Source: Desemzia incerta
Lineage (GTDB): Bacteria; Bacillota; Bacilli; Lactobacillales; Carnobacteriaceae
Direction of reading: 5' to 3'
Assembly (NCBI RefSeq): GCF_900115825.1
Contig: NZ_FOXW01000003.1
Location: 248,001 to 312,000, forward strand
Length of the DNA stretch: 64,000 nt
Part shown: positions 1 to 64,000 of the stretch, piece by piece
How the letters are laid out: each line of letters begins with the position of its first letter
Numbering within the stretch: position 1 is the first letter of the stretch
Notes under the pieces: model-generated
Told to the model about the DNA's origin: nothing
The model's database searches: none
The model's input: the letters and a program-made list of their open reading frames with translations, nothing else
Position numbers and translations under genes: made by a program

Positions 1-639
1 GCGGAATATACGGCTATCGAAGAAAACCTAGTTAGTAAAATGCCCGACAATATTTCTTTCGATGAAGCAGCGGCTATTCCTCTAACTGGCCAAACTGCCT
101 GGGTGGCGCTGGTGGAAATCGGAAAAATCAAAGAAGGCGATCGCGTATTGATCCATGGAGGTTCTGGCGGTGTAGGTCATTTAGCGATCCAAATCGCTAA
201 ATACTTCGGAGCTTACGTAGCAGCAACTGCCAGCGGAAAAAATGAAGAACTTGCCAAATCTCTTGGTGCAGATCAGTTCATCAACTACCAAGAAGAAGAT
301 TTCGAACAAATTCTATCTGATTTTGATTTCGTGTTGGATACCCAAGGTGGAGAAATCCAAGAAAAAAGTTACAACATTCTCAAAAAAGGCGGCACATTAG
401 TTTCCATCGTTGCTCCTCCAGATGAAGAAAAAGCAGCTGAAAAAGGCGTTTTAACTGGCTACTTCTTCTTGGAGCCGACCGGCGAACGTATGAAGGCGCT
501 AGCAAAATTGATTGAAGAAGATCACTTAAAACCGATTGTTGGGAAAACTTTCCCTTTTACTCAAGAAGGCTTACGTGAGGCGCATGATGTAAGTGAAAAC
601 GAGTCTATACCAGGTAAAGTTGTCATTCATATAGATTAA
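1..639 (+). CDS. Zinc-less MDR-family NAD(P)H:quinone oxidoreductase, 5' end outside window
   Basis: The frame is open from base 1, so this is the C-terminal 212 codons of a medium-chain dehydrogenase/reductase. The visible part holds the Rossmann domain: the nucleotide-binding loop HGGSGGVGHLA is followed by a beta-alpha pattern and a conserved LGAD turn. It lacks the cysteine clusters of zinc alcohol dehydrogenases, so the quinone reductase or enoyl reductase-like branch fits best. Such enzymes reduce quinones or activated alkenes with NADPH in the cytosol; the substrate here cannot be told. It is the only gene on this strand before 2041 and ends at a bidirectional terminator. The family is secure, the substrate is not. 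Confidence 0.85.
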   Translation, partial: AEYTAIEENLVSKMPDNISFDEAAAIPLTGQTAWVALVEIGKIKEGDRVLIHGGSGGVGHLAIQIAKYFGAYVAATASGKNEELAKSLGADQFINYQEEDFEQILSDFDFVLDTQGGEIQEKSYNILKKGGTLVSIVAPPDEEKAAEKGVLTGYFFLEPTGERMKALAKLIEEDHLKPIVGKTFPFTQEGLREAHDVSENESIPGKVVIHID

Positions 640-648
640 ATTTTCATC

Positions 649-735
649 AAAAAAGAGGCCATAAGGTGGCGACCCCCAAAAGTTTAGATTTTACTCTAAC
701 TTTTGGGGGTCAGTGCCTAATCGGGCCTCTTTTTT
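649..735. terminator. Bidirectional terminator with a nested palindrome
   Basis: The outer arms AAAAAAGAGGCC (649-660) and GGCCTCTTTTTT (724-735) pair perfectly and give a U-tract on either strand, so they can end the quinone reductase transcript (+) and the sufT-like operon (-). Inside lies a second stem, 671-688 with 695-711 (GACCCCCAAAAGTTTAGA against TCTAACTTTTGGGGGTC, one bulged T), which is far longer than a terminator needs. The inner part is discussed as a possible insertion-sequence remnant. Confidence 0.8.
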
Positions 736-785
736 GATCTAACCATTATTAACAGGATTTTATTTTTTTCTACTTAGTTTTTCTT

Positions 786-1127
786 TTATCTGATGCCTAA
801 TGCAATTCTAGCGTATCGAGACATTTTAGAGGTATCCCACGCTGGATACCAAACTAACTTCACTTCACTCGTTTGGACTTCTGGCACACTTTTGAGAGCT
901 TTCATGATCTCTTCTGTAATAACATCTGCTAATGGACATCCCATTGTTGTCAGCGTCATTTTAACCACACAATGCCCCTCTTCCAGCAATTCTACACCGT
1001 AAACCAACCCTAAATTAACAATGTCGATCCCCAATTCTGGATCGATCACTTGCTCTAATGCAGCCATAATACGTTGACTGATTTCTGCTTGTTCTTGTTC
1101 CGTCCAAGAAGATACATTTTCAGACAT
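786..1127 (-). CDS. SufT-like metal-sulfur cluster assembly factor (DUF59/MIP18 family)
   Basis: A 113-residue one-domain protein of the DUF59 family. It shows the typical opening motif VIDPELGIDIVNLGLVYG and the conserved cysteine in TLTTMGCPLAD, which in this family helps handle Fe-S clusters or metal. SufT-type members assist maturation of Fe-S proteins in the cytosol; that is known for relatives and inferred here. The ATG follows AAGGATC at good spacing. It lies 47 bp downstream of an esterase gene on the same strand and probably shares its transcript, ending at the terminator at 649-735. Family assignment is strong, exact client unknown. Confidence 0.85.
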   Translation of the reverse strand: MSENVSSWTEQEQAEISQRIMAALEQVIDPELGIDIVNLGLVYGVELLEEGHCVVKMTLTTMGCPLADVITEEIMKALKSVPEVQTSEVKLVWYPAWDTSKMSRYARIALGIR

Positions 1128-1174
1128 AAGGCATGATCCTTTCCATTAACTATTTGTTTTATTTGATGTGCATC

Positions 1175-1933
1175 TTACAGATTTTTCTTAAAAAATTCAG
1201 CCATTTCTACAGATATTGCATAAGGGACTTTATGAATCCCGCCGATAGTCGTTTCAAATTGGATGTTTTGGGCGTAAGACTTATCCTGAACCGCTTGAAT
1301 AAATTTTTTCGTTAATGAATAAGGGACTAACTCATCATTTGTTCCATGCCAGACATAGATAGGACGTCCGTTGATTTTTTCCGGATGCAGGTCTAACGAA
1401 ATATTTTTCAACGGTTCCATCGCATCATTGACTTCCTGCTCTGTCAATTGAATATCTAACCCCTCTGCCCATGGAGCATTTAAAAGCCATTTCGAAAAAG
1501 CAATTGGTGAAGGAGTTCCCATTAATACACTTGCTGCTTTGATCCAAGGAAATTGTGTCAACATCGCATTTGTCGTAATGCCTCCCATAGAAAGTCCAGC
1601 TACCCCTATTTTTTCTGGGTCTGTTAGTCCTTTTTCAACATAATAGTCTTTCAAAATGGTGATCTCGCTCAAATTATGTAATACGACATCCCAAAATTCC
1701 ATATTTCCAGGAGATGAGGCGCTGATTTTTCGTTCTCCATGTAAATAAGATTCCGGCAACAACGCGCGAAATCCTTGTTTAGCCAACTCGTAGCCATTGA
1801 CCATGGAACTTTCTTTCGAACTTGTCCATCCGTGATAAAAAAATACGGTCGGCAACTTCTTGGAAAAATGTTCCTCTGAAACTATTTCTAATAAAGGCAA
1901 ACCCTTAACGGTTACATTTTTAATGGAAATCAA
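1175..1933 (-). CDS. Alpha/beta hydrolase, YitV-type prolyl-oligopeptidase-like esterase
   Basis: A 252-residue cytosolic alpha/beta hydrolase. An oxyanion loop YHGW is at residues 33-36, the nucleophile elbow GLSMG places Ser115, and Asp200 (HGTND) with His234 (GGIHKVP) complete a plausible triad. This pattern matches the small dienelactone hydrolase/esterase group found beside DUF59 genes in Firmicutes. The start codon is TTG, preceded by AAGAGGTG. No signal peptide or membrane segment is seen. It leads a two-gene operon with the sufT-like gene. Substrate is unknown; carboxylester hydrolysis is inferred from the fold. Confidence 0.85.
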   Translation of the reverse strand: MISIKNVTVKGLPLLEIVSEEHFSKKLPTVFFYHGWTSSKESSMVNGYELAKQGFRALLPESYLHGERKISASSPGNMEFWDVVLHNLSEITILKDYYVEKGLTDPEKIGVAGLSMGGITTNAMLTQFPWIKAASVLMGTPSPIAFSKWLLNAPWAEGLDIQLTEQEVNDAMEPLKNISLDLHPEKINGRPIYVWHGTNDELVPYSLTKKFIQAVQDKSYAQNIQFETTIGGIHKVPYAISVEMAEFFKKNL

Positions 1934-2040
1934 CTTGACACCTCTTAATAATTATTTTTTTCTCAGTGATTTTATGGTAGTGTATGTTTAACTACTTTTT
2001 TTATAGTTTAGCATAAAAACGTTGGAGGATACAGATACAG

Positions 2041-2853
2041 ATGAATAGAAAGCTAATCGCTCTTGACTTAGATGGAACTACCTTAAATAACCAGTCTCAA
2101 ATCTCTCAAAAAACGAGTGAAGTCTTGACTCGTTTGAAAAAAGAAGGACACATCGTCTCGATCGCTACCGGGAGACCTTACCGGAGCAGTCGCCAATATT
2201 ACGCAGAATTACAATTGGATACTCCGATCGTAAACTTTAATGGTGCATTGTGCCATAAGCCTACCGAATTAGCATGGGAGTCTCAGTACCATAAGACCCT
2301 CAACAGAGAAATTGCTATCGATATGCTGTCTTTGCGTAAAGATATGGATATTCAACTTATAGCAGCTGAGCTTCGCGACTCTGTTTATGTTGATGATGAT
2401 TTTGTTCCTTACGAAGATTTCTTCGCTACTGGTAAAAGCATGTCTTTCAAACTATCAGAAGATACATTGAAAGAAGAACCAACAGCTATCAGTGTATTCA
2501 CAGGGAAAGAAAACCAACAAGCCATCACTGACAAAATCATCCACCGCTACGGGGATGCTGTGGAAGTGAGAACTTGGGGCGGACTGACACCTTGTTTAGA
2601 AGTTGTTGCTGCCGGAGTACAAAAAGCTATGGGTGTAGAACGTATTGCACAAGTCTACGGAGTGCAACAAAAAGATATTTTAGCTTTTGGGGACGAAAAT
2701 AACGACTATGAAATGATTCAATACGCTGGTCATGGTGTAGTGATGAATAATGGGATCGATGAATTAAAGGCGATTGCTGATGATGTGACAGATTTTTCTA
2801 ATCATGAAGATGGTCTGGCACTTTACTTGGAGAAATATTTCCGCTTAAACTAA
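2041..2853 (+). CDS. Cof-type HAD-IIB phosphatase
   Basis: A 270-residue haloacid dehalogenase phosphatase of the Cof/YwpJ subfamily. Motif I is DLDGTT at residues 9-14, a TGRP motif II follows near residue 43, and motif IV is FGDENNDYEMI near residue 219. A C2-type cap lies between motifs II and III. Enzymes of this group dephosphorylate sugar phosphates, flavin phosphates or cofactors in the cytosol, often with low specificity. It is a single-gene unit transcribed away from the esterase operon and closed by a perfect palindromic terminator. A second member of the family is at 12330. Confidence 0.9.
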   Translation: MNRKLIALDLDGTTLNNQSQISQKTSEVLTRLKKEGHIVSIATGRPYRSSRQYYAELQLDTPIVNFNGALCHKPTELAWESQYHKTLNREIAIDMLSLRKDMDIQLIAAELRDSVYVDDDFVPYEDFFATGKSMSFKLSEDTLKEEPTAISVFTGKENQQAITDKIIHRYGDAVEVRTWGGLTPCLEVVAAGVQKAMGVERIAQVYGVQQKDILAFGDENNDYEMIQYAGHGVVMNNGIDELKAIADDVTDFSNHEDGLALYLEKYFRLN

Positions 2854-2890
2854 AAAAGAATTGGATCTGATCAGATCCAATTCTTTTTTT
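2854..2890. terminator. Perfect palindromic bidirectional terminator
   Basis: The arms AAAAAGAATTGGATCTGA and TCAGATCCAATTCTTTTT are perfectly complementary around a central TGATCA, and both strands end in a T-run. It serves the HAD phosphatase (+) and the convergent YitT-family gene (-). Confidence 0.9.
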
Positions 2891-2899
2891 TGATTTTAT

Positions 2900-3805
2900 C
2901 TAAAATACACTACTTGCTCTTCGTTCTTTTTGCTGTTCGCTGTTTAAGAACTCGCCCATTACTTTATTCGTTTGCATAAAGTTGACGAATGCCGCTGCGT
3001 CCGCTTCTTTAACGGCTTGTTCTAAGCTATAGATCTCATAGCGCGAAACAACGATCATTAACACAGCACGGTTTGTTTTACTGTATCCGCCTGTAGCCGG
3101 CAAGACTGTAACGCCTCGGACTAGTTCTTTATGTATAGCTTCTACTAAGGTATCCGGATCTGTTGTTACGATCATTGCTGTTACTTTTTGATGGCTCGTA
3201 TGAATAGTGTCTACAACTTTGGTAAAAGCATAAATGGATAGAATCGTATAGAAAGAATATTCCCACCCAAAAGTAGCTCCTGCTGTTATTGCAATGATTG
3301 CATTCATAACCATCATCAAGTTTCCAATAGTTCTGCCGGTCGTTTTAGCTAGAACCATTGCAATGATGTCCATCCCGCCAGTCGAAAAACCATATTTTAA
3401 TGCGAAACCTACTCCAGCTCCACCAATTACCCCACCAAATAATGCACTCATGATTGGATCAGGAGTCAATTGAATTACTGGTAAGACAACCATTAAAATA
3501 GAGACTAAGAAAGAAGAAAGAAAACTTAATAAAGTAAATGTCTTTCCTATTTTAAACCAACCTAAAATAGCGATTGGGATATTTAATAGTAAAATAATCA
3601 ATCCAGTTTCTAGCTGGATGTTCAAATATTCTGATGTGATACCCGCAAACAATTGCGCGAAACCATTCAAGCCAGATGCATAAACATTCGTCGGGATAAA
3701 GAAGAAGTTAAAAGATATCGCCCCTGTTATCGCTGAAAAAACTAATACGATCATAATTTTTAATGATTCCCACCATGCAACGGGAGATTTAAAATTTTTC
3801 ACCAC
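2900..3805 (-). CDS. YitT family membrane protein (DUF161 plus DUF2179)
   Basis: A 301-residue integral membrane protein. The N-terminal two thirds contain about five or six hydrophobic segments with the family pattern FFIPTNVYASGLNGFAQ and a glycine-rich stretch FGGVIGGAGVG; the last 90 residues form a soluble DUF2179 domain (TDPDTLVEAIHKELVRGVT). The family is widespread in Firmicutes and has no settled function, though transport is often suggested. Two GTG codons stand in tandem (3803-3805 and 3800-3802) after GGAGG; the second has better spacing, so the true start may be 3802. The gene stands alone, with a palindrome upstream of its promoter. Confidence 0.88.
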   Translation of the reverse strand: MVKNFKSPVAWWESLKIMIVLVFSAITGAISFNFFFIPTNVYASGLNGFAQLFAGITSEYLNIQLETGLIILLLNIPIAILGWFKIGKTFTLLSFLSSFLVSILMVVLPVIQLTPDPIMSALFGGVIGGAGVGFALKYGFSTGGMDIIAMVLAKTTGRTIGNLMMVMNAIIAITAGATFGWEYSFYTILSIYAFTKVVDTIHTSHQKVTAMIVTTDPDTLVEAIHKELVRGVTVLPATGGYSKTNRAVLMIVVSRYEIYSLEQAVKEADAAAFVNFMQTNKVMGEFLNSEQQKERRASSVF

Positions 3806-3921
3806 AACACCTCCGTAAGATAATTCTAAACTAGAATAGCAACAATCTAATGGGAAAGAAAGAAAAACATAATAACATTAAGAAAAGTCTCATTGTATCC
3901 GCTTTACAATAAGAGTCTATT

Positions 3922-3935
3922 AAGTAACGTTACTT
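3922..3935. promoter_or_regulatory. Perfect 14-bp palindrome upstream of yitT-type gene
   Basis: AAGTAACGTTACTT is its own reverse complement. On the minus strand it lies just upstream of a weak promoter whose -10 TACAAT is at 3892-3897. The position suits a regulator-binding site, but the regulator is not known. Confidence 0.4.
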
Positions 3936-3943
3936 TAGGCAAC

Positions 3944-3975
3944 AAAAAAGCGAAGCAGACAATTGCCTACTTCGC
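3944..3975 (-). terminator. Terminator of the OsmC operon
   Basis: On the minus strand GCGAAGTAG and CTGCTTCGC pair around an 8-nt loop and are followed by a run of T (TTTTTTG). It starts ten bases after the osmC-like stop codon. Confidence 0.88.
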
Positions 3976-3984
3976 TCAGCTGAT

Positions 3985-4398
3985 TTATTGTACTGTTTTA
4001 ACGGTTACCGTTTTACTACCTTCCAGGAGTTTGGCTACCGGACAACGCTTTTCTGCTGCTTGAACGATTCGATCCGCTTTTTCAAACGGTAAGCTCTCAA
4101 TTTTAGCCAATGCCAATACTTCGAAAAAGAATCCGCCTTTTTCTTCCGGCACTAAATCAATGTGTACTTCTACTTGGCTTTTGTTCTTTAAGCCTCTGCC
4201 TTTTAATAACGCTTGAATCGTAGCATTTAAACAAGTGCTTAAAGATAATCCCAATAGTTCTTCAGGATTAGTGCCAAGATCTGGACTCAAAGGATCAGAA
4301 ATAACCACTCTCAGTCCATCATTCTTTACAAAAGCTTCTCCTTGCAAGGCTTGATCATTCACTACTTCTGCGTGAAACAAACTTTTCGGATGAGCCAT
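3985..4398 (-). CDS. OsmC/Ohr family redox protein
   Basis: A 137-residue protein of the OsmC superfamily. It has the two cysteines expected for peroxidase function: one in LSTCLNATIQ at the start of the central helix and one in AEKRCPVAKLL near the C-terminus. Ohr/OsmC proteins reduce organic hydroperoxides in the cytosol with dihydrolipoyl or thiol donors. The second cysteine context (CPV) favours the OsmC/YhfA side over classical Ohr. It follows the gene at 4424 by 25 bp and shares its transcript, which ends at the strong hairpin at 3944-3975. Confidence 0.88.
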   Translation of the reverse strand: MAHPKSLFHAEVVNDQALQGEAFVKNDGLRVVISDPLSPDLGTNPEELLGLSLSTCLNATIQALLKGRGLKNKSQVEVHIDLVPEEKGGFFFEVLALAKIESLPFEKADRIVQAAEKRCPVAKLLEGSKTVTVKTVQ

Positions 4399-4423
4399 AT
4401 AATCCCTGCCTTTTATCGTATTT

Positions 4424-4864
4424 TTACTCCGCTGAAGCTGGTTCCAATACTTTTTCGATTTCTTTGATGATCACTTTAGCAATCGTAGAACCAAATACCA
4501 TCATTTCGTAAGCTGCTAAAACATCGCTTGTCGTGCGACTAAGCTGTTTTAGATAAACCTCACCATCGCCCGCTAAAATAACGCTGTAATAACCCGCTTT
4601 TACTTGATTCAACTCATTCAGCAATTCGAGAATCTCAGCTTTTTTAGTAAAATCTTTTACATAAGCTAACTTATGGTATGTAATCTGAAAATCAATTGAT
4701 TTAGCATCTTTGCTATCGAACACTATCCCAAACGGCAATACTCTTGTTTTCGATAACCGAAAATTTCCATTAAATAAAATTTGACCATTTTTCAATTGGC
4801 TTTTCTTCAATGGAATATTTTTTTCTTTTAAGTAAACCTCAAAGTTTTCAATCGTTTCTGACAA
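4424..4864 (-). CDS. Protein of unknown function, possibly YbjN-like
   Basis: I do not recognise this 146-residue protein with certainty. It is soluble and mixed alpha/beta, with no signal peptide or membrane helix. The pattern of an N-terminal helix, several short beta strands and a long central helix (KKAEILELLNELN), then VYLKQLSRTT and a C-terminal helix, resembles the YbjN/type III chaperone-like fold; this is a shape argument only. The start is TTG after a strong GGGGGAAA ribosome site. It is cotranscribed with the downstream osmC-like gene, which hints at a stress role. A TATAAT box lies upstream near 4906-4911. Confidence 0.7.
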   Translation of the reverse strand: MSETIENFEVYLKEKNIPLKKSQLKNGQILFNGNFRLSKTRVLPFGIVFDSKDAKSIDFQITYHKLAYVKDFTKKAEILELLNELNQVKAGYYSVILAGDGEVYLKQLSRTTSDVLAAYEMMVFGSTIAKVIIKEIEKVLEPASAE

Positions 4865-4943
4865 TTTTATTTCCCCCTACCTAACTTAAATGCCTTGCTC
4901 CATTTTATTATAACGTAAATAATCCAGAATATATAGAATAAAT

Positions 4944-4985
4944 AAAAAAAGCCTGGCCATCTTAGTAGACGGATCAGACTTTTTT
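4944..4985 (-). terminator. Terminator after rplS
   Basis: On the minus strand AGTCTGATCC and GGCCAGGCT pair imperfectly and are followed by seven T residues. It begins about ten bases past the rplS stop codon. Confidence 0.85.
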
Positions 4986-4994
4986 CTTTTCGAA

Positions 4995-5342
4995 TTAACG
5001 GCGAGCTTCTTTGATACGAGCAGCTTTACCATGTAATTTACGAATGTAGTACAATTTAGCACGACGTACTTTACCTTGACGAATAACTTCAAGTTTAGCA
5101 ACACGTGGAGAATGTACTGGGAACGTACGCTCAACACCCACACCGTAAGAAATTTTACGAACAGTATATGTTTCGCTGATTCCTGCACCGCGACGTTTGA
5201 TAACTACGCCTTCGAATAACTGGATACGTTCTCTTTCCCCTTCAACAATACGTGCATGTACACGAACTGTATCTCCAGGACGGAAACTAGGAATATCACT
5301 ACGTAATTGTTCGCTAGTAATTGCTTCAATTAATTGACTCAT
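4995..5342 (-). CDS. rplS: 50S ribosomal protein L19
   Basis: The 115-residue protein has the length and signature of bacterial L19, including [16 protein letters not shown], the basic stretch [20 protein letters not shown] and the C-terminal [21 protein letters not shown]19 sits at the 30S-50S interface of the ribosome. It follows trmD, as in nearly all bacteria, but has its own promoter and an 86-nt leader, so it can be expressed independently of the rimM-trmD genes. The start has GGAAGGAG upstream. Confidence 0.98.
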
Positions 5343-5428
5343 GAATTTTTTCTCCTTCCAACAAACATTCGTATATCTCCATTCGGATACAGCGGAATAT
5401 CGTTAATAGCGGTGGTTTGCCCACTCAC
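5343..5428 (-). ncRNA. rplS leader, candidate L19 autoregulatory element
   Basis: Between the predicted transcription start and the rplS start codon are about 86 nt with two hairpins: GTGG/CCAC near the 5' end, and a longer one in which ATATTCC pairs with GGAGATAT. An L19 leader at this place is known in Firmicutes. I assign it from position and folding by eye, without a covariance search. Confidence 0.45.
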
Positions 5429-5434
5429 CAAATA

Positions 5435-5463
5435 ACTTTATCATATTATAGAATGCCTGTAAA
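5435..5463 (-). promoter_or_regulatory. Promoter of rplS
   Basis: On the minus strand TTTACA (-35, 5458-5463) and TAAAGT (-10, 5435-5440) are 17 bp apart. The same TTTACA-17-TAAA(C/G)T layout is found before rpsP. A TATAAT lies in the spacer but has no matching -35 box. Confidence 0.6.
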
Positions 5464-5497
5464 GTATTTTTTCTTTATTTGGTTATTTTATCGGGAC

Positions 5498-6229
5498 TCA
5501 GCTGCGTTTGAATTCCTCAATCCAGTTTTTTTGTTGATCGGTCAATTCAACATGATCCAGCAAATCGGGTCTGCGTTCCAAGGTCCGTCTCAAAGATTCT
5601 TTCTCTCGCCACTCTTCAATAAGCTTGTGGTTCCCGCTCAATAGAACTTCGGGTACATCCATGTCTCTGTAAGAAGCAGGTCTTGTGTAATGTGGGTGTT
5701 CTAACAGACCTGTTGAGAAAGAATCTGTTACAGCTGATTCTTCATTCCCCAGCACTTCAGGCAACAACCTTACTGTAGCGTCAATTACCACCATAGCGCC
5801 CAGTTCTCCGCCTGTCAGCACATAATCACCTAGAGAGATCTCATCTGTCACAATCGATCGGATACGCTCATCATACCCTTCATAATGACCGCAAATAAAG
5901 ACTAAGTGCTCCGCTTCAGCTAGTTCTTCGGCTTTCTTTTGATTGAAGGGTTCGCCAGCTGGATCGAGCAAGATCACTCTTTTTTTAGTGTCAGGATGTT
6001 TCTCTTGAAGATGATCAAATGCATCGAAGATTGGTTGAGCTTTTAACAACATTCCAGCTCCGCCGCCATAAGGATAATCGTCTACATGCTGATGTTTATT
6101 TCCCGAAAAATCGCGAAAGTTTAAAACGTCTATCGACAACAGATTTTTTTCGACAGCTTTGCCGATAATGGATTCTGACATTGGACCTTCAAACATACGA
6201 GGGAATAACGTAAGAACATCTATTTTCAT
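5498..6229 (-). CDS. trmD: tRNA (guanine-N1)-methyltransferase
   Basis: TrmD methylates G37 of tRNAs that read CNN codons, using S-adenosylmethionine, to keep the reading frame. The 243-residue protein starts [13 protein letters not shown] and carries YPYGGGAGM, the trefoil-knot segments [13 protein letters not shown] and [15 protein letters not shown], all diagnostic of the family. A longer in-frame extension up to 6352 exists, but it is only the shadow of rimM; the ATG at 6227-6229 overlaps the rimM stop as ATGA, which implies coupled translation. Order rimM-trmD-rplS is standard. Confidence 0.98.
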
Positions 6230-6744
6230 AAATCTTCTAGCCCTTCCATAAGATGGACCGTCACTATTTTTTCTTCTAAGTCGACATTCAATACACAATC
6301 CGCAATATACGGAATCAACAGATCTTTTTGTTTCTGTCTTTGAATGACCCATACATCGTTTGCTCCAGGCTGTAAAACTTCTTTGATTTTACCGATTTCG
6401 CGGCCAGTATCGTCTATTACAGTCAATCCAATGATTTGGTGCAGATAAAATTCATCTTCCGGCAAATCTGTTAGTTGTTCTTCAGTTACTTTTAAGATAC
6501 CATCTCTGTACCCTTCAACAGATTCGATCGTAGGATGGTTTTCAAACGTCAACAAATCAAAATTTTTGTGTTTTCGATGACTAGCGACTACCAGCTCAAC
6601 GGCTTTTGTTTTTTCTTGTTCTAAAATCAATACTGAACCTTTTTTGTATCTTTGTTCTGGAAAATCAGTTACTGATATAACCCGGACTTCACCTTTAATG
6701 CCGTGTGTATTCACTATTTTTCCAACATTGTATAATTTTTCCAT
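6226..6744 (-). CDS. rimM: 16S rRNA processing protein RimM
   Basis: RimM helps mature the head of the 30S subunit and binds ribosomal protein S19. The 172-residue protein has the expected two halves: an N-terminal RimM domain beginning [18 protein letters not shown] and a C-terminal PRC barrel with PGANDVWVI and [10 protein letters not shown]. Its stop overlaps the trmD start by 4 bp. Upstream is a terminator for the preceding khpA gene, so rimM probably starts a transcript; TAGACA and TAAAAT 16 bp apart (about 6793-6820) could be its promoter. Confidence 0.97.
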
Positions 6745-6843
6745 TCGATTCCCTCATTTAATTCGTTTTATCGTTCCCTCAGACTTATTTTACTAGGAAT
6801 TATCTAGATGTCTACAGTAGATTTCTTTTTATCGTTAAAAAAA

Positions 6844-6873
6844 AGAAAAAACCATTTCTCTAAAGAAACGGCT
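6844..6873 (-). terminator. Terminator after khpA
   Basis: On the minus strand AGCCGTTTCT pairs with AGAAATGGTT around a 4-nt loop, followed by T-rich sequence. It separates the rpsP-khpA unit from rimM-trmD. Confidence 0.8.
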
Positions 6874-6890
6874 TCGTCTTATGATGGATA

Positions 6891-7133
6891 TTAATTGTCG
6901 ACAATGGTCAATCTTACACGCTTAGGTCCTTGAACCTTTGCGCTGTATACAATCGTTCGAATAGCTTTCGCTACACGACCTTTTTTACCGATCACTCGCC
7001 CAATATCATCTTCATGAACGCTTAAATGGTATTCAATAAATTCATCGGTTTCATCAGTCTCCAACGTAACTTCTTCTGGATGGCTGACAAGCGGATGAAC
7101 GATTGCAAGAATCAATTCACTAATGTCACTCAT
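6891..7133 (-). CDS. khpA: KH-domain RNA-binding protein KhpA (YlqC)
   Basis: An 80-residue single KH domain with the GxxG RNA-binding loop in VIGKKGRVAKAI. KhpA, with its partner KhpB, binds RNA and affects cell size and division in Gram-positive cocci. An ATG three codons upstream (7140-7142) directly abuts AAAAGGG, so it cannot use that ribosome site; the ATG at 7131-7133 stands at the right distance and is chosen. It follows rpsP by 14 bp, the conserved position in Firmicutes. Confidence 0.93.
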   Translation of the reverse strand: MSDISELILAIVHPLVSHPEEVTLETDETDEFIEYHLSVHEDDIGRVIGKKGRVAKAIRTIVYSAKVQGPKRVRLTIVDN

Positions 7134-7147
7134 ATTAAACATCCCTT

Positions 7148-7420
7148 TTATTTACTGTATTTAGAATCGTGGAATTTTTTCATAATACCTTCACGAGAAA
7201 GGATATTACGAACAGTATCAGAAGGTTGAGCACCATTGCTTAACCATTTAAGAACTGATTCTTCGTCGATTTTTACTTGAACAGGTTCAACAATTGGGTT
7301 GTAGTAACCAATTTCTTCGATGAAGCGACCATCACGTGGAGAACGTGAATCAGCAACTACTATACGATAAAAAGGTTTTCTTTTAGAACCCATACGTTTC
7401 AAACGGATTTTTACTGCCAT
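7148..7420 (-). CDS. rpsP: 30S ribosomal protein S16
   Basis: The 90-residue protein opens with [20 protein letters not shown] and contains [18 protein letters not shown], the S16 signature. S16 is an early-binding protein of the 30S subunit. It lies downstream of ffh but has its own promoter at 7456-7484 and a strong GGAGGTG ribosome site. Its gap of 103 bp to ffh contains no clear terminator, so read-through from ffh is possible. Confidence 0.98.
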
Positions 7421-7455
7421 ACTTTAACACCTCCATTAACAATCTCACAAAAGAT

Positions 7456-7484
7456 AGTTTATCAGTTATTTCCATGCTTGTAAA
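7456..7484 (-). promoter_or_regulatory. Promoter of rpsP
   Basis: On the minus strand TTTACA (7479-7484) and TAAACT (7456-7461) are 17 bp apart, with TG just before the -10 box. The transcript would start about 30 nt before the rpsP start. Confidence 0.6.
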
Positions 7485-7523
7485 GTGTTTTTTCTTTACA
7501 CTTCATTTTTTCTGCATTTTTTT

Positions 7524-8951
7524 CTATTTTTTCTTTTTGCGAACGTTTTTTTTCTTTTTCTTTTTGTTTTTTCTTGCCATTTGATTCATTGCCAGCTTGC
7601 CTAATTTCCCCTTTACGCCGTTTCCGAATAAATTATCCATCCCTTGGAAGTTGCCGTTAGACATTTTGTTCATCATTTTTTTCGACTCATTGAATTGTTT
7701 GATTAAACGATTCACTTCAACCAATGGACGGCCTGATCCTTTAGCAATTCTTTTTCGTCTGCTTTGAGAAATAATATCCGGATTTTCTCTTTCTTTAGGA
7801 GTCATAGAGAGAACAATGGCTTTCATTCGAGCCGTATCTTTTGGATCAATCTGTAGTTGATCTAATCCTGGCATATTGTTCATCCCTGGAATCATTTTAA
7901 TGATGTCTTCTAGAGGCCCCATGTTGCTGACTTGATCCATTTGATCTATGAAATCATTAAAATCAAACGAATTGTCGCGTAGTTTTTCAGCCATTTCTTC
8001 GGCTTTTTTCTCGTCGATATCTTGCTGCGCTTTTTCAATCAGCGTCAACATATCCCCCATACCCAAAATACGGTTTGCCATACGATCTGGATGGAATGGT
8101 TCTAAAGCGTCAAGCTTTTCACCTTGACCAACAAATTTGATTGGTTTACCTGTAACGGAACGGATAGACAATGCAGCCCCACCACGTGTATCCCCATCTA
8201 ATTTCGTTAGTACAACCCCTGTTACATCTAATTGCTCATTAAAGGACTTGGCAACATTGACTGCATCTTGTCCAGTCATCGCATCAACAACTAAGAAAAT
8301 CTCAGAAGGTTCAGCAATTTTTTTGATATCAGACAATTCCGTCATCAAGTTTTCATCTACGTGCAAACGCCCAGCCGTATCGATCAATACTAGATCGCGA
8401 CCCGTTCTTACGGCTTCTTCAATTCCTTTTTGAGCAATTTCTACCGGACTTACTTGGTCGCCTAATGTAAAAACAGGCATGTCCAATTGGTTTCCGATCG
8501 TTTGCAGCTGTTGGATAGCAGCAGGACGATAAATATCAGCTGCAACCAGCAATGGGCGCTTATTGTCGTTTTTACGGACATAGTTGGCGATCTTACCAGC
8601 AGTTGTTGTTTTACCTGCCCCTTGCAAACCAACCATCATGACTACTGTCGGCGGTTTGACAGAGTAATTGATCGTAGCAGTTTCGCCACCCATCAATTCT
8701 GTCAATTCATCGTTTACGATTTTGATGATTTGTTGTCCTGGAGACAAACTGTCTAATACTTCTGTTCCAATCGCACGTTCACTTACTTTATTTACAAACT
8801 CTTTAACAACTTTAAAGTTGACATCGGCCTCTAGTAGAGCTAAGCGGACTTCCCGCATCATTTCTCTAACATCAGCTTCAGAAACTTTACCTTTACGACG
8901 CAATTTCGTCATTGCATTTTGGAGTCTTTCTGTTAATCCTTCAAATGCCAT
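7524..8951 (-). CDS. ffh: Signal recognition particle protein Ffh
   Basis: Ffh is the GTPase of the signal recognition particle and, with 4.5S RNA, brings nascent membrane proteins to FtsY. The 475-residue protein has the N domain, the G domain with GLQGAGKTTTAGK (residues 108-120), DTAGR and TKLDGDTRGG, and the methionine-rich M domain from about residue 300 (MGPLEDIIKMIPGMNNMPG). It ends in an unusually long run of lysines (13 of the last 18 residues are Lys). It follows ylxM by 15 bp in the usual order. FtsY, its receptor, is at 11297. Confidence 0.98.
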   Translation of the reverse strand: MAFEGLTERLQNAMTKLRRKGKVSEADVREMMREVRLALLEADVNFKVVKEFVNKVSERAIGTEVLDSLSPGQQIIKIVNDELTELMGGETATINYSVKPPTVVMMVGLQGAGKTTTAGKIANYVRKNDNKRPLLVAADIYRPAAIQQLQTIGNQLDMPVFTLGDQVSPVEIAQKGIEEAVRTGRDLVLIDTAGRLHVDENLMTELSDIKKIAEPSEIFLVVDAMTGQDAVNVAKSFNEQLDVTGVVLTKLDGDTRGGAALSIRSVTGKPIKFVGQGEKLDALEPFHPDRMANRILGMGDMLTLIEKAQQDIDEKKAEEMAEKLRDNSFDFNDFIDQMDQVSNMGPLEDIIKMIPGMNNMPGLDQLQIDPKDTARMKAIVLSMTPKERENPDIISQSRRKRIAKGSGRPLVEVNRLIKQFNESKKMMNKMSNGNFQGMDNLFGNGVKGKLGKLAMNQMARKNKKKKKKNVRKKKK

Positions 8952-8966
8952 ATTTTTCCACCTATC

Positions 8967-9311
8967 CTACTCTTCATCATTTGTTTGTCTTAATTTTTCA
9001 AGTTCAGCTTTAAATGCAGTATCTTTTGGATAATGAGCAGTTACATATTCTTCCAACTGATCAATTATGGCATTGGTTTCGCTGAATTTTTTAAACAAGT
9101 TCAACTTTTCTTCGTACTCAATAAGAATTTTTTCTGTTCGCTTGATATTGTCATAGATAGCTTGGCGGCTCACGTTAAATTCATCCGCTATTTCACCGAG
9201 AGAAAAATCATCTCCGTAATACAATTGCATGTACTCTTGTTGTTTATCTGTCAGTAAAGCACCATAAAAATCAAATAATGCATTCATTTGATTTGTTTTT
9301 TCTAATTCCAT
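8967..9311 (-). CDS. ylxM: YlxM/UPF0122 helix-turn-helix protein
   Basis: A 114-residue DNA-binding-like protein of the YlxM family. It has the sigma-70 region 4-like helix-turn-helix in [20 protein letters not shown] (about residues 31-50) preceded by [13 protein letters not shown]. In Firmicutes it is nearly always directly upstream of ffh and is thought to affect SRP activity or ffh expression; that is known for homologues only. It is the first gene of the ylxM-ffh unit and has a promoter at 9367-9395. Confidence 0.95.
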
Positions 9312-9366
9312 TATCGGCTCTCTCCTAGTACTTACTGTAAAGTAATTTACTTTTACACACTACTTT

Positions 9367-9395
9367 AGATTACCTATTTTTGAGCTTTTAGTCAA
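9367..9395 (-). promoter_or_regulatory. Promoter of ylxM-ffh
   Basis: On the minus strand TTGACT (9390-9395) and TAATCT (9367-9372) are 17 bp apart. The transcript would start near 9360, about 50 nt before ylxM. Confidence 0.6.
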
Positions 9396-9446
9396 TAGAA
9401 GCCGGACTTTTTCTCCAAATCTAAAGTCCTTTTCACTCGTTTGGAC

Positions 9447-9480
9447 AAAAATAAGGAAAAGACTTGAGGTCTTTTCCTTA
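9447..9480 (-). terminator. Terminator after the PTS permease gene
   Basis: AAGGAAAAGAC (9453-9463) and GTCTTTTCCTT (9469-9479) form a perfect 11-bp stem with a 5-nt loop. On the minus strand it is followed by ATTTTTG. Confidence 0.88.
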
Positions 9481-9490
9481 TCGTAGTGAA

Positions 9491-11098
9491 TTATTTTTTC
9501 AAATATTCATCAATATTAGATTTGATGTTAGAAACTTTTGGCCCATAAATTACTTGAGCGCTGGTTCCTTTAATAACAACGCCAGCAGCTCCCGTTGATT
9601 TCAACAAGCTTTCATTAACTAACTCGCCGTCTTTTACTTTCACTCGCAAACGAGTTGCACAGTTGTCAACATCAACTAAGTTATCGGCTCCACCTAATCC
9701 TTCAACAATGTCTTTCGACAAACTGTCTTCATTAGATGATGCTTCTTCTTTTCCGCCTTGCTTTTTAGCTTGGTAATCTGCTTTTGTATATAACTTCGTT
9801 TCTACTACGTCATCTTCACGTCCTGGAGTTTTCAAATCAAACTTCAAGATGAAGAAACGGAACACAAAGTAATACACTAAAGCGTATACTACTCCGACAA
9901 GAACGACTGGTATCCAATTCGTGACAGATTGCCCAGGCAAGATTCCGTATAATACGAAGTCGATCAATCCACCAGAGAATGTCAATCCTACTCCAACATT
10001 TAAGAAATGCATGAATGCAAATGAAAATGCAGCTAAGACACAGTGTACTCCAAAGTATAATAATGGTGAAGCAAATAAGAATGAGAATTCAAGAGGTTCT
10101 GTAATCCCTGTGAACACTGAAGTCAAAGATGAAGACGTCATTAAACCTTTAACATCTTTTTTGCGTTCAGGTTTAGCTGTATGGTACATTGCCAAAGCAG
10201 CTGCTGGGAAACCAAAGATCATGAACGGGAACATTCCAGAGAAGAATTTAGCGGCTTCCGCGCCAACTGGCAGACCATTCGCTAATTGAGCAAATAGAAT
10301 ATTTTGTGCTCCCTCTACAGTTTGTCCTGCAATCTCTGCAGTACCGCCTAAAGCTGTTTGCCAGAATGGCAAGTAGAAGACATGGTGCAATCCTAGTGGA
10401 ATCAATGCACGGTAGATGTATCCATATAAGAATGTCCCTACATATCCTAAATCAGCTACCAATGAACCCAACCATGCGATAAATTGAGCGGCAAATGGCC
10501 ATAGGAATGCTAAAGCAACCCCTGCAACAATACCACCTAAAGCTGAAACGATCGGTACAAAACGCGTGCCTGCAAAGAATGACAAAGCATCTGGCAAGTC
10601 GATCTTATAGTAGCGATTATGTAAGAAAGCTACTATCGAACCAATAATAATCCCGCCAAAAACTCCTGTATTCATTGTGTTTTCAAACCCAAGGAAACTG
10701 CTCATCAATCCTGGGATAGATGATAATTCTTCCATATTGCCAAAGTTTGCTACTGTACTAGTCAGAGCAGCATACATCATAAAGTAAGCTACAACTCCAG
10801 AAATAGCAGCAACTTCTTTAGCTGCTTTAGCAAATCCAAGAGCAACGGCTACTGCAAATAATAGCGGCAAGTTGTCAAAAATGATTTGTCCACAATCTTT
10901 TAAGATCGTCAATACGCTATTTAGGACAGTTCCTTCTCCTAACAACCACTCTAAATCATATAAATTAATAAATGCGTCTCCGGTAAAAGAAGCTCCAATA
11001 CCGAGAAGTAACCCAGCAATCGGTAACAATGCAATCGGCAGCATAAATGTTTTACCCATTTTTTGCAAGGTTTCGAAAATCTTGTCTTTCACAATCAT
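9491..11098 (-). CDS. PTS EIIBC sugar permease, glucose/maltose/N-acetylglucosamine family
   Basis: A 535-residue phosphotransferase permease that imports and phosphorylates a sugar. Residues 1 to about 425 form the membrane EIIC domain with around ten hydrophobic segments and the substrate-site motif GITEPLEFSFLF. The C-terminal EIIB domain carries the phospho-cysteine Cys480 in DNCATRLRV. There is no EIIA domain, so a separate EIIA must donate phosphate. The sequence fits the PtsG/NagE/MalX superfamily; the sugar cannot be fixed by eye. It stands alone between ftsY and ylxM, which are close neighbours in B. subtilis, so it was probably inserted here. Promoter at 11177-11205. Confidence 0.9.
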   Translation of the reverse strand: MIVKDKIFETLQKMGKTFMLPIALLPIAGLLLGIGASFTGDAFINLYDLEWLLGEGTVLNSVLTILKDCGQIIFDNLPLLFAVAVALGFAKAAKEVAAISGVVAYFMMYAALTSTVANFGNMEELSSIPGLMSSFLGFENTMNTGVFGGIIIGSIVAFLHNRYYKIDLPDALSFFAGTRFVPIVSALGGIVAGVALAFLWPFAAQFIAWLGSLVADLGYVGTFLYGYIYRALIPLGLHHVFYLPFWQTALGGTAEIAGQTVEGAQNILFAQLANGLPVGAEAAKFFSGMFPFMIFGFPAAALAMYHTAKPERKKDVKGLMTSSSLTSVFTGITEPLEFSFLFASPLLYFGVHCVLAAFSFAFMHFLNVGVGLTFSGGLIDFVLYGILPGQSVTNWIPVVLVGVVYALVYYFVFRFFILKFDLKTPGREDDVVETKLYTKADYQAKKQGGKEEASSNEDSLSKDIVEGLGGADNLVDVDNCATRLRVKVKDGELVNESLLKSTGAAGVVIKGTSAQVIYGPKVSNIKSNIDEYLKK

Positions 11099-11128
11099 TC
11101 CTCCTATAAATTTTTAACTGCAGCTTTA

Positions 11129-11164
11129 CTGAAATCATCCGCACTACAGCGCATAGGATTTCAG
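11129..11164 (-). promoter_or_regulatory. Stem-loop in the PTS gene leader
   Basis: CTGAAATC (11129-11136) and GATTTCAG (11157-11164) are perfect inverted repeats 20 nt apart, lying between the predicted transcription start and the ribosome site. No U-tract follows, and it does not resemble the antiterminator targets of GlcT or LicT. It may affect translation or be a DNA operator. Confidence 0.35.
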
Positions 11165-11176
11165 GCCACGTTTCGA

Positions 11177-11205
11177 ATCATAGCACATTTTGAAGTTAGG
11201 AACAA
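11177..11205 (-). promoter_or_regulatory. Promoter of the PTS permease gene
   Basis: On the minus strand TTGTTC (11200-11205) and TATGAT (11177-11182) are 17 bp apart, giving a leader of about 70 nt. I saw no convincing catabolite-responsive element near it. Confidence 0.55.
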
Positions 11206-11240
11206 TATTCAAGATTATTGGTTAAAAATAAAAAAGCTCA

Positions 11241-11272
11241 ACAAAAATGACGCCTCCAACATTGGAAGCGTC
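11241..11272 (-). terminator. Terminator after ftsY
   Basis: GACGCCTCC and GGAAGCGTC pair (one G-U) around a 6-nt loop; on the minus strand ATTTTTGTT follows. It isolates the rnc-smc-ftsY unit from the PTS gene. Confidence 0.85.
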
Positions 11273-11296
11273 TGCACTCTCTAAATAAAAAGATTT

Positions 11297-12304
11297 TTAT
11301 AATGTATCTTTAATCAATTCGCTGAATAAGCCGAAAACAAACTCATTTGGGTTGAACTCTTCTAAATCGTCCATGTTTTCCCCGAGTCCAACATATTTTA
11401 CTGGTATGCCTAATTCTTTACGAATTGCCAAAACGATTCCACCTTTGGCCGTTCCGTCTAATTTGGTCAATACAATTCCCGTAACATCTGTTGTTTCTTT
11501 AAATTGACGAGCTTGGATCATAGCGTTTTGACCTGTCGTTGCATCCAGAACCAAAAGCACTTCATGCGGTCCATCTGGAACTTCTCTGGAAATGATTCGT
11601 TTCATTTTTTCCAGTTCTTTCATCAAATTCACCTTATTTTGCAAACGGCCAGCAGTATCTACAATAAGGATATCGGCATTTTCATCTTTTGCACGTTTAA
11701 CAGCGTCGAAAACAACTGATGCAGGATCTCCACCAGCTTTTCCAGAGACAACAGTCGCTCCTACACGCTCTCCCCAAACTTCCAATTGTTCGATAGCTCC
11801 AGCACGGAATGTATCTCCAGCTGCTAAAACAACTTTTTTGCCTTCATCAATGTATTGGTGAGCCATTTTAGCGATTGTAGTAGTTTTTCCGACTCCGTTT
11901 ACTCCAACGAATAAAATAATCGTTAGTCCATCTTTGTTTAACTGGATTGAGCGGTCTCCACTTTCGCTTTCCTCGTAAATATCTACCATTTTTTCAATGA
12001 TTACTTGCTGAACATCATTTTTGTTTTTAGCGTTTTTCAGTTTTACTTCTTGACGCAAGGCTTCCGTGATTTCCATTGTGACTTCGAAACCAACATCTGA
12101 CTCAATCAAAACTTCTTCCAGATCTTCAAAAAAGTCTTCATCGACCGTCCGGAAATTCGCGAACAATTCGTTCATTCGACTAGAAAAAGTCTTTCGCGTT
12201 TTCTCTAGCCCTTTTTCATATTTTTCAGTTGTTTCAGTTTGCTCAACGGGTGTTTCTTTCTTTTCACCGGTAAAGGCTTGTTTAATGCGGTCAAATAACC
12301 CCAT
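11297..12304 (-). CDS. ftsY: Signal recognition particle receptor FtsY
   Basis: FtsY is the membrane-associated GTPase that receives Ffh-ribosome complexes. The 335-residue protein has a short acidic A region (first 50 residues), an N domain, and the G domain with GVNGVGKTTTIAK at 134-146, AAGDTFRAGAIEQL, DTAGR and TKLDGTAKGG. It ends the smc-HAD-ftsY run on the minus strand; the HAD gene lies 25 bp upstream. The order smc-ftsY is standard in Firmicutes apart from that extra gene. Confidence 0.98.
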   Translation of the reverse strand: MGLFDRIKQAFTGEKKETPVEQTETTEKYEKGLEKTRKTFSSRMNELFANFRTVDEDFFEDLEEVLIESDVGFEVTMEITEALRQEVKLKNAKNKNDVQQVIIEKMVDIYEESESGDRSIQLNKDGLTIILFVGVNGVGKTTTIAKMAHQYIDEGKKVVLAAGDTFRAGAIEQLEVWGERVGATVVSGKAGGDPASVVFDAVKRAKDENADILIVDTAGRLQNKVNLMKELEKMKRIISREVPDGPHEVLLVLDATTGQNAMIQARQFKETTDVTGIVLTKLDGTAKGGIVLAIRKELGIPVKYVGLGENMDDLEEFNPNEFVFGLFSELIKDTL

Positions 12305-12329
12305 GTCTCCATCCCCTTTTTAACTTTGT

Positions 12330-13148
12330 TTAATGTACTTCATTTAAAATGAATCTCTCAACTGCTCGAGCAATACCGTGGTCGTCATTCGTATCCGTCA
12401 CATACTGAGCGATTTCTTTCAACGCAGGCGTTGCATTACCCATAGCAATACCCATACCAGCGTATTCGATCATCGCATGGTCATTCGCTTCATCGCCAAA
12501 AGACATCACTTCATCGGCCGTAAATCCAAGCAAATCACACAACACTTCTATTCCACGTCCTTTATCGACTTCCTTATTCATCATTTCAATCAAGATAGGA
12601 CGTGATTTTACGATCGTAAACTTTTCATAAAATTCTGTTGGAATGCGTTTGATCTCTTGCTCCAAAACATTCTCTTCATAACAAAATAAAATTTTGTTGA
12701 ATCGAATATCATCTGGAAGTTCATCCAATGTTGTATGCACAAAAGGCAAAGCTGGTTTTGTTTTCTTATACCAAGACTCTCTTCCATTTGGAGCCGGCAT
12801 TTCGTAAATATTGTCTAAGTCCAATAGGTTGCATGGCAAATTGATTGACTTGCTCAGCTCATACAACTCAATAGCTTGTTCTTTTGACAAAGACTTTTGA
12901 GACAAAATTTCTCCTGTATCAGCTTTTTGCACTAGACCGCCGTTGTAAGTGATGACATAGTCGCCAGCTTCTCTAAGATTCATTTCGTCTAAGATGGCCG
13001 CTACACTAAGCAGCGGACGTCCAGTACAAATCACTACTTTAACGCCTAGTTCCTTAGCTCTTTTTAATGCTTGTTTATTTTCCACTGAAATACTACCATC
13101 ACTTTTCAGCAATGTACCATCTAAATCAATTGCAATTAATTTGATCAT
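12330..13148 (-). CDS. Cof-type HAD-IIB sugar-phosphatase, YidA-like
   Basis: A 272-residue HAD phosphatase. Motif I is DLDGTLLKSD (residues 8-17), motif II is the CTGRP stretch near residue 42, a conserved lysine lies in the MNKEVDKGRGIE region, and motif IV is FGDEANDHAMIEYAG. The N-terminus MIKLIAIDLDGTL and the C2 cap are typical of YidA/Cof enzymes, which act on sugar phosphates and other small phosphoesters. It lies 28 bp after smc and 25 bp before ftsY and is likely cotranscribed with both, although it is not part of this cluster in Bacillus. Confidence 0.9.
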   Translation of the reverse strand: MIKLIAIDLDGTLLKSDGSISVENKQALKRAKELGVKVVICTGRPLLSVAAILDEMNLREAGDYVITYNGGLVQKADTGEILSQKSLSKEQAIELYELSKSINLPCNLLDLDNIYEMPAPNGRESWYKKTKPALPFVHTTLDELPDDIRFNKILFCYEENVLEQEIKRIPTEFYEKFTIVKSRPILIEMMNKEVDKGRGIEVLCDLLGFTADEVMSFGDEANDHAMIEYAGMGIAMGNATPALKEIAQYVTDTNDDHGIARAVERFILNEVH

Positions 13149-13176
13149 GTCTAGAATACTCTCCTTGTCTTCTTAC

Positions 13177-16100
13177 TTACTTGTTAACAGGTACAGCTTC
13201 TAATTCTTCCAAACGAACAGAAACGATTTTTGACACTCCTGATTCTTGCATTGTTACCCCATACAAACCATCCGCTTCTTGCATCGTTCCCTTACGGTGA
13301 GTGATCACAATGAACTGTGTATCTTTTTCAAATCTGCGGAGATAACGGCCAAATCGAACCACATTTGCCTCATCTAAAGCCGCTTCTACTTCGTCTAAAA
13401 TGCAAAACGGAACAGGTCTCACCAATAAAATAGAGAACAACAAAGCTATTGCTGTTAAAGACCGTTCTCCGCCAGAAAGCAAGCTGAGCTGCTGCAATTT
13501 TTTACCTGGTGGTTGAGCAATGATCTCAATACCTGTCGTCAGCATGTTAGACGGATCCGTCAATTTCAGTTCAGCTGTTCCTCCGCCAAATAATTGTTGG
13601 AAGACTAGTGTGAATTTGCTTTGGATCGCTTCAAACAACTCAGAGAAACGTTTGATTACTTCAGCATCCATTTCATCCATTGTTTCAAACAAACTGTTTT
13701 TAGCTTCCTCTAAGTCGGCTTTTTGTTCTGCTAAAAACGTATAGCGTTCGTTTACTCGTTCATATTCTTCAATAGCCGCTAGATTGACCGTTCCTAACTC
13801 TTCAATCCCTTTTTTCAGTAACTTCACTTTTCGTTTGGCCTCTTCGAGAGAAATTTCAATCACGTAGTTCGCCGCTGCTGCTTCATAAGTCAACCCATAG
13901 TCTTCACTCAAGATCATTAAACGCGTTTCGATAGCGACGTCTAAGCGATTCATAGCTACTTCAACGATTGATTTTTGTTCTCTTACAGCTTGCTGCTGAT
14001 TGTGCTTGGTAGAGACTTGCTGGTCTAACGAATCAATGTCTTCTTCGGTTTTTCGCAATTTTTGTCTATTGACTTTCAAGGCTTCTTCGATAGTCTTTTT
14101 GTCTTCTTTTAATTGCACTAAAGATTCTTCCAACTCTTTTTGAGTGAGTTGGTGGTCTCCATCATATAACGTTGTTGCTTCAAGCTGATTCTCTAAAGCA
14201 GCCAATTCTCTGCTTAGTTCGTCCACCGTGTTTGATAAACGTTGTTCTTCTTTTGCCAAACCATTCAAGTATTCCTGAAGAGTAGCAGATTGAGTGATCA
14301 ATAACTGATATTGTTCGGTTAGTTGATTTTTTCTCAGCTCTTTTTCTTCGTTTTGTGAAGAGACCATTGCCATTTGCTGGGTCAATACAGCCATCTTTTC
14401 CTTGACTGCAGCTAATTCAACTTCGATTTCTTTCAATCTCTTAGTAGTTTCATCGGCTTCTTGTTGAGCAGCTGATTCTTCGTATTCTTGAGCTTTTAAT
14501 TCACGTGTTAATCGGTGGATCTCTTCAGTGATGTAATTCGCTTTGCTTTTCAGCTCTTGCTCTTCAAGTCGTTTTTGTTCACCAACCGTACGCAATTCAT
14601 ACATTGCTTGCTCTTCTTTTTTCTCAGACTGTTTTAAGGCGCGAATGTCTACTTCTTTTTGATGCATCAACTCATCCATTTTTTGAATCTGCTCTTTTAA
14701 GGATTGCAATTCATTTTTTCTAGACAACAAACTGCCTCTATTACTTTGTTTGTTCGACCCACCAGTCATCGATCCGCCAGCATTCATTACATCGCCTTCT
14801 AAAGAAACGACTCGGTATTTATATTGAAAATGTTTGGCTAAACGGTTCGCAGATTCAAGGTTCTCTGCTATTAGAGTTGTCCCTAATAGATTTTGCAGTA
14901 CATTTTTGACAGCATCTGAATATTGAATGACTTCACTACCTACACCAACATATCCAGCAATCGACTGAGCTTGAGTTTGAATAGCGGTTGGTAAAAAACG
15001 CGCTTTAATAGCTGTTAAAGGTAAAAATGTAGCTCTTCCAGAATGTTTTTGCTTTAAGTACTGAATAGCCCGACGTCCGCTGGTATCATCTTCTACAACA
15101 ATATGCTGTCCGGCAGCTCCCAACGCAATATCAATCGCCAGCTCCAAGTTCTTAGGCACTTCGATCAATTCTGTAACAGCCCCTACGATACCGCCTAGTC
15201 GTTCTTTTTGTTTCAGAACTTCTCGTACACCTTGGTAAAAGCCTGTATAATCATCGCTTAATTCTTTTAGGCTGTCTCTTTTAGCTTTAGCTTGTTGGAC
15301 AATACGCATAGCATCATAGAGTTGACTTTCTTTTGATTCGCGATCTTTTTTGATTGTTTGAAGCAAGGCTTGTTTTTCTTGGAATTGAAGCAACTTTTCA
15401 GCGATTTCTTGCTGCACTTGTTTCAATTGAGTTGTTTGAACAGCCGAAGTTTCCGTCAATTCTTTCACTTCATCTGCCAGACTTTGTTTAGAAGTCATGG
15501 ATTTAGCATTTCTCAACTCAAATTGAGAAGCACTTTTCTTTAAAAAAGTTTGCTCATTTTTTAAAGACGTTTCTTGTTGCATCCATTCGATGTATTCGTC
15601 ACGCAAATGATCTTCCATTTGCTTTTGATTTCCGGACAACAACTCACGTTCTTTTTTAATGTTTTTTAGTGCTTTGTCCAGCTCTTTTTTTTCTTTTTCT
15701 TTCGCCGTTTTATTTTTGATGGTTTCTTCTAACTGATTTGTTGTATGTTCTATTTGGTGTTGCAATTGTTGTTTGCTTTGAAGAGCTTTTTCTTTATTTT
15801 CTTGAGTATGTTTGTCGCGCTCTTTTAAAACATTTTTTTTCCCTTCCAATTGCTCCATTTTCTGAACAGCTTCCATCAGTTGTTCTTGATAGCTGTCTGA
15901 TTTCTCGGAGAAAGTGCGTTTCGCTTTGCGCAAATTCAATAAATCAGCTTCCAGTTTGTCCGATTGTTGCTTCATTTCAGCTAACTGCATATCATAAGCT
16001 GCTTTTTGATTGCTTTTTTCAGCTAATTCTTGTTGATACTGTTGGATTTCTACTGCAGTTAGAGAGATTTCTACATCTTTTAACTGCTCTTTCTGCTGCA

Positions 16101-16746
16101 GATAATCTTTTGCCATAGTGCTTTGGATTTTTAAGGGTTCTACTTGTGATTCTAGTTCATACAAAATATCTTGAACGCGATTCAAATTGTCTTTTGTTTC
16201 CAACAATTTTTGTTCAGCTTTTTTCTTTTTCGTTTTGTATTTCAGTACTCCAGCAGCCTCTTCAAAAATGGCACGACGATCCTCTGGTTTACTATTGAAT
16301 ACCGATTCGACCTTTCCTTGAGAAATGATTGAAAAAGACTCTTTTCCTAATCCAGAATCCATAAATAAGTCTACAATGTCTTTTAAACGACATGGCTTTT
16401 TATTGATGTAATATTCGCTATCTCCAGAACGGTGCAACCGTCTTGTAATACTTACTTCTGAAAAATCAAGAGGCAAGAAATGGTCTTCATTTTCTAATAC
16501 TAAGGTTACTTCAGCGATATTAACCGGTTTACGTGAATCTGATCCGGCAAATATAATATCGTTCATTTTCCCACCGCGTAAACTTTTTGCAGATTGTTCT
16601 CCCATAACCCAACGAATCGCTTCAATAATATTGCTTTTTCCGCTTCCGTTTGGTCCAACAACGGCCGTTACGCCTTCGTTAAATTCGATAGTCGTTTTAG
16701 TGGCAAATGACTTAAAACCACTAATATCTATTTTTTTTAATTGCAC
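13177..16746 (-). CDS. smc: Chromosome segregation protein SMC (condensin)
   Basis: The 1189-residue length is typical. Walker A GPNGSGKSN is at residues 31-39. Two long coiled coils (about 170-500 and 680-1020) flank the hinge, which is recognisable by GGIVGAVTELIEV and GAAGQHIVVEDD. The C-terminal head has the signature LSGGERSLTAIALLF and Walker B FCILDEVEAALDEANV. SMC dimers with ScpA and ScpB load at parS sites and organise the chromosome. It follows rnc, separated by 182 bp that hold a long hairpin. Confidence 0.98.
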   Translation of the reverse strand: MQLKKIDISGFKSFATKTTIEFNEGVTAVVGPNGSGKSNIIEAIRWVMGEQSAKSLRGGKMNDIIFAGSDSRKPVNIAEVTLVLENEDHFLPLDFSEVSITRRLHRSGDSEYYINKKPCRLKDIVDLFMDSGLGKESFSIISQGKVESVFNSKPEDRRAIFEEAAGVLKYKTKKKKAEQKLLETKDNLNRVQDILYELESQVEPLKIQSTMAKDYLQQKEQLKDVEISLTAVEIQQYQQELAEKSNQKAAYDMQLAEMKQQSDKLEADLLNLRKAKRTFSEKSDSYQEQLMEAVQKMEQLEGKKNVLKERDKHTQENKEKALQSKQQLQHQIEHTTNQLEETIKNKTAKEKEKKELDKALKNIKKERELLSGNQKQMEDHLRDEYIEWMQQETSLKNEQTFLKKSASQFELRNAKSMTSKQSLADEVKELTETSAVQTTQLKQVQQEIAEKLLQFQEKQALLQTIKKDRESKESQLYDAMRIVQQAKAKRDSLKELSDDYTGFYQGVREVLKQKERLGGIVGAVTELIEVPKNLELAIDIALGAAGQHIVVEDDTSGRRAIQYLKQKHSGRATFLPLTAIKARFLPTAIQTQAQSIAGYVGVGSEVIQYSDAVKNVLQNLLGTTLIAENLESANRLAKHFQYKYRVVSLEGDVMNAGGSMTGGSNKQSNRGSLLSRKNELQSLKEQIQKMDELMHQKEVDIRALKQSEKKEEQAMYELRTVGEQKRLEEQELKSKANYITEEIHRLTRELKAQEYEESAAQQEADETTKRLKEIEVELAAVKEKMAVLTQQMAMVSSQNEEKELRKNQLTEQYQLLITQSATLQEYLNGLAKEEQRLSNTVDELSRELAALENQLEATTLYDGDHQLTQKELEESLVQLKEDKKTIEEALKVNRQKLRKTEEDIDSLDQQVSTKHNQQQAVREQKSIVEVAMNRLDVAIETRLMILSEDYGLTYEAAAANYVIEISLEEAKRKVKLLKKGIEELGTVNLAAIEEYERVNERYTFLAEQKADLEEAKNSLFETMDEMDAEVIKRFSELFEAIQSKFTLVFQQLFGGGTAELKLTDPSNMLTTGIEIIAQPPGKKLQQLSLLSGGERSLTAIALLFSILLVRPVPFCILDEVEAALDEANVVRFGRYLRRFEKDTQFIVITHRKGTMQEADGLYGVTMQESGVSKIVSVRLEELEAVPVNK

Positions 16747-16845
16747 GAAGACTGGCTCCTTCCTATATTTTCAAATTTGATGAACTCGCACTATCTTATT
16801 CATCTGGTGTTTATCTTTATCGGATGATGATAAAACCTTCTTTAT

Positions 16846-16902
16846 CATTACACAAACAACGAAGGTTAGCCACAACTCCTAACTTTCGTTGTCTGTGTAA
16901 TG
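16846..16902. repeat. 57-bp long hairpin between rnc and smc
   Basis: Two 24-nt arms (16846-16869 and 16879-16902) enclose a 9-nt loop CCACAACTC. They differ at two positions, one of which is a G-U pair and one a mismatch in either RNA. No T-run follows on either strand, so it is not a normal terminator. As rnc-smc read-through RNA it would be a double-stranded stem of a length RNase III cuts. Confidence 0.75.
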
Positions 16903-16928
16903 TATAGAAAGCTATCTCTATCTCCCTG

Positions 16929-17648
16929 TTACGCCTGAATTTCTTCTATCTCATTCGCTTCTCGCAAGTTTTCTAGGGCATTAGCTGCAGCAATTTGTTC
17001 AGCTGCCTTTTTTGATTTCCCTTTTCCTTGTCCTAAAATATTTCCTTCTGCTAGGACTTCTACTAAAAACTCTTTTTCATGAGCAGGTCCTACTTCTTCA
17101 ATCAACACATAATCAATGGAAACTTCACCATTCCGTTGCAAGAACTCTTGCAAGTTAGTCTTGTGATCCATCACATGTGAAAAAGCGCCGGACTTGATTC
17201 GAGGAAAAACGGTTTGATTTAAAAAATTGATTACTCCGTCTAACCCTTGATCTAGATACAATGCTCCAATGAACGATTCAAATAAGTCACACAATAAAGA
17301 CGGTCTTTTTCTGCCGTTCATTCGCTCTTCGCCTTTGCCTAAGAGAATGTAACGGTCGAACCCGTACTCTTTCGCAAATTGACTTAAGCTTGCCTCACAA
17401 ACGATAGCAGCTCTCAGCCTTGTCAATTTACCTTCTGGGAGATTTGGGTATTCATTAAACAAATACTTTGTGACAGTCAATTCTAAAACTGCGTCTCCTA
17501 GAAACTCAATGCGCTCATTGTCTTTCAAGTTCAATTCCCGGTGCTCATTCACATATGATGAATGGGTAAATGCTTCTTTCAAAAAATCAGTGTTTGCAAA
17601 TTCGATTTGAAATAATGATTTTAACTTTGTTAGTAATTCCTCATTCAT
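16929..17648 (-). CDS. rnc: Ribonuclease III
   Basis: RNase III cleaves double-stranded RNA in rRNA and mRNA processing. The 239-residue protein has the catalytic signature NERIEFLGDAVLEL (residues 44-57), the second acidic site LLCDLFESFIGALYLDQG, and a C-terminal double-stranded RNA-binding domain from about residue 158 (TNLQEFLQRNGE to KKAAEQIAAANAL). It heads the rnc-smc-HAD-ftsY run. Upstream is the terminator of the opp operon instead of acpP, its usual neighbour. Confidence 0.98.
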   Translation of the reverse strand: MNEELLTKLKSLFQIEFANTDFLKEAFTHSSYVNEHRELNLKDNERIEFLGDAVLELTVTKYLFNEYPNLPEGKLTRLRAAIVCEASLSQFAKEYGFDRYILLGKGEERMNGRKRPSLLCDLFESFIGALYLDQGLDGVINFLNQTVFPRIKSGAFSHVMDHKTNLQEFLQRNGEVSIDYVLIEEVGPAHEKEFLVEVLAEGNILGQGKGKSKKAAEQIAAANALENLREANEIEEIQA

Positions 17649-17759
17649 TTCTGATTCCCCTTTTTCATCAAAATACTCTTACTGCCTTATTATACTGGTT
17701 TTCATAAGAAAAATAAACTTTAATCAGAGATTCTTCCGTTATCTGATGCTTAAGATAGT

Positions 17760-17794
17760 AAAAAAAAGAAGTCGGAGTATCAACTCCGACTTCT
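17760..17794 (-). terminator. Terminator of the opp operon
   Basis: GAAGTCGGAGT (17768-17778) and ACTCCGACTTC (17783-17793) form a perfect 11-bp stem with a 4-nt loop; eight T residues follow on the minus strand. Confidence 0.93.
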
Positions 17795-17811
17795 TCAAAC
17801 AAATTTTAGAT

Positions 17812-19650
17812 TTACTCTGTGATTGCTTCGTCTTGAGTAACTCCAACTGCGTGCCATCCAAAGCTTGGATCAGCATCGTAACCCCAGTCGTAGTTTGCAA
17901 CACGGTCGTTAACTGGCAATACTTCATTACGGAACAATGTAGGAATGATAGGTGCTTCTTCAGAGAAGTATGCTTGCCATTCACGGTATTGTTCTGTCAA
18001 CCATTCTTTATCCCATGCATCTCCTTCATCATCACTTGTTCTTCCAGAGATGTTGTCTAAGAATGCGTCGTTTTCATCAGTAGCCCAACGAGTGTAGTTG
18101 AACGCTGAGTTACGTCCATATAGACCTTCAGGGTTAGGATCAGTACCAGTTCCCCAAGCTGCTTGGTAGATATCGATTGCTTCATCATCCGCTTCTACAC
18201 GGTCATAGAAACTGTTGAACTCAAGCAAACGGCCATCTGTTAATTTTACATTCAATCCAACTTGTTTCCAAGATTGCATGTAGTATTCAGCGATTGGCTC
18301 AGCAGTATCTCCACCAGCCATTGAAGCAAAGTTGATTACTAACTCTTCGCCATTTTGATCTTCACGGAAACCGTCTCCGTCAACATCTTCAAATCCTGCG
18401 TCATCCAATAATTGAGCTGCTTTATCTGGATCGTAAGAGTATCCTTCAACGTCTTCTGCCCAGAAATCTTCAAACACTGGTGCAATAGCACTGTTCGCAT
18501 TAGAACGTAAACCATTGTAGAATTGAGTCGCTACAGCGTTATTGTCGATAGCATAACCCATTGCTTGACGCAACTCTTTGCTGCTCATTTTAGCATCAGG
18601 ATTCGGAACAACTTCACTGTTTTCAGCATCCCACTCACCTAGTTTGAAACCAATGTAAGTGTAAGCCAACTCTTGTCTACCTAAAATTGTGTATCCAGGA
18701 AGATCCGCGAATGTTGGGTACTCGTTTGTCGGCATAGATAAAGCTATGTCGTACTCGCCATTTTGAAGAGCAGCCACGATACTTTCAGGTGGTACAACTT
18801 CCACAACTACTTTATCCAATTTAGGAACACCTTTGTAATAGTGCTCATTAGCTACGAATTCAACTGATTCTCCAGGTACAACGTTTGAAACAGCAAATGG
18901 TCCAAACCCAATTGGATTTTTACGGATTTCATCTGAACTTTCTAAGTCTTTGATAGCAATATTTTCTAATTGATGTTTAGGCATCGCTCCAGCCCAGATA
19001 CCACCACCAGATTGTAACATACCTGGGTGAACTTCTAAGTATTGGATTGTAATGCTCTTATCGTCATTTACAGTGATTCCTGAAATTGTATCTGCTTCTC
19101 CACTATTGTATTCTTCCATCCCCACAATATTTGTCATTGTTGAGTCGTAACGGATACCTGTGTAGTCTGGGCTTCCGATTACTTCGTATGAGTACAATAG
19201 GTCTTCTGAAGTCATAGGTTCTCCATCTGACCATGTAACGCCTTCGTTAACTGTTAATGTAGCTGTTTTAGCTTCTTGATTAAAATCTAAGCTAACTGCT
19301 CCATCATTCGTGATTTGGAAGTTTTCGTCTGTAGAAAAAATTTCTTCAATAGCGAATTGCATCAAATCAGCATCATAACCATCTTCATATAGTTCTAAAC
19401 TGAAAAGTCCTTGGAAAGGTGAGCTTGTTACCAAAGCAACGTTAAGCGTTCCTCCATCCATTGCTTCTCCTTCATTTGTTACAGCCGTTTCGAACTCAAC
19501 AACTCCGCTCTCTTCAGTACCTTCTGAAGCAGCTCCGTCGTTTCCGTTTGCAGAAGATTCAGTCCCCTCGTCTGAACCCCCTCCACATGCAGCTAAGATT
19601 AATGCTAGTGCAGCTGAACCTGTAAGTAAACCTAATTTTCTCTTATTCAT
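17812..19650 (-). CDS. oppA: Oligopeptide ABC transporter substrate-binding lipoprotein
   Basis: A 612-residue extracytoplasmic binding protein (SBP family 5). The signal peptide ends in the lipobox LAAC with Cys22 as the lipid-modified residue, followed by a Gly/Ser/Glu-rich linker. The mature part has the family pattern of VTWSDGEPMTSEDLLYSYEV near residue 160 and a long C-terminal lobe. It captures oligopeptides at the cell surface for OppBC. It is the last gene of an oppDFBCA operon, the order known from Lactococcus, and lies 19 bp after oppC. Peptide specificity cannot be read from sequence. Confidence 0.93.
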   Translation of the reverse strand: MNKRKLGLLTGSAALALILAACGGGSDEGTESSANGNDGAASEGTEESGVVEFETAVTNEGEAMDGGTLNVALVTSSPFQGLFSLELYEDGYDADLMQFAIEEIFSTDENFQITNDGAVSLDFNQEAKTATLTVNEGVTWSDGEPMTSEDLLYSYEVIGSPDYTGIRYDSTMTNIVGMEEYNSGEADTISGITVNDDKSITIQYLEVHPGMLQSGGGIWAGAMPKHQLENIAIKDLESSDEIRKNPIGFGPFAVSNVVPGESVEFVANEHYYKGVPKLDKVVVEVVPPESIVAALQNGEYDIALSMPTNEYPTFADLPGYTILGRQELAYTYIGFKLGEWDAENSEVVPNPDAKMSSKELRQAMGYAIDNNAVATQFYNGLRSNANSAIAPVFEDFWAEDVEGYSYDPDKAAQLLDDAGFEDVDGDGFREDQNGEELVINFASMAGGDTAEPIAEYYMQSWKQVGLNVKLTDGRLLEFNSFYDRVEADDEAIDIYQAAWGTGTDPNPEGLYGRNSAFNYTRWATDENDAFLDNISGRTSDDEGDAWDKEWLTEQYREWQAYFSEEAPIIPTLFRNEVLPVNDRVANYDWGYDADPSFGWHAVGVTQDEAITE

Positions 19651-19668
19651 GTTACTTCTCCCCTTTTC

Positions 19669-20580
19669 TTATCCTAATCGTTGTTTAGAGTCTGCCGCAC
19701 GTTTTAATGCTTGGCCGACATAGTTTATACACAACATCAATACTAAAATTAATAATGATGCAGGCAACCAAACCCAAGTTTTATTCTCCAAAATATCTGG
19801 AGAAGTTGCGTAACTAACCAATGTTCCTAAACTTGGTGTATTGGACGGAAGTCCAAAACCAAGATAAGACAGGCCAGTTTCAATTCCGATGTTCGCCGCG
19901 AAGTTCAATGTCAAGTCAACAATGATCAATGAACTTAAGTTAGGCATGATTTCTCGGAACATAATTTTAAAAGAACTGGTCCCCATTGTTTTAGAGGCAC
20001 TAATATAGTCACGTCTGCCTTCGGATAAAGCTTTACTCCGAACGAGACGAGCTTGTCCAGTCCAGTAGAAAGCACTCATAATGAAAATGAATGTCCAAAC
20101 ATCATACGTTGGAATGATCGTGATAAAAACAATGATCAACATCGTTGTTGGCAGTACCATGATAAAGTCAATGATACGCATTAAAATATTGTCCACCAAA
20201 CCACCATAATAACCTGCAATCAGGCCTACGGTAATCCCCACAACACTGGTAATAAAAGTAACAGCGATTCCGATTAAGATGGAGTTTCTCCCACCAATCA
20301 GCAACTGTCCGAAAATATCTCGCCCTCCTGAGTCTGCACCTAATAAGAAATTATCACCAGGTGGGGCGTATTGATCTAATAAGCTGACCCACATGACTTT
20401 GTCTTGATCGATCACATACGAACCAATCATAATGCTTAAAATTAAACCGATCATAAGGACTAGAGCAATCAAAGCACCTTTGTCTTTAGCAAACTCTCTA
20501 GCAATAACTTTGAATCCCATTGGCGGTACACTTGTGTTCATATCTTGTGTTTGTGCTTCTATATTTGTATTAGCAGCCAT
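19669..20580 (-). CDS. oppC: Oligopeptide ABC transporter permease OppC
   Basis: A 303-residue membrane permease of the DppC/OppC type. A soluble N-terminal stretch of about 35 residues precedes the first helix; about six membrane segments follow. The EAA loop that contacts the ATPases is visible around YISASKTMGTSSFKIMFREI, and the periplasmic-side motif GADSGGRDIFGQLLIGGR is typical of OppC. It forms the pore together with OppB. The gene follows oppB by 32 bp. Confidence 0.95.
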   Translation of the reverse strand: MAANTNIEAQTQDMNTSVPPMGFKVIAREFAKDKGALIALVLMIGLILSIMIGSYVIDQDKVMWVSLLDQYAPPGDNFLLGADSGGRDIFGQLLIGGRNSILIGIAVTFITSVVGITVGLIAGYYGGLVDNILMRIIDFIMVLPTTMLIIVFITIIPTYDVWTFIFIMSAFYWTGQARLVRSKALSEGRRDYISASKTMGTSSFKIMFREIMPNLSSLIIVDLTLNFAANIGIETGLSYLGFGLPSNTPSLGTLVSYATSPDILENKTWVWLPASLLILVLMLCINYVGQALKRAADSKQRLG

Positions 20581-20612
20581 TTAGTTTCATTCCTTTCCTG
20601 TAATTTCTGCTA

Positions 20613-21575
20613 TTAATCGATACGGATACGAGGATCTACGATAGTCATAATGATATCTGACAATAACGTCCCAACTAAAGTAGCCACCCCGAACAGCAGA
20701 GTCAATGCCACAATGACACTGTAATCACGGGAATTTAAGGAACTGATAAACAATTGTCCCATTCCTGGGAAAGCAAAGATTTGTTCGATAAATACTGAAC
20801 CACCGATCAAACCGGTAATTTGATATCCCATTGTCGAGGCAATCGGTAAAGCTGAGTTTCTAAAAATATGACGGCTGTACACTACTTTTTCCGGTACACC
20901 TTTTGAACGAGCCGTTTTTACATAATCTTGTGTCTTAGCGTCTACTACTTCACTTCTTAAATATTGAATGATCATTGTTGTTCCTAATAATGCATACGTA
21001 ATAGCCGGCAAAATCAAGTGATAAGCTTTATCCAAATAGTACTCCATCGTTCCAGCAGGAATTGTAACATCCACAGATCCACTAGTTGGGAACCAGTTCA
21101 TCGTGTAACCGAACAACCATAGCATCAATAATGCCAATACGAAGGTAGGAATAGCATAACTTACGTAGTTGTACACAACAACCATCTTATCTAAAATAGA
21201 ATTGTTGTAACGACCAGCCAGCATACCTAACGGAATGGCTATCGCATACGTTAAAATAAACGACAATAACGAAAGCAACACAGTGTTGGAAGCTCGTTGA
21301 CCGATAATAGAACCTACAGAAATTTTATATGTGTAACTTTGTCCAAAGTCACCTTGCAAAGCATTTCCCAACCAACGTACATACTGTACAGGTATAGGAT
21401 CATTCAATCCTGCTTGTTCTCTTAAGTTTTCGATAACGGCTGGATCTGTTTCTGGAGTGATCAACCCAGTAAATGGATCACCTGGCATTGCTTGTGCTAA
21501 AGCAAAAACAATGATACTTAAAATAAAGACTTGAGGAAGCATCACTAAGAATCGTCTTAATATTGTTTTCCACAT
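20613..21575 (-). CDS. oppB: Oligopeptide ABC transporter permease OppB
   Basis: A 320-residue membrane permease with about six helices. The N-terminus MWKTILRRFLVMLPQVFILS and PGDPFTGL are typical of OppB/DppB; the EAA loop is around YVKTARSKGVPEKVVYSRHI. It pairs with OppC to form the channel. Its ATG overlaps the oppF stop codon by one base (TAATG), so translation of the two genes is probably coupled. Confidence 0.95.
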   Translation of the reverse strand: MWKTILRRFLVMLPQVFILSIIVFALAQAMPGDPFTGLITPETDPAVIENLREQAGLNDPIPVQYVRWLGNALQGDFGQSYTYKISVGSIIGQRASNTVLLSLLSFILTYAIAIPLGMLAGRYNNSILDKMVVVYNYVSYAIPTFVLALLMLWLFGYTMNWFPTSGSVDVTIPAGTMEYYLDKAYHLILPAITYALLGTTMIIQYLRSEVVDAKTQDYVKTARSKGVPEKVVYSRHIFRNSALPIASTMGYQITGLIGGSVFIEQIFAFPGMGQLFISSLNSRDYSVIVALTLLFGVATLVGTLLSDIIMTIVDPRIRID

Positions 21576-22534
21576 TAGAAATCTCCTCCTTCTTCATCTG
21601 GTTTTAAGGCAACAAGATGAGTATCGGTTAGAGGTTTCAAGTCAAATACACGTTTATTTTTATCGTAGTACTGACTCTCAGATTGAATATATTCATTCTC
21701 CACTGCTTTTCTAAGTGCCTTATGTTGTTCGCGATCTCTAGGATTGATATCTGGAATAGCAGACAGCAATCGTTTGGTATAAATGTGCTGAGGATTGTTA
21801 AAAATTTCATTTTTACTTCCCACTTCAACAAATCTACCTCTATGCATAATAGCAATATCATCAGACATGTGTTTTACCACACCTAAGTCATGCGAAATAA
21901 ATAAATAGCTTAATTGGTACTGATCTTGAATGTTGCGCATAAAGTTCAATACTTGAGCTTGTACAGAAAGATCTAGTGCTGATGTTGGTTCATCCGCAAT
22001 AATCAATTTTGGTTTACAAGCTACCGCACGTGCGACCCCTATACGTTGTCGCTGCCCACCAGAAAACTCATGCGGATATTTGTATAGTGCATCTTCCGGC
22101 ATTCCAACGATGTCCAGTAATTCAAGAACTCGTTTTTTCTCTTCGCCGGGAGAAACTTTTGAAAAGTTTCGGATTGGTTCAGCGATTACGTCAATGATTC
22201 GTTTCTTTGGATTTAAAGAAGAAGCTGAATCTTGGAAAATCATTTGTACTTCGCGGTTGTATTCTTCGTATTTCCCAGAACGTTTTCGTGCTTTATTGGT
22301 CACGTCTACGCCATCGTAAAAGATTTTTCCACTTGTAATTTTTTCCAATCCAATAATGGATTTTCCAATAGTGGTTTTTCCTGATCCTGATTCCCCAACT
22401 AATCCGTAAGTCTTACCGGCTTCTATTTCAAAAGTCACGCCGTCAACTGCACGCACATGATCTTGAATAGTATTGAAAAAACCGCCTCGGATCGGATAAT
22501 GTACATTTAAGTCTTTGATTTCAATAAATCCCAT
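21575..22534 (-). CDS. oppF: Oligopeptide ABC transporter ATP-binding protein OppF
   Basis: A 319-residue ABC ATPase. Walker A is GESGSGKTTIG, the signature is FSGGQRQRIGVARA and Walker B is LIIADEPTSALD; the C-terminal oligopeptide-transporter extension (NPQHIYTKRLLSAIP) is present. Longer in-frame starts exist up to 22555, but AAGGGGAGG lies at the right distance only for the ATG at 22532-22534, giving MGFIEIKDLNVHYP. With this start the gene no longer overlaps oppD. It powers OppBC together with OppD. Confidence 0.95.
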   Translation of the reverse strand: MGFIEIKDLNVHYPIRGGFFNTIQDHVRAVDGVTFEIEAGKTYGLVGESGSGKTTIGKSIIGLEKITSGKIFYDGVDVTNKARKRSGKYEEYNREVQMIFQDSASSLNPKKRIIDVIAEPIRNFSKVSPGEEKKRVLELLDIVGMPEDALYKYPHEFSGGQRQRIGVARAVACKPKLIIADEPTSALDLSVQAQVLNFMRNIQDQYQLSYLFISHDLGVVKHMSDDIAIMHRGRFVEVGSKNEIFNNPQHIYTKRLLSAIPDINPRDREQHKALRKAVENEYIQSESQYYDKNKRVFDLKPLTDTHLVALKPDEEGGDF

Positions 22535-22535
22535 G

Positions 22536-23549
22536 CTACTCATCCTCCCCTTCAAAATGGAAATGTTTGTAGCAGGTACATCTTACGAAATGATTAGGTG
22601 CTACTTCATGTAATATTGGATCTTCCTCATGTGCTTCTGCTGGTATCCAAGGAATACGAGGAGCAAATCTGCAGCCTTTTCTTGGAAGTTTAGGAAGCGA
22701 TGGTACTGTTCCTTGAATAACATGCAATTCTTTGTTTTCGTCTTCTAATTCATCACTACTTTGCGGAATAGAGTTCAGCAATGAACGCGTGTAAGGATGC
22801 ATCGGATTCTCAAACAATTCTAAAGCCGTTGCTTGTTCAACGATCTCTCCTGCGTACATAACAGCCACTCGGTCAGCCATTTCAGCAACGACTCCTAAAT
22901 CGTGGGTAATCAAGATGATTCCTGTTCCCATCTCTTCTTGCAAATCTTTTAGTAAATCCAAAATTTGAGCTTGGATCGTTACGTCAAGAGCAGTAGTAGG
23001 CTCATCTGCAATAATGATTGGCGGTTTACAAGATAACGCTATTGCAATCACTACACGTTGTCTCATACCACCAGATAATTCATGAGGGTATAATTTCATC
23101 ACTCGTTTTGGATTGGGAATTCCAACTTGCTCCAACAATTCCAACACTCGATTTGTTCGAGCTTCACTATCTAATTTTGTATGGTAAATCAATGCTTCTG
23201 CGATTTGATCATGAATTGTCATTAAGGGATTCAAAGAACCTAATGGATCTTGAAAAATCATCCCAATGTCGTTTCCTCGAATACGGTTATACAGTTGCTC
23301 ATTCAAGTTTAACAAATTTAAATCTTTGTATAATGCCTCACCTGTGATTCGGGTATTCAATGGGTCATGCAGACCAACGATAGAAGTAGCTAATGTACTT
23401 TTACCACTGCCCGATTCTCCAACAATCGCTAAGATTTCGTTTTTTTCTAATGTTAACGAAACATTGTCGACTGCATTGTAATATTGATCATTGATTCTAA
23501 AAGCTGTTTCTAAATGATTGATTTCTAATAAAGAACGTTCTACGGCCAA
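22536..23549 (-). CDS. oppD: Oligopeptide ABC transporter ATP-binding protein OppD
   Basis: A 337-residue ABC ATPase. Walker A is [11 protein letters not shown], the signature [14 protein letters not shown], Walker [13 protein letters not shown]. The C-terminal region has the cysteine-bearing RKGCRFAPR and RCTCYKH motifs that in OppD/DppD relatives bind an Fe-S cluster. AGGAGGT precedes a TTG codon at 23547-23549 by 7 nt, giving [14 protein letters not shown]; the longer ATG start at 23576 places the ribosome site inside the gene and is rejected. It is the first gene of the operon. Confidence 0.94.
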
Positions 23550-23918
23550 AATTATACCTCCTAAAGACTTTCGCATCTCATCAAAATGAGAAATGTATTA
23601 AATTTATGTAACATTTGATTTAATAACTTAACTGAATTATACACACCGAATTCTAGCATTGCAATAGTTTTTTTAATCATTCTATAATAAAAAGAGCTAT
23701 GATACTTGACTTCGATGTTTTGAAAGGAGTGACAAGTTATTTGAATGAGAAATAAATAAGTCTTGAAATAAAATGAAAAAACGAAGAGAACCCTTGTGAT
23801 TACTGCAACTTTATTCATGAAAAGAATACTTTAATTTTTTCAGAACCAACTTTATTTTGATAAATACATCTGTGAATAATATTTGTCTAAAGGATTGGTT
23901 GACGACTTAATTTTAGGT
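23550..23918. other. Intergenic region upstream of oppD
   Basis: This stretch holds the opp promoter (23636-23664) and its roughly 80-nt leader. From 23665 to the acpP terminator it is AT-rich. I see no credible gene: the 85-codon minus-strand frame here lacks a ribosome site and overlaps the promoter. A weak CodY-like string (TTTTTTCAGAA near 23834) is too far from the promoter to rely on. Confidence 0.6.
23636..23664 (-). promoter_or_regulatory. Promoter of the oppDFBCA operon
   Basis: On the minus strand TTGCAA (-35, 23659-23664) and a perfect TATAAT (-10, 23636-23641) are 17 bp apart. It gives the five-gene operon its own transcript, distinct from acpP. Confidence 0.75.
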
Positions 23919-23956
23919 AAAAAAATAGACCAGAAAGTTTCCTTTCCAGTCTATTG
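23919..23956 (-). terminator. Terminator after acpP
   Basis: AATAGACCAGAAA (23924-23936) and TTTCCAGTCTATT (23943-23955) form a 13-bp stem with G-U pairs and a 6-nt loop; seven T residues follow on the minus strand. Confidence 0.88.
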
Positions 23957-23981
23957 GTTTCAGTTATGTTTTTATCTTTGA

Positions 23982-24224
23982 TTATTGACGATTATTGTCG
24001 ATATAAGTAACTGCATTTCCTACTGTAGTGATTTGTTCTGCATCTTCATCAGATATTTCAGTTCCGAAAACGTCTTCCATTTCCATTACCAATTCTACAA
24101 TATCTAACGAGTCAGCACCTAAATCCTCTTTAAAAGTCATTTCTGCTGTTACACGATCTTCATCGATTCCAAAACGTTCTACGATGATTTTTTTTACTGT
24201 TTCAAAGGTTTCGTTATTCAACAC
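23982..24224 (-). CDS. acpP: Acyl carrier protein
   Basis: The 80-residue acidic protein carries the phosphopantetheine site DSL with Ser39 ([15 protein letters not shown]) and holds growing fatty acyl chains as thioesters. The open frame reaches a TTG at 24239, but GGAGGTG is inside that extension. The GTG at 24222-24224 stands at proper distance and gives [14 protein letters not shown], matching the usual ACP N-terminus. It follows plsX, as in Bacillus minus fabD and fabG. An 18-bp palindrome at 24249-24266 lies just upstream. Confidence 0.95.
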
Positions 24225-24248
24225 ACCATACACCTCCAACTCTTATGT

Positions 24249-24266
24249 TATAGTCAGTTGACTATA
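24249..24266. promoter_or_regulatory. Palindromic operator candidate upstream of acpP
   Basis: TATAGTCA and TGACTATA are perfect inverted 8-mers around a 2-bp centre (GT). The site is 24 bp upstream of the acpP start. Lipid genes in Lactobacillales are often controlled by FabT, whose site also contains TTGACTAT-like halves, but the match is partial and the regulator is unproven. Confidence 0.5.
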
Positions 24267-24354
24267 TTTTAAATCTTATGTCTATTCTATTTTAACTTTA
24301 TTCCCAATTTCTGTCTATCTCTTTTTTTGAAACCGTTATTATGTCCAATGGGCA

Positions 24355-25377
24355 TTACTTAGTTTCTTCTTCTTTAGAATCCGCTTTTGTTTCAAAATAG
24401 TTCACTAGATCCCGCATGACATTAGAAGCCAGCATTTCACGGATTTGTTTAATGGTAAAGTATACCGCTTCTTTTTCGGTTGACCCATGTGTTTTTACAA
24501 CGGGCGCTTTCAACCCAAATAAGACGCCGCCGCCGTGTTTTGAGTAATCCAACACATCTTTTAGTCCAGTTAGACTGTCTTTCAATAATAAACCGCCTAA
24601 TTTAGCTTTTGTACCATTTTCCATCGTAGCTTTTTTGACGAGTTTCATCATACTCAAAGCCGTTCCTTCTACTGTTTTCAAGACCGCGTTACCAGTGAAA
24701 CCATCTGTCACAACAACATCAGCCACACCGTTCAATAATTCGCGGGCTTCTACATTTCCAATAAAGTTGATCTCGTGGTTTTCTTTCAATAAGGCATAGG
24801 CTTGTTTTGTCAGTTCGTTACCTTTATTTTCTTCAGTTCCGTTGTTCAATAAACCAACTCTCGGTTTTTGAATTCCGCGGACAAATTGAGCATAATAACT
24901 GCCCAAAGTAGCAAATTGATTCAAATTCTCAGGTTTGCTGTCAGCATTGGCTCCAACATCCATCATATTAAACGCGTTTACGCCTCCCCCAAGGGCTGGT
25001 AAGGTAACTAATAACCCTGGTCGGTCGATGCCTTTCATTCTTCCTACAATCAGCAATCCTGCTGCGAGTAAAGCTCCTGTGTTCCCAGCAGAGAATAAAG
25101 CATCTGCTTTACCTTCTTTAACAGCTTTAGCTGCAAGAATCATAGAAGCATCTTTTTTTCTCCGTACAGCACGTACAGGGTCATCTTCACTCATGATTTT
25201 TTCGTCGGTATGAATAATAGTGATGTTTGTCTCATCAATCAAGTGCTCACGAATAGCACTTTCTTTTCCATATAATTGAAACTCGATATCTTTAAATTCT
25301 TGAGCAGCTAACACTACTCCTTCTACTATAGCTTTTGGAGCATTATCTCCACCCATTGCATCTACAGCAATTTTCAT
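24355..25377 (-). CDS. plsX: Phosphate acyltransferase PlsX
   Basis: PlsX converts acyl-ACP to acyl-phosphate, the donor for PlsY in phospholipid synthesis. The 340-residue protein starts [20 protein letters not shown] and contains [14 protein letters not shown] and [17 protein letters not shown], all family hallmarks. An upstream ATG frame adds eight residues, but AAAGGAGGAAGATAC directly precedes the ATG chosen. It acts peripherally at the membrane. It is 41 bp downstream of recG and probably feeds acpP downstream. Confidence 0.97.
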
Positions 25378-25418
25378 GTATCTTCCTCCTTTTAATTCCA
25401 TACTCTATTTGTTTCAGC

Positions 25419-27473
25419 TTAATGGAACACATCAGACTCGCTAGTCATCGGGTCAAATGCTATTGCCGTTCTTAAAGCAGCAAAATCCGGATGAGACTCA
25501 AAGTCTGGTCGTTGGACCAGCTCTGCAGCATCTAAACGAGCCGTTTCAAGAGCATTGAAATCCGTCACAATATCCCCTACTTTAAAATCAGGAATCCCAG
25601 ATTGTTTGTTTCCAAAAACGTCCCCTGGACCTCTTAATTCTAAATCTTTTTCGCTCAATATAAAACCATTATTTGTTTCTGTCATGATTTTCATCCGCTC
25701 GATCCCCATGTCGCCTTTAGGATCTGCTACTAAAATACAATACGACTCTTTCGATCCACGACCAACTCGTCCTCTTAACTGGTGCAACTGCGCTAAACCA
25801 AAACGGTCTGCATCATATATGACCATCGTTGTAGCATTAGGGACATCGACACCCACTTCGATAACCGTTGTGGAAACAAGCACTTGCAGTTCGTTCTGTT
25901 TAAAAGCTTGCATCACGGCATCTTTTTCGGCTGGTTTCATTTGACCATGGAGCAAACCGACTCGATATTTTCCTTGGTAAAATTGAGACAATTTTTGATA
26001 CACTTCTGTAGCGTTTTTTACATCTAAACTTTCTGATTCTTCAATCAGTGGACAAATCACATAAGCTTGAGATCCTATACTCAATTGTTTTTCAATAAAT
26101 TCCAATGTATGTTCGAATTGTTTCGGCTTTACCCAAGTCGTTTGGATCGGTTTTCTGCCCGCAGGCATTTCATCGATAATGGAAACGTCCATTTCTCCAA
26201 ACGCTGTGATGGCTAATGTTCTAGGAATAGGCGTTGCCGTCATAAACAACACATCCGGTTCGATTCCTTTACTGCGCAGTTTTTTACGCTGATTCACACC
26301 AAATCGATGCTGCTCATCCGTAATGACCAATCCTAACTTAGAAAACTCAACGGTGTCTTGAATCAAAGCATGGGTCCCGACTACTACATCGATTTCACCT
26401 GAACGCAATTGTTCTTCGATCAGCCGCTTCTCTTTGGCCGTAGTGGATCCTGTCAACAGTGCTGTGCGGATTTCTAAAGGGTCAAATAAGTCGTTTAAAC
26501 TTTTGCTGTGCTGTTCAGCCAATATCGTTGTCGGTACCATCAATGCAGATTGATACCCGGCAGTAGCGGCAGCATAAATAGCCAAAACCGCCACTAACGT
26601 TTTCCCACTCCCTACATCTCCTTGCAGAAGCCGATGCATATTGATCGGTTGTTTCATATCTCTGCAGATTTCATTGACGACTCTTTTTTGAGCATTCGTC
26701 AATTCAAATGGCAGTGTAGCAATAAAGTTTTTTAAGCGTTGGATGTCATAGTGGATAGCTGTACCAAATCCAACTTTTTTTTGCTTCTTTCTCAACAGTT
26801 GCATTTTAGTTTGATACAACAAAAACTCTTCAAAAATGACTTCTCTGCGCGCTTGCTTGGTCTGCTCAGGAGAGACGGGGAAATGCATAGCATAGACCGC
26901 TTCTTTATGCGAGATCAAGCGATACTTCACACGCAATTCATTCGGTATAGTCTCAGGTATCACGTCTTTATAACTGTCATAAGCTTGTTTGATCAAAGCC
27001 ACTATAGTCTTTTGGCGTATTTTTTTGTTCGTATGGTAAACAGACTCAAAATCCGCATCTTGTTCCACTGATGTAGATCCGATAATCTTAATCCCTGTTA
27101 AGTTTTTTCTTCTATCGTCCCATTTGCCATAGACAGTGATTTCACTGCCGCCGACGATTTGTTTGGCAAGGTACGGCTGGTTGAAAAAAGTAACTACGAT
27201 AATAGCCTGGTCGATTTTCATACGAAAAGAAAGCCGGCTTTTCTTATACCCAAAACGAGAAACTACTGCATCTGCTAATACTTCTCCTCTTAGACTGGTT
27301 TTCTCTTGATCTTCTAACTCGAATAAATTCTTTACTTGAATATCTTCGTAACGAAAAGGGAAATGGTTCAATAAATCAGCAATCGTGTAAATGCCCAATT
27401 CATTTAAAGCTTCTACCCTTTTCTCACCTACATTTTGAAGTACTGAGACAGGGTCATAGATTGTTTTTTCCAT
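25419..27473 (-). CDS. recG: ATP-dependent DNA helicase RecG
   Basis: RecG remodels stalled replication forks and Holliday junctions. The 684-residue protein has the N-terminal wedge/OB domain (from about residue 60), Walker A in LLQGDVGSGKTLVA, the Walker B box DEQHRFG, MTATPIPRTLA, and the late motif VIYDADRFGLAQLHQLRGRVGRG. The start MEKTIYDPVSVLQNVG fits the family. Unusually, no Shine-Dalgarno sequence precedes it; instead a 7-codon frame ends in TAATG overlapping the start, just after a hairpin. Confidence 0.97.
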   Translation of the reverse strand: MEKTIYDPVSVLQNVGEKRVEALNELGIYTIADLLNHFPFRYEDIQVKNLFELEDQEKTSLRGEVLADAVVSRFGYKKSRLSFRMKIDQAIIVVTFFNQPYLAKQIVGGSEITVYGKWDDRRKNLTGIKIIGSTSVEQDADFESVYHTNKKIRQKTIVALIKQAYDSYKDVIPETIPNELRVKYRLISHKEAVYAMHFPVSPEQTKQARREVIFEEFLLYQTKMQLLRKKQKKVGFGTAIHYDIQRLKNFIATLPFELTNAQKRVVNEICRDMKQPINMHRLLQGDVGSGKTLVAVLAIYAAATAGYQSALMVPTTILAEQHSKSLNDLFDPLEIRTALLTGSTTAKEKRLIEEQLRSGEIDVVVGTHALIQDTVEFSKLGLVITDEQHRFGVNQRKKLRSKGIEPDVLFMTATPIPRTLAITAFGEMDVSIIDEMPAGRKPIQTTWVKPKQFEHTLEFIEKQLSIGSQAYVICPLIEESESLDVKNATEVYQKLSQFYQGKYRVGLLHGQMKPAEKDAVMQAFKQNELQVLVSTTVIEVGVDVPNATTMVIYDADRFGLAQLHQLRGRVGRGSKESYCILVADPKGDMGIERMKIMTETNNGFILSEKDLELRGPGDVFGNKQSGIPDFKVGDIVTDFNALETARLDAAELVQRPDFESHPDFAALRTAIAFDPMTSESDVFH

Positions 27474-27620
27474 TAGTATACGGACAATCTATCCATTAAA
27501 GGAATTCCGTTCCTTTAAGATTGTCTCCAGCCCTCCTTGTGTCTTAATTGGTATTCGTCAAAGGAGCCGGGATACTATCCGAGCTCCTTTAGTCCTGCAT
27601 ATTCTGTTCCTCAAAATAGA
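27474..27620 (-). promoter_or_regulatory. Structured leader upstream of recG
   Basis: Two hairpins are visible in the minus-strand RNA. The first pairs AAAGGAGC with GCTCCTTT (27562-27592). The second, nearer recG, has an inner 9-bp stem TTAAAGGAA/TTCCTTTAA with loop CGGAA and an outer stem GACAATC/GATTGTC (about 27482-27527). A purine-rich AAGGAGG between them has no start codon within reach. A 7-codon frame (MDRLSVY) begins in the bulge of the second hairpin and ends on the recG start. Confidence 0.5.
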
Positions 27621-27624
27621 AACA

Positions 27625-27683
27625 GTAAAAAGTAGACAGAAAAATAATCAAGAAAACTTCTTTATTATTTTTGTCTACTTTTT
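27625..27683 (-). terminator. Terminator after fakA
   Basis: AAAAAGTAGACA (27627-27638) pairs with TGTCTACTTTTT (27672-27683), with further A/T pairing inside. On the minus strand a T-rich tract follows. It starts right after the fakA stop. Confidence 0.8.
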
Positions 27684-27687
27684 TATT

Positions 27688-29355
27688 CTATTCTACAGAT
27701 AAGAAATAAGGATAAACAGGCTGTTTACCTTCGTGGATTTCAACTTCGACATCTGAGTAGTCTGCTTCAATGACTGAAGCAATTTCTTCAGCTTCCTCTT
27801 GAGGCACGCCATCTCCTAAAATGATCGTTACGATTTCGCTATCGTCATTCAACATTTGTTTAAGCGTTTCAATAGTCGCTTCTTTACGGTCGTCTTTTGA
27901 TAAAACGATATCTCCATCAATAATTCCCATGAAGTCGTCTTTAGTGATTTTAACGCCGTTTATTTCAGTATCGCGTACAGCATTGGTAATTTGTCCACTA
28001 ATAACGTTTTCCAATTCGCTGCTCATTTCAGCTTTGTTGGTTTCCAAATCATTTTGTTCATTGAAAGCCAGCATAGAAGTCATACCTTGTGAAATCGTGC
28101 GGCTAGGTACTACAACTACAGGTGTGTCGCTTTCTTGTGCAGCTTGTTCAGCAGCCATGAAAATGTTTTTGTTGTTTGGCAACACAATAACATTTTCCGC
28201 ATGAACAGCATCAATAGCCTTCAAGATATCTTCTGTACTAGGGTTCATTGTTTGCCCACCATTAATGATGTAGTTGACACCCAGACTTCTGAACAACTCT
28301 TGGATTCCTTCTCCTGCTGCAACAGCAATAATGCCGTATGGAGCTTTTTCAGCAGGTTTAGCAGCTGTATCAGTTTCCACTAATGCATCATGTTGTTCAC
28401 GCATGTTGTCTACTTTGATTTTGATCAAAGAACCAAATTTTTGGCCGTAGTTCATTACTTCTCCTGGTTTTTCTGTATGGACGTGCACTTTGATGATCTC
28501 ATCATCGTTTACTACCAATAAAGAATCCCCGATTTCATTCAAATGGTTACGGAATGTATCGTAATCAAATTCACTGTCTACCGTTTCTCCTTGACCGATG
28601 TGAACCATGATTTCAGTACAGTAGCCATATTTAATATCTTCTGAAGCAATATGGTTATGAACGCCTCTATGATGTTCAGCATTGATCATATCTGTCATTT
28701 CTGGTTCAGTTGGTTGGTATACTTCTTCTTCAATCACTTTACCGGATAAAACTTCTAAGAATCCTTCAAAAATGTAGACTAACCCTTGACCACCGCTATC
28801 TACAACTCCTACTTCTTTCAATACCGGCAATAAATCAGGAGTTTTAGCTAAAGATTTTTTAGCTGCTGACAAGACTGTTTCCATTACTTCTACAACATCT
28901 GTCGTTTGGGCAGCTTTTTTCTCACCAGCTTTTGCAGATTCGCGAGCCACTGTCAAAATAGTTCCTTCTACAGGTTTCATAACTGCTTTATAGGCAATTT
29001 CAACACCTTTTGTAAAAGCTGCAGCTAAATCAGATGCATTGACAGTTTCTTTGTCTGTCATCGATTTGCCGAACCCTCTGAACAATTGAGATAAAATAAC
29101 TCCAGAGTTTCCTCTAGCTCCCATTAAAAGACCTTTAGCTAAAGCACCTGCCAATTCGCCTACGTGCTCTGCAGAGCTAGTGCTTACTGCTTTTGCTCCA
29201 CTAGTCATAGATAAATTCATATTCGTTCCAGTATCGCCATCAGGCACAGGGAACACATTTAAAGAATTCACATATTCTGCATTTTTTTCTAAGCGTTTAG
29301 CTCCACTTGCTACCATTAATCGGAACTGCTTCGCCTCAATTTTTTCAACTTTCAC
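27688..29355 (-). CDS. fakA: Fatty acid kinase ATP-binding subunit FakA (YloV, DhaL/DegV-associated)
   Basis: A 555-residue protein with an N-terminal DhaL-type nucleotide domain (PVPDGDTGTNMNLSM near residue 38 and GARGNSGVILSQL near residue 88) and a C-terminal domain typical of YloV. FakA phosphorylates fatty acids held by DegV/FakB proteins so that exogenous fatty acids enter phospholipids. A FakB-like gene lies at 53841 in this window. GAGGAGG precedes a GTG at 29353-29355, giving MKVEKIEAKQF; a longer ATG start would contain the ribosome site. It follows the asp23-like gene by 58 bp. Confidence 0.93.
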   Translation of the reverse strand: MKVEKIEAKQFRLMVASGAKRLEKNAEYVNSLNVFPVPDGDTGTNMNLSMTSGAKAVSTSSAEHVGELAGALAKGLLMGARGNSGVILSQLFRGFGKSMTDKETVNASDLAAAFTKGVEIAYKAVMKPVEGTILTVARESAKAGEKKAAQTTDVVEVMETVLSAAKKSLAKTPDLLPVLKEVGVVDSGGQGLVYIFEGFLEVLSGKVIEEEVYQPTEPEMTDMINAEHHRGVHNHIASEDIKYGYCTEIMVHIGQGETVDSEFDYDTFRNHLNEIGDSLLVVNDDEIIKVHVHTEKPGEVMNYGQKFGSLIKIKVDNMREQHDALVETDTAAKPAEKAPYGIIAVAAGEGIQELFRSLGVNYIINGGQTMNPSTEDILKAIDAVHAENVIVLPNNKNIFMAAEQAAQESDTPVVVVPSRTISQGMTSMLAFNEQNDLETNKAEMSSELENVISGQITNAVRDTEINGVKITKDDFMGIIDGDIVLSKDDRKEATIETLKQMLNDDSEIVTIILGDGVPQEEAEEIASVIEADYSDVEVEIHEGKQPVYPYFLSVE

Positions 29356-29413
29356 CGTTAATATCCTCCTCATGTCACTACGCTAAGAAACGGTGACATT
29401 AACCTTCTTTATT

Positions 29414-29776
29414 CTAATCTTGTAATACTCGTACACCTTGCACAAAAACGTTAACTGCATTTGCAGAAACACCTAGCATGGATTCCAAGTTGTATTTCAC
29501 TTTTTCTTGTACATTTCGACAAACTTCAGAAATCTTTGTACCATAGCTGACAATAATGTAAACATCTACGGCTACTCCGTTTTCTTCTTGGCGAACAATA
29601 ACACCTTTGGAATAATTTTCTTTTTTCAAAATTTCGTTAAGATTGTCGCGAATTTGATTTTTGCTCGCCATTCCAACGATTCCAAAAATCTCAGTCGCTG
29701 CTCCGCCTACTACTGTAGCGATCACGTCATTTGAAATATCTACTAAACCATATTGTGTTTTGATTTTAACTGCCAT
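29414..29776 (-). CDS. yloU: Asp23/Gls24 family envelope stress protein (YloU)
   Basis: A 120-residue protein of the Asp23/DUF322 family, with TQYGLVDISNDVIATVVGGA at the N-terminus and a long alternating beta/alpha C-terminal half (VAVDVYIIVSYGTKISEVC). Family members are linked to envelope or alkaline stress and to fatty-acid kinase genes. It is cytosolic, with no membrane anchor of its own. It stands directly before fakA and opposite rpmB, the standard order. The promoter is an extended -10 box at 29825-29830. Confidence 0.93.
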   Translation of the reverse strand: MAVKIKTQYGLVDISNDVIATVVGGAATEIFGIVGMASKNQIRDNLNEILKKENYSKGVIVRQEENGVAVDVYIIVSYGTKISEVCRNVQEKVKYNLESMLGVSANAVNVFVQGVRVLQD

Positions 29777-29824
29777 GTTTAAAATCCTCCTCTTGACTTA
29801 AAAAGTCATAAATAACTACCTTAC

Positions 29825-29830
29825 ATTGTA
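29825..29830 (-). promoter_or_regulatory. Extended -10 box for yloU-fakA
   Basis: On the minus strand TGCTACAAT combines an extended -10 TG with TACAAT. Only a weak TTTTAT stands 17 bp upstream, so the extended element probably does the work. Confidence 0.5.
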
Positions 29831-29962
29831 GCATAGCAACTTGAAGAATAAAAGATAAAACCGAAAACGGTCGTTTTTAGCCATTTCATTCTAACCTTAC
29901 TATAACCTAATTTCTTCCTGATCATTTAATTGTGTCAAGTAAAATTACTTGAACGAATTATC

Positions 29963-29991
29963 TTGCAAATAAACAAAAGATATGCTAAATT
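29963..29991 (+). promoter_or_regulatory. Promoter of rpmB
   Basis: TTGCAA (29963-29968) and TAAATT (29986-29991) are 17 bp apart. The leader of about 50 nt contains a small hairpin GAAGCTTTGCTTC before the AAAGGAGG ribosome site. Confidence 0.65.
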
Positions 29992-30047
29992 GTTTAGGTA
30001 TGATTATTGAAGCTTTGCTTCATTTACGGCAAAGGAGGAAAGAAAAA

Positions 30048-30236
30048 ATGGCAAAAGTATGTTATGTAACAGGACGTAAAGCACAAAGTGGTAATAACCG
30101 TTCTCACGCAGTAAACAAAACAAAGAGAAGTTTCGGCGCAAACTTGCAAAAAGTCCGTATTTTAGTAGACGGTAAACCTAAAAAAGTATGGGTTTCTGCT
30201 CGTGCTCTTAAATCTGGAAAAGTTGAACGTGTTTAA
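30048..30236 (+). CDS. rpmB: 50S ribosomal protein L28
   Basis: The 62-residue basic protein opens [20 protein letters not shown] and ends [17 protein letters not shown], the L28 pattern. L28 belongs to the large ribosomal subunit. It has one cysteine (CYVTGRK) but not the paired zinc cysteines of C-plus L28 forms. The frame is open further upstream, yet the promoter lies inside that extension and AAAGGAGG precedes the ATG at 30048. It is monocistronic and divergent from yloU, as in other Firmicutes. Confidence 0.98.
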
Positions 30237-30255
30237 TTTTTCTATTTATGAACGA

Positions 30256-30302
30256 AACAAAAAAACAGCCTAAGCAGCTTTTATTGCTCAGGTTGTTTTT
30301 TT
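30256..30302. terminator. Bidirectional terminator between rpmB and thiN
   Basis: ACAGCCTAAGCA and TGCTCAGGTTGT pair around a short loop. A-runs before and T-runs after give a U-tract in both directions for the convergent genes. Confidence 0.9.
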
Positions 30303-30306
30303 GTCT

Positions 30307-30963
30307 TTATTTTCCATCTTTACTTTGGATAAAAGCAACTAATCCCTCTGTAAAAGAAAACGAAGCAGTCGTTTCTTTAAATTCATTGCTGGCTAATGAG
30401 ATCGGATACGCATAGTCTTTCTCATCTAAAGGATATTTAAACCCTCTCAAAGATAATTTCTGTACTGGAGTCATGCAAACAAACCCAGCATATGATTTAT
30501 TTTTTTCTCGTGTCAGCTCATACTCGCCTGGAAGATAAAAAGAAACGCTGTTGAAACGATCGTACAACGAAATTAAGGACGCATGAGATTTGAATCTAGG
30601 TTGAAAAACAAAGAAAAAGTTGCTCATCAAATGATCTAATCTTCCAGCTGTTGCGCCATAAATCGAAATTTTGTCCGGCTTATACTCTTCAAGCGCTAAC
30701 TGTAAAGCCAGTTCTGTATCTGTATCATCTTTTTCAGAAGGTGCAGACCGGACATCGGTGATTTTCTCTTCTAGTAAGGTTCGCTCTTCCTCTGTGACAG
30801 AGTCGAAATCTCCCACAGCCAAATCAGGCAAGATGCCTTCTTTCAATAAGCGAATAGCTCCATGATCTACTCCGACCCATATCACATCAGCGGCATTCGA
30901 TTGGTAGACGTCTAAAGGCAGCGAGCTTTCAGGCCCGCCAACCATGATTTTAACTTCTGTCAT
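30307..30963 (-). CDS. thiN: Thiamine pyrophosphokinase
   Basis: ThiN transfers pyrophosphate from ATP to thiamine to give TPP. The 218-residue protein has the family motifs VGVDHGAIRLL, VGDFDSVTEEE (acidic metal site) and GATAGRLDHLMSN. It ends the long prpC-prkC-rsgA-rpe-thiN series and its ATG overlaps the rpe stop by one base. Its substrate is supplied by the ThiT transporter encoded at 61805, which is under a TPP riboswitch. Confidence 0.96.
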   Translation of the reverse strand: MTEVKIMVGGPESSLPLDVYQSNAADVIWVGVDHGAIRLLKEGILPDLAVGDFDSVTEEERTLLEEKITDVRSAPSEKDDTDTELALQLALEEYKPDKISIYGATAGRLDHLMSNFFFVFQPRFKSHASLISLYDRFNSVSFYLPGEYELTREKNKSYAGFVCMTPVQKLSLRGFKYPLDEKDYAYPISLASNEFKETTASFSFTEGLVAFIQSKDGK

Positions 30964-31613
30964 TATTGGACCGCTTCTTTCAGCTGATCCATCCGTTTCA
31001 ATGGAGCATCTGCTGAATAAATATAAGATCCTGCGACAAATACAGATGCGCCCGCGTCATGGCAGAGTTGAATCGTTTTTTCATTGATCCCACCATCTAC
31101 TTCAATCTCATAATGGTAGCCATTATCTTTTTTCAATTGTTCCAACTGGCGGATTTTATCCAATGTTTCAGGAATAAAACTTTGACCGCCGAACCCAGGA
31201 TTCACTGTCATGACCAATACTAAGTCTACATCATTTAAAATAGGTTCAATTGCTGCTACAGGAGTTCCCGGGTTGATCACTACTCCAGGTTTTACTCCGG
31301 CGTTGCGAATCATTTGTAACGTTCTATGAATGTGACGAGTACTTTCAACGTGCACACTGATGATATCCGCTCCTGCCTTAGCAAAATCGTTAATATAATT
31401 CTCTGGATTTTCAATCATTAAATGGCAATCTAAGGTCAGTTTAGTAATGGGTCTGATTGCACTTACCACATTTGGTCCAAAAGTAATGTTGGGAACAAAA
31501 TGTCCGTCCATTACATCAATATGAATGTAATCAGCACCCCCTCTTTCAACAAGTTTGATATCTCTTTCTAAATTGGCAAAGTCTGCGCTTAAAATAGATG
31601 GAGCTAATTTCAT
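30963..31613 (-). CDS. rpe: Ribulose-phosphate 3-epimerase
   Basis: Rpe interconverts ribulose 5-phosphate and xylulose 5-phosphate in the pentose phosphate pathway. The 216-residue TIM barrel begins MKLAPSILSADFANLERD and has HIDVMDGHFVPNITFGP, VMTVNPGFGGQSFIP and EVDGGINEKT. An ATG five codons upstream overlaps the rsgA stop as ATGA, but the GAGG ribosome site lies within that extension, so the downstream ATG is chosen. It lies between rsgA and thiN as in Bacillus. Confidence 0.97.
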   Translation of the reverse strand: MKLAPSILSADFANLERDIKLVERGGADYIHIDVMDGHFVPNITFGPNVVSAIRPITKLTLDCHLMIENPENYINDFAKAGADIISVHVESTRHIHRTLQMIRNAGVKPGVVINPGTPVAAIEPILNDVDLVLVMTVNPGFGGQSFIPETLDKIRQLEQLKKDNGYHYEIEVDGGINEKTIQLCHDAGASVFVAGSYIYSADAPLKRMDQLKEAVQ

Positions 31614-31624
31614 TGTTCTTTTCC

Positions 31625-32521
31625 TCATTTCTTTTTAGAATAATCTGGTCTGCGTTGACTGATTTCGTCGTAAAACTGCTTGTAATTTGCATAGCGGAAA
31701 TCAGCTATTTCACCGGCTTCAACCAACTCTTTTACTTTACACTTAGGTTCTTTAAGGTGAACACAGCCTCTGAAACGACAATCTTCTTGTACCCTTAAAA
31801 ATTCTGGGAACAACTCTCTCAAATCTTCCAATTCTATTTCAGCCAAATCAATTGCACTGAATCCTGGTGTGTCTGCCACCAATCCTCCATGCAGTGGAAT
31901 CAATTCTACGTGTCTTGTAGTATGCTTTCCTCGACCTAAAGAGGTTGAGATTTCAGCAGTTTTGAGCACTAATTCTGGAGAGATCGTATTCAGTAAGGTT
32001 GATTTCCCTGCTCCCGACTGCCCCATGAACACGGTCAATTGGTCAGCAAAATGTGTGCACAATTGTTGAACGGCAGCTTCTTGCTCCGCTTTTTTGGGCA
32101 AATAAACTGTGTATCCCAAAGACTTGTAATACTCTTGATACTCTTTTAACTCTTGGTAAGTCTTTTCATCGATCAAGTCTGTTTTTGTGATATAAATAAT
32201 GGCTTTGATTCCTTTATTTTCTAATGTCACTAAAAACCGATCTAACAGTTGCGGAGAAAAATCAGGCTCAACAGCAGATGTCACTACAACTCCTAAATCA
32301 ATATTGGCGATCGGCGGACGTACCAGTTCATTTCTTCGTTCCAGCAATTCTTTTAAGATGCCTTCATCTTTATTTCCACTCTCAAACTCTACAAAATCTC
32401 CTACTAAAGGGGTCAAGTTACGGTTTCTGAAATTCCCTCTTCCTCTAGTTTGATATGTTTCGCCTTGATAATATACATAATAAAAACCACTTAAAGCTTT
32501 TCTAATTTGTCCTTCTGGCAA
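31625..32521 (-). CDS. rsgA: Small ribosomal subunit biogenesis GTPase RsgA
   Basis: RsgA is a circularly permuted GTPase that checks late 30S maturation. The 298-residue protein has an N-terminal OB fold (about 1-70), the permuted G motifs ITKTDL then GQSGAGKSTLLN and DTPGFS, and a C-terminal zinc knuckle CRFRGCVHLKEPKC. The start is TTG with GAGGAGG 8 nt before it. It lies between prkC and rpe, the conserved order, but a terminator and 239 bp separate it from prkC, so it probably has its own promoter. Confidence 0.97.
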   Translation of the reverse strand: MPEGQIRKALSGFYYVYYQGETYQTRGRGNFRNRNLTPLVGDFVEFESGNKDEGILKELLERRNELVRPPIANIDLGVVVTSAVEPDFSPQLLDRFLVTLENKGIKAIIYITKTDLIDEKTYQELKEYQEYYKSLGYTVYLPKKAEQEAAVQQLCTHFADQLTVFMGQSGAGKSTLLNTISPELVLKTAEISTSLGRGKHTTRHVELIPLHGGLVADTPGFSAIDLAEIELEDLRELFPEFLRVQEDCRFRGCVHLKEPKCKVKELVEAGEIADFRYANYKQFYDEISQRRPDYSKKK

Positions 32522-32694
32522 ATAGGCGTCCTCCTCAACGTTTTCTTCCCTTTTTACTTTACTGAACTATGAACTAGAATGCAAACTTAAAAAGCATTAT
32601 TTCTCTTTCTTTCCTTAATATCGGCTTATCTATAAGTTATTTTATCCTTTTACATGAACAGACAATTTTACACAGATGGTTCAGTGAATGACGA

Positions 32695-32752
32695 CAAAAA
32701 AACTCTTCATTGAGCAGTATACAACATACATGTATACACTCAACGAAGAGTC
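32695..32752 (-). terminator. Terminator after prkC
   Basis: ACTCTTCATTGAG (32702-32714) and CTCAACGAAGAGT (32739-32751) form a 13-bp stem with one G-U pair, extended inside by GTATAC/GTATAC. Seven T residues follow on the minus strand. Confidence 0.92.
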
Positions 32753-32760
32753 TTGATAAA

Positions 32761-34752
32761 TTATTCAGGAGCTTTAACAGAATTGTTTTCTTCTATTGTT
32801 TCTCCGTCTCTAACGATTTTGTAACCGCCCGTAGCGCCTTCTTCTAAAATAAACGGTATAGCCATATCTGAATCTTCAGTGATGGTAAATTGTTGGAACA
32901 ATGTGTCCATCGTGTGTTCTGCATCCGAAATATAAATTTCGATCGTATTAGGCATTGGATCCGGCTCTTCGGAACTCTCTCCGTCTGAATCCTCTTGCGA
33001 AGAGGATTCTTCACTTGGGTTTTTATAAGGGATAGACACCGGAACTGTAAATTGACGTTCTGGAATGTCTTCTTGTCCTAGTGAAACAACGATATTCAGC
33101 GTGTCTCCGCTGTAAACAGTTGTTCCCGGTTCGATATCCTGTGAAATAATGTAACCAACAGGAGTATCTTCAGAATATTCTTCTGTGATTTGTAGATTCA
33201 GCCCATTTTCTGCTGCGTAATCTTCGACTCCTTTTTGAGAGTAACCATCTAAATCTCTCATACTAAAGCCGGCTCTCCCGCTGCTTACAGTGAAAGTAAC
33301 TGTCGTTTCAGAAGGAACAACTTCTTCATCTTCGTCAACATCTTGCTCGATGATCATACCGGCGGGTACAGTTTCACTGCTTTCTTCAACGGCTTCTACT
33401 GTAAAACCTAATTCGGTCAATTCGGCTTTTACTTCTTGGTAATCTTCGTCCGTATAATCTTTGAATTCCACAGTTGCTTTCCCCGAACTCACATACAAGT
33501 CCACACTCGTATCTTCTTTTACACTATTTCCAACATCGGGGTTTGTCCGAATGACCAATCCTTCTTCGATGTCCTCATTAGGCTCTTCTATGACTTCATC
33601 GACAGTAATACTGACTGTCAATAGTTCTTCTTCAGCTTCTTCTGGCGTCATTTCAACAACATTGGGGATCACAACGTCTTTGGGTGTCATCATATATACA
33701 GCCGAGACACTGATCGCTGCAATCAAGAAAATACCCAAAAGAACGATCCACAACCATTTCTTGCTTTTCTTTTTCTCAGGTTCTTCAGGATCCGATTTTT
33801 TTTGACTTTCCTTGACCGGCTCAATGACCATTGTATCTTCCAGTTCATTGTCTGTAGGAACAGATATTGGCGTAATTACTTTTGTTTCTTGCAGCATACT
33901 AACTGGTGTAAACGGCGGCTCATCTACTCTGCTTGAAGACAATGATGTCTCTAAATCTTTTGCCATTTCTTCAACTGTCTTGTAACGATCTGCTATTTCT
34001 TTCGTAGTAGCTTTCAAAACAACATTCTCTAATGCTTGAGGGATTCTTGGATCAAATTTTTTAACAGAAGGAATGGTTTCTTGGAAATGCTTCAAAGCAA
34101 TCGAAACCGCAGATTCCCCTTCGAATGGTACGCTGCCAGTCAGCAGTTCATATAAAATGATCCCTAAGGAATAAATATCTGATTGGTTTGTAGCCATAGA
34201 CCCGCGAGCTTGTTCTGGCGATAAGTAATGTACCGATCCCAACAGGGAGTTCGTTTGAGTGATCGAAGATTGTGAAACAGCTACTGCGATTCCAAAATCA
34301 GTGATCTTCGCTACTCCGTTTTCATCCATTAAGATATTTTGCGGTTTTAAATCTCGGTGAATGATTTGGTTTTGATGCGCATAAGAAACAGCGGATAAAA
34401 TTTGATCCATAATGTTCAATACTTTGTGGTAAGCGATAGGGAAGTGATTGATGATGTATTCTTTCAAATCCATTCCTTTAACATATTCCATTACAATAAA
34501 TTGTGTTCCATCTTCTTCTCCAACATCATAGATGCTGACAATATTAGGATGAACCAATTCTGTAGAAGATAGGGCTTCTCGTTTGAAGCGGCGAATCGTA
34601 TCTTCGTCTTTTCTAAAATCATATCTCAGTACCTTGACCGCTACATCACGATTCAAAATCAAATCATGTGCTAGATAAACATTTGCCATACCACCACTGC
34701 CGATAGGTTTCAAAATTTTGTATCGTCCACTCAATTTCTTTCCGATTTCCAT
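32761..34752 (-). CDS. prkC: PASTA-domain serine/threonine protein kinase
   Basis: A 663-residue membrane kinase that senses cell-wall fragments and controls wall synthesis. The kinase domain has GSGGMANVY (18-26), Lys40, HRDLKPQN with Asp134, and DFG (152-154). After a charged linker, one helix spans the membrane at about 333-355. Outside are three PASTA repeats, each closing in a V-S-S/L-G motif (SSGK, SSGR, SLGQ). A Ser/Glu-rich linker and a final beta-rich domain of about 70 residues follow, which are not PASTA. It lies 3 bp after prpC, its phosphatase. Confidence 0.96.
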   Translation of the reverse strand: MEIGKKLSGRYKILKPIGSGGMANVYLAHDLILNRDVAVKVLRYDFRKDEDTIRRFKREALSSTELVHPNIVSIYDVGEEDGTQFIVMEYVKGMDLKEYIINHFPIAYHKVLNIMDQILSAVSYAHQNQIIHRDLKPQNILMDENGVAKITDFGIAVAVSQSSITQTNSLLGSVHYLSPEQARGSMATNQSDIYSLGIILYELLTGSVPFEGESAVSIALKHFQETIPSVKKFDPRIPQALENVVLKATTKEIADRYKTVEEMAKDLETSLSSSRVDEPPFTPVSMLQETKVITPISVPTDNELEDTMVIEPVKESQKKSDPEEPEKKKSKKWLWIVLLGIFLIAAISVSAVYMMTPKDVVIPNVVEMTPEEAEEELLTVSITVDEVIEEPNEDIEEGLVIRTNPDVGNSVKEDTSVDLYVSSGKATVEFKDYTDEDYQEVKAELTELGFTVEAVEESSETVPAGMIIEQDVDEDEEVVPSETTVTFTVSSGRAGFSMRDLDGYSQKGVEDYAAENGLNLQITEEYSEDTPVGYIISQDIEPGTTVYSGDTLNIVVSLGQEDIPERQFTVPVSIPYKNPSEESSSQEDSDGESSEEPDPMPNTIEIYISDAEHTMDTLFQQFTITEDSDMAIPFILEEGATGGYKIVRDGETIEENNSVKAPE

Positions 34753-34755
34753 TGT

Positions 34756-35499
34756 CTATTCCCCCTTTCCTTCATATAAATCGATCATAATGACCGTAAT
34801 ATTATCGATTCCGCCACGTTCGTTGGCTAAGTCTACCAGCATAGCAGCACGCGTTTCTAATGATTCAGACGCATAAATGATTTTCTCAATTTCCTTATCA
34901 GCTACCATATTGGTCAGCCCATCAGAGCATAGTAAAATAAACTCATCCTCTTTATAGGAATAAATATCAATATCGATGCCTAGTTGTTCTGAAACACCCA
35001 AAGAGCGAGTCAAAATATTTTTTTTCGGATGATTTGAAGCTTCTTCAGCTGTCAATTCACCGCTTCTAAGCAATTCTCCCACTAAGGAATGATCATCTGT
35101 CACTTGAGTCAAGTGGCCATCAATCAAACGATAAGCTCGGCTGTCCCCTATATTGGCAATAACAAATCCATCGTTAGCTTCTGCTACTGCCACTAACGTC
35201 GTTCCCATGCCTTTTAGATCAGAATACTGCTGAGATTTTTCAACCAATCGTTCATTTTCCCGATTGATTCTCTCTTCCAGCCACTCTGCCACATCATTTA
35301 CTGATGCGAAAAAAGATTTTTCCCAATGATTTCCCAAGTGCGATACGACCATTTCACTGGCGATATCGCCTGCTCGGTGTCCTCCCATGCCGTCACACAG
35401 TACAGCTAGGGTAAAATCTTGTTGGTTTTTATATGTATTGGCAAAATCTTGATTGGTTTCTCTTTTTTTTCCTTTATCGGTCTTTACAACCATTTTCAT
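34756..35499 (-). CDS. prpC: PP2C-type protein phosphatase PrpC
   Basis: A 247-residue PPM phosphatase that removes phosphates placed by PrkC. Metal-binding motifs are present: TDKGKKRETNQD at the start, CDGMGGHRAGD, NIGDSRAYR and LCSDGLTNMV, ending in GIDNITVIMI. The open frame reaches a GTG seven codons upstream, but the family N-terminus and GGGGTG spacing favour the ATG at 35497-35499; the longer form remains possible. It sits directly before prkC. rlmN, which precedes it in B. subtilis, is absent. Confidence 0.94.
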   Translation of the reverse strand: MKMVVKTDKGKKRETNQDFANTYKNQQDFTLAVLCDGMGGHRAGDIASEMVVSHLGNHWEKSFFASVNDVAEWLEERINRENERLVEKSQQYSDLKGMGTTLVAVAEANDGFVIANIGDSRAYRLIDGHLTQVTDDHSLVGELLRSGELTAEEASNHPKKNILTRSLGVSEQLGIDIDIYSYKEDEFILLCSDGLTNMVADKEIEKIIYASESLETRAAMLVDLANERGGIDNITVIMIDLYEGKGE

Positions 35500-35624
35500 A
35501 CCGACACCCCATTTTTCCACCTTTTCAAGCCCCTTTATATTGACGATTGATTTAAACGACTGCTGATCAAGACAGTAAAAAGGAGAATCTCTCAGATTTT
35601 ACTTTTCTTCGAGATTTCCTTAGT

Positions 35625-36995
35625 TTATTTCTTCCTTAAGGCACTGATAAAGAATCCATCAGAATCAAAATGATGCGGATAAATAGTTAATAAGTTGTCT
35701 TCTAAACAATCTTTGGCAGGACCTTCAACAAATACGTCTTCTTTTTCAAACTCTGGATGCTGTGACAAAAAAGCCGCTACAGTCTGATGATTTTCTTCTT
35801 TGATTATTGTACATGTACTATAGACAAGAAGTCCACCAGATTTTAATTTAGGAGCTACTTCATTTAAAATAGCCATTTGAATATTGTGCAGCTGATCAAA
35901 GTCTTCTGGTCGTTTAGTGTATTTGATATCTGGTTTTCTGCGCATCAATCCCAATCCGGAACATGGTGCATCTACTAGTATACGATCAAATGTTTCATCC
36001 TCAAAGACGTCTTTCACTTTTCGTGCGTCTTGTTCAAGGCCTTCTACTACATCATCCACTTGCAATCTGCGAGCATTCTTATTGATCAGTTTTACTTTGT
36101 GCTTATGCAAGTCCAGTGCAGTTACTTTTCCTCCGGCTTCTTTAGAAAGATAGGCCGCAATATGAGTCGTTTTTCCACCTGGTGCTGCACAAGCATCTAA
36201 TACTTGGTGATGAGGCTCTACTTGTAAAGCTGGAGCTACCAGCATGGATGTTTCATCTTGAATGGTTATTTTCCCGTTTTTGAACAATTCTGAAGAAGCA
36301 AAATGTCCGCTGTCGCTTACGATACCATCCGTAGACAGTTCACTCTGGCGCACATAAAAGCCTTCTTCTTCCATATAATCCAAAGCTTCTTGGACTGTAG
36401 TCAGTTTACGATTTACCCGTGCACTTGAATGGCTGGACATCAACAATGATTCTCCCAACGCTTCCGTCTCTTCATAACCAATTTCATAAACAAATTTTTC
36501 TACTAACCATTTAGGCAAACTATACGTCACACTCAACCGTTCGATAGGATCTTCGATATCTTCTACAGAAGGAAATCCTTTGCGTTCTGCATTTCGTAAA
36601 ATACCGTTCACGAATTTGCTGATACCGACATGGCCGCGTTTTTTTGCGATTTCAACGGCTTCAAACAAAATGGCATGACTAGGAATTCTTTCCAGGTAAA
36701 CCATTTGATATACTGACATTCTCAATAAATTGCTTACCCATGGGTCGACTTTTTGTTTTTTTTTCACAAATCGACTCAAATAGTAGTCTAAGGTAATTTT
36801 GTGTTGTAAAACCCCGTACACCAATTCTGTCATCAAACGTGCATCCGCTGGAGTTAAGTTATTTTTTTGAATGGCTTCGTTCAAAAGAAGATTCGAATAC
36901 GAACCGCTTTTTTCTGTTTTTTCTAAAATTTGCAATGCTTGGAAACGACTTGTTTTCTTTATAGTACGTTTACCTGTTGGTTGTTCTTCACTCAT
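35625..36995 (-). CDS. rsmB: 16S rRNA (cytosine-C5)-methyltransferase RsmB
   Basis: RsmB (Sun/Fmu) methylates C967 of 16S rRNA. The 456-residue protein has an N-terminal NusB-like RNA-binding domain (about 15-145), then the methyltransferase with DACAAPGGKTTHIA for S-adenosylmethionine, the catalytic cysteine in DAPCSGLGLMRR and the release cysteine in YSTCTIIKEEN. It overlaps the fmt end by 8 bp, suggesting coupling. The 104-bp gap to prpC holds no clear terminator. Confidence 0.97.
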   Translation of the reverse strand: MSEEQPTGKRTIKKTSRFQALQILEKTEKSGSYSNLLLNEAIQKNNLTPADARLMTELVYGVLQHKITLDYYLSRFVKKKQKVDPWVSNLLRMSVYQMVYLERIPSHAILFEAVEIAKKRGHVGISKFVNGILRNAERKGFPSVEDIEDPIERLSVTYSLPKWLVEKFVYEIGYEETEALGESLLMSSHSSARVNRKLTTVQEALDYMEEEGFYVRQSELSTDGIVSDSGHFASSELFKNGKITIQDETSMLVAPALQVEPHHQVLDACAAPGGKTTHIAAYLSKEAGGKVTALDLHKHKVKLINKNARRLQVDDVVEGLEQDARKVKDVFEDETFDRILVDAPCSGLGLMRRKPDIKYTKRPEDFDQLHNIQMAILNEVAPKLKSGGLLVYSTCTIIKEENHQTVAAFLSQHPEFEKEDVFVEGPAKDCLEDNLLTIYPHHFDSDGFFISALRKK

Positions 36996-37935
36996 GTTTT
37001 CCCAAAACCTCTCCTGGTGTTAATTGACTGCCTAATCCGCTGATATAAGCCGCAACTGGCATTCTTGTTTTCCCAGCTGGCTGAACTTCGTCTAACTGTA
37101 CAACAGTCCCATTGCCGCAAGCTACTAAAATAGACTCTTTTTGGATATCTACAATGGTTCCTGGTTCCTGGTCAGTTTGGTTAGAAAGAGGTGTAACAGC
37201 CCAAATCTTAAATCTTTCCCCATTTAAAAAGGTATAAGCACCTGGGAATGGACGCATTCCTCGAACTTGAAAATCAATTTGCTTGGCTTCTTTGTTCCAG
37301 TCCAAAACTTCTTGTTCTCGAGTGATATTTGGAGAAAAAGTCACTTGCGTTTCATCTTGCTTGACCGGATCAATGGTTCCGTCAATGATATGAGGGATAG
37401 TCTCCATCAACAAGTCTCTTCCCAATAGACTTAAGCGGTCAAATAAAGTTCCTACATCATCGTTACGCGTGATTGGAAGGGATTTTTGCGAGATCACATC
37501 TCCGGCATCCATTTTCTTCTCCATATACATAATAGAGACGCCCGTTTCTGTCTCTCCATTGATCAAAGCATAATGAACAGGAGCGCCTCCTCGATATTTA
37601 GGCAACAAAGAAGCGTGGACATTGATCGAACCAAAGCGAGGCACATTCAACAGTTTAGTAGGTAAAAACTGTCCAAAAGCGGCTGTCACGATCAAATCAG
37701 GTTCCAAAGCCATGATTCTTTCCATTTCTTGTGAGCCTGAGATTTTTTCTGGTTGCAACACCTCAATATTGTGCTCCAAAGCAGCTTTCTTTACTGGTGA
37801 TGGAGTCAATATTTTTTTTCGTCCTACTGGGCGATCCGGTTGAGTAACAACTGCGATCACTTCATAAGAAGATTGTACTAAGGCTTCTAAAATTGGTACT
37901 GAAAAAGCTGGTGTCCCCATAAAAACTATTTTCAT
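36988..37935 (-). CDS. fmt: Methionyl-tRNA formyltransferase
   Basis: Fmt formylates initiator methionyl-tRNA with 10-formyl-tetrahydrofolate. The 315-residue protein begins MKIVFMGTPAFSVPILEAL and carries the signature HASLLPKYRGGAPVHYALI plus the C-terminal OB-fold. An upstream ATG adds 16 residues, but AAGGAG precedes the chosen ATG by 9 nt. In B. subtilis def (peptide deformylase) lies between priA and fmt; here priA is followed directly by fmt, so def must be elsewhere. Confidence 0.97.
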   Translation of the reverse strand: MKIVFMGTPAFSVPILEALVQSSYEVIAVVTQPDRPVGRKKILTPSPVKKAALEHNIEVLQPEKISGSQEMERIMALEPDLIVTAAFGQFLPTKLLNVPRFGSINVHASLLPKYRGGAPVHYALINGETETGVSIMYMEKKMDAGDVISQKSLPITRNDDVGTLFDRLSLLGRDLLMETIPHIIDGTIDPVKQDETQVTFSPNITREQEVLDWNKEAKQIDFQVRGMRPFPGAYTFLNGERFKIWAVTPLSNQTDQEPGTIVDIQKESILVACGNGTVVQLDEVQPAGKTRMPVAAYISGLGSQLTPGEVLGKHE

Positions 37936-38000
37936 TTGTCTTAACTCCTTCATCTTCTCGTGTGGATAGTGAGAATCTGTCAATTTTTTATCATTTCTTT

Positions 38001-40421
38001 TTACATGAATTGTTGCGGTTCTTTATCTATCGCGATCATTAATCCCTTAGCCATTTCTTTTTGAGATTCATTGATAATCTGATGCAGCAAAGGAATCAAT
38101 TGCGGTTCGGTTTTATATTTGATCAAAACTTGATAATAAAAGCGATTGTTCACTCTGGCGATCGATTTTGGCGTAGGGCCTAATACAATGGTCTCTTTTT
38201 GCAAATGAGGCGCTAAAAAGTTGACGATCTCATACATCTTTTTGGCCGCTTTTTTTTCGTCTTCATGACTAGCAGTGATAGACACTGTAAAATAATAAGG
38301 TGGATAATTTCCACGGTGACGAATAATCATCTCTGTTTTATAGAATTGGTTGTAATCATGCATTTGAGCCAATTGGATAGCGTAATGTTCAGGGTTATAC
38401 GTTTGCACGATGACTTCACCAGTCAACTCCGCTCTTCCTGCCCTTCCACTCACTTGAGTCAACAACTGAAAGGTTTTTTCGCTGGACCTGAAATCTGGTA
38501 AACCTAGTGAAGTATCAGCATTCAACACACCCACCAACGTAATATTCGGAAAATCTAAACCCTTAGCGATCATTTGCGTTCCCAGCAAGATGTCTGCTTC
38601 ATGGTTGCCGAACGCACTCAGTATTTTCTCGTGAGCACCTTTTTTACGAGTCGTATCCACGTCCATCCGAATCACTCTTGCTTCAGGAATGACTTGTTCC
38701 AATTCTTCTTGTATTTTTTGCGTACCTGTACCATAATACCGAATTTTTGAACTTTTGCAAACTGGACATGTATGAGGGATTCTCTCCTCATGACCGCAGT
38801 AATGGCATTTCATACTTTTAGTATCCATATGAAGTGTCAATGAAATATCACAATTCGGACAAGGTAAAACAAATCCGCAATCTCGGCACATCACAAATGA
38901 AGAATACCCTCTTCGATTCAACATCAATACGATCTGCTCTTTTTTAGCTAACCGGTCACGAATTTTTTCTTGCAGCTGAATTGAGAAACTACTGCGATTG
39001 CCGTTTTTGCCTTCATCTCGCATATCGATAATCTCTACTTCAGGCAACACTTTTTTGTTTACCCGTTCTGGTAGTTCCACTAAGGTGTAAACCTTTTTTT
39101 GTGCTCTTGCGCGTGATTCTAAAGAAGGTGTCGCACTACCTAAAATCAGCGGACAATTATGGAATTCAGAACGCCACAACGCTACATCACGAGCATGATA
39201 ACGCGGATTTTCACTTTGTTTGTAGCTTGTTTCATGTTCCTCATCCATAATGATAACTCCTAAGTTTTTCACAGGAGCAAAAATGGAAGAACGTGCCCCT
39301 ACAACTACCTTGGCTTCTTCTCGTTCGATTTTCCGCCACTCATCGTACTTTTCTCCATCTGATAAGCCGCTGTGCAACACAGCTACTTTCTCTCCAAAAC
39401 GTCCTTTAAAACTCGTTACCATTTGTGGAGTCAGAGCGATTTCAGGAACCAACATCAATGCGGTTTGTCCTTTTTCTAACACAGAAGCGATGGTTTGAAG
39501 GTAGATCTCTGTTTTCCCGCTCCCTGTTACACCTCTTAATAAGAACGTTTCAGCACGTTCTTGTTTCACGGCTTCTTGTATCTTATCAAATGCAGCTTGT
39601 TGATGGGAAGTCAGAGTATGAGAGTCTGTTTGTTTGAAATCTTGTGATTCAAATGGATCACGATAAACTTCTTCTTCATAGACTGTCAACCAGTTTTTCT
39701 TTTCTCCATCACGAATATGGGATGAGGTCAACTGATAGTTTTTGCTCAATTCTTGACTGCTGATCGATTGGTCAGCGAGAGAGAGAGTCTGCAACACTTC
39801 TAACAACTCGAGTTTCTTTTTAGCCGTTTTTCGTAAGCCCATTTTTTCTTCTTCTAGTTGTTCAAATGACAAAGCGGGTTTGATCATTCTTCTTTTCTTT
39901 TTGTTTGCGCGATTTTTGACTGAATACACGACTTCTACACGCTCTTGCTTTTTCAGCTGGGCTAATTGAGGCAGCAAATCACGATTGACCGCATCTTCCC
40001 ATGTCAGTTCGTCTTTCCCTTTAAACAATTCAAAAAACAAGTCTTCATCAATATCATCAATGAGACGAATGGTTTTTTCGTATTTAGCTCTCAGTACAGC
40101 TGGAAGCATAGTCTGATAACAAGTAATTCGAAAGCTGAAAGTTTTTTCAGCCATGTCTTTTCCTAATTGGATCAATTCATCGTTCAAAACCGGATGCAGA
40201 TCCATTACACCTGTGATGCTTTTCAATGCTCCAGTAAATGAAGGTTCTTCAACTATTGATACCACAAATCCCTGAACAACTCTTTTCCCTTGACCAAAAG
40301 GAACTTCGACTCGCATCCCTGGTTGGATTTGATCTTTGAATTGATCTGGGATCTGATAATCATACGGTTGATTTGTTTGCATCGTCGGTACGTCAACAAT
40401 AACTTTAGCAATTAAATTCAC
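38001..40421 (-). CDS. priA: Primosomal protein N' (replication restart helicase PriA)
   Basis: PriA reloads the replisome at repaired forks. The 806-residue protein has the N-terminal 3'-DNA-binding domain (VDVPTMQTNQPYDY), Walker A in LLRGVTGSGKTEIY, the DEEHETSYKQ box, and two zinc sites made by the cysteine set CRDCGFVLPCPNC and CHYCG...CPVC, followed by GTQMIAKGLDFPNI and QVSGRAGR. It follows coaBC by 14 bp and leads into fmt, the usual order. Confidence 0.97.
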   Translation of the reverse strand: MNLIAKVIVDVPTMQTNQPYDYQIPDQFKDQIQPGMRVEVPFGQGKRVVQGFVVSIVEEPSFTGALKSITGVMDLHPVLNDELIQLGKDMAEKTFSFRITCYQTMLPAVLRAKYEKTIRLIDDIDEDLFFELFKGKDELTWEDAVNRDLLPQLAQLKKQERVEVVYSVKNRANKKKRRMIKPALSFEQLEEEKMGLRKTAKKKLELLEVLQTLSLADQSISSQELSKNYQLTSSHIRDGEKKNWLTVYEEEVYRDPFESQDFKQTDSHTLTSHQQAAFDKIQEAVKQERAETFLLRGVTGSGKTEIYLQTIASVLEKGQTALMLVPEIALTPQMVTSFKGRFGEKVAVLHSGLSDGEKYDEWRKIEREEAKVVVGARSSIFAPVKNLGVIIMDEEHETSYKQSENPRYHARDVALWRSEFHNCPLILGSATPSLESRARAQKKVYTLVELPERVNKKVLPEVEIIDMRDEGKNGNRSSFSIQLQEKIRDRLAKKEQIVLMLNRRGYSSFVMCRDCGFVLPCPNCDISLTLHMDTKSMKCHYCGHEERIPHTCPVCKSSKIRYYGTGTQKIQEELEQVIPEARVIRMDVDTTRKKGAHEKILSAFGNHEADILLGTQMIAKGLDFPNITLVGVLNADTSLGLPDFRSSEKTFQLLTQVSGRAGRAELTGEVIVQTYNPEHYAIQLAQMHDYNQFYKTEMIIRHRGNYPPYYFTVSITASHEDEKKAAKKMYEIVNFLAPHLQKETIVLGPTPKSIARVNNRFYYQVLIKYKTEPQLIPLLHQIINESQKEMAKGLMIAIDKEPQQFM

Positions 40422-40435
40422 TAGTGTTCACACCT

Positions 40436-41641
40436 TTATTTGCTCAATTTCTGAATCACTTCTTGAATGATACTATCTGCGATGTCTCTTTTTGATCGCA
40501 CAGATAATTCTATAGGTGGGGTATCTTTGGAAAATAACGTAACTTCATTTGTTTCTTTGTTAAATCCTGCATGAGGTTTAGAAACATCATTGGCTACAAT
40601 CATATCCGCATTTTTCTTTTCTAATTTCCCCATAGCATATTCTGCAACATCATGGGTTTCAGCCGCAAAACCAACTAAAAATTGATGACTTTTTTGCTGC
40701 CCCATGGTCGCTAAAATATCTTGCGTTTTAGCTAAAGATATAACCATTTGGTTTTCTTTTTTCTTGATTTTTTGGGTCGCTTGCGTTTCTGGTGTATAAT
40801 CCGACACTGCCGCTGCCATAATAACGATGTCTGCTGATTCGAACTCCTTGAACACAGCATCTGACATCTGCTGAGCAGATTCTACGGCAACAACTTCCAT
40901 TCCAAAAGGGTGTTTTAATTGCGTAGAAGCAGAGATCAACACTACTTTCGCCCCTTTATCTCTAGCAGCCATAGCTAATTGGTACCCCATCTTACCCGAT
41001 GAATCATTCGTAATGTAACGGACTGGATCAATCCGTTCCTTTGTTCCGCCCGCTGTAACAACTACTTTTTTACCACTCAAAGGTAAATCAGTCTGTTGTC
41101 GGATCAAATATTCTTGGATAGCTTCAACAATAGCTTCAGGCTCTGGAAAACGGCCTCTTCCTTCATATCCTTCTGCTAAAAATCCCGTATCTGGTTCCAT
41201 CACAAAATGTCCGTCTTGCTCTAATCGTTCCCAATTTCTGACCGTTGCTGGATTTTCTAACATGTGCGTGTTCATCGCAGGCACAATAAAAACAGGCGCT
41301 GTTGTAGCTAATAAAGTCGTTGTCACAAAATCATCCGCTATTCCATGAGCCATTTTTGCCATAACATTCGCTGTAGCAGGTGCTACAACTGCTAATTCTG
41401 ACCAGTCTGCTAAGTGGATGTGGCTCACTTCAGCTGGGTCTTTATCTTCAAATACATTCGTAAAGACTTCATTTTTACTTAAAATCTGTAAAGTATACGG
41501 TGTAATAAATTCTGTTGCCGCTTTTGTCATGGCGACTCGTACTTCAGCTCCTTGTTTGATCAAACGTCTCACCAAATCAGCTGCCTTATACGCCGCTATC
41601 CCGCCAGTAATGTATACCGCTATTTTTTTCCCTTTTAACAC
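40436..41641 (-). CDS. coaBC: Bifunctional phosphopantothenoylcysteine decarboxylase/synthase
   Basis: A 401-residue two-domain enzyme of coenzyme A synthesis. The N-terminal CoaC flavoprotein half has GGIAAYKAADLVRR, the active-site histidine region VSHIHLADWSELAVVAPATA and PAMNTHMLENPA. The C-terminal CoaB half has VTAGGTKERIDPVRYITNDS, then KKKENQ-type lysines and VGFAAET. It converts 4'-phosphopantothenate and cysteine to 4'-phosphopantetheine. It is separated from rpoZ by a 540-bp repeat-rich gap, although the two genes are adjacent in B. subtilis. Confidence 0.97.
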   Translation of the reverse strand: MLKGKKIAVYITGGIAAYKAADLVRRLIKQGAEVRVAMTKAATEFITPYTLQILSKNEVFTNVFEDKDPAEVSHIHLADWSELAVVAPATANVMAKMAHGIADDFVTTTLLATTAPVFIVPAMNTHMLENPATVRNWERLEQDGHFVMEPDTGFLAEGYEGRGRFPEPEAIVEAIQEYLIRQQTDLPLSGKKVVVTAGGTKERIDPVRYITNDSSGKMGYQLAMAARDKGAKVVLISASTQLKHPFGMEVVAVESAQQMSDAVFKEFESADIVIMAAAVSDYTPETQATQKIKKKENQMVISLAKTQDILATMGQQKSHQFLVGFAAETHDVAEYAMGKLEKKNADMIVANDVSKPHAGFNKETNEVTLFSKDTPPIELSVRSKRDIADSIIQEVIQKLSK

Positions 41642-41790
41642 TTAAAGTCCCCCGATCTTTAAAGCACTTTATCTGTGCATTCTTCTCTATTCTACTAAAA
41701 ATACTTCAGTTTGTCTTCTTGAATAAAAATACTCCAAGGGGATTTTTAAAATGGCTTTTTGCGTATCTCATCGGGTTCATATTCAGCAAG

Positions 41791-41887
41791 CTAAACGCTC
41801 TGCTTTTAAAACGAGCTACGCAAGGCAGCTTACATGTCTATCATCTGGATCTGACCTGTTAGGTAAAACGCCTAACTGGTCAGATCC
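41791..41887. repeat. Palindromic intergenic repeat, copy 1
   Basis: It begins CTAAACGCTCTGC, continues TTTTAAAACGAGCT and ends in a hairpin with arms 41847-41863 and 41871-41887 (GGATCTGACC paired with GGTCAGATCC, then a T-T mismatch and GTTAGG/CCTAAC, loop TAAAACG). Copy 2 lies 204 bp downstream with five substitutions in 84 bp. Confidence 0.85.
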
Positions 41888-41928
41888 TTCTAAAACGAGC
41901 TGGACAGAGCAGGTCTCCTATGGTTTCG

Positions 41929-41975
41929 TTTCCCCTCTTTTATTGGGAAAGACCACCCAATTAAAAGAGGGGAAA
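41929..41975. repeat. Inverted repeat between the two element copies
   Basis: TTTCCCCTCTTTTATTGGG (41929-41947) pairs with CCCAATTAAAAGAGGGGAAA (41956-41975), with one bulged base and an 8-nt loop. No T-run follows on either side, so it does not look like a simple terminator. Confidence 0.8.
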
Positions 41976-41992
41976 TCGAACTCTACGGAACC

Positions 41993-42091
41993 CTAAACGC
42001 TCTCTACTTTTAAAACGAGCTGCGCGAGGCAGCTTACATGTCTATCATCTGGATTTGACCTGTTAGATAAAACGCCTAACTGGTCAAATCC
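41993..42091. repeat. Palindromic intergenic repeat, copy 2
   Basis: This is the second copy of the element at 41791. Its arms read GGATTTGACC and GGTCAAATCC: relative to copy 1 the C-G pair (41851/41883) has become T-A (42055/42087), so pairing is kept. The stem also extends outward here (CATCTGG with CCGGATG). Confidence 0.85.
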
Positions 42092-42131
42092 GGATGCTAT
42101 CCAGTAAGCTGAACGCCTCGCTCCGCTCTCT

Positions 42132-42172
42132 AAAAATAAAAGAGTGGAACATTTGTCTGTTCCACTCTTTTG
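42132..42172 (-). terminator. Terminator after gmk-rpoZ
   Basis: AAAAGAGTGGAAC (42138-42150) and GTTCCACTCTTTT (42159-42171) form a perfect 13-bp stem with an 8-nt loop; on the minus strand TTTTATTTTT follows. Confidence 0.92.
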
Positions 42173-42181
42173 TCTTTTAAA

Positions 42182-42397
42182 TTATACTTCAGGGTCTACG
42201 GTTGTTGGGTCGATGACCAAATCTCCGCTTGCTATTTCTTCTAAAGCTTTTCCTACGTTTTTATACGATTTGTATTCTTCCAACATTGGCATAGCTTTAT
42301 CATCTAATTCGTAAGCTCTTTTACTTGAAACGATGACTAGTGAATATTTTGAATCAATTTTCTCTAGTAATGCGTCTATAGAAGGATCTAACATCAT
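42182..42397 (-). CDS. rpoZ: DNA-directed RNA polymerase omega subunit
   Basis: The 71-residue protein has the short Firmicute omega pattern [28 protein letters not shown] and an acidic tail. Omega helps fold the beta' subunit of RNA polymerase. It lies 5 bp after gmk, the universal arrangement in Firmicutes, and the pair ends at the hairpin at 42132-42172. Confidence 0.95.
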
Positions 42398-42402
42398 AAT
42401 TT

Positions 42403-43017
42403 TTACATCTCCTCAACAATTTTTTTATATCTATTGATTACTCTAGGTACTTTTAAGTGTTCACTTTCGATGATATGCTTGATTTTCGTGACAGCATTTT
42501 CTACTTTGTCATTCACGACAGCATAGTCATAGTGATCCATCATTTTGATTTCTTCGACGGCTTTTTCTAAACGTTGTTCGACCAAAGCGATTTTTTCAGT
42601 GCCTCGATTAAGAATACGCGATTTGAGTTCCATTATATCTGGCGGAGTTAAAAAAATAAAAATACCCTCTGGCATTTTTTCACGTACTTGTTTTGCTCCA
42701 TTTACTTCAATCTCAAGGAATACATCTTTTCCACTACTTAAAGTCTGTTCAACATATTCAAGCGGCGTGCCATAATAGTTCCCAACATATTCAGCATATT
42801 CCAATAATCCACCATCTTCAATCAGTTGCTCAAATACTTCTTTAGATCTAAAAAAGTAATCTACTCCATCTTCTTCGCCCGCTCGTTTTTGACGAGTCGT
42901 CATAGAGATAGAATATTCAAAATCAATTTCTCCACTATCAAAAATTGCTTTTCTGACTGTTCCTTTTCCTACACCGGATGGTCCAGAAAGAACAATCAAT
43001 AAACCACGTTCAGTCAT
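42403..43017 (-). CDS. gmk: Guanylate kinase
   Basis: Gmk phosphorylates GMP to GDP. The 204-residue protein has the P-loop [15 protein letters not shown] near the N-terminus, the GMP-binding motif [21 protein letters not shown] and the lid stretch [16 protein letters not shown]. The gene leads a two-gene unit with rpoZ. The 47-bp gap to the YdbC-like gene upstream holds no terminator, so they may share a transcript. Confidence 0.97.
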
Positions 43018-43064
43018 ACGTTACCCTTCCTATCTAAACAGTTTCCACTTAAAGATAATCCTCA

Positions 43065-43292
43065 TTACATAAATTCAGACTCTTTTAAAAAATCTGTCAA
43101 CTTTTTCATTTCTTCATTGCTTAAGGTAATTCCTTTGCCCATTTTTTCATGTTCAGGAGACCAATCACGTAAATCAAATTTGGGCGGATTTCCATTCCAA
43201 CTCACCAAGTTTAATTCTTTCTGCCAGCCTTTAGCATTTTGAGAAAGGACTAAAAGTTCTTCTTTGATTTCAAAAGAAAATTTTTGTGCCAT
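43065..43292 (-). CDS. YdbC/PC4-like single-stranded DNA-binding protein
   Basis: A 75-residue protein whose sequence (FEIKEELLVLS, GWQKELNLVSWNGNPPKFDLRDW, HEKMGKGITLSNEE) matches the YdbC family of lactic acid bacteria, known structurally as a homologue of the eukaryotic coactivator PC4 that binds single-stranded nucleic acid. The role in the cell is unsettled; transcription or repair is suggested for homologues. It stands between the patatin gene and gmk, with GAGGTG before the ATG. Confidence 0.85.
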   Translation of the reverse strand: MAQKFSFEIKEELLVLSQNAKGWQKELNLVSWNGNPPKFDLRDWSPEHEKMGKGITLSNEEMKKLTDFLKESEFM

Positions 43293-43423
43293 ATTTATTC
43301 ACCTCGTTCAAAAAAGATTGAGCAAGTATCAAAGATTTTTTTGCTTACCTTCTACTTTAACATAAATCCGCCATTTACTAAACAACTTTTTTGCTTTCCT
43401 TAGTCTTTCATGATTAATTTATC

Positions 43424-44791
43424 TTATTTTTGTTTCAGAAAGTACAAAAATAATGCTATCGCAAATGGATAAGGATATATTCGAATCAATAGTTGTCCTT
43501 TCCAGTCTTTAAAAGCATTTGCATTTTCGTTCTCTAGTACAGATAAAAAGTAAAAGCACACTTTTAGAGGAGACAAAAACGGGATGCTTTCTTTCAATTC
43601 TTCCTGCCATTCTTTGGCCGTTTTTACAAAATCATAAGTGCGGTTGTTTTGCAGTACTTTTACTAAATCTTGAAAAGACGTTTCATTCGTCATTCGTTCA
43701 TAACGCTCCAATATTTCTTGCTCAAATTCGTTAAACTCATACACTTTTGTAGGAGGGATATGAAGCATTTTCCCTGTCAGTTCATATAGAGCATATGGGA
43801 GTTCTTTTTTCCCCATCATCCCCATCCATTCAGTATTGAGCTGCCCCAACAAAAACAATTGGTTTTCTTCTTGATGCAAGTAACTTTTCACATCGTCATT
43901 TACCGTCAATAAAAAATCCGCAAGTTGTTTGTAGAATCGTTTAGAGTGCTGTTGAAGACTGTCTTTATCGAATGTATACCAAGAGCCTTCATACATTTCA
44001 AAACTCTTCATTGTGTCCAAGTAACCTAATTGAATATTGACTTCTGCTCGGCTTCCATCAAAAAGCAGCATATCCCCCAATGGCCATTTGCTCGTGATAT
44101 GATGTGTCTCGATTTCATCAGGAATCGTATAGTCTCTTATTTTTCCATTGGTATTGATGTCTGCTATGATCAAGAGATCTGGCTGTTTAGTTAACGCTGG
44201 ATCAACTGGAACATTTTCTCTGTATCCTCCGTCTGCATAATGCTTGCCTTCAATTTCAGTAAAAGACATTGCCGGGTAAAGCGAGGCACTGGCTAACAAA
44301 TACAAATCCAGCTGTCCGTATGGAATATCCTCTAAATAATAAGTTTGTTGTTCTCTAGAAGAGAGTTCGGTAACGGTTATTCCGAAATCGATTCCGCTTT
44401 CTTGAATCTTTTTCTCATCGATAATGAATTCTTTGATTAAGGTATGAAGCGGTTTGGAGCTGATCCCTCTATTTTTAATAGCGGTCAGTATAAATTTGCT
44501 GAGAACTGCTCCATATTCATTAAAGCTGGATGGTTTTTCAGGCAGTTCAAATTCAACCACGTTTTTAATTTCCAACTCTTTCCACATCTGCTCAACAAGT
44601 TCATAATCACCTTGTAAAATCGCTGCCCCATTTAAAGCTCCTACAGAAGTACCCGTAATGATATCCGGCTGAATGCCTAATTCTCTGATAGCTTTCCACA
44701 CGCCGACCTGATAAGATCCTCGTGCGCCCCCTCCTCCAAGAACTAATGCCACTCGAGAGCTTTCTGTTTTTACATACCTCTCTTCACTCAT
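43424..44791 (-). CDS. Patatin-like phospholipase
   Basis: A 455-residue protein with an N-terminal patatin domain: the oxyanion loop [10 protein letters not shown] (residues 19-28), the nucleophile box GTSVG with Ser49, and the catalytic aspartate in ADGGYR near residue 205. Such enzymes release fatty acids from lipids. The C-terminal half (about 230-455) is not recognised; it is helical and ends in the hydrophobic, aromatic segment [11 protein letters not shown], which could touch the membrane. A TTG at 44803 abuts the AGGAG and is unlikely; the ATG at 44789-44791 is chosen though its spacing is long. It is a single gene. Confidence 0.88.
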
Positions 44792-44859
44792 TCCAATAAT
44801 CAACTCCTATCGATTGCAGCTTTATCCTTAGTATACCTAGAACTATGCGGTAACCAAAA

Positions 44860-44905
44860 TAAAAAGAAGAGAAAAACCATCTAAACTGGTTTTTCTCTTC
44901 TTTTG
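44860..44905 (-). terminator. Terminator of the ntp operon
   Basis: AAAAGAAGAGAAAAACC (44862-44878) and GGTTTTTCTCTTCTTTT (44888-44904) form a perfect 17-bp stem with a 9-nt loop. It follows the ntpD stop codon by about 45 bases on the minus strand. Confidence 0.88.
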
Positions 44906-44950
44906 AAGACATTTCAAATAAAAAATCTATCCAGCAAATGCACACAGGAC

Positions 44951-45580
44951 TTAGCCCATGTCTTTAACTTTCATCAAGCGAGTGATTTCAGCACGCTCGC
45001 TCTCATCTAATTTCATTTGAATGAAGTAAATCGTTTCTTCTAATTGTGGAATCGTACGGTACTCTAAAGCATTTACTCGACGTCTTGTACTTTCGATCTC
45101 ATCTGCCAATAATTGACATGTTTTTTCGATTTCAGAGAGTTCCAACAACTCTTTCATAACGGCAGACATTTCTTCTATCGAAACATCCAACTCGCTGTTA
45201 GAGTTCAGATATCCATATGGGACATCACTTGGATTAGCCTCTTCTTCTGAATAATCGAAGTTCATGACCGGTACATTTACACTCATGATGTTTTTTTCAT
45301 AGACACTTAAACTAACGCTGCGCGGAGGAACAGCCACTAACTCTTCAATGTATTTTTCGTTTAACAATGATTTCGCCATAACGAAAGATTGCATTGCAGA
45401 AATCAATTTCCCCTCTACAACAGTACGCAGTTCATTATTTTTTTTGATCAACTCAATAAACTGACGCATCAATTCATCTTGTTTATCTTTTAATAATTTG
45501 TGTCCACGACTTGCCAAACTGAGTCTGTCTTTCAAATTTGCCAGTTCCATACGAGTCGGATTAACATTCAACCTAGCCAT
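44951..45580 (-). CDS. ntpD: V-type ATPase subunit D
   Basis: The 209-residue subunit forms the central rotor shaft. It opens [20 protein letters not shown] and ends in a long helix with [20 protein letters not shown], the D-subunit signature; most of the protein is coiled coil. It is the last gene of the operon and lies 6 bp after ntpB. The ntpH and ntpJ genes that follow in E. hirae are absent; a terminator comes instead. Confidence 0.97.
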
Positions 45581-45586
45581 TTAGAC

Positions 45587-46963
45587 TCACTCCCCTTTCG
45601 GTAAGTATTCATCTAACATGTCATCTTTAATCCGTTTCAATTCAGTTCTAGGCAAGATAGACAATAACTCCCAACCTAAGTCTAACGTATCTTCAATCGT
45701 ACGATTCGTATAGAAACCTTGGTTGACATATTTTTCTTCAAATTCAGTAGCAAATGCAGCAAATTTCTTGTCTGTATCTGATAAAGCTGATTCACCTAAT
45801 ACTACTGCTAATTCTTTCGCTTTTTTCCCTTCTGCATACGCCGCGAACAATTGGTTCATGGTTGCAGAATGATCTTTTCTGGTTTTTCCTTCTCCAGTTC
45901 CTTTATCTTTTAGACGAGATAAAGAAGGCAATACATCGATTGGAGGTTGGACATTATTGTTGTACAAATCTCTCGAAAGAATGATTTGTCCCTCAGTAAT
46001 GTATCCAGTTAAATCTGGGATCGGATGAGTGATATCATCTTCAGGCATCGTTAAGATAGGAATCTGAGTAACTGACCCTGATGTTCCTACCAAACGGCCA
46101 GCACGTTCAAACAACGTTGCTAAGTTGGTATACAAGTAACCAGGATAACCACGACGACCAGGTACTTCACGACGTGCTGCAGAAATTTCACGTAAAGCTT
46201 CACAGTAGTTTGTCATGTCGGTCATGATAACCAATACATGCATCCCTTTTTCGTAAGCTAAATATTCAGCAGCTGTCAGTGCCATACGAGGTGTAGCGAT
46301 ACGTTCGATCGCTGGGTCATTTGCTAAGTTCAAGAAGACTACTGAACGGTCGATAGCACCCGTTTTACGGAAATCTTCCATAAAGAATTCAGCTTCTTCA
46401 AAAGTGATCCCTATACCTGCGAACACAACAGCAAATTTCTCATCAGAGTTTAAAACAGTTGCTTGACGAGCAATTTGAGCAGCTAATTCTTTATGCGGCA
46501 AACCTGAACCAGAGAATACTGGCAATTTTTGTCCACGAACTAATGTGTTCAAATGGTCAATACTAGAGATTCCTGTTTGAATAAATTCATCCGGATAATC
46601 ACGAGCCATCGGATTGATCGCTTCACCGTTGATATCCAATGTTTTTTCAGGAATGATTTGAGGACCACCATCGTTGACCTCACCCATCCCAGTGAACACA
46701 CGTCCAACCATGTCCTCAGAAACGCCTAAAGATAACGGTTTTCCTGTAAAACGAACTTTTGTATCTTTCAAGTTGATTCCAGACGGACCTTCGAAGATTT
46801 GGACCATAGCTTTGTCGCCATCGATTTCCAATACTTGTCCTCGACGTTTTTCGCCATTTTGCATTTGAATGTCTACTAATTCATCAAATTTTACACCTTC
46901 AACGCCTTCAACAGTCATCAAAGGACCTACAACTTCATTAATTGTACGGTATTCTTTAAGCAT
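45587..46963 (-). CDS. ntpB: V-type ATPase subunit B
   Basis: Non-catalytic regulatory subunit of the V1 hexamer. The 458-residue protein starts [20 protein letters not shown] and shows the B-type degenerate nucleotide site [18 protein letters not shown] in place of a Walker A loop, plus [22 protein letters not shown] (split here as [13 protein letters not shown] and [11 protein letters not shown]). A frame-open ATG nine codons upstream is inside the AAAGGAGG region and is rejected. The chosen ATG overlaps the ntpA stop by 8 bp. Confidence 0.97.
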
Positions 46964-48740
46964 CTGTATCCATTCCTCCTTTTTCAACAACTTGGTGGAT
47001 GGTTTCTTTTATTGAGTTACGCATGTCTTCAAACTGAGCAATCTCTGCTTCAGGTAAGAATTTACCACGACCAATACGCTCTCTGATATCTACCGTACCT
47101 TTGACGATTTCATCAAAGTAGGCACCTAATTCCATTCCTTTTTTCGACTCTTCTTCAAATGTTAAGATAGTATGCAACATTTCATATTGTTTTTTAAGAG
47201 AAGTCGTTGTATCTACATCATCAAAAGCGTTTTGTTGCAAGTAGTCTTCACGAATCATTCGTGCGATCACAAGTTTCAAGCGATCTCTCTCAGATAACGA
47301 TTCAGCTCCGACCAATTGAACGATTTCTTCTAATTCAGCTTCATCTTGCAATAAAGAAGAGCTGTGAGCCACCATACTGCTCCAGTCTACACCTAGTGTT
47401 TCACCGATATGACTAGTCATTTCAGTCAAATACAATGAATAAGAATCAAGCCAGTTGATTGCAGGGAAGTGACGTCTTCTAGATAAATCTGCATCTAATC
47501 CCCAGAATACTTTTGCTACACGCATTGTATTTTGAGTAACGGGTTCAGAAGTATCTCCACCTGGAGGCGAAACAGCACCGATAGCAGTGATGCTTCCTTC
47601 ACGGCCTTCGCTTCCTAATGTGATGACTTTTCCAGCACGTTCATAGAATTCAGCCAAACGACTACCCAGATAAGCTGGATATCCTTCATCACCAGGCATT
47701 TCTTCTAAACGTCCAGACATCTCACGCAATGCTTCCGCCCAACGAGAAGTCGAGTCAGCCATGATAGCTACACTGTATCCCATGTCACGGAAATATTCTG
47801 CAATAGTGATACCTGTATAAATAGAGGCTTCACGAGCCGCAACGGGCATATTAGATGTGTTTGCAATCAAAATAGTACGAGCCATAATAGATTCGCCGGT
47901 ATTCGGGTCGATCAATTCAGGGAACTCGTTAATAACGTCCGTCATTTCATTTCCACGTTCACCACAACCTACGTATACTACGATGTCTACATCTGCATAC
48001 TTAGCGATTTGATGTTGTACGACTGTTTTACCAGCTCCAAAAGGACCAGGTACTGCCGCAGATCCACCTTTAGCAACTGGGAACAACGTATCAATTACTC
48101 GTTGTCCTGTTTTTAAAGGAGTTGTTGGGTTTAATTTACGAGCAGCTGGACGTCCACGACGAACAGGCCATTTTTGAGTCATGGTAAAATCTTTAACGCC
48201 TTCTTCTGTTTCTACAGAATAAATCGTTTCAGAAATAGTGAAATCTCCGGCTTTGATATCTGTAACAGTTCCTTCGATTCCAATTGGGATCATGATTTTG
48301 TGGTCTACTACAGGAGTCTCTTTAACGTGCCCAACGATATCGCCAGCAGTTACTTTAGTTCCGGTTGTAATAGTTGGTTCAAAAGTCCATTTTTTTGTGC
48401 GATCAAGTGGTTCAATGGAAACCCCACGGTTAAGATAGTTGCTTTGTGTTTGATTTAAAAACGTGTCTAATGGTCTTTGGATCCCGTCAAACATTTGTGA
48501 CATGATTCCTGGAGCCAATTCAACAGACAGAGCTTCCCCTGTTGTTTCAACTGGTTCTCCTGGTCCAACCATTGAAGTTTCTTCATATACCTGAATGGAG
48601 GCAATGCTTCCTCGCATCTCAATAATTTCACCAATCAAACCAAGATTTCCGACTTTACAGATATCCTGGATATTGGCATGTTCCATGCCTTCAGCCGTAA
48701 CAAGCGGTCCAGAGACACTAACAATTTTTCCTTTGTTCAA
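46956..48740 (-). CDS. ntpA: V-type ATPase catalytic subunit A
   Basis: The 594-residue catalytic subunit hydrolyses ATP. It has Walker [17 protein letters not shown] near residue 233, the non-homologous A-subunit insertion (about 110-200), [20 protein letters not shown] with the catalytic site, and [15 protein letters not shown]. It starts [19 protein letters not shown], typical for NtpA. It alternates with NtpB in the V1 head. The gene is 12 bp after ntpG. Confidence 0.98.
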
Positions 48741-48752
48741 ACTGGTTACCTC

Positions 48753-49064
48753 CTATAAAATATTTTGTCCCACTGCTTTTTCAACATTATCTTGAATACG
48801 TTGTTTCCCGATATTCAATGTTCCCGTATGATTTGGGATCAAAATAACTGCGGGTTGTATTTTGCTGTCGTAACGCTTAATGGTATCTGGAATCTTTGCC
48901 CCTAGTTCTTCCGTAAGGTAAATGATTCCATATTCATTTTTCGCTAGTTGATCAACCATTTTTCTGGCTTCTTTAGCTTCAGATGCGTAAAAAACATCAA
49001 AACCCAGCATTTTAAAAGGTAAGATAGAATCTTTGTCTCCAACTACACCTATTTTATGAGCCAT
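48753..49064 (-). CDS. ntpG: V-type ATPase subunit F (NtpG)
   Basis: A 103-residue protein with HKIGVVGDKDSILPFKMLGF and the central GIIYLTEELGAKIPDTI, the Rossmann-like F subunit that sits on the rotor shaft with subunit D. In the enterococcal naming this is NtpG. It overlaps the end of ntpC by 11 bp and precedes ntpA. Confidence 0.95.
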   Translation of the reverse strand: MAHKIGVVGDKDSILPFKMLGFDVFYASEAKEARKMVDQLAKNEYGIIYLTEELGAKIPDTIKRYDSKIQPAVILIPNHTGTLNIGKQRIQDNVEKAVGQNIL

Positions 49065-50058
49065 AGTTCATACGCATCCTTTCTCTGACGCTCTCGATAG
49101 GCAAATTATTCTCTTTACCTGCGAAAATCATCCGTAAATTCTTCACTTCTGTTTCTTTAGCATGAATAAAGGCTAGTAATGGAAGTGCACCAAAAGGTTG
49201 CAATTTAGCTTCTTTCATTTTGTCCATAATGGCATTATCCGTCTCTAAGTCTACTTTCACTGGAGACAACTCATGCGTTTCTGGGTCTAATGAATCTTGA
49301 ACAATAGAAGCAAATGGTCCTTCTGATAACAATTTACCAGCTGTTTCTAAGCTTTCTTTGCCTAATTCAACTAAAGTTTCTTTCGGAATATTTCCAGAAC
49401 TAGATAAAATAGTCACTAAGAAATTCCGGTTTTTGCGTTGTTTGATCGCTCTTGACAAAGTAGACAAGTTATTTAGATCAATATAATATTTCACAAAATC
49501 GATAATTTCGCGATCATCTATTTTTTCAGCCAGCCATCTTAAATGAGTAAAATAGCGACGATCTAAAATGATATCTACAGACTGTATAGAATTATATTCT
49601 TCCTCAGCAACGAGTACTTCTTGAATACTATCAATATAGGCTTGATCTAACTCATCTGACTTTCCGATCTCAACGGCTTGACGGTAGTCAGACATTGGAT
49701 TTTTTCCAATCGGAATCAGCATTGAATCAAAATTTTCTCCTGTCATTCGTGCTTTAAAGAGAACCTTTAGATTATGGTACGTATAACGCAAGGAAAAAAG
49801 TTCTACCAAAGCAGGATCTGGACTTAAGCTGAACATTTCATCGTACACACGTTGTAGTTCTTTAGAGAGTAATTCATCATAATCTCTCGTTTCTAGCAGT
49901 TCATCCACGTCATTTCGATAAGGAGTGTCTCTTAAGACCCGAGCCGCTTCTTCAAAACTATTAGCTTGCAACATACGCTCAAATTGATCATTTTGAAGGA
50001 GTTGGCTTTCATAAACGCGAATTCGTGCATTCGATCCAGCAAAAGCTGTATCTCTCAT
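49054..50058 (-). CDS. ntpC: V-type ATPase subunit C (d-type, NtpC)
   Basis: The 334-residue subunit caps the membrane rotor ring and links it to the D-F shaft. Its sequence is helical and has the family pattern FSLRYTYHNLKVLFKARMTGE and C-terminal EVKNLRMIFAGKENNLP, with the conserved arginine cluster SVRERMRMNYG at the end. It lies 15 bp after ntpE and overlaps ntpG. Confidence 0.96.
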   Translation of the reverse strand: MRDTAFAGSNARIRVYESQLLQNDQFERMLQANSFEEAARVLRDTPYRNDVDELLETRDYDELLSKELQRVYDEMFSLSPDPALVELFSLRYTYHNLKVLFKARMTGENFDSMLIPIGKNPMSDYRQAVEIGKSDELDQAYIDSIQEVLVAEEEYNSIQSVDIILDRRYFTHLRWLAEKIDDREIIDFVKYYIDLNNLSTLSRAIKQRKNRNFLVTILSSSGNIPKETLVELGKESLETAGKLLSEGPFASIVQDSLDPETHELSPVKVDLETDNAIMDKMKEAKLQPFGALPLLAFIHAKETEVKNLRMIFAGKENNLPIESVRERMRMNYGS

Positions 50059-50073
50059 TTATTCTCCTCCTCC

Positions 50074-50655
50074 TTATTGAAACAGTTTTTGTGACACAGT
50101 AGGTAAAACGTCTTCTTTGATGTCATCAATCAAAGCATCAAACGTATAGTTGTAATCAATACCGTTATGACGAATAATAAAACCAGCTGTTTTAGCAATC
50201 GTTTCTTCTTTTAAATGAACCGTTGTCTTAGTTGTTTCCTTCAACTCACTGATAAACTCAGGAGAAACCAGCGGTTGAGTTTTTTCACCAAAAATCAAGT
50301 CCACTTCTTTGTCTTGATATTGCCCTAGAACAGCGGTCAAAAACTGTTGAAATTCAGTATTATCCAATTGTTCCATACGTTCTTTTGCCGAATCAAATAC
50401 ATCTGTCAAAGCATGTTGTTTTACCGTTAACAGTTCATTTCTTCTTTTATTCGATAAAGCATTTTTATCTTGCTCATATTGCGCTTTTTGTTCAGTTTGA
50501 ATGCGCTCTTGTCTCTTTTGTTTTTCATCTTTTAAAGCTTCATCAGAGGCACGCAAAATTTCTTCTGCTTCCTTTTCTGCTTCTTTGATCAAAACTTGAG
50601 TTTTTGAGCGCTCATTTTCCATTAAGCGATCTGTGAGTAATTTTAAGTCAGCCAT
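50074..50655 (-). CDS. ntpE: V-type ATPase subunit E
   Basis: The 193-residue subunit is part of the peripheral stalk. The N-terminal 100 residues form a charged coiled coil (EAEKEAEEILRASDEALKDE), and the C-terminal half has GFIIRHNGIDYNYTFDALI, the E-subunit head. It pairs with NtpF. The gene lies between ntpK and ntpC, as in E. hirae. Confidence 0.93.
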   Translation of the reverse strand: MADLKLLTDRLMENERSKTQVLIKEAEKEAEEILRASDEALKDEKQKRQERIQTEQKAQYEQDKNALSNKRRNELLTVKQHALTDVFDSAKERMEQLDNTEFQQFLTAVLGQYQDKEVDLIFGEKTQPLVSPEFISELKETTKTTVHLKEETIAKTAGFIIRHNGIDYNYTFDALIDDIKEDVLPTVSQKLFQ

Positions 50656-50700
50656 ATTTTCCCTCCATTCTCTTTCATATTACAGGCCATAAATAACTGA

Positions 50701-51195
<495 letters not shown>

Positions 51196-51217
51196 TTATA
51201 TATAAATCTATTTTTAT

Positions 51218-53176
51218 TTATTTTGTATCCTTTTTGAGATAAATATGTTTTTCAAGTGTTTTTAAAGGGGACAACGGGCGTCCGCCGCCTTCATAAAACT
51301 TACCGAAAAACTCTACATATTGTAAGCGCGCTGTATGCACATAAGCACTTAAATAAGTTAAGAAGATATTTAAGGCATGCAAAGCAATGATCAGTATAAT
51401 CCCTACACTGAAACGAGCTGCTGTTGGCAAGTATTGAACGATCATATTAAATGCTACCGCAATACTACCACCAGATACACCTAGCGCCATTAAACGAGTA
51501 TAACTTACCAAGTCTCCGACATAACCGGTCACGCCATATAAATTATATAACCCTAAAGCGAATCCTAGACCTTTATTTTTAGAAGCCATTGTAGACACAA
51601 GGATAATACCTATTACATTGGCAAAAATCAAGATATAAGACAGGGTTCTTATGATGGCATTTGGCATGATCATCATATCGACGATTAGAAGAGCTAAACC
51701 GATTAACACTCCTGCCCAAGCCAGACCATCAACATAACTCGATGACCGTTGCTGCTGCTTCCATTTCACAACCCCATTGATAATCAATCCGTATACCATT
51801 TGGATAAAACCAAAAATTACTGATAACAATAGTATGGTTATAACATCATCCGTAGTGGATAATAACTGGATCGGTAAGGTCGCTCCAAAGAAACTTCCGT
51901 ATATTAAACCCCATACGATAACCGAGTAAGAAAGCAGATGGAAGAATTTGATGAATCTTGCCATCCCTTTATCCATATTGAAAAACTTCATTGCCGCAAA
52001 AGTTCCTAACATCAAAACCAGACCATACCCTAGATCGGCACTCATCATTCCGAAGAAGACCAGATAAAAAGGCATCATAAAAGGTGTAGGATCTATATCA
52101 TTGTATTTCGGCAAACTGTACATTTCTGTAACACTTTCAAATGGCTCAACTAACGCATTGTTTTTCAAAACTGTAGGGACGAAATCGAAATGTTTTTTAG
52201 GAATCTCATCTGTCATGATGGCATAATTTTCTTGCCCGACATGTGTATCCAACAATACCGTCAAATCATTGACTTCTTCTTCTTCCAACCAACCATTTAG
52301 AATAAATAAGCTGCTTCCATTCAACAGCAAAGATTTCGCGTTATCACGCTGAACTAAGTTAGCGTAATATTCCTCAGACAATTTTAAATTTTCCATATGA
52401 ACATCATAGTTCTGCAACGTTGCTTTCAAGCTCTTTTCTTCATCTGAAAGCTGACTCAAAGAATTCAATACAGACTTCAATTCTTTTTTCGGCAACTGTT
52501 GATAAGGATAATTCAAGTTTGTGAATTGGAATTGATTCAACACCTCATTTACTTCACCAAATGAATTTGTCGGTGAAATAACTAAATAAGCTGCTTCATC
52601 TTTATAACGAAAAATTTCTTCGACATATACATCGCTGGACTCTTTTAAAGCTGCTTGGAAATTATCTGCGCTGGCAGAAGAGATGGTTCCAATTTTCCCA
52701 GTGGTTACTTTAAAAGTCTCTAAATCATTTGGGTTGAAATCTAAACCTTCCCATTTCCTTAGAAAAGTCTCAGTGTCCGTCAAAGTCTTTCTCTGTTGAT
52801 GGATATCAATCACTTTTCGTTCAATTTGTCTTACTTCATCTATTACTTGATCCAACGAAAATGCTGAAACTTTTTGTTCCAGTTCTTTCAAGGTATAGTG
52901 ATTTCTACCTTTCATCATTTTCTTCAAAGCACTGGGTTGTTTAACGTATTGATTTAAATACGCTAATGTACTTTGAATCAGTTTCATTTTTTCCTCATGT
53001 TCCGCCCTATTTTCAGGTTGAGCATCGGCAGAGTAATAATCAAGCAATTCATTTTCTTCTAAAGCTGACAAATCGAATAATTCAAGCTTCTGCAACTCTT
53101 GCACCGCTCTTAAAAGCTGCTCTTTATTGGCTTGTTCGGCTAAAAGTGTTATTTGTTTCATTTTAGCTATTGCCAT
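51218..53176 (-). CDS. ntpI: V-type ATPase subunit I (a-type stator)
   Basis: The 652-residue subunit has a soluble N-terminal half with coiled coils and a C-terminal half with about seven or eight membrane helices. The ion-channel arginine is expected in the helix with GDLVSYTRLMALGVSGGSIA; YTR(L/I)MALG is the family signature. It forms the ion half-channels against the NtpK ring. Its start overlaps the ntpF end by 14 bp. The ATG at 53176 is used; the next in-frame ATG is five codons inside. Confidence 0.95.
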   Translation of the reverse strand: MAIAKMKQITLLAEQANKEQLLRAVQELQKLELFDLSALEENELLDYYSADAQPENRAEHEEKMKLIQSTLAYLNQYVKQPSALKKMMKGRNHYTLKELEQKVSAFSLDQVIDEVRQIERKVIDIHQQRKTLTDTETFLRKWEGLDFNPNDLETFKVTTGKIGTISSASADNFQAALKESSDVYVEEIFRYKDEAAYLVISPTNSFGEVNEVLNQFQFTNLNYPYQQLPKKELKSVLNSLSQLSDEEKSLKATLQNYDVHMENLKLSEEYYANLVQRDNAKSLLLNGSSLFILNGWLEEEEVNDLTVLLDTHVGQENYAIMTDEIPKKHFDFVPTVLKNNALVEPFESVTEMYSLPKYNDIDPTPFMMPFYLVFFGMMSADLGYGLVLMLGTFAAMKFFNMDKGMARFIKFFHLLSYSVIVWGLIYGSFFGATLPIQLLSTTDDVITILLLSVIFGFIQMVYGLIINGVVKWKQQQRSSSYVDGLAWAGVLIGLALLIVDMMIMPNAIIRTLSYILIFANVIGIILVSTMASKNKGLGFALGLYNLYGVTGYVGDLVSYTRLMALGVSGGSIAVAFNMIVQYLPTAARFSVGIILIIALHALNIFLTYLSAYVHTARLQYVEFFGKFYEGGGRPLSPLKTLEKHIYLKKDTK

Positions 53177-53489
53177 AACGTTTAAACACCACCTTCAATA
53201 ATTCATTGACAACTTCATCTTTGTTTCTTTCAACCACTTGCTGTATTTTTGCAGATTCTTGCTCAATTTCTTTAGCTAGTGCTTCTTTATCAGCCTCTAA
53301 AAGAGTGTGGTATTTTTCTTTTTCGCTCTCTTCAAAATCACTTAACTCTTGTTCGAGGGTTATTTTATTTTGTTGAGCTTTTCGTTCAGCTTCAGATACG
53401 ATTTTTTTCGCTTCGGCTTGACTATTTCGTCTTAATTCTTCAAGCTTCTCCTCAGCTTGCTTAACATATTCGACGGCTTCTAGACCCAT
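53163..53489 (-). CDS. ntpF: V-type ATPase subunit G/H-like (NtpF)
   Basis: A 108-residue protein that is almost wholly coiled coil (KQAEEKLEELRRNSQAEAKK and following heptads), the partner of NtpE in the peripheral stalk. It is the first gene of the ntpFIKECGABD operon, with TTAAGGAGGTGATGG before the ATG. Sequence identity in this family is low, so the call rests on length, coiled coil and position. Confidence 0.88.
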   Translation of the reverse strand: MGLEAVEYVKQAEEKLEELRRNSQAEAKKIVSEAERKAQQNKITLEQELSDFEESEKEKYHTLLEADKEALAKEIEQESAKIQQVVERNKDEVVNELLKVVFKRYGNS

Positions 53490-53607
53490 TCCATCACCTC
53501 CTTAAAAGTACAAAAAAAGACATCAGCAAAGAGAGTCTTCTCACCCTAGAAGATTATTTCTCTTGAAAGCTAATGCCCAACCGTTTGTTGCTTATTCAAC
53601 TAATAAA

Positions 53608-53636
53608 ACAATAGCATATTTTAGTGATTGTGTCAA
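53608..53636 (-). promoter_or_regulatory. Promoter of the ntp operon
   Basis: On the minus strand a consensus TTGACA (53631-53636) and TATTGT (53608-53613) are 17 bp apart. The leader to ntpF is about 110 nt. Confidence 0.75.
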
Positions 53637-53667
53637 TATTGACAAAGCTTACATCCTCAATATCGAC
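53631..53667. promoter_or_regulatory. Palindrome and second half-site at the ntp -35 box
   Basis: TGTCAATATTGACA (53631-53644) is a perfect 14-bp palindrome that covers the -35 box. A related string TCAATATCGAC recurs at 53657-53667, 24 bp away. This looks like a repressor or activator site pair; the regulator is unknown. Confidence 0.5.
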
Positions 53668-53840
53668 CTCTTCACCAAAAAATTAATTGTTTTATTAAAA
53701 AGAGTAAAAAATATTTTCTCTTTATATAATAATTCCACTTTGGACATCTTTATAATTTTAAATATTTATAAAAAAATCAAAATAAAATAATAGCTTAATT
53801 TTATCACAATGTGAGATTATTCCAACTTTAAGTCACTGAC

Positions 53841-54710
53841 TTATCTTCTTTCTTCTCCTAGCGAAAAGATAGAAAGTGATCCAAATCCTGTATGTGAAGC
53901 AATTGTAGGTCCATATGGATAAATTTTTATGTCTTTTACATTCAACTGGCTTTGTAATTCTTGTTTTACCATTTCAGCTTCTTCTGGAACTCCAACGTGT
54001 CCAATGAAAATGGTCTGTGATTCAGGAGAAACGATTCCTTCGACCGTTTTGTTCACTAAATAACTCAACGATTTTTTGCGCCCTCTGACTTTTCCGTAAG
54101 GTACTAATCCACCTTCAGGATTTACAATGATGATGGGTTTCACATTTAATAAGGTTCCAATAGTCGCAGATAGAGCAGAAACTCTTCCTCCACGTTCCAA
54201 ATGTTTGATATCATCAACCGTTACCCAAGAGTGTACTCTCATTTTATTGTCTTCCAGCCACTGAGCAACTTCTTCCAATGCAGCTCCATCCGCTTTTCGC
54301 ATTGCAGCTTCATAGACCAATAAGCCTTCTCCTAAACAAGCCGCTTTAGAATCTACTATTGTAATATCTACATGAGAATAGTTTTCTTTTAATTGTTCTA
54401 CAGCTGTAACAGCGTTATTATAAGAACCGCTCAAAGCTGAAGAAAAAGCAATATACAAAACAGGGATGTCTGCTTTAACATACTTCTCGAACACATCAAT
54501 ATAAGTTCCTATATTGATTTGAGAAGTTGTTGCAACAGCCCCATTTTTTAATTCAAGAAAAAATTGATTGCGATCAAAAGATTTTCCCATATCGTCAACC
54601 AATTCTTTTCCATCCATGTGAACAGTTAGATTCACTACATCGATATCTTGTTCTTCGATAAACGTATAAGGTAGATCGCAACAAGAATCCGTGATCAATT
54701 TATAACTCAT
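53841..54710 (-). CDS. DegV family fatty acid-binding protein (FakB-like)
   Basis: A 289-residue EDD-fold protein. It opens YKLITDSCCDLPY, has TSQINIGTYIDVFEKY and FSSALSGSYNNA, motifs that in FakB proteins hold the fatty-acid carboxylate, and GHVGVPEEAEMV near the end. FakB presents fatty acids to FakA (here at 27688) for phosphorylation. GGAG lies 8 nt before the ATG at 54708-54710; a GTG three codons upstream is too close to it. It is a single gene, divergent from the YolD-like gene. Confidence 0.92.
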   Translation of the reverse strand: MSYKLITDSCCDLPYTFIEEQDIDVVNLTVHMDGKELVDDMGKSFDRNQFFLELKNGAVATTSQINIGTYIDVFEKYVKADIPVLYIAFSSALSGSYNNAVTAVEQLKENYSHVDITIVDSKAACLGEGLLVYEAAMRKADGAALEEVAQWLEDNKMRVHSWVTVDDIKHLERGGRVSALSATIGTLLNVKPIIIVNPEGGLVPYGKVRGRKKSLSYLVNKTVEGIVSPESQTIFIGHVGVPEEAEMVKQELQSQLNVKDIKIYPYGPTIASHTGFGSLSIFSLGEERR

Positions 54711-54795
54711 TCCACTCACTCCAACTTTTTTTTATTTTTTATTCACTGCTCTATTATGACAGGTTTTCCAAAAATTAAAAAGGGAAAATAAAAGT

Positions 54796-54824
54796 TTGCA
54801 TTATTGAACATTTGTTCGTATAAT
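54796..54824 (+). promoter_or_regulatory. Promoter of the YolD-like gene
   Basis: TTGCAT (54796-54801) and a perfect TATAAT (54819-54824) are exactly 17 bp apart. The first SOS box fills most of the spacer. Confidence 0.8.
54805..54818. promoter_or_regulatory. SOS (LexA/DinR) box 1
   Basis: Read on the minus strand, CGAACAAATGTTCA matches the Gram-positive SOS consensus CGAACRNRYGTTYC at all but the last position. It lies between the -35 and -10 boxes, where bound LexA would block RNA polymerase. Confidence 0.8.
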
Positions 54825-54832
54825 ATAGAAAA

Positions 54833-54846
54833 CGAACAAATGTTTG
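54833..54846. promoter_or_regulatory. SOS (LexA/DinR) box 2
   Basis: CGAACAAATGTTTG matches the same consensus except its last base. It covers the start of transcription and runs up to the TTTGGAGGA ribosome site. The two boxes are 28 bp apart (start to start) and are exact inverted copies over 12 bp. Confidence 0.75.
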
Positions 54847-54858
54847 GAGGACGTATTC

Positions 54859-55185
54859 ATGGGAAAAAATAGTGCAGCAAAATTATCTGCTTTTTCATTC
54901 TTATCTAATTTTCTAACAGACAACTCGCCGACCGTGTTACCGCAAATGCCAACAGAACAAATTATTTATTTCTTAAATCAGGCTTACATAAAGTCTACAT
55001 CCATTACTATACAAACGACTGATCGAATGGATTCCTCCGTTTGTCACGAATATACAGGAAAATTGATCACTTCGCCAGAAGATCAATCAAAAATCGTTTT
55101 ATCTACACTCGACAAAAAAACAATGTCTATCATCAAGCCGAATGAAATCCGTTATGTTCGCCTGACTCATCATGCAGGTCGTTAA
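54859..55185 (+). CDS. YolD-like protein under SOS control
   Basis: A 108-residue small protein. The C-terminal half (SITIQTTDRMD, then YTGKLITSPED, IVLSTLD, IIKPNEIRYVRL) has the beta-barrel-like strand pattern of the YolD family, which in Firmicutes is usually encoded beside Y-family DNA polymerases (UmuC/DinB). No polymerase gene is adjacent here: the gene is alone and ends at a terminator. GGAGGACG precedes the ATG at 54859; the TTG at 54844 overlaps the SOS box and is rejected. The family call is from pattern and regulation, not a search. Confidence 0.72.
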   Translation: MGKNSAAKLSAFSFLSNFLTDNSPTVLPQMPTEQIIYFLNQAYIKSTSITIQTTDRMDSSVCHEYTGKLITSPEDQSKIVLSTLDKKTMSIIKPNEIRYVRLTHHAGR

Positions 55186-55203
55186 TATACCCTATCGAAT
55201 AAA

Positions 55204-55233
55204 TAAGAGACCAGATCCTTTGATCTGGTCTCT
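55204..55233. terminator. Bidirectional terminator between YolD-like gene and opuC operon
   Basis: AAGAGACCAGATC (55204-55216) and GATCTGGTCTCTT (55221-55233) form a perfect 13-bp stem with loop CTTT. T-rich sequence follows on the plus strand; it can serve the convergent opuCD end too. Confidence 0.88.
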
Positions 55234-55239
55234 TTATCG

Positions 55240-55938
55240 TTATTTTTTGGGCGCGACTGTTTTCGATTCAAAAAATCGTTTAGTTTGAGTAGGATCTAGT
55301 CTTTTTTCAATCAATCCTAAAACGATATCGGCTATAACTGCCATTAAAGCTGTTGGTATGGCTCCAGCTAAAATAATAGCACCACCATTAGTAGCATTGA
55401 CTCCTCTGGCAATAATATCTCCTAATCCCCCAGCACCAATAAATGTACCGATTGCTCCGATACCAATACCTACTACTAAGGCGTTCCGTATTCCTCCCAT
55501 GATGACAGATAAAGCTAAGGGCAATTCAATCATCAGAGTCACTTGTCCTTTCGTCATTCCCATCCCTTTACCAGTATCTAATAAGCTGTCATCCACGCTT
55601 CTGACTCCGGCGTAAGTGTTTTTCAATATAGGCAATAAAGAATAGAAAAAGATTGTGATCACAACCGTTGTCGATCCCAGACCAAATGCTAACATGACGA
55701 TGGACAACATCGCTAACGACGGAACAGTCTGCAGTACATTAGCTGCTCCCATGACCCAACCCGCTAATTTACGATGTCTAGAGATCCAAAAACCAATCGG
55801 GATAGCAATAACAGCTGCGAATAGCACACCATAGATCGACATCAGAAAGTGTCTAAAAAATTGGCTCCATACATAAGAACCGTTTTGAGCATAATAATAA
55901 AATAGCTGCTCCATGACATTCATTTGTGTAGGGTCCAT
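55240..55938 (-). CDS. opuCD: Glycine betaine/carnitine/choline ABC transporter permease OpuCD
   Basis: A 232-residue inner membrane permease with about five or six helices and the BPD-type EAA loop DDSLLDTGKGMGMTKGQVTL. It pairs with the second permease OpuCB to pass compatible solutes. GGAGGCG precedes the ATG at 55936-55938; a longer frame overlaps the upstream binding protein gene and is rejected. It is the last gene of opuCA-CB-CC-CD. Confidence 0.92.
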   Translation of the reverse strand: MDPTQMNVMEQLFYYYAQNGSYVWSQFFRHFLMSIYGVLFAAVIAIPIGFWISRHRKLAGWVMGAANVLQTVPSLAMLSIVMLAFGLGSTTVVITIFFYSLLPILKNTYAGVRSVDDSLLDTGKGMGMTKGQVTLMIELPLALSVIMGGIRNALVVGIGIGAIGTFIGAGGLGDIIARGVNATNGGAIILAGAIPTALMAVIADIVLGLIEKRLDPTQTKRFFESKTVAPKK

Positions 55939-55939
55939 G

Positions 55940-56893
55940 TTATTCGCCTCCTTCTGTATTAGATGATCCGTCTTCAAAGTAATTATTGTCTTCTAGAAAG
56001 TCGTCTGCTACGACTTTCGGTTCTTTTAAATTATTATCTGCTTCATAATTCATTTCCTGCATTTGCTCTTCGCTTATCATGCCTTCCATTCTTAGTAAGA
56101 TGCCTTCCAACTCGGGATAAGTTTCCAGTATCTCATTTGTAGCTAACGGGCTAGCGTCGTAAGGAGGAAACAACTGTAAATCATCCTCTAGGACAACTAG
56201 ATCGTAACTCGCTATCCGACCATCTGTAGAGTAACCTAAAATAATGTCCATGCTTCCTGCTTGAAGCGCATCATATACTAATCCTATCTGCATAGGATAG
56301 ACACGATTAAAATCAAAGCCGTAAGTATCTAGAAAAGCATCATACCCGTCTCCTTCACGTTCTATCCACGAGTTGTCTACTCCGGCATTCATTTCTAAGG
56401 CATAAGGTTCTAAATCACTGATTTTTTCTAAACCATATTCTTCGGCCGTTTCTTTTGTTACCATGAACGCATAGGAGTTAGCAAAACCATAGGAAGGGAA
56501 CCATTTTAGATCGAACTCTTTATCAAACCCTTCTACTACGACTTCCAGTGCTTTTTCGGGATCAGTGATAGGGTCTTCTCCTAATTCTCCAGTTAATGAA
56601 GTTCCAGTGTATTTTACACCTGCTATGTTCGCATCCCCATTCAACAAGGCTTGATGACTAACAGTTGAAGAACCTAAATTATTGATGACTTGAACGTCCA
56701 AATCATCCATATAATGTTCAATCATACCTTCCACTACATAGCTCATGATCAATCCCTCTGTAGAGGTTACTCCAGCTACTGTAATTCCTTCTTCTCCGCT
56801 TCCGCTGCCTAAACCAGGTAAGGCGCAACCTGCTAATACCCCTGCACTGACTAGTGACAACAAGAAGCTTTTTTTCGTTTTTAACTTATTCAT
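55940..56893 (-). CDS. opuCC: Compatible-solute ABC transporter binding lipoprotein OpuCC
   Basis: A 317-residue secreted lipoprotein of the glycine betaine/choline-binding (OpuAC) family. The signal peptide ends in LAGC with Cys23. The mature part begins with a glycine-rich linker, then ITVAGVTSTEGLIMSYVVEGM, the usual first strand and helix of this family; aromatic residues for quaternary ammonium binding are expected in FPSYGFANSY. It captures osmolytes such as betaine, carnitine or choline outside the membrane. It lies 11 bp after opuCB. Confidence 0.92.
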   Translation of the reverse strand: MNKLKTKKSFLLSLVSAGVLAGCALPGLGSGSGEEGITVAGVTSTEGLIMSYVVEGMIEHYMDDLDVQVINNLGSSTVSHQALLNGDANIAGVKYTGTSLTGELGEDPITDPEKALEVVVEGFDKEFDLKWFPSYGFANSYAFMVTKETAEEYGLEKISDLEPYALEMNAGVDNSWIEREGDGYDAFLDTYGFDFNRVYPMQIGLVYDALQAGSMDIILGYSTDGRIASYDLVVLEDDLQLFPPYDASPLATNEILETYPELEGILLRMEGMISEEQMQEMNYEADNNLKEPKVVADDFLEDNNYFEDGSSNTEGGE

Positions 56894-56904
56894 GTTATAT
56901 CCTC

Positions 56905-57540
56905 CTATTTCGCAGTGCGCAAGTTGACTGGTGTAACTTTTTCTTCTACTTTACCCAACAGAAAATCTACCAGCAAAGCTAACAATGTAACAGGAATCGT
57001 ACCACCGATAATCAACTCTGGTATATATAAGTTCAATCCATTAAAAATAAAGTCTCCTAGACCGCCGCCTCCGATATAAGAAGCTAACGTAGCCCAAGCA
57101 ATGACGTAAACACCTGACAGTCGAATACCAGCCATAATTACAGGAGCTGCTTGCGGCAACTCTACTGAAAAGATCAATTGTTTATTTGTCATGCCCATCC
57201 CTTTAGCTGCATCAATCAAATCTTTATCGACACCTTCCATACCGATATACGTGTTTCTCAAAATCGGCATCAAGGAATACAAAAACAACGCAACGACTGC
57301 AGGAACTTTCCCTACACCGAACAGCGGGATCATTAAAGCCAATAGAGCTAATGAAGGCACAGTTTGCAATACCGTTATCGCACTAATAAATGCACTGGCT
57401 ACTTTTTTATAACGCGTCAACAAGACTCCGATCGGAACAGCTACTAAGATCCCCAAGGCTAAAGCGATACCAGATATATATAAATGTTCCCAAGTCAATA
57501 ACAATAATTGAGAACCATTATTCGTTAAAAAGTCAATCAT
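56905..57540 (-). CDS. opuCB: Glycine betaine/carnitine/choline ABC transporter permease OpuCB
   Basis: A 211-residue permease with about five helices and the EAA loop [22 protein letters not shown]. It closely resembles OpuCD in its middle, consistent with an old duplication inside the operon. The gene is 15 bp after opuCA. Confidence 0.93.
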
Positions 57541-57555
57541 ATCTCTTCATCCTTC

Positions 57556-58731
57556 CTATTGCCCCGAGTTGATATCTGCGGTAGTTTCCAACGGCAAGTC
57601 TTTAGCGTCTTCAATATCGCCCCAAATGTTGTCGTATACGATCTCCGCTAGAGAACCTCTTGTGACTAAACCAATCAACCGATCATTTTGATCTACTACT
57701 GGGATGTTTTTGAACCCAATCTTCAACATCCGTTGTACTGTATCGCGCAGCAAAGTACCGGAACGAACAAAACGAACTTCATGCTCCATGACATCTCCGA
57801 CACTTGTAGCTGTTTTTCGGTAACGGTCGATTGCTTCCAATCCAACTAACCCTTTTAACACACCTGAATCATCTGTTACAAACAAGGAATCGATTTTACG
57901 ATCTCTCATGATACGAATAGCATCTTGCAAAGATTTTCCTGGAGTGACAGATGCTGGATTTTTCAGCATGATTTGATCAACCGTTTGGATTGAAGGACGA
58001 GCTTGTAACAAGCGATCTTCGCCGAGGAAATCTTCTACGAATTTATTAGCAGGATTAGCCAGTATATTGTCCGGGGTATCAAATTGAACGACTTTCCCTT
58101 GCTGCATGATGACGATACGGTCAGCTAATTGCAATGCTTCATCCATATCATGAGTAACAAAAACCACTGTACGGCCCATTTCGGATTGCAAGTGTTTCAC
58201 CAACTCTTGCAGCGCATCTCTTGTGATAGGGTCTAAAGCTCCAAAAGGCTCATCCATCAATATAATATCTTGATCAGCAGCTAGTGCTCGAATAACACCG
58301 ATCCGTTGTTGCTGCCCGCCTGAGAGTTCGTTTGGATAACGATCCAAAAATTCAACCGGCAAATCGACCCGCTTGATCAATTCTTCTGCTTTAGCTCTTT
58401 TCTTCTCTTCCGGCCATTTTAACAACTTGGGCACCAACGTGATGTTGTCATAGACTGTCATATGAGGCATCAACCCGATTTGCTGGATAACATAGCCTAT
58501 TCCTCTCCTCAACTCGACCGGATCTTTTTTCATGATATCTTCTCCATCAATCAGGATTTGCCCTTTAGTCGGTTCGTTCATCCGGTTGATCATACGCATA
58601 GACGTCGTTTTTCCGCTCCCGCTAGTTCCGATGAACACTATAAATTCTCCGTCATTGAACGTTAAATTGATATTTTCTACGGCTTTTGTTCCATCTTTAT
58701 ATGTTTTGGATACATTTTTAAATTCAATCAT
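57556..58731 (-). CDS. opuCA: Compatible-solute ABC transporter ATPase OpuCA with CBS domains
   Basis: The 391-residue ATPase has Walker A GTSGSGKTTSMRMINR (residues 34-49), signature LSGGQQQRIGVIRAL, Walker B IILMDEPFGALDPITR, and two C-terminal CBS domains (about 255-315 and 318-375) that sense ionic strength in related OpuA/OpuC systems. It starts MIEFKNVSKTYKDGTKAV. It drives uptake of osmoprotectants at high osmolarity. It is the first gene of the operon; its promoter should lie in 58740-58890 but no clear -35/-10 pair is seen. Confidence 0.95.
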   Translation of the reverse strand: MIEFKNVSKTYKDGTKAVENINLTFNDGEFIVFIGTSGSGKTTSMRMINRMNEPTKGQILIDGEDIMKKDPVELRRGIGYVIQQIGLMPHMTVYDNITLVPKLLKWPEEKKRAKAEELIKRVDLPVEFLDRYPNELSGGQQQRIGVIRALAADQDIILMDEPFGALDPITRDALQELVKHLQSEMGRTVVFVTHDMDEALQLADRIVIMQQGKVVQFDTPDNILANPANKFVEDFLGEDRLLQARPSIQTVDQIMLKNPASVTPGKSLQDAIRIMRDRKIDSLFVTDDSGVLKGLVGLEAIDRYRKTATSVGDVMEHEVRFVRSGTLLRDTVQRMLKIGFKNIPVVDQNDRLIGLVTRGSLAEIVYDNIWGDIEDAKDLPLETTADINSGQ

Positions 58732-58894
58732 TCTCTTTCACCTCGTTAGATGTTTTTTCACACACTCTCATTTATTGTTGCATAACCTGATCTGAATAGC
58801 AAAAAACATGCTTTCACAGAATTTTCATGGTACCATTTCATAAGAGAGGCTGGATAAATGACACTTACAACTAAAACACGTTCCCATTTAGGTG

Positions 58895-58932
58895 AAAAAA
58901 AAGGAACGCAAATTTGATTTGCGCTCCTTTTG
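58895..58932 (-). terminator. Terminator after cls
   Basis: AAAAGGAACGCAAAT (58899-58913) and ATTTGCGCTCCTTTT (58917-58931) pair over 15 bp with one G-U pair; eight T residues follow on the minus strand. Confidence 0.92.
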
Positions 58933-58944
58933 ATATCTATTCTG

Positions 58945-60405
58945 TTATAAGATCGGTGAAAGTAAACGAGAAAAACTTTGTTTGAATTTGACCCACTTTG
59001 ACTGATTCTCAATTTCTTCTTTCGTCAACAAACGGCTTTTCTCCATATCTTTAAAGAAATAACTTTCCTGCTGTTTAGCTACTGAAGGATCATACATAAA
59101 AGCATTGACTTCAAAATTCAATTTGAAACTTCTAATATCAAAATTAGCTGTTCCTACTGAACAGATTTCTCCATCAATGACGATGGTTTTACTGTGTAAG
59201 AATCCATTTTCGTAAATGTAAACTTCCGCGCCTACATCTACCATTTGAGCAGCATAGGATAACGTAGCTTGATAAATAAAGGGATGGTCAGGTTTATTAG
59301 GAATCATAATCTTGACGTCGATTCCTGACATAACGGCTATCTGCAGTGTCTCTATCAACGCTTCATCAGGAACAAAATAAGGGGTTTGGATGTAGACAGA
59401 CTCATCAGCTGTACTGATCATTTTGATGTACCCTTTTTTGATTTGCTGTATTTCTGTATCCGGTCCGCTGGAAACGATTTGAAGATTGGTTTCGCCTTTA
59501 CGCGGAATATAAGGAAAATATTTTTCTTCATATTCTAACGGAGTTGTCGGAACGGCTGCATTCCAATCCATAATGAATCGGCTTTGCAAGGCCAAGACCC
59601 CATTCCCTTCAATTTTCAAATGAGTATCTCTCCAATAACCAAATTTCTTATCCATCCCCAGATACTCATTCCCTACATTAAATCCGCCGATATAACCGAT
59701 CTTTCCGTCAATTACGACAATTTTGCGGTGATTACGGAAGTTGATCCTGAAGTTGATTAAACCTAATCTAGAACCAAAAAAGGTTTCCACTCGTCCACCT
59801 AACTCAATCAAGCGTTTAAATGAAGCGAGTTTCAAGGCCCTAGAACCCAATGCATCGTAAATGACTAAAACTTCTACTCCGGCAGCAGCTCTGTCTTCCA
59901 AAGCTTTTAACACCATGTTGCCGATATAATCATTATGGAAAATATAATAAATCATATGTACATGATTTTCTGCTTGGTAGATGTCTCGAATAAGAGACTT
60001 GAATTTTTCTTTTCCGTCTACGAAAAACTCTACTTGATTTCCTTTTGTCAAAATAGACTCGCTGCTTTCCAAGAATAAATTCGTAATTTCTTTAGAATCC
60101 TCTGTGTCTTGTTTTTTTGACAGCAATCTCTCTTCTTCCAGCAGCATCTGTTTTTGAGCTTCTACCAGTTCAGGCATACCGATGCTCTCTTGCGCTTGAA
60201 TATCAAAGATTTTTTCTTTGGAGATTTTTTTTCCAATAAAGAAATAGATGATAAAACCTATCCCAGGTAAAAGGTTTAAGACCAATAACCAGGCCCATGT
60301 TGCAGCAATATCCCGTTTTTCACGAAACACTGTTATGGCTGCAAAAATACTATTGATAGCTAAAAACAATGAAACAAAGTAAAAAACATACCTCAATAAA
60401 CTCAC
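58945..60405 (-). CDS. cls: Cardiolipin synthase
   Basis: A 486-residue membrane enzyme that joins two phosphatidylglycerols to cardiolipin. Two N-terminal helices (about 5-25 and 35-57) anchor it. Two phospholipase D motifs follow: NHRKIVVIDGKIGYIGG and HSKTIVIDGEICSVGTANFD, each giving the HxKxxxxD catalytic set. The length and order match bacterial Cls. It is a single gene. Cardiolipin is involved in osmotic adaptation, which suits the neighbouring opuC operon, though that link is inference. Confidence 0.95.
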   Translation of the reverse strand: MSLLRYVFYFVSLFLAINSIFAAITVFREKRDIAATWAWLLVLNLLPGIGFIIYFFIGKKISKEKIFDIQAQESIGMPELVEAQKQMLLEEERLLSKKQDTEDSKEITNLFLESSESILTKGNQVEFFVDGKEKFKSLIRDIYQAENHVHMIYYIFHNDYIGNMVLKALEDRAAAGVEVLVIYDALGSRALKLASFKRLIELGGRVETFFGSRLGLINFRINFRNHRKIVVIDGKIGYIGGFNVGNEYLGMDKKFGYWRDTHLKIEGNGVLALQSRFIMDWNAAVPTTPLEYEEKYFPYIPRKGETNLQIVSSGPDTEIQQIKKGYIKMISTADESVYIQTPYFVPDEALIETLQIAVMSGIDVKIMIPNKPDHPFIYQATLSYAAQMVDVGAEVYIYENGFLHSKTIVIDGEICSVGTANFDIRSFKLNFEVNAFMYDPSVAKQQESYFFKDMEKSRLLTKEEIENQSKWVKFKQSFSRLLSPIL

Positions 60406-60511
60406 CTCTTTTCGAATAGTTACCTGCTTATAGGTAAAATGAACGAACTGAATCGTTTTATATCTCTATCATACTACACTTATTCTCACTTGATCAGTAT
60501 TTTTCCTTATT

Positions 60512-61675
60512 TCAATGTCCCGGCTGGTTTTCATAATCGGTCTTTGAGTCTTTCACCCAGTTCCCTAACATGATCTCCATCTCTGCCTCTCCTCTTATAG
60601 GATAAGTTTCAGCCGTTTTCAATAGTTGCTTAAAGTATTGCTGCATGACTTCTTTGTTTTGATAATGGTGTGCTTCAAGAGTCATCAGCAACCGTTTTTT
60701 ATTCGGCAAAAAACCCATCTTCTTGATATATGTTTTCAGCTCGTCATCATACAGCTCTTCTATGACTGCTGAATCTTCGTGAGATACCAAAGCCAAAAAC
60801 AATTGCTCGCAAGCTAATTCTTGCTTGTAAAATAAAGGGTAATTATCCATATAAGACAACAATTCCGTTAATTTCTGTTGAGCCTTTTTTAAGTCTAAAC
60901 GATCTAGGTACCAATTGTATTGCAAAATATGAATAGCCACTTCCAATGTACTAGTTCCGGCATTCAACTCGTTGACAGACAATTCTTCAAAAGGAATGTC
61001 TTTGATACGAATGCCTTGCGTCATTAAGGCATTCATTTTCAATTGCGTAAAAAAAGCTTTTTTATTTTCTTCCTTTTTCATTATAGAATAAATGTTGTGC
61101 CCGTCATTTGGAAGACCTCCTATTTTTAGCGGAATCCCATTCGTCACGGCTGTAAAAAGACCAGCAACCAAAAATAATTGCCATCCAACTAGAGCAAAAG
61201 CAGATAATTGCTCTATCCTCGCAATAATCCCTAAAGCTATGATCGATGTGACCAGATTCAGCAGTACGCCTCCTAAGTTATAAATAATGTATGGAAATGA
61301 TCTTTCTGAATACTCAGGCGGAGACATCAAGCACTGACCACCTGTTCCCGGCAGATGAAATTTTTTACGCTTGAATTTCCCATCTTCCTTGATGAGCGTA
61401 AAACTTCCTACTCGAAAAGAAACAAACGAATAACCTGTTAATAGTCCAAAAATCAAATGTCCTAACTCATGAATTAAAATATGTAAGAAGTAACACAAAC
61501 AGAAAAAAATTATCCCCATAACTAAATGCAAAACATTCCATTCCAAAACTGTCTCAGGTAAAAATACAGCACCAAATACACCTAATAGTAATCCAACTCC
61601 CATACTCAGTGAAAGAAATAAGATATTTTTAAGCAATGGACTTTTCTTCTTATTTTTAGTCTTTATACGTTCCAT
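60512..61675 (-). CDS. M50-like membrane zinc metalloprotease with C-terminal helical domain
   Basis: A 387-residue protein. Residues 15-185 hold about five membrane helices. The zinc motif HELGH is at 69-73 inside a hydrophobic segment (HILIHELGHLIFG), and a second metal-site motif GLPNDG with Asp191 follows the last helices, the arrangement of site-2 proteases. A conserved-looking GTGGQCLMSPP lies between. Residues 200-387 are soluble and helical with TPR-like spacing. Site-2 proteases cut within the membrane to release signals; the substrate here is unknown and no anti-sigma gene or peptide gene is beside it. Confidence 0.8.
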   Translation of the reverse strand: MERIKTKNKKKSPLLKNILFLSLSMGVGLLLGVFGAVFLPETVLEWNVLHLVMGIIFFCLCYFLHILIHELGHLIFGLLTGYSFVSFRVGSFTLIKEDGKFKRKKFHLPGTGGQCLMSPPEYSERSFPYIIYNLGGVLLNLVTSIIALGIIARIEQLSAFALVGWQLFLVAGLFTAVTNGIPLKIGGLPNDGHNIYSIMKKEENKKAFFTQLKMNALMTQGIRIKDIPFEELSVNELNAGTSTLEVAIHILQYNWYLDRLDLKKAQQKLTELLSYMDNYPLFYKQELACEQLFLALVSHEDSAVIEELYDDELKTYIKKMGFLPNKKRLLMTLEAHHYQNKEVMQQYFKQLLKTAETYPIRGEAEMEIMLGNWVKDSKTDYENQPGH

Positions 61676-61762
61676 CTATCGGCCTCCTCTTGCATTTCAC
61701 AGTCTTTTGATAACGCTTTTTATCCATCATGAAGTATTCTTTTATAAAAGTCAATTGCTCTC

Positions 61763-61797
61763 AAAAATAAAAAAAACAGGCTTTACACCTGTTTTCT
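61763..61797 (-). terminator. Terminator after thiT
   Basis: AAAACAGG (61773-61780) and CCTGTTTT (61788-61795) flank a 7-nt loop; eight T residues follow on the minus strand. Confidence 0.9.
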
Positions 61798-61804
61798 TTA
61801 TGGT

Positions 61805-62374
61805 TTATGCAACTGTCTTTGTGATAAATAATCTTGGCGTTGTTTTTTGGATCACTATCAAAATCATACTCGCAACGACAGCAGTAATAACACCGCTTAA
61901 GATTTGTGTGATAAAAGAATAGACAAAAGCACCCATTCCTTCTGGCGCGTAACTTCCCCAGAAGTAATACCCGGCTACAAAATGCCAGAAAAATCGAGCC
62001 ATGGTACCAGTAAACGTCCCCAAAACAATAAATAAGTTTAACTGATGTACTCGGTTTTCTTCACTAAGTGATTGGACTTTTTTGGCAAATAACCCTCCAA
62101 ATCCAGCAAATGCAAATGCAATAAAATATTCAATAAATCCTTGCAGCGGACTCAAGATATAGGCATTTCCTATCACAAAATGCAAGATCCCCCATAAAAA
62201 ACCAGCATAAACAGCTGGTACAAGTCCTCTTCTAAAAGCATAGAGCGTCAATGGTATCATACCTAATGAAACGGTAAACGACGGCCCTATATTTGTTGGA
62301 ATCAAAGACAATACGATTGCCAAAGCGGCTATAATCGTTCCTTCCATCCACACACTAAAATTTTTGTTGCGCAT
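61805..62374 (-). CDS. thiT: Energy-coupling factor thiamine transporter substrate subunit ThiT
   Basis: The 189-residue S-component has six membrane helices and binds thiamine for an ECF transporter. Residues that contact thiamine in Lactococcus ThiT are kept: the Glu82-Tyr83 pair in GFIEYFIAF, His131 in FWHFVAG and Trp139 in YYFWGSYAPEGM. The shared ECF module (EcfAA'T) is not in this window. A TPP riboswitch precedes it. ThiN at 30307 converts the imported thiamine to TPP, closing the feedback loop. Confidence 0.95.
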   Translation of the reverse strand: MRNKNFSVWMEGTIIAALAIVLSLIPTNIGPSFTVSLGMIPLTLYAFRRGLVPAVYAGFLWGILHFVIGNAYILSPLQGFIEYFIAFAFAGFGGLFAKKVQSLSEENRVHQLNLFIVLGTFTGTMARFFWHFVAGYYFWGSYAPEGMGAFVYSFITQILSGVITAVVASMILIVIQKTTPRLFITKTVA

Positions 62375-62381
62375 AAAAAAA

Positions 62382-62425
62382 CTCCTCCCTTATAATTTGA
62401 ACAATGCCAAACAACAAAGGAGGAG
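62382..62425 (-). promoter_or_regulatory. Expression platform of the TPP riboswitch
   Basis: On the minus strand CTCCTCC (62419-62425) can pair with the thiT ribosome site GGGAGGAG (62382-62389), which is followed by seven T residues; this would block translation and may also terminate. The same CTCCTCCTTTGT can instead pair with ACAAAGGGGAG at the 5' edge of the aptamer. The two pairings exclude each other, giving an on/off switch. Confidence 0.7.
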
Positions 62426-62463
62426 ATTACTTAAGTATATATATAAATACTTTCGCTCTCCGT

Positions 62464-62549
62464 CACAATTCCTACGCTCGTACTAACGAACAGGTTCGAA
62501 GGGTCAGAATCGAATCGATTCAATCTCAGCTTTTCAGCTCCCCTTTGTG
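62464..62549 (-). promoter_or_regulatory. TPP riboswitch (THI element)
   Basis: The minus-strand RNA contains the conserved THI-box segments in order: ACAAAGGGGAGC, GCTGAGA, GACCCTTCGAACCTG and GGAATTGTG. P1 is formed by CACAA and TTGTG at the ends. It lies between a strong promoter and thiT. TPP binding would reduce thiT expression. Confidence 0.95.
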
Positions 62550-62581
62550 ATGGATGTTCATTCAATTTTTATTCCTTGTTC

Positions 62582-62610
62582 AGTGTAACGAAAAGTCTTT
62601 GAATTGTCAA
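62582..62610 (-). promoter_or_regulatory. Promoter of the riboswitch-thiT transcript
   Basis: On the minus strand TTGACA (62605-62610) and TACACT (62582-62587) are 17 bp apart, about 35 bp before the aptamer. Confidence 0.75.
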
Positions 62611-62637
62611 TATCAGACCGATTCTGGATAGGGATTC

Positions 62638-63117
62638 TTAATGCGATTTCACTTTTTTAGCTAGTACGTATTCAACTTTATCGTTTATATTTATTCTTTT
62701 CAAGCTATTTAGAAAACCAGAACGCACGTATAACATTTGGCTGCTGATGTTGTCTACAGCTACGGATAAAACGATTTCATCCACATCTGGATAATACTCT
62801 CGCACATAATCCGGTAACAGCTCTAACGATTTTTTTGCATACCCTTGACTTTGATACCTCAAATCGATAGAGTGCGCTTTAAATAAAACGGCGTTAGGAT
62901 TATCCGTATAGCGAGAAACGCCTATGCCAAATTGTAGAATAAAGAATCCGACTAAATCGTTTCCTTTTAAAATCAATATAGGATGTTTTCCAGTTTCGTG
63001 CAAACTTTCTGTTAGAGCATCCATTGGTTTGATCATGTAAGTATTTGACTCGATCGCATAATTTTCCAACTTAGGTATATCTTCGATCATAGCTTCTCTC
63101 AACTGTATAGTTTCCAT
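62638..63117 (-). CDS. GNAT family N-acetyltransferase
   Basis: A 159-residue acetyltransferase. It opens METIQLREAMIEDIPKLENY and has the acetyl-CoA motif A as RYQSQGYAKKSLELL (Q/R-x-x-G-x-A type) followed by VLSVAVDNISSQMLYVRSGF, the motif B region. The acceptor is unknown. A GTG two codons upstream is possible, but the ATG at 63115-63117 agrees better with the family start. It is a single gene; no clear terminator was seen after it. Confidence 0.85.
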   Translation of the reverse strand: METIQLREAMIEDIPKLENYAIESNTYMIKPMDALTESLHETGKHPILILKGNDLVGFFILQFGIGVSRYTDNPNAVLFKAHSIDLRYQSQGYAKKSLELLPDYVREYYPDVDEIVLSVAVDNISSQMLYVRSGFLNSLKRININDKVEYVLAKKVKSH

Positions 63118-63213
63118 CCCCACACACCCTGTTCCCTTTAAGTTATTGATTCAAGAATAACAGATGACAAGTTCGAAAGTCTCTTGATAAGCCTTCTATT
63201 CGTTTTTTTCTTC

Positions 63214-63876
63214 TTACCTCAATCCATCCCACTCTAAGTAAAATTCTTCTAGAAAAGTCTCCATATATTCATGTCTTCTTTGTGCAAAGACTTTTCCAGT
63301 TTGTGTATTCATCGTATCTTTCAACTTCAACAGTTTTTCATAAAAATGCATGATGGCTGTATCGTCTCCTGAACGGTATTCTTCGTAACTCATAGATTCT
63401 CTCGGTTTTTTAGACGGATCATGAATCAGACGTCCTCGTGAACCCGAAAAAGCCATAGTCCGTGCGATCCCAATTGCACCAATAGCGTCTAAACGATCCG
63501 CATCCTGCACCAGCATTCCTTCAATAGAGTCGAGCTGCACTTTATTGGTCCCACCTTTATAAGATAGATTCAACACTATAAAAAGAATCTGCTCTTGGAT
63601 CTCTTTAGGCAAAGAAAATTGGTTCAGCCAATCCATCAACCGTTTTTCACCTTCTGCAGCATTTTTAACTAGTTTATCGTCTGGAACATCATGCAGCAAA
63701 GCTGCCATCTCGCAAACAAAAGCATTTACCGGTCCGGGTTCTTCTGCTGCCATTTGTTTAGCTAAGTTCCTTACTCGGTGGATATGCCACCAATCATGTC
63801 CTGAAGCATCATTTTGAAATAAGTCTGCTACAAATTGTTCCGTTAATGCGATAATTTCTTCTTGTTGTTTTTCCAT
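63214..63876 (-). CDS. HD-domain phosphohydrolase, YpgQ/YedJ-like
   Basis: A 220-residue metal-dependent phosphohydrolase. The HD superfamily residues are visible: DWWHIHRVRNLA near residue 33, the HD pair in ALLHDVPDDK near residue 65, and the last ligand in VQDADRLDAIGAIGIART near residue 120. Relatives hydrolyse nucleoside triphosphates or related phosphates in the cytosol; the substrate here is not known. GCAGGTG precedes the ATG at 63874-63876; a longer ATG start lacks a ribosome site. Confidence 0.88.
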   Translation of the reverse strand: MEKQQEEIIALTEQFVADLFQNDASGHDWWHIHRVRNLAKQMAAEEPGPVNAFVCEMAALLHDVPDDKLVKNAAEGEKRLMDWLNQFSLPKEIQEQILFIVLNLSYKGGTNKVQLDSIEGMLVQDADRLDAIGAIGIARTMAFSGSRGRLIHDPSKKPRESMSYEEYRSGDDTAIMHFYEKLLKLKDTMNTQTGKVFAQRRHEYMETFLEEFYLEWDGLR

Positions 63877-63907
63877 AAATACACCTGCTTTCTTCATTAT
63901 TATTTTA

Positions 63908-63942
63908 AAATAAGGCTAGGACATGTGATGTCCTAGCCTTAA
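63908..63942 (-). terminator. Terminator of a gene beyond the right edge
   Basis: AAGGCTAGGACAT (63912-63924) and ATGTCCTAGCCTT (63928-63940) form a perfect 13-bp stem with loop GTG, followed on the minus strand by ATTTTA. It separates the HD gene from whatever lies to the right. Confidence 0.8.
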
Positions 63943-63948
63943 TTGCAT

Positions 63949-63999
63949 TTATTTTTGTTTCTTATTTTTGTTAGAGCTGGCTTCCATAATAATTGGAAG
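63949..63999 (-). CDS. C-terminal fragment of a gene running off the window
   Basis: A minus-strand frame enters from the right edge and reads LPIIMEASSNKNKKQK before a TAA at 63949-63951, seven bases before the terminator stem. The lysine-rich tail resembles a protein C-terminus. Only 16 residues are visible, another frame is also open here, and no function can be given. Confidence 0.35.
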   Translation of the reverse strand, partial: LPIIMEASSNKNKKQK

Positions 64000-64000
64000 A

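Follow-up and report, generated by a model that had tools for sequence, protein, structure and literature searches.

The spacer between rpoZ and coaBC in the Desemzia incerta DNA analysed here (a stretch of 64,000 nt, hereafter the window) contains a repeated palindrome, which raises the question of what kind of element it is and whether its fold acts as DNA or as RNA. A first-pass annotation had recorded two copies with five differences over their last 84 bp and a compensatory base change, and had proposed a mobile palindromic repeat, a small RNA or a protein-binding DNA hairpin. The copies are indeed present: 41798-41887 and 42002-42091 align over 90 nt without gaps at 93% identity, and the five differences in the last 84 nt include the stem-pair exchange from C-G (41851/41883) to T-A (42055/42087). 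A further difference (41863 G, 42067 A) had been read as breaking an inner pair; this proved incorrect, as C.A arises only on the plus strand and the gene (minus) strand has G.U, which stays paired. The repeat is therefore real, but its extent and layout had to be redrawn. The true unit is 119 nt long on the minus strand, so that the recorded copies cover the 3' two-thirds of it. The second belongs to a complete unit, whereas in the first the 5' arm is missing, and a unit of a second type separates them.

The array, rpoZ and coaBC all lie on the minus strand, and in reading order the array consists of a complete type-A unit, a type-B unit, a 5'-truncated type-A unit and the 5' scrap of another (Table 1). 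The complete unit forms a single long hairpin with a 3x3 internal loop, a GTTC bulge (GTTT in most copies), tandem mismatches and a variable apical stem. The type-B unit is damaged, with the 5' strand of its lower stem (the GGAGnnnnGC segment) mostly deleted. The order of rpoZ followed by a hairpin is also found at array-empty loci of related genera, and the downstream reading frame is one that we take to be coaBC from the earlier annotation and general knowledge of its sequence. Searches with covariance models R1 and R2 (described below) found this one array in the 64-kb window. It is an older, partly decayed example situated behind the rpoZ terminator and an exception to the stop-codon placement seen elsewhere. 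Both strands of the region fold far better than shuffled sequences (z -11.8 and -12.3). Since z is about -12 and the element recurs many times elsewhere in the genome, the array is not a chance repeat.

Table 1 Features of the rpoZ-coaBC array in the window, and a unit beside a T-box leader in the two Desemzia genomes
Feature	Coordinates	Strand	Basis
Complete type-A unit, 119 nt	42013..42131	-	R1 match 121 bits, E 1.6e-29; fold -60.7 kcal/mol
Type-B unit (CCGTAGAGTTCG...CGAAA(T/C)CATAGG core)	41893..42011	-	R2 match 79 bits, E 1.1e-18; sequence
Type-A unit, 5' truncated (first copy of the earlier annotation)	41809..41887	-	R1 match 41809-41918, E 4.4e-8; 93% identical to complete unit
Trailing 5' scrap of a further unit (AGAGCGTTTAGCTTGCTGAATA...)	41770..41801	-	read from sequence
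Intrinsic-terminator-like hairpin after rpoZ, upstream of array	42132..42177	-	inverted repeat
rpoZ (RNA polymerase omega), upstream of array	42182..42397	-	ORF; orthologues in 17/18 family genomes searched
coaBC (presumed), downstream of array	40436..41641	-	ORF of 401 aa
T-box-adjacent unit	L145 3832-3951 (G000 C16); L027 1510-1631 (G015)		

Covariance models were built from copies in two genomes, R1 for type A (28 sequences, 40 pairs) and R2 for type B (11 sequences, 37 pairs). Types A and B are interchangeable cores that alternate freely within a common outer frame, each forming a complete hairpin, and R1 matches are mostly 117-122 nt long. Among 57 distinct Desemzia copies, 95.5% of paired cells hold standard pairs, double (compensatory) changes occur at 39 of the 40 pairs, and the covariation score is 0.646 compared with 0.07-0.11 for slid partners. 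The alignment behind these figures had been fitted to the model; an earlier, model-independent MAFFT alignment gave double changes at 33 of 40 pairs. Compensatory evolution in the family is exceptionally strong. The unpaired parts (AGAG, the GTTT bulge and the TATAAG/CTTATA flanks) are among the best-conserved segments, and no ORF common to the copies is apparent. Paired changes could also be produced without selection on the fold if one arm corrected the other by template switching inside the palindrome, and the Desemzia changes, almost all from one Watson-Crick pair to another with few wobble intermediates, would agree with this. However, simple arm-to-arm correction would erase fixed loops and bulges, whose unpaired sequence persists here while the surrounding stems turn over, and it is also at odds with the G.U bias of other genera (below). 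This explanation, already disfavoured, is very unlikely.

The dispersed copies with paired substitutions that a covariance-model search had been expected to reveal were recovered. Blastn located the element in some 20 places of its own genome (G000), and R1 gave 62 matches there, or about 50 distinct copies after opposite-strand duplicates and the weakest matches were dropped. Desemzia sp. RIT 804 (G015) yielded 145 R1 matches, opposite-strand ones included, corresponding to more than 100 copies. The anticipated relatives beyond the genome were found as well: at the level of the order, R1 detected full-length units in 46 of 295 genomes and 23 of 74 sampled genera, with head-to-tail units separated by linkers of 4-7 nt, and a class-level search added further genera. 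A pairing-independent sequence pattern matched in Levilactobacillus, Secundilactobacillus, Lentilactobacillus, Lactiplantibacillus, Lacticaseibacillus, Companilactobacillus, Trichococcus, Granulicatella and others. Enterococcus-type units were present on plasmids of E. faecium and others (R1 match E 1e-8 to 1e-11), and R1 detected full-length units on plasmids of E. faecium and E. casseliflavus as well as in one record whose host is given as E. faecalis. Blastn of plasmids and phages with the window element gave no matches, and the three pattern matches in viral contigs showed no sign of a phage family. Enterococcus-type units also occur in records labelled as Pseudomonas aeruginosa and Klebsiella pneumoniae plasmids (NZ_CP151545.1, CP069369.1), where mislabelling or contamination is likely, and repeats are contained in unannotated wastewater 'phage' records (OR846588, OR848831 and similar) that are probably bacterial host DNA.

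Gene context was read from stretches fetched around the copies, and genes were called by a simple ORF rule instead of a trained gene finder. In 43 of 56 Desemzia arrays the gene upstream points the same way as the array (p 7e-5). In 35 of 57 arrays the start lies between -25 and +20 nt from a co-oriented stop codon, compared with two in which the other end lies near a counter-oriented stop. The same asymmetry holds across the named genera, where, of 101 cases, 41 have a sense stop at -3 to +14 relative to the start of the unit and 2 have an antisense stop at its 3' end. The first AG of a unit often completes a TAG stop; annotation is affected, as the unit often supplies the stop codon. Part of this adjacency could reflect survivorship of harmless insertions. 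A terminator-like site follows within 170 nt in 15 of 37 stop-adjacent arrays, which would place those units inside 3' UTRs. Stable hairpins after stop codons might themselves suggest a family of bidirectional transcription terminators; this is highly improbable, because the unit ends in CGTTTTAAA without a U-tract and separate terminator-like hairpins often adjoin the arrays. The absence of a U-tract after the stem, where 3' ends read CGTTT(T)AAA, also sets the unit apart from an intrinsic terminator, and the annotation was right that this is not an ordinary one.

Orthologous genes of the two Desemzia species were compared for the presence of units. Some sites are filled in both, and at L138/L317 and L142/L319 the same stop codon carries an A unit in one species and a B unit in the other. 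One of the two species lacks the unit at L135, L137, the second site of L133, L154, L155 and L158. In the cleanest filled and empty pair, GAT/T-unit-AGAGAGCG/TAACAAA compares with GAC/TAACAAA (slashes mark the junctions), allowing a duplication of at most 1 nt (T). A TA duplication was inconsistent across flanks, no target-site duplication was found at the insertions, and no parent transposon came to light. At rpoZ-coaBC, the array is absent in the sampled genomes of related genera, while RIT 804 carries a five-unit array in the opposite orientation to that in the window. A 5' partial unit trails many of the arrays. In RIT 804, a site filled in G000 reads TAAGCGGAGCAGCTAGAG (L296, reverse complement, after position 1728; around G015 C12:450636), as though a unit had lost its hairpin and its two outer ends had joined.

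These comparisons bear on whether the element moves at all. It might be a domesticated RNA element of the 3' UTR with a regulatory or stabilising role, inherited vertically and multiplied through ordinary duplication, as the many sites common to both Desemzia species, the position at stop codons and the combination of G.U bias with covariation would allow. Such a history is unlikely, since many sites are empty in one species, the distribution over genera is patchy and A and B units replace each other at the same stop codon. Conversely, the units could be selfish DNA only, with a recombinase or transposase using folded single-stranded DNA (attC- or IS200-like) so that only folding copies spread and the RNA has no role. 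The insertion polymorphism, the swapping of unit types at sites common to both species, the tandem arrays that tail off into 5' partials and the copies on Enterococcus plasmids all fit this proposal, as does the lack of a G.U excess in Desemzia. However, no Y1 transposase (PF01797) was found in either Desemzia genome or in G251 and G183, no integron-type core sites (RYYYAAC/GTTRRRY) were recognised by eye in the consensus, and the Lactobacillaceae show a strong sense-strand G.U excess. We regard a purely selfish element as a real possibility, if a doubtful one. Orthologous empty and filled sites, and stop codons where the unit type differs between the species, make the choice between selfish DNA and an mRNA-level element directly testable.

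The two mismatch types were used to ask which strand acts, as selection on sense RNA would tolerate G.U and not C.A. Over 126 units found with the pairing-independent pattern, the ratio of G.U to C.A was 139:20, and after clustering, with each position counted once, it was 72:19 (p 2e-8) in a set dominated by Lactobacillaceae. Selection on sense-strand RNA is thus supported in genera outside Desemzia. The corresponding Desemzia ratios were 54:48 for all pairs, 12:24 at isolated type-A positions and 6:20 by contexts at isolated positions. As there is no strand bias among them, action at the RNA level cannot be claimed from the Desemzia copies.

Overall, the element is probably a non-autonomous MITE/BOX-type palindromic repeat of 119-nt units that is transcribed in 3' UTRs and whose fold is under selection. 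This reading draws on dispersal, presence and absence at orthologous loci, orientation, position, constant length and compensatory evolution around conserved internal loops; counted against it are the missing G.U excess in Desemzia, the opposite array of RIT 804 at rpoZ-coaBC and the failure to find a target-site duplication or a parent transposon. The units are placed mostly at or just after stop codons, oriented with the gene, often before an intrinsic terminator and often in head-to-tail arrays. Insertion would spread through a trans-acting enzyme. Each unit would be transcribed as part of the 3' UTR, where selection may see the folded single strand, most likely as sense RNA, and the hairpin probably shields or insulates the mRNA 3' end beside the terminating ribosome. 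The placement and direction of the units suggest mRNA 3' UTRs rather than a stand-alone small RNA, for which no support was found. More speculatively, and rather doubtfully, structured mobile elements of 3' UTRs may make up a superfamily spanning the Bacilli; its members would be aimed at stop codons through the folded single strand and would modulate mRNA 3' ends through the RNA hairpin, and EFAR and perhaps other repeats would be local branches of it.

Among known repeats, those of the BOX/MITE kind fit best. The units lack coding capacity, fold as palindromes and show insertion polymorphism, as expected of MITEs. EFAR (De Gregorio et al. 2009, FEMS Microbiol Lett 292:7-12), known here from its citation in PMC3733652, is a complex palindromic intergenic family of Enterococcus counted among MITEs. 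R1 units likewise occur in Enterococcus DNA, but their family extends far beyond that genus; judged from the citation and these matches, EFAR palindromes and the 119-nt units would probably form one superfamily. BOX elements are modular composite hairpins present in more than 100 copies, often in arrays and in some cases transcribed, which supply the stop codon of 36 genes and have been reported from S. pneumoniae, S. mitis and S. suis (PMC3049150). Compared by description only, both are composite hairpin repeats that form arrays and supply stop codons, whereas module sizes differ. BOX modules follow a boxA-boxB(n)-boxC order; the A and B units are each complete hairpins and alternate freely. 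The bcr1-bcr18 repeats of the B. cereus group (100-400 bp, interspersed) are partly transcribed in UTRs and include mobile (bcr1-3) and structured members (PMC6542083, PMC3446304); set side by side by description, both families are interspersed in Bacilli, but bcr repeats have been described as confined to the B. cereus group. REP sequences are also extragenic palindromes near stop codons, but classical REP/RAYT systems combine repeats of 20-40 bp with a Y1 transposase and are unsupported here, given the 119-nt unit and the lack of that transposase in either Desemzia genome. ERIC, a 127-bp enterobacterial repeat, is a long imperfect palindrome in intergenic regions and resembles the units in length, palindromy and location.

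Within the choice offered by the first-pass annotation, the mobile palindromic repeat in its BOX/MITE-like form fits best, very possibly within a wider EFAR family; a classical REP/RAYT system and a stand-alone small RNA are unsupported. Rfam 15 gave nothing above the gathering score for the window region and eight loci of other genera, only weak sub-threshold matches, and our literature search found no description of this family outside Enterococcus. The analysis joins intergenic palindromes scattered over lactic acid bacteria and bacilli into a single structure-defined family that is absent from Rfam. Unusual about it are its breadth over Bacilli, the placement at stop codons and a 119-nt architecture that stays rigid while the stems evolve freely.

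Several further repeats were observed alongside. A third Desemzia type, AGAGTGGGAAAAAAGGCG...CGTTTACGAAACCAATATTCGTAAAA, occurs at L123, L124, L126 (7617-7733), L127, L128, L131, L136, L140 (6929-7045) and L147, mostly runs into a GGAGCTGGGA...TCCCAGCTCC hairpin and is often opposite to both neighbouring genes. Class-level Bacilli copies (L283-L292) have the form GAAAAGCGGAnnnGCCGTTTAG...GCAGCTGGACA and are tandem at some loci. In both Desemzia species, a unit lies between an apparent T-box leader terminator and the start of a metN-like ABC transporter ATP-binding gene (Table 1), where it may affect the riboswitch-controlled transcript.
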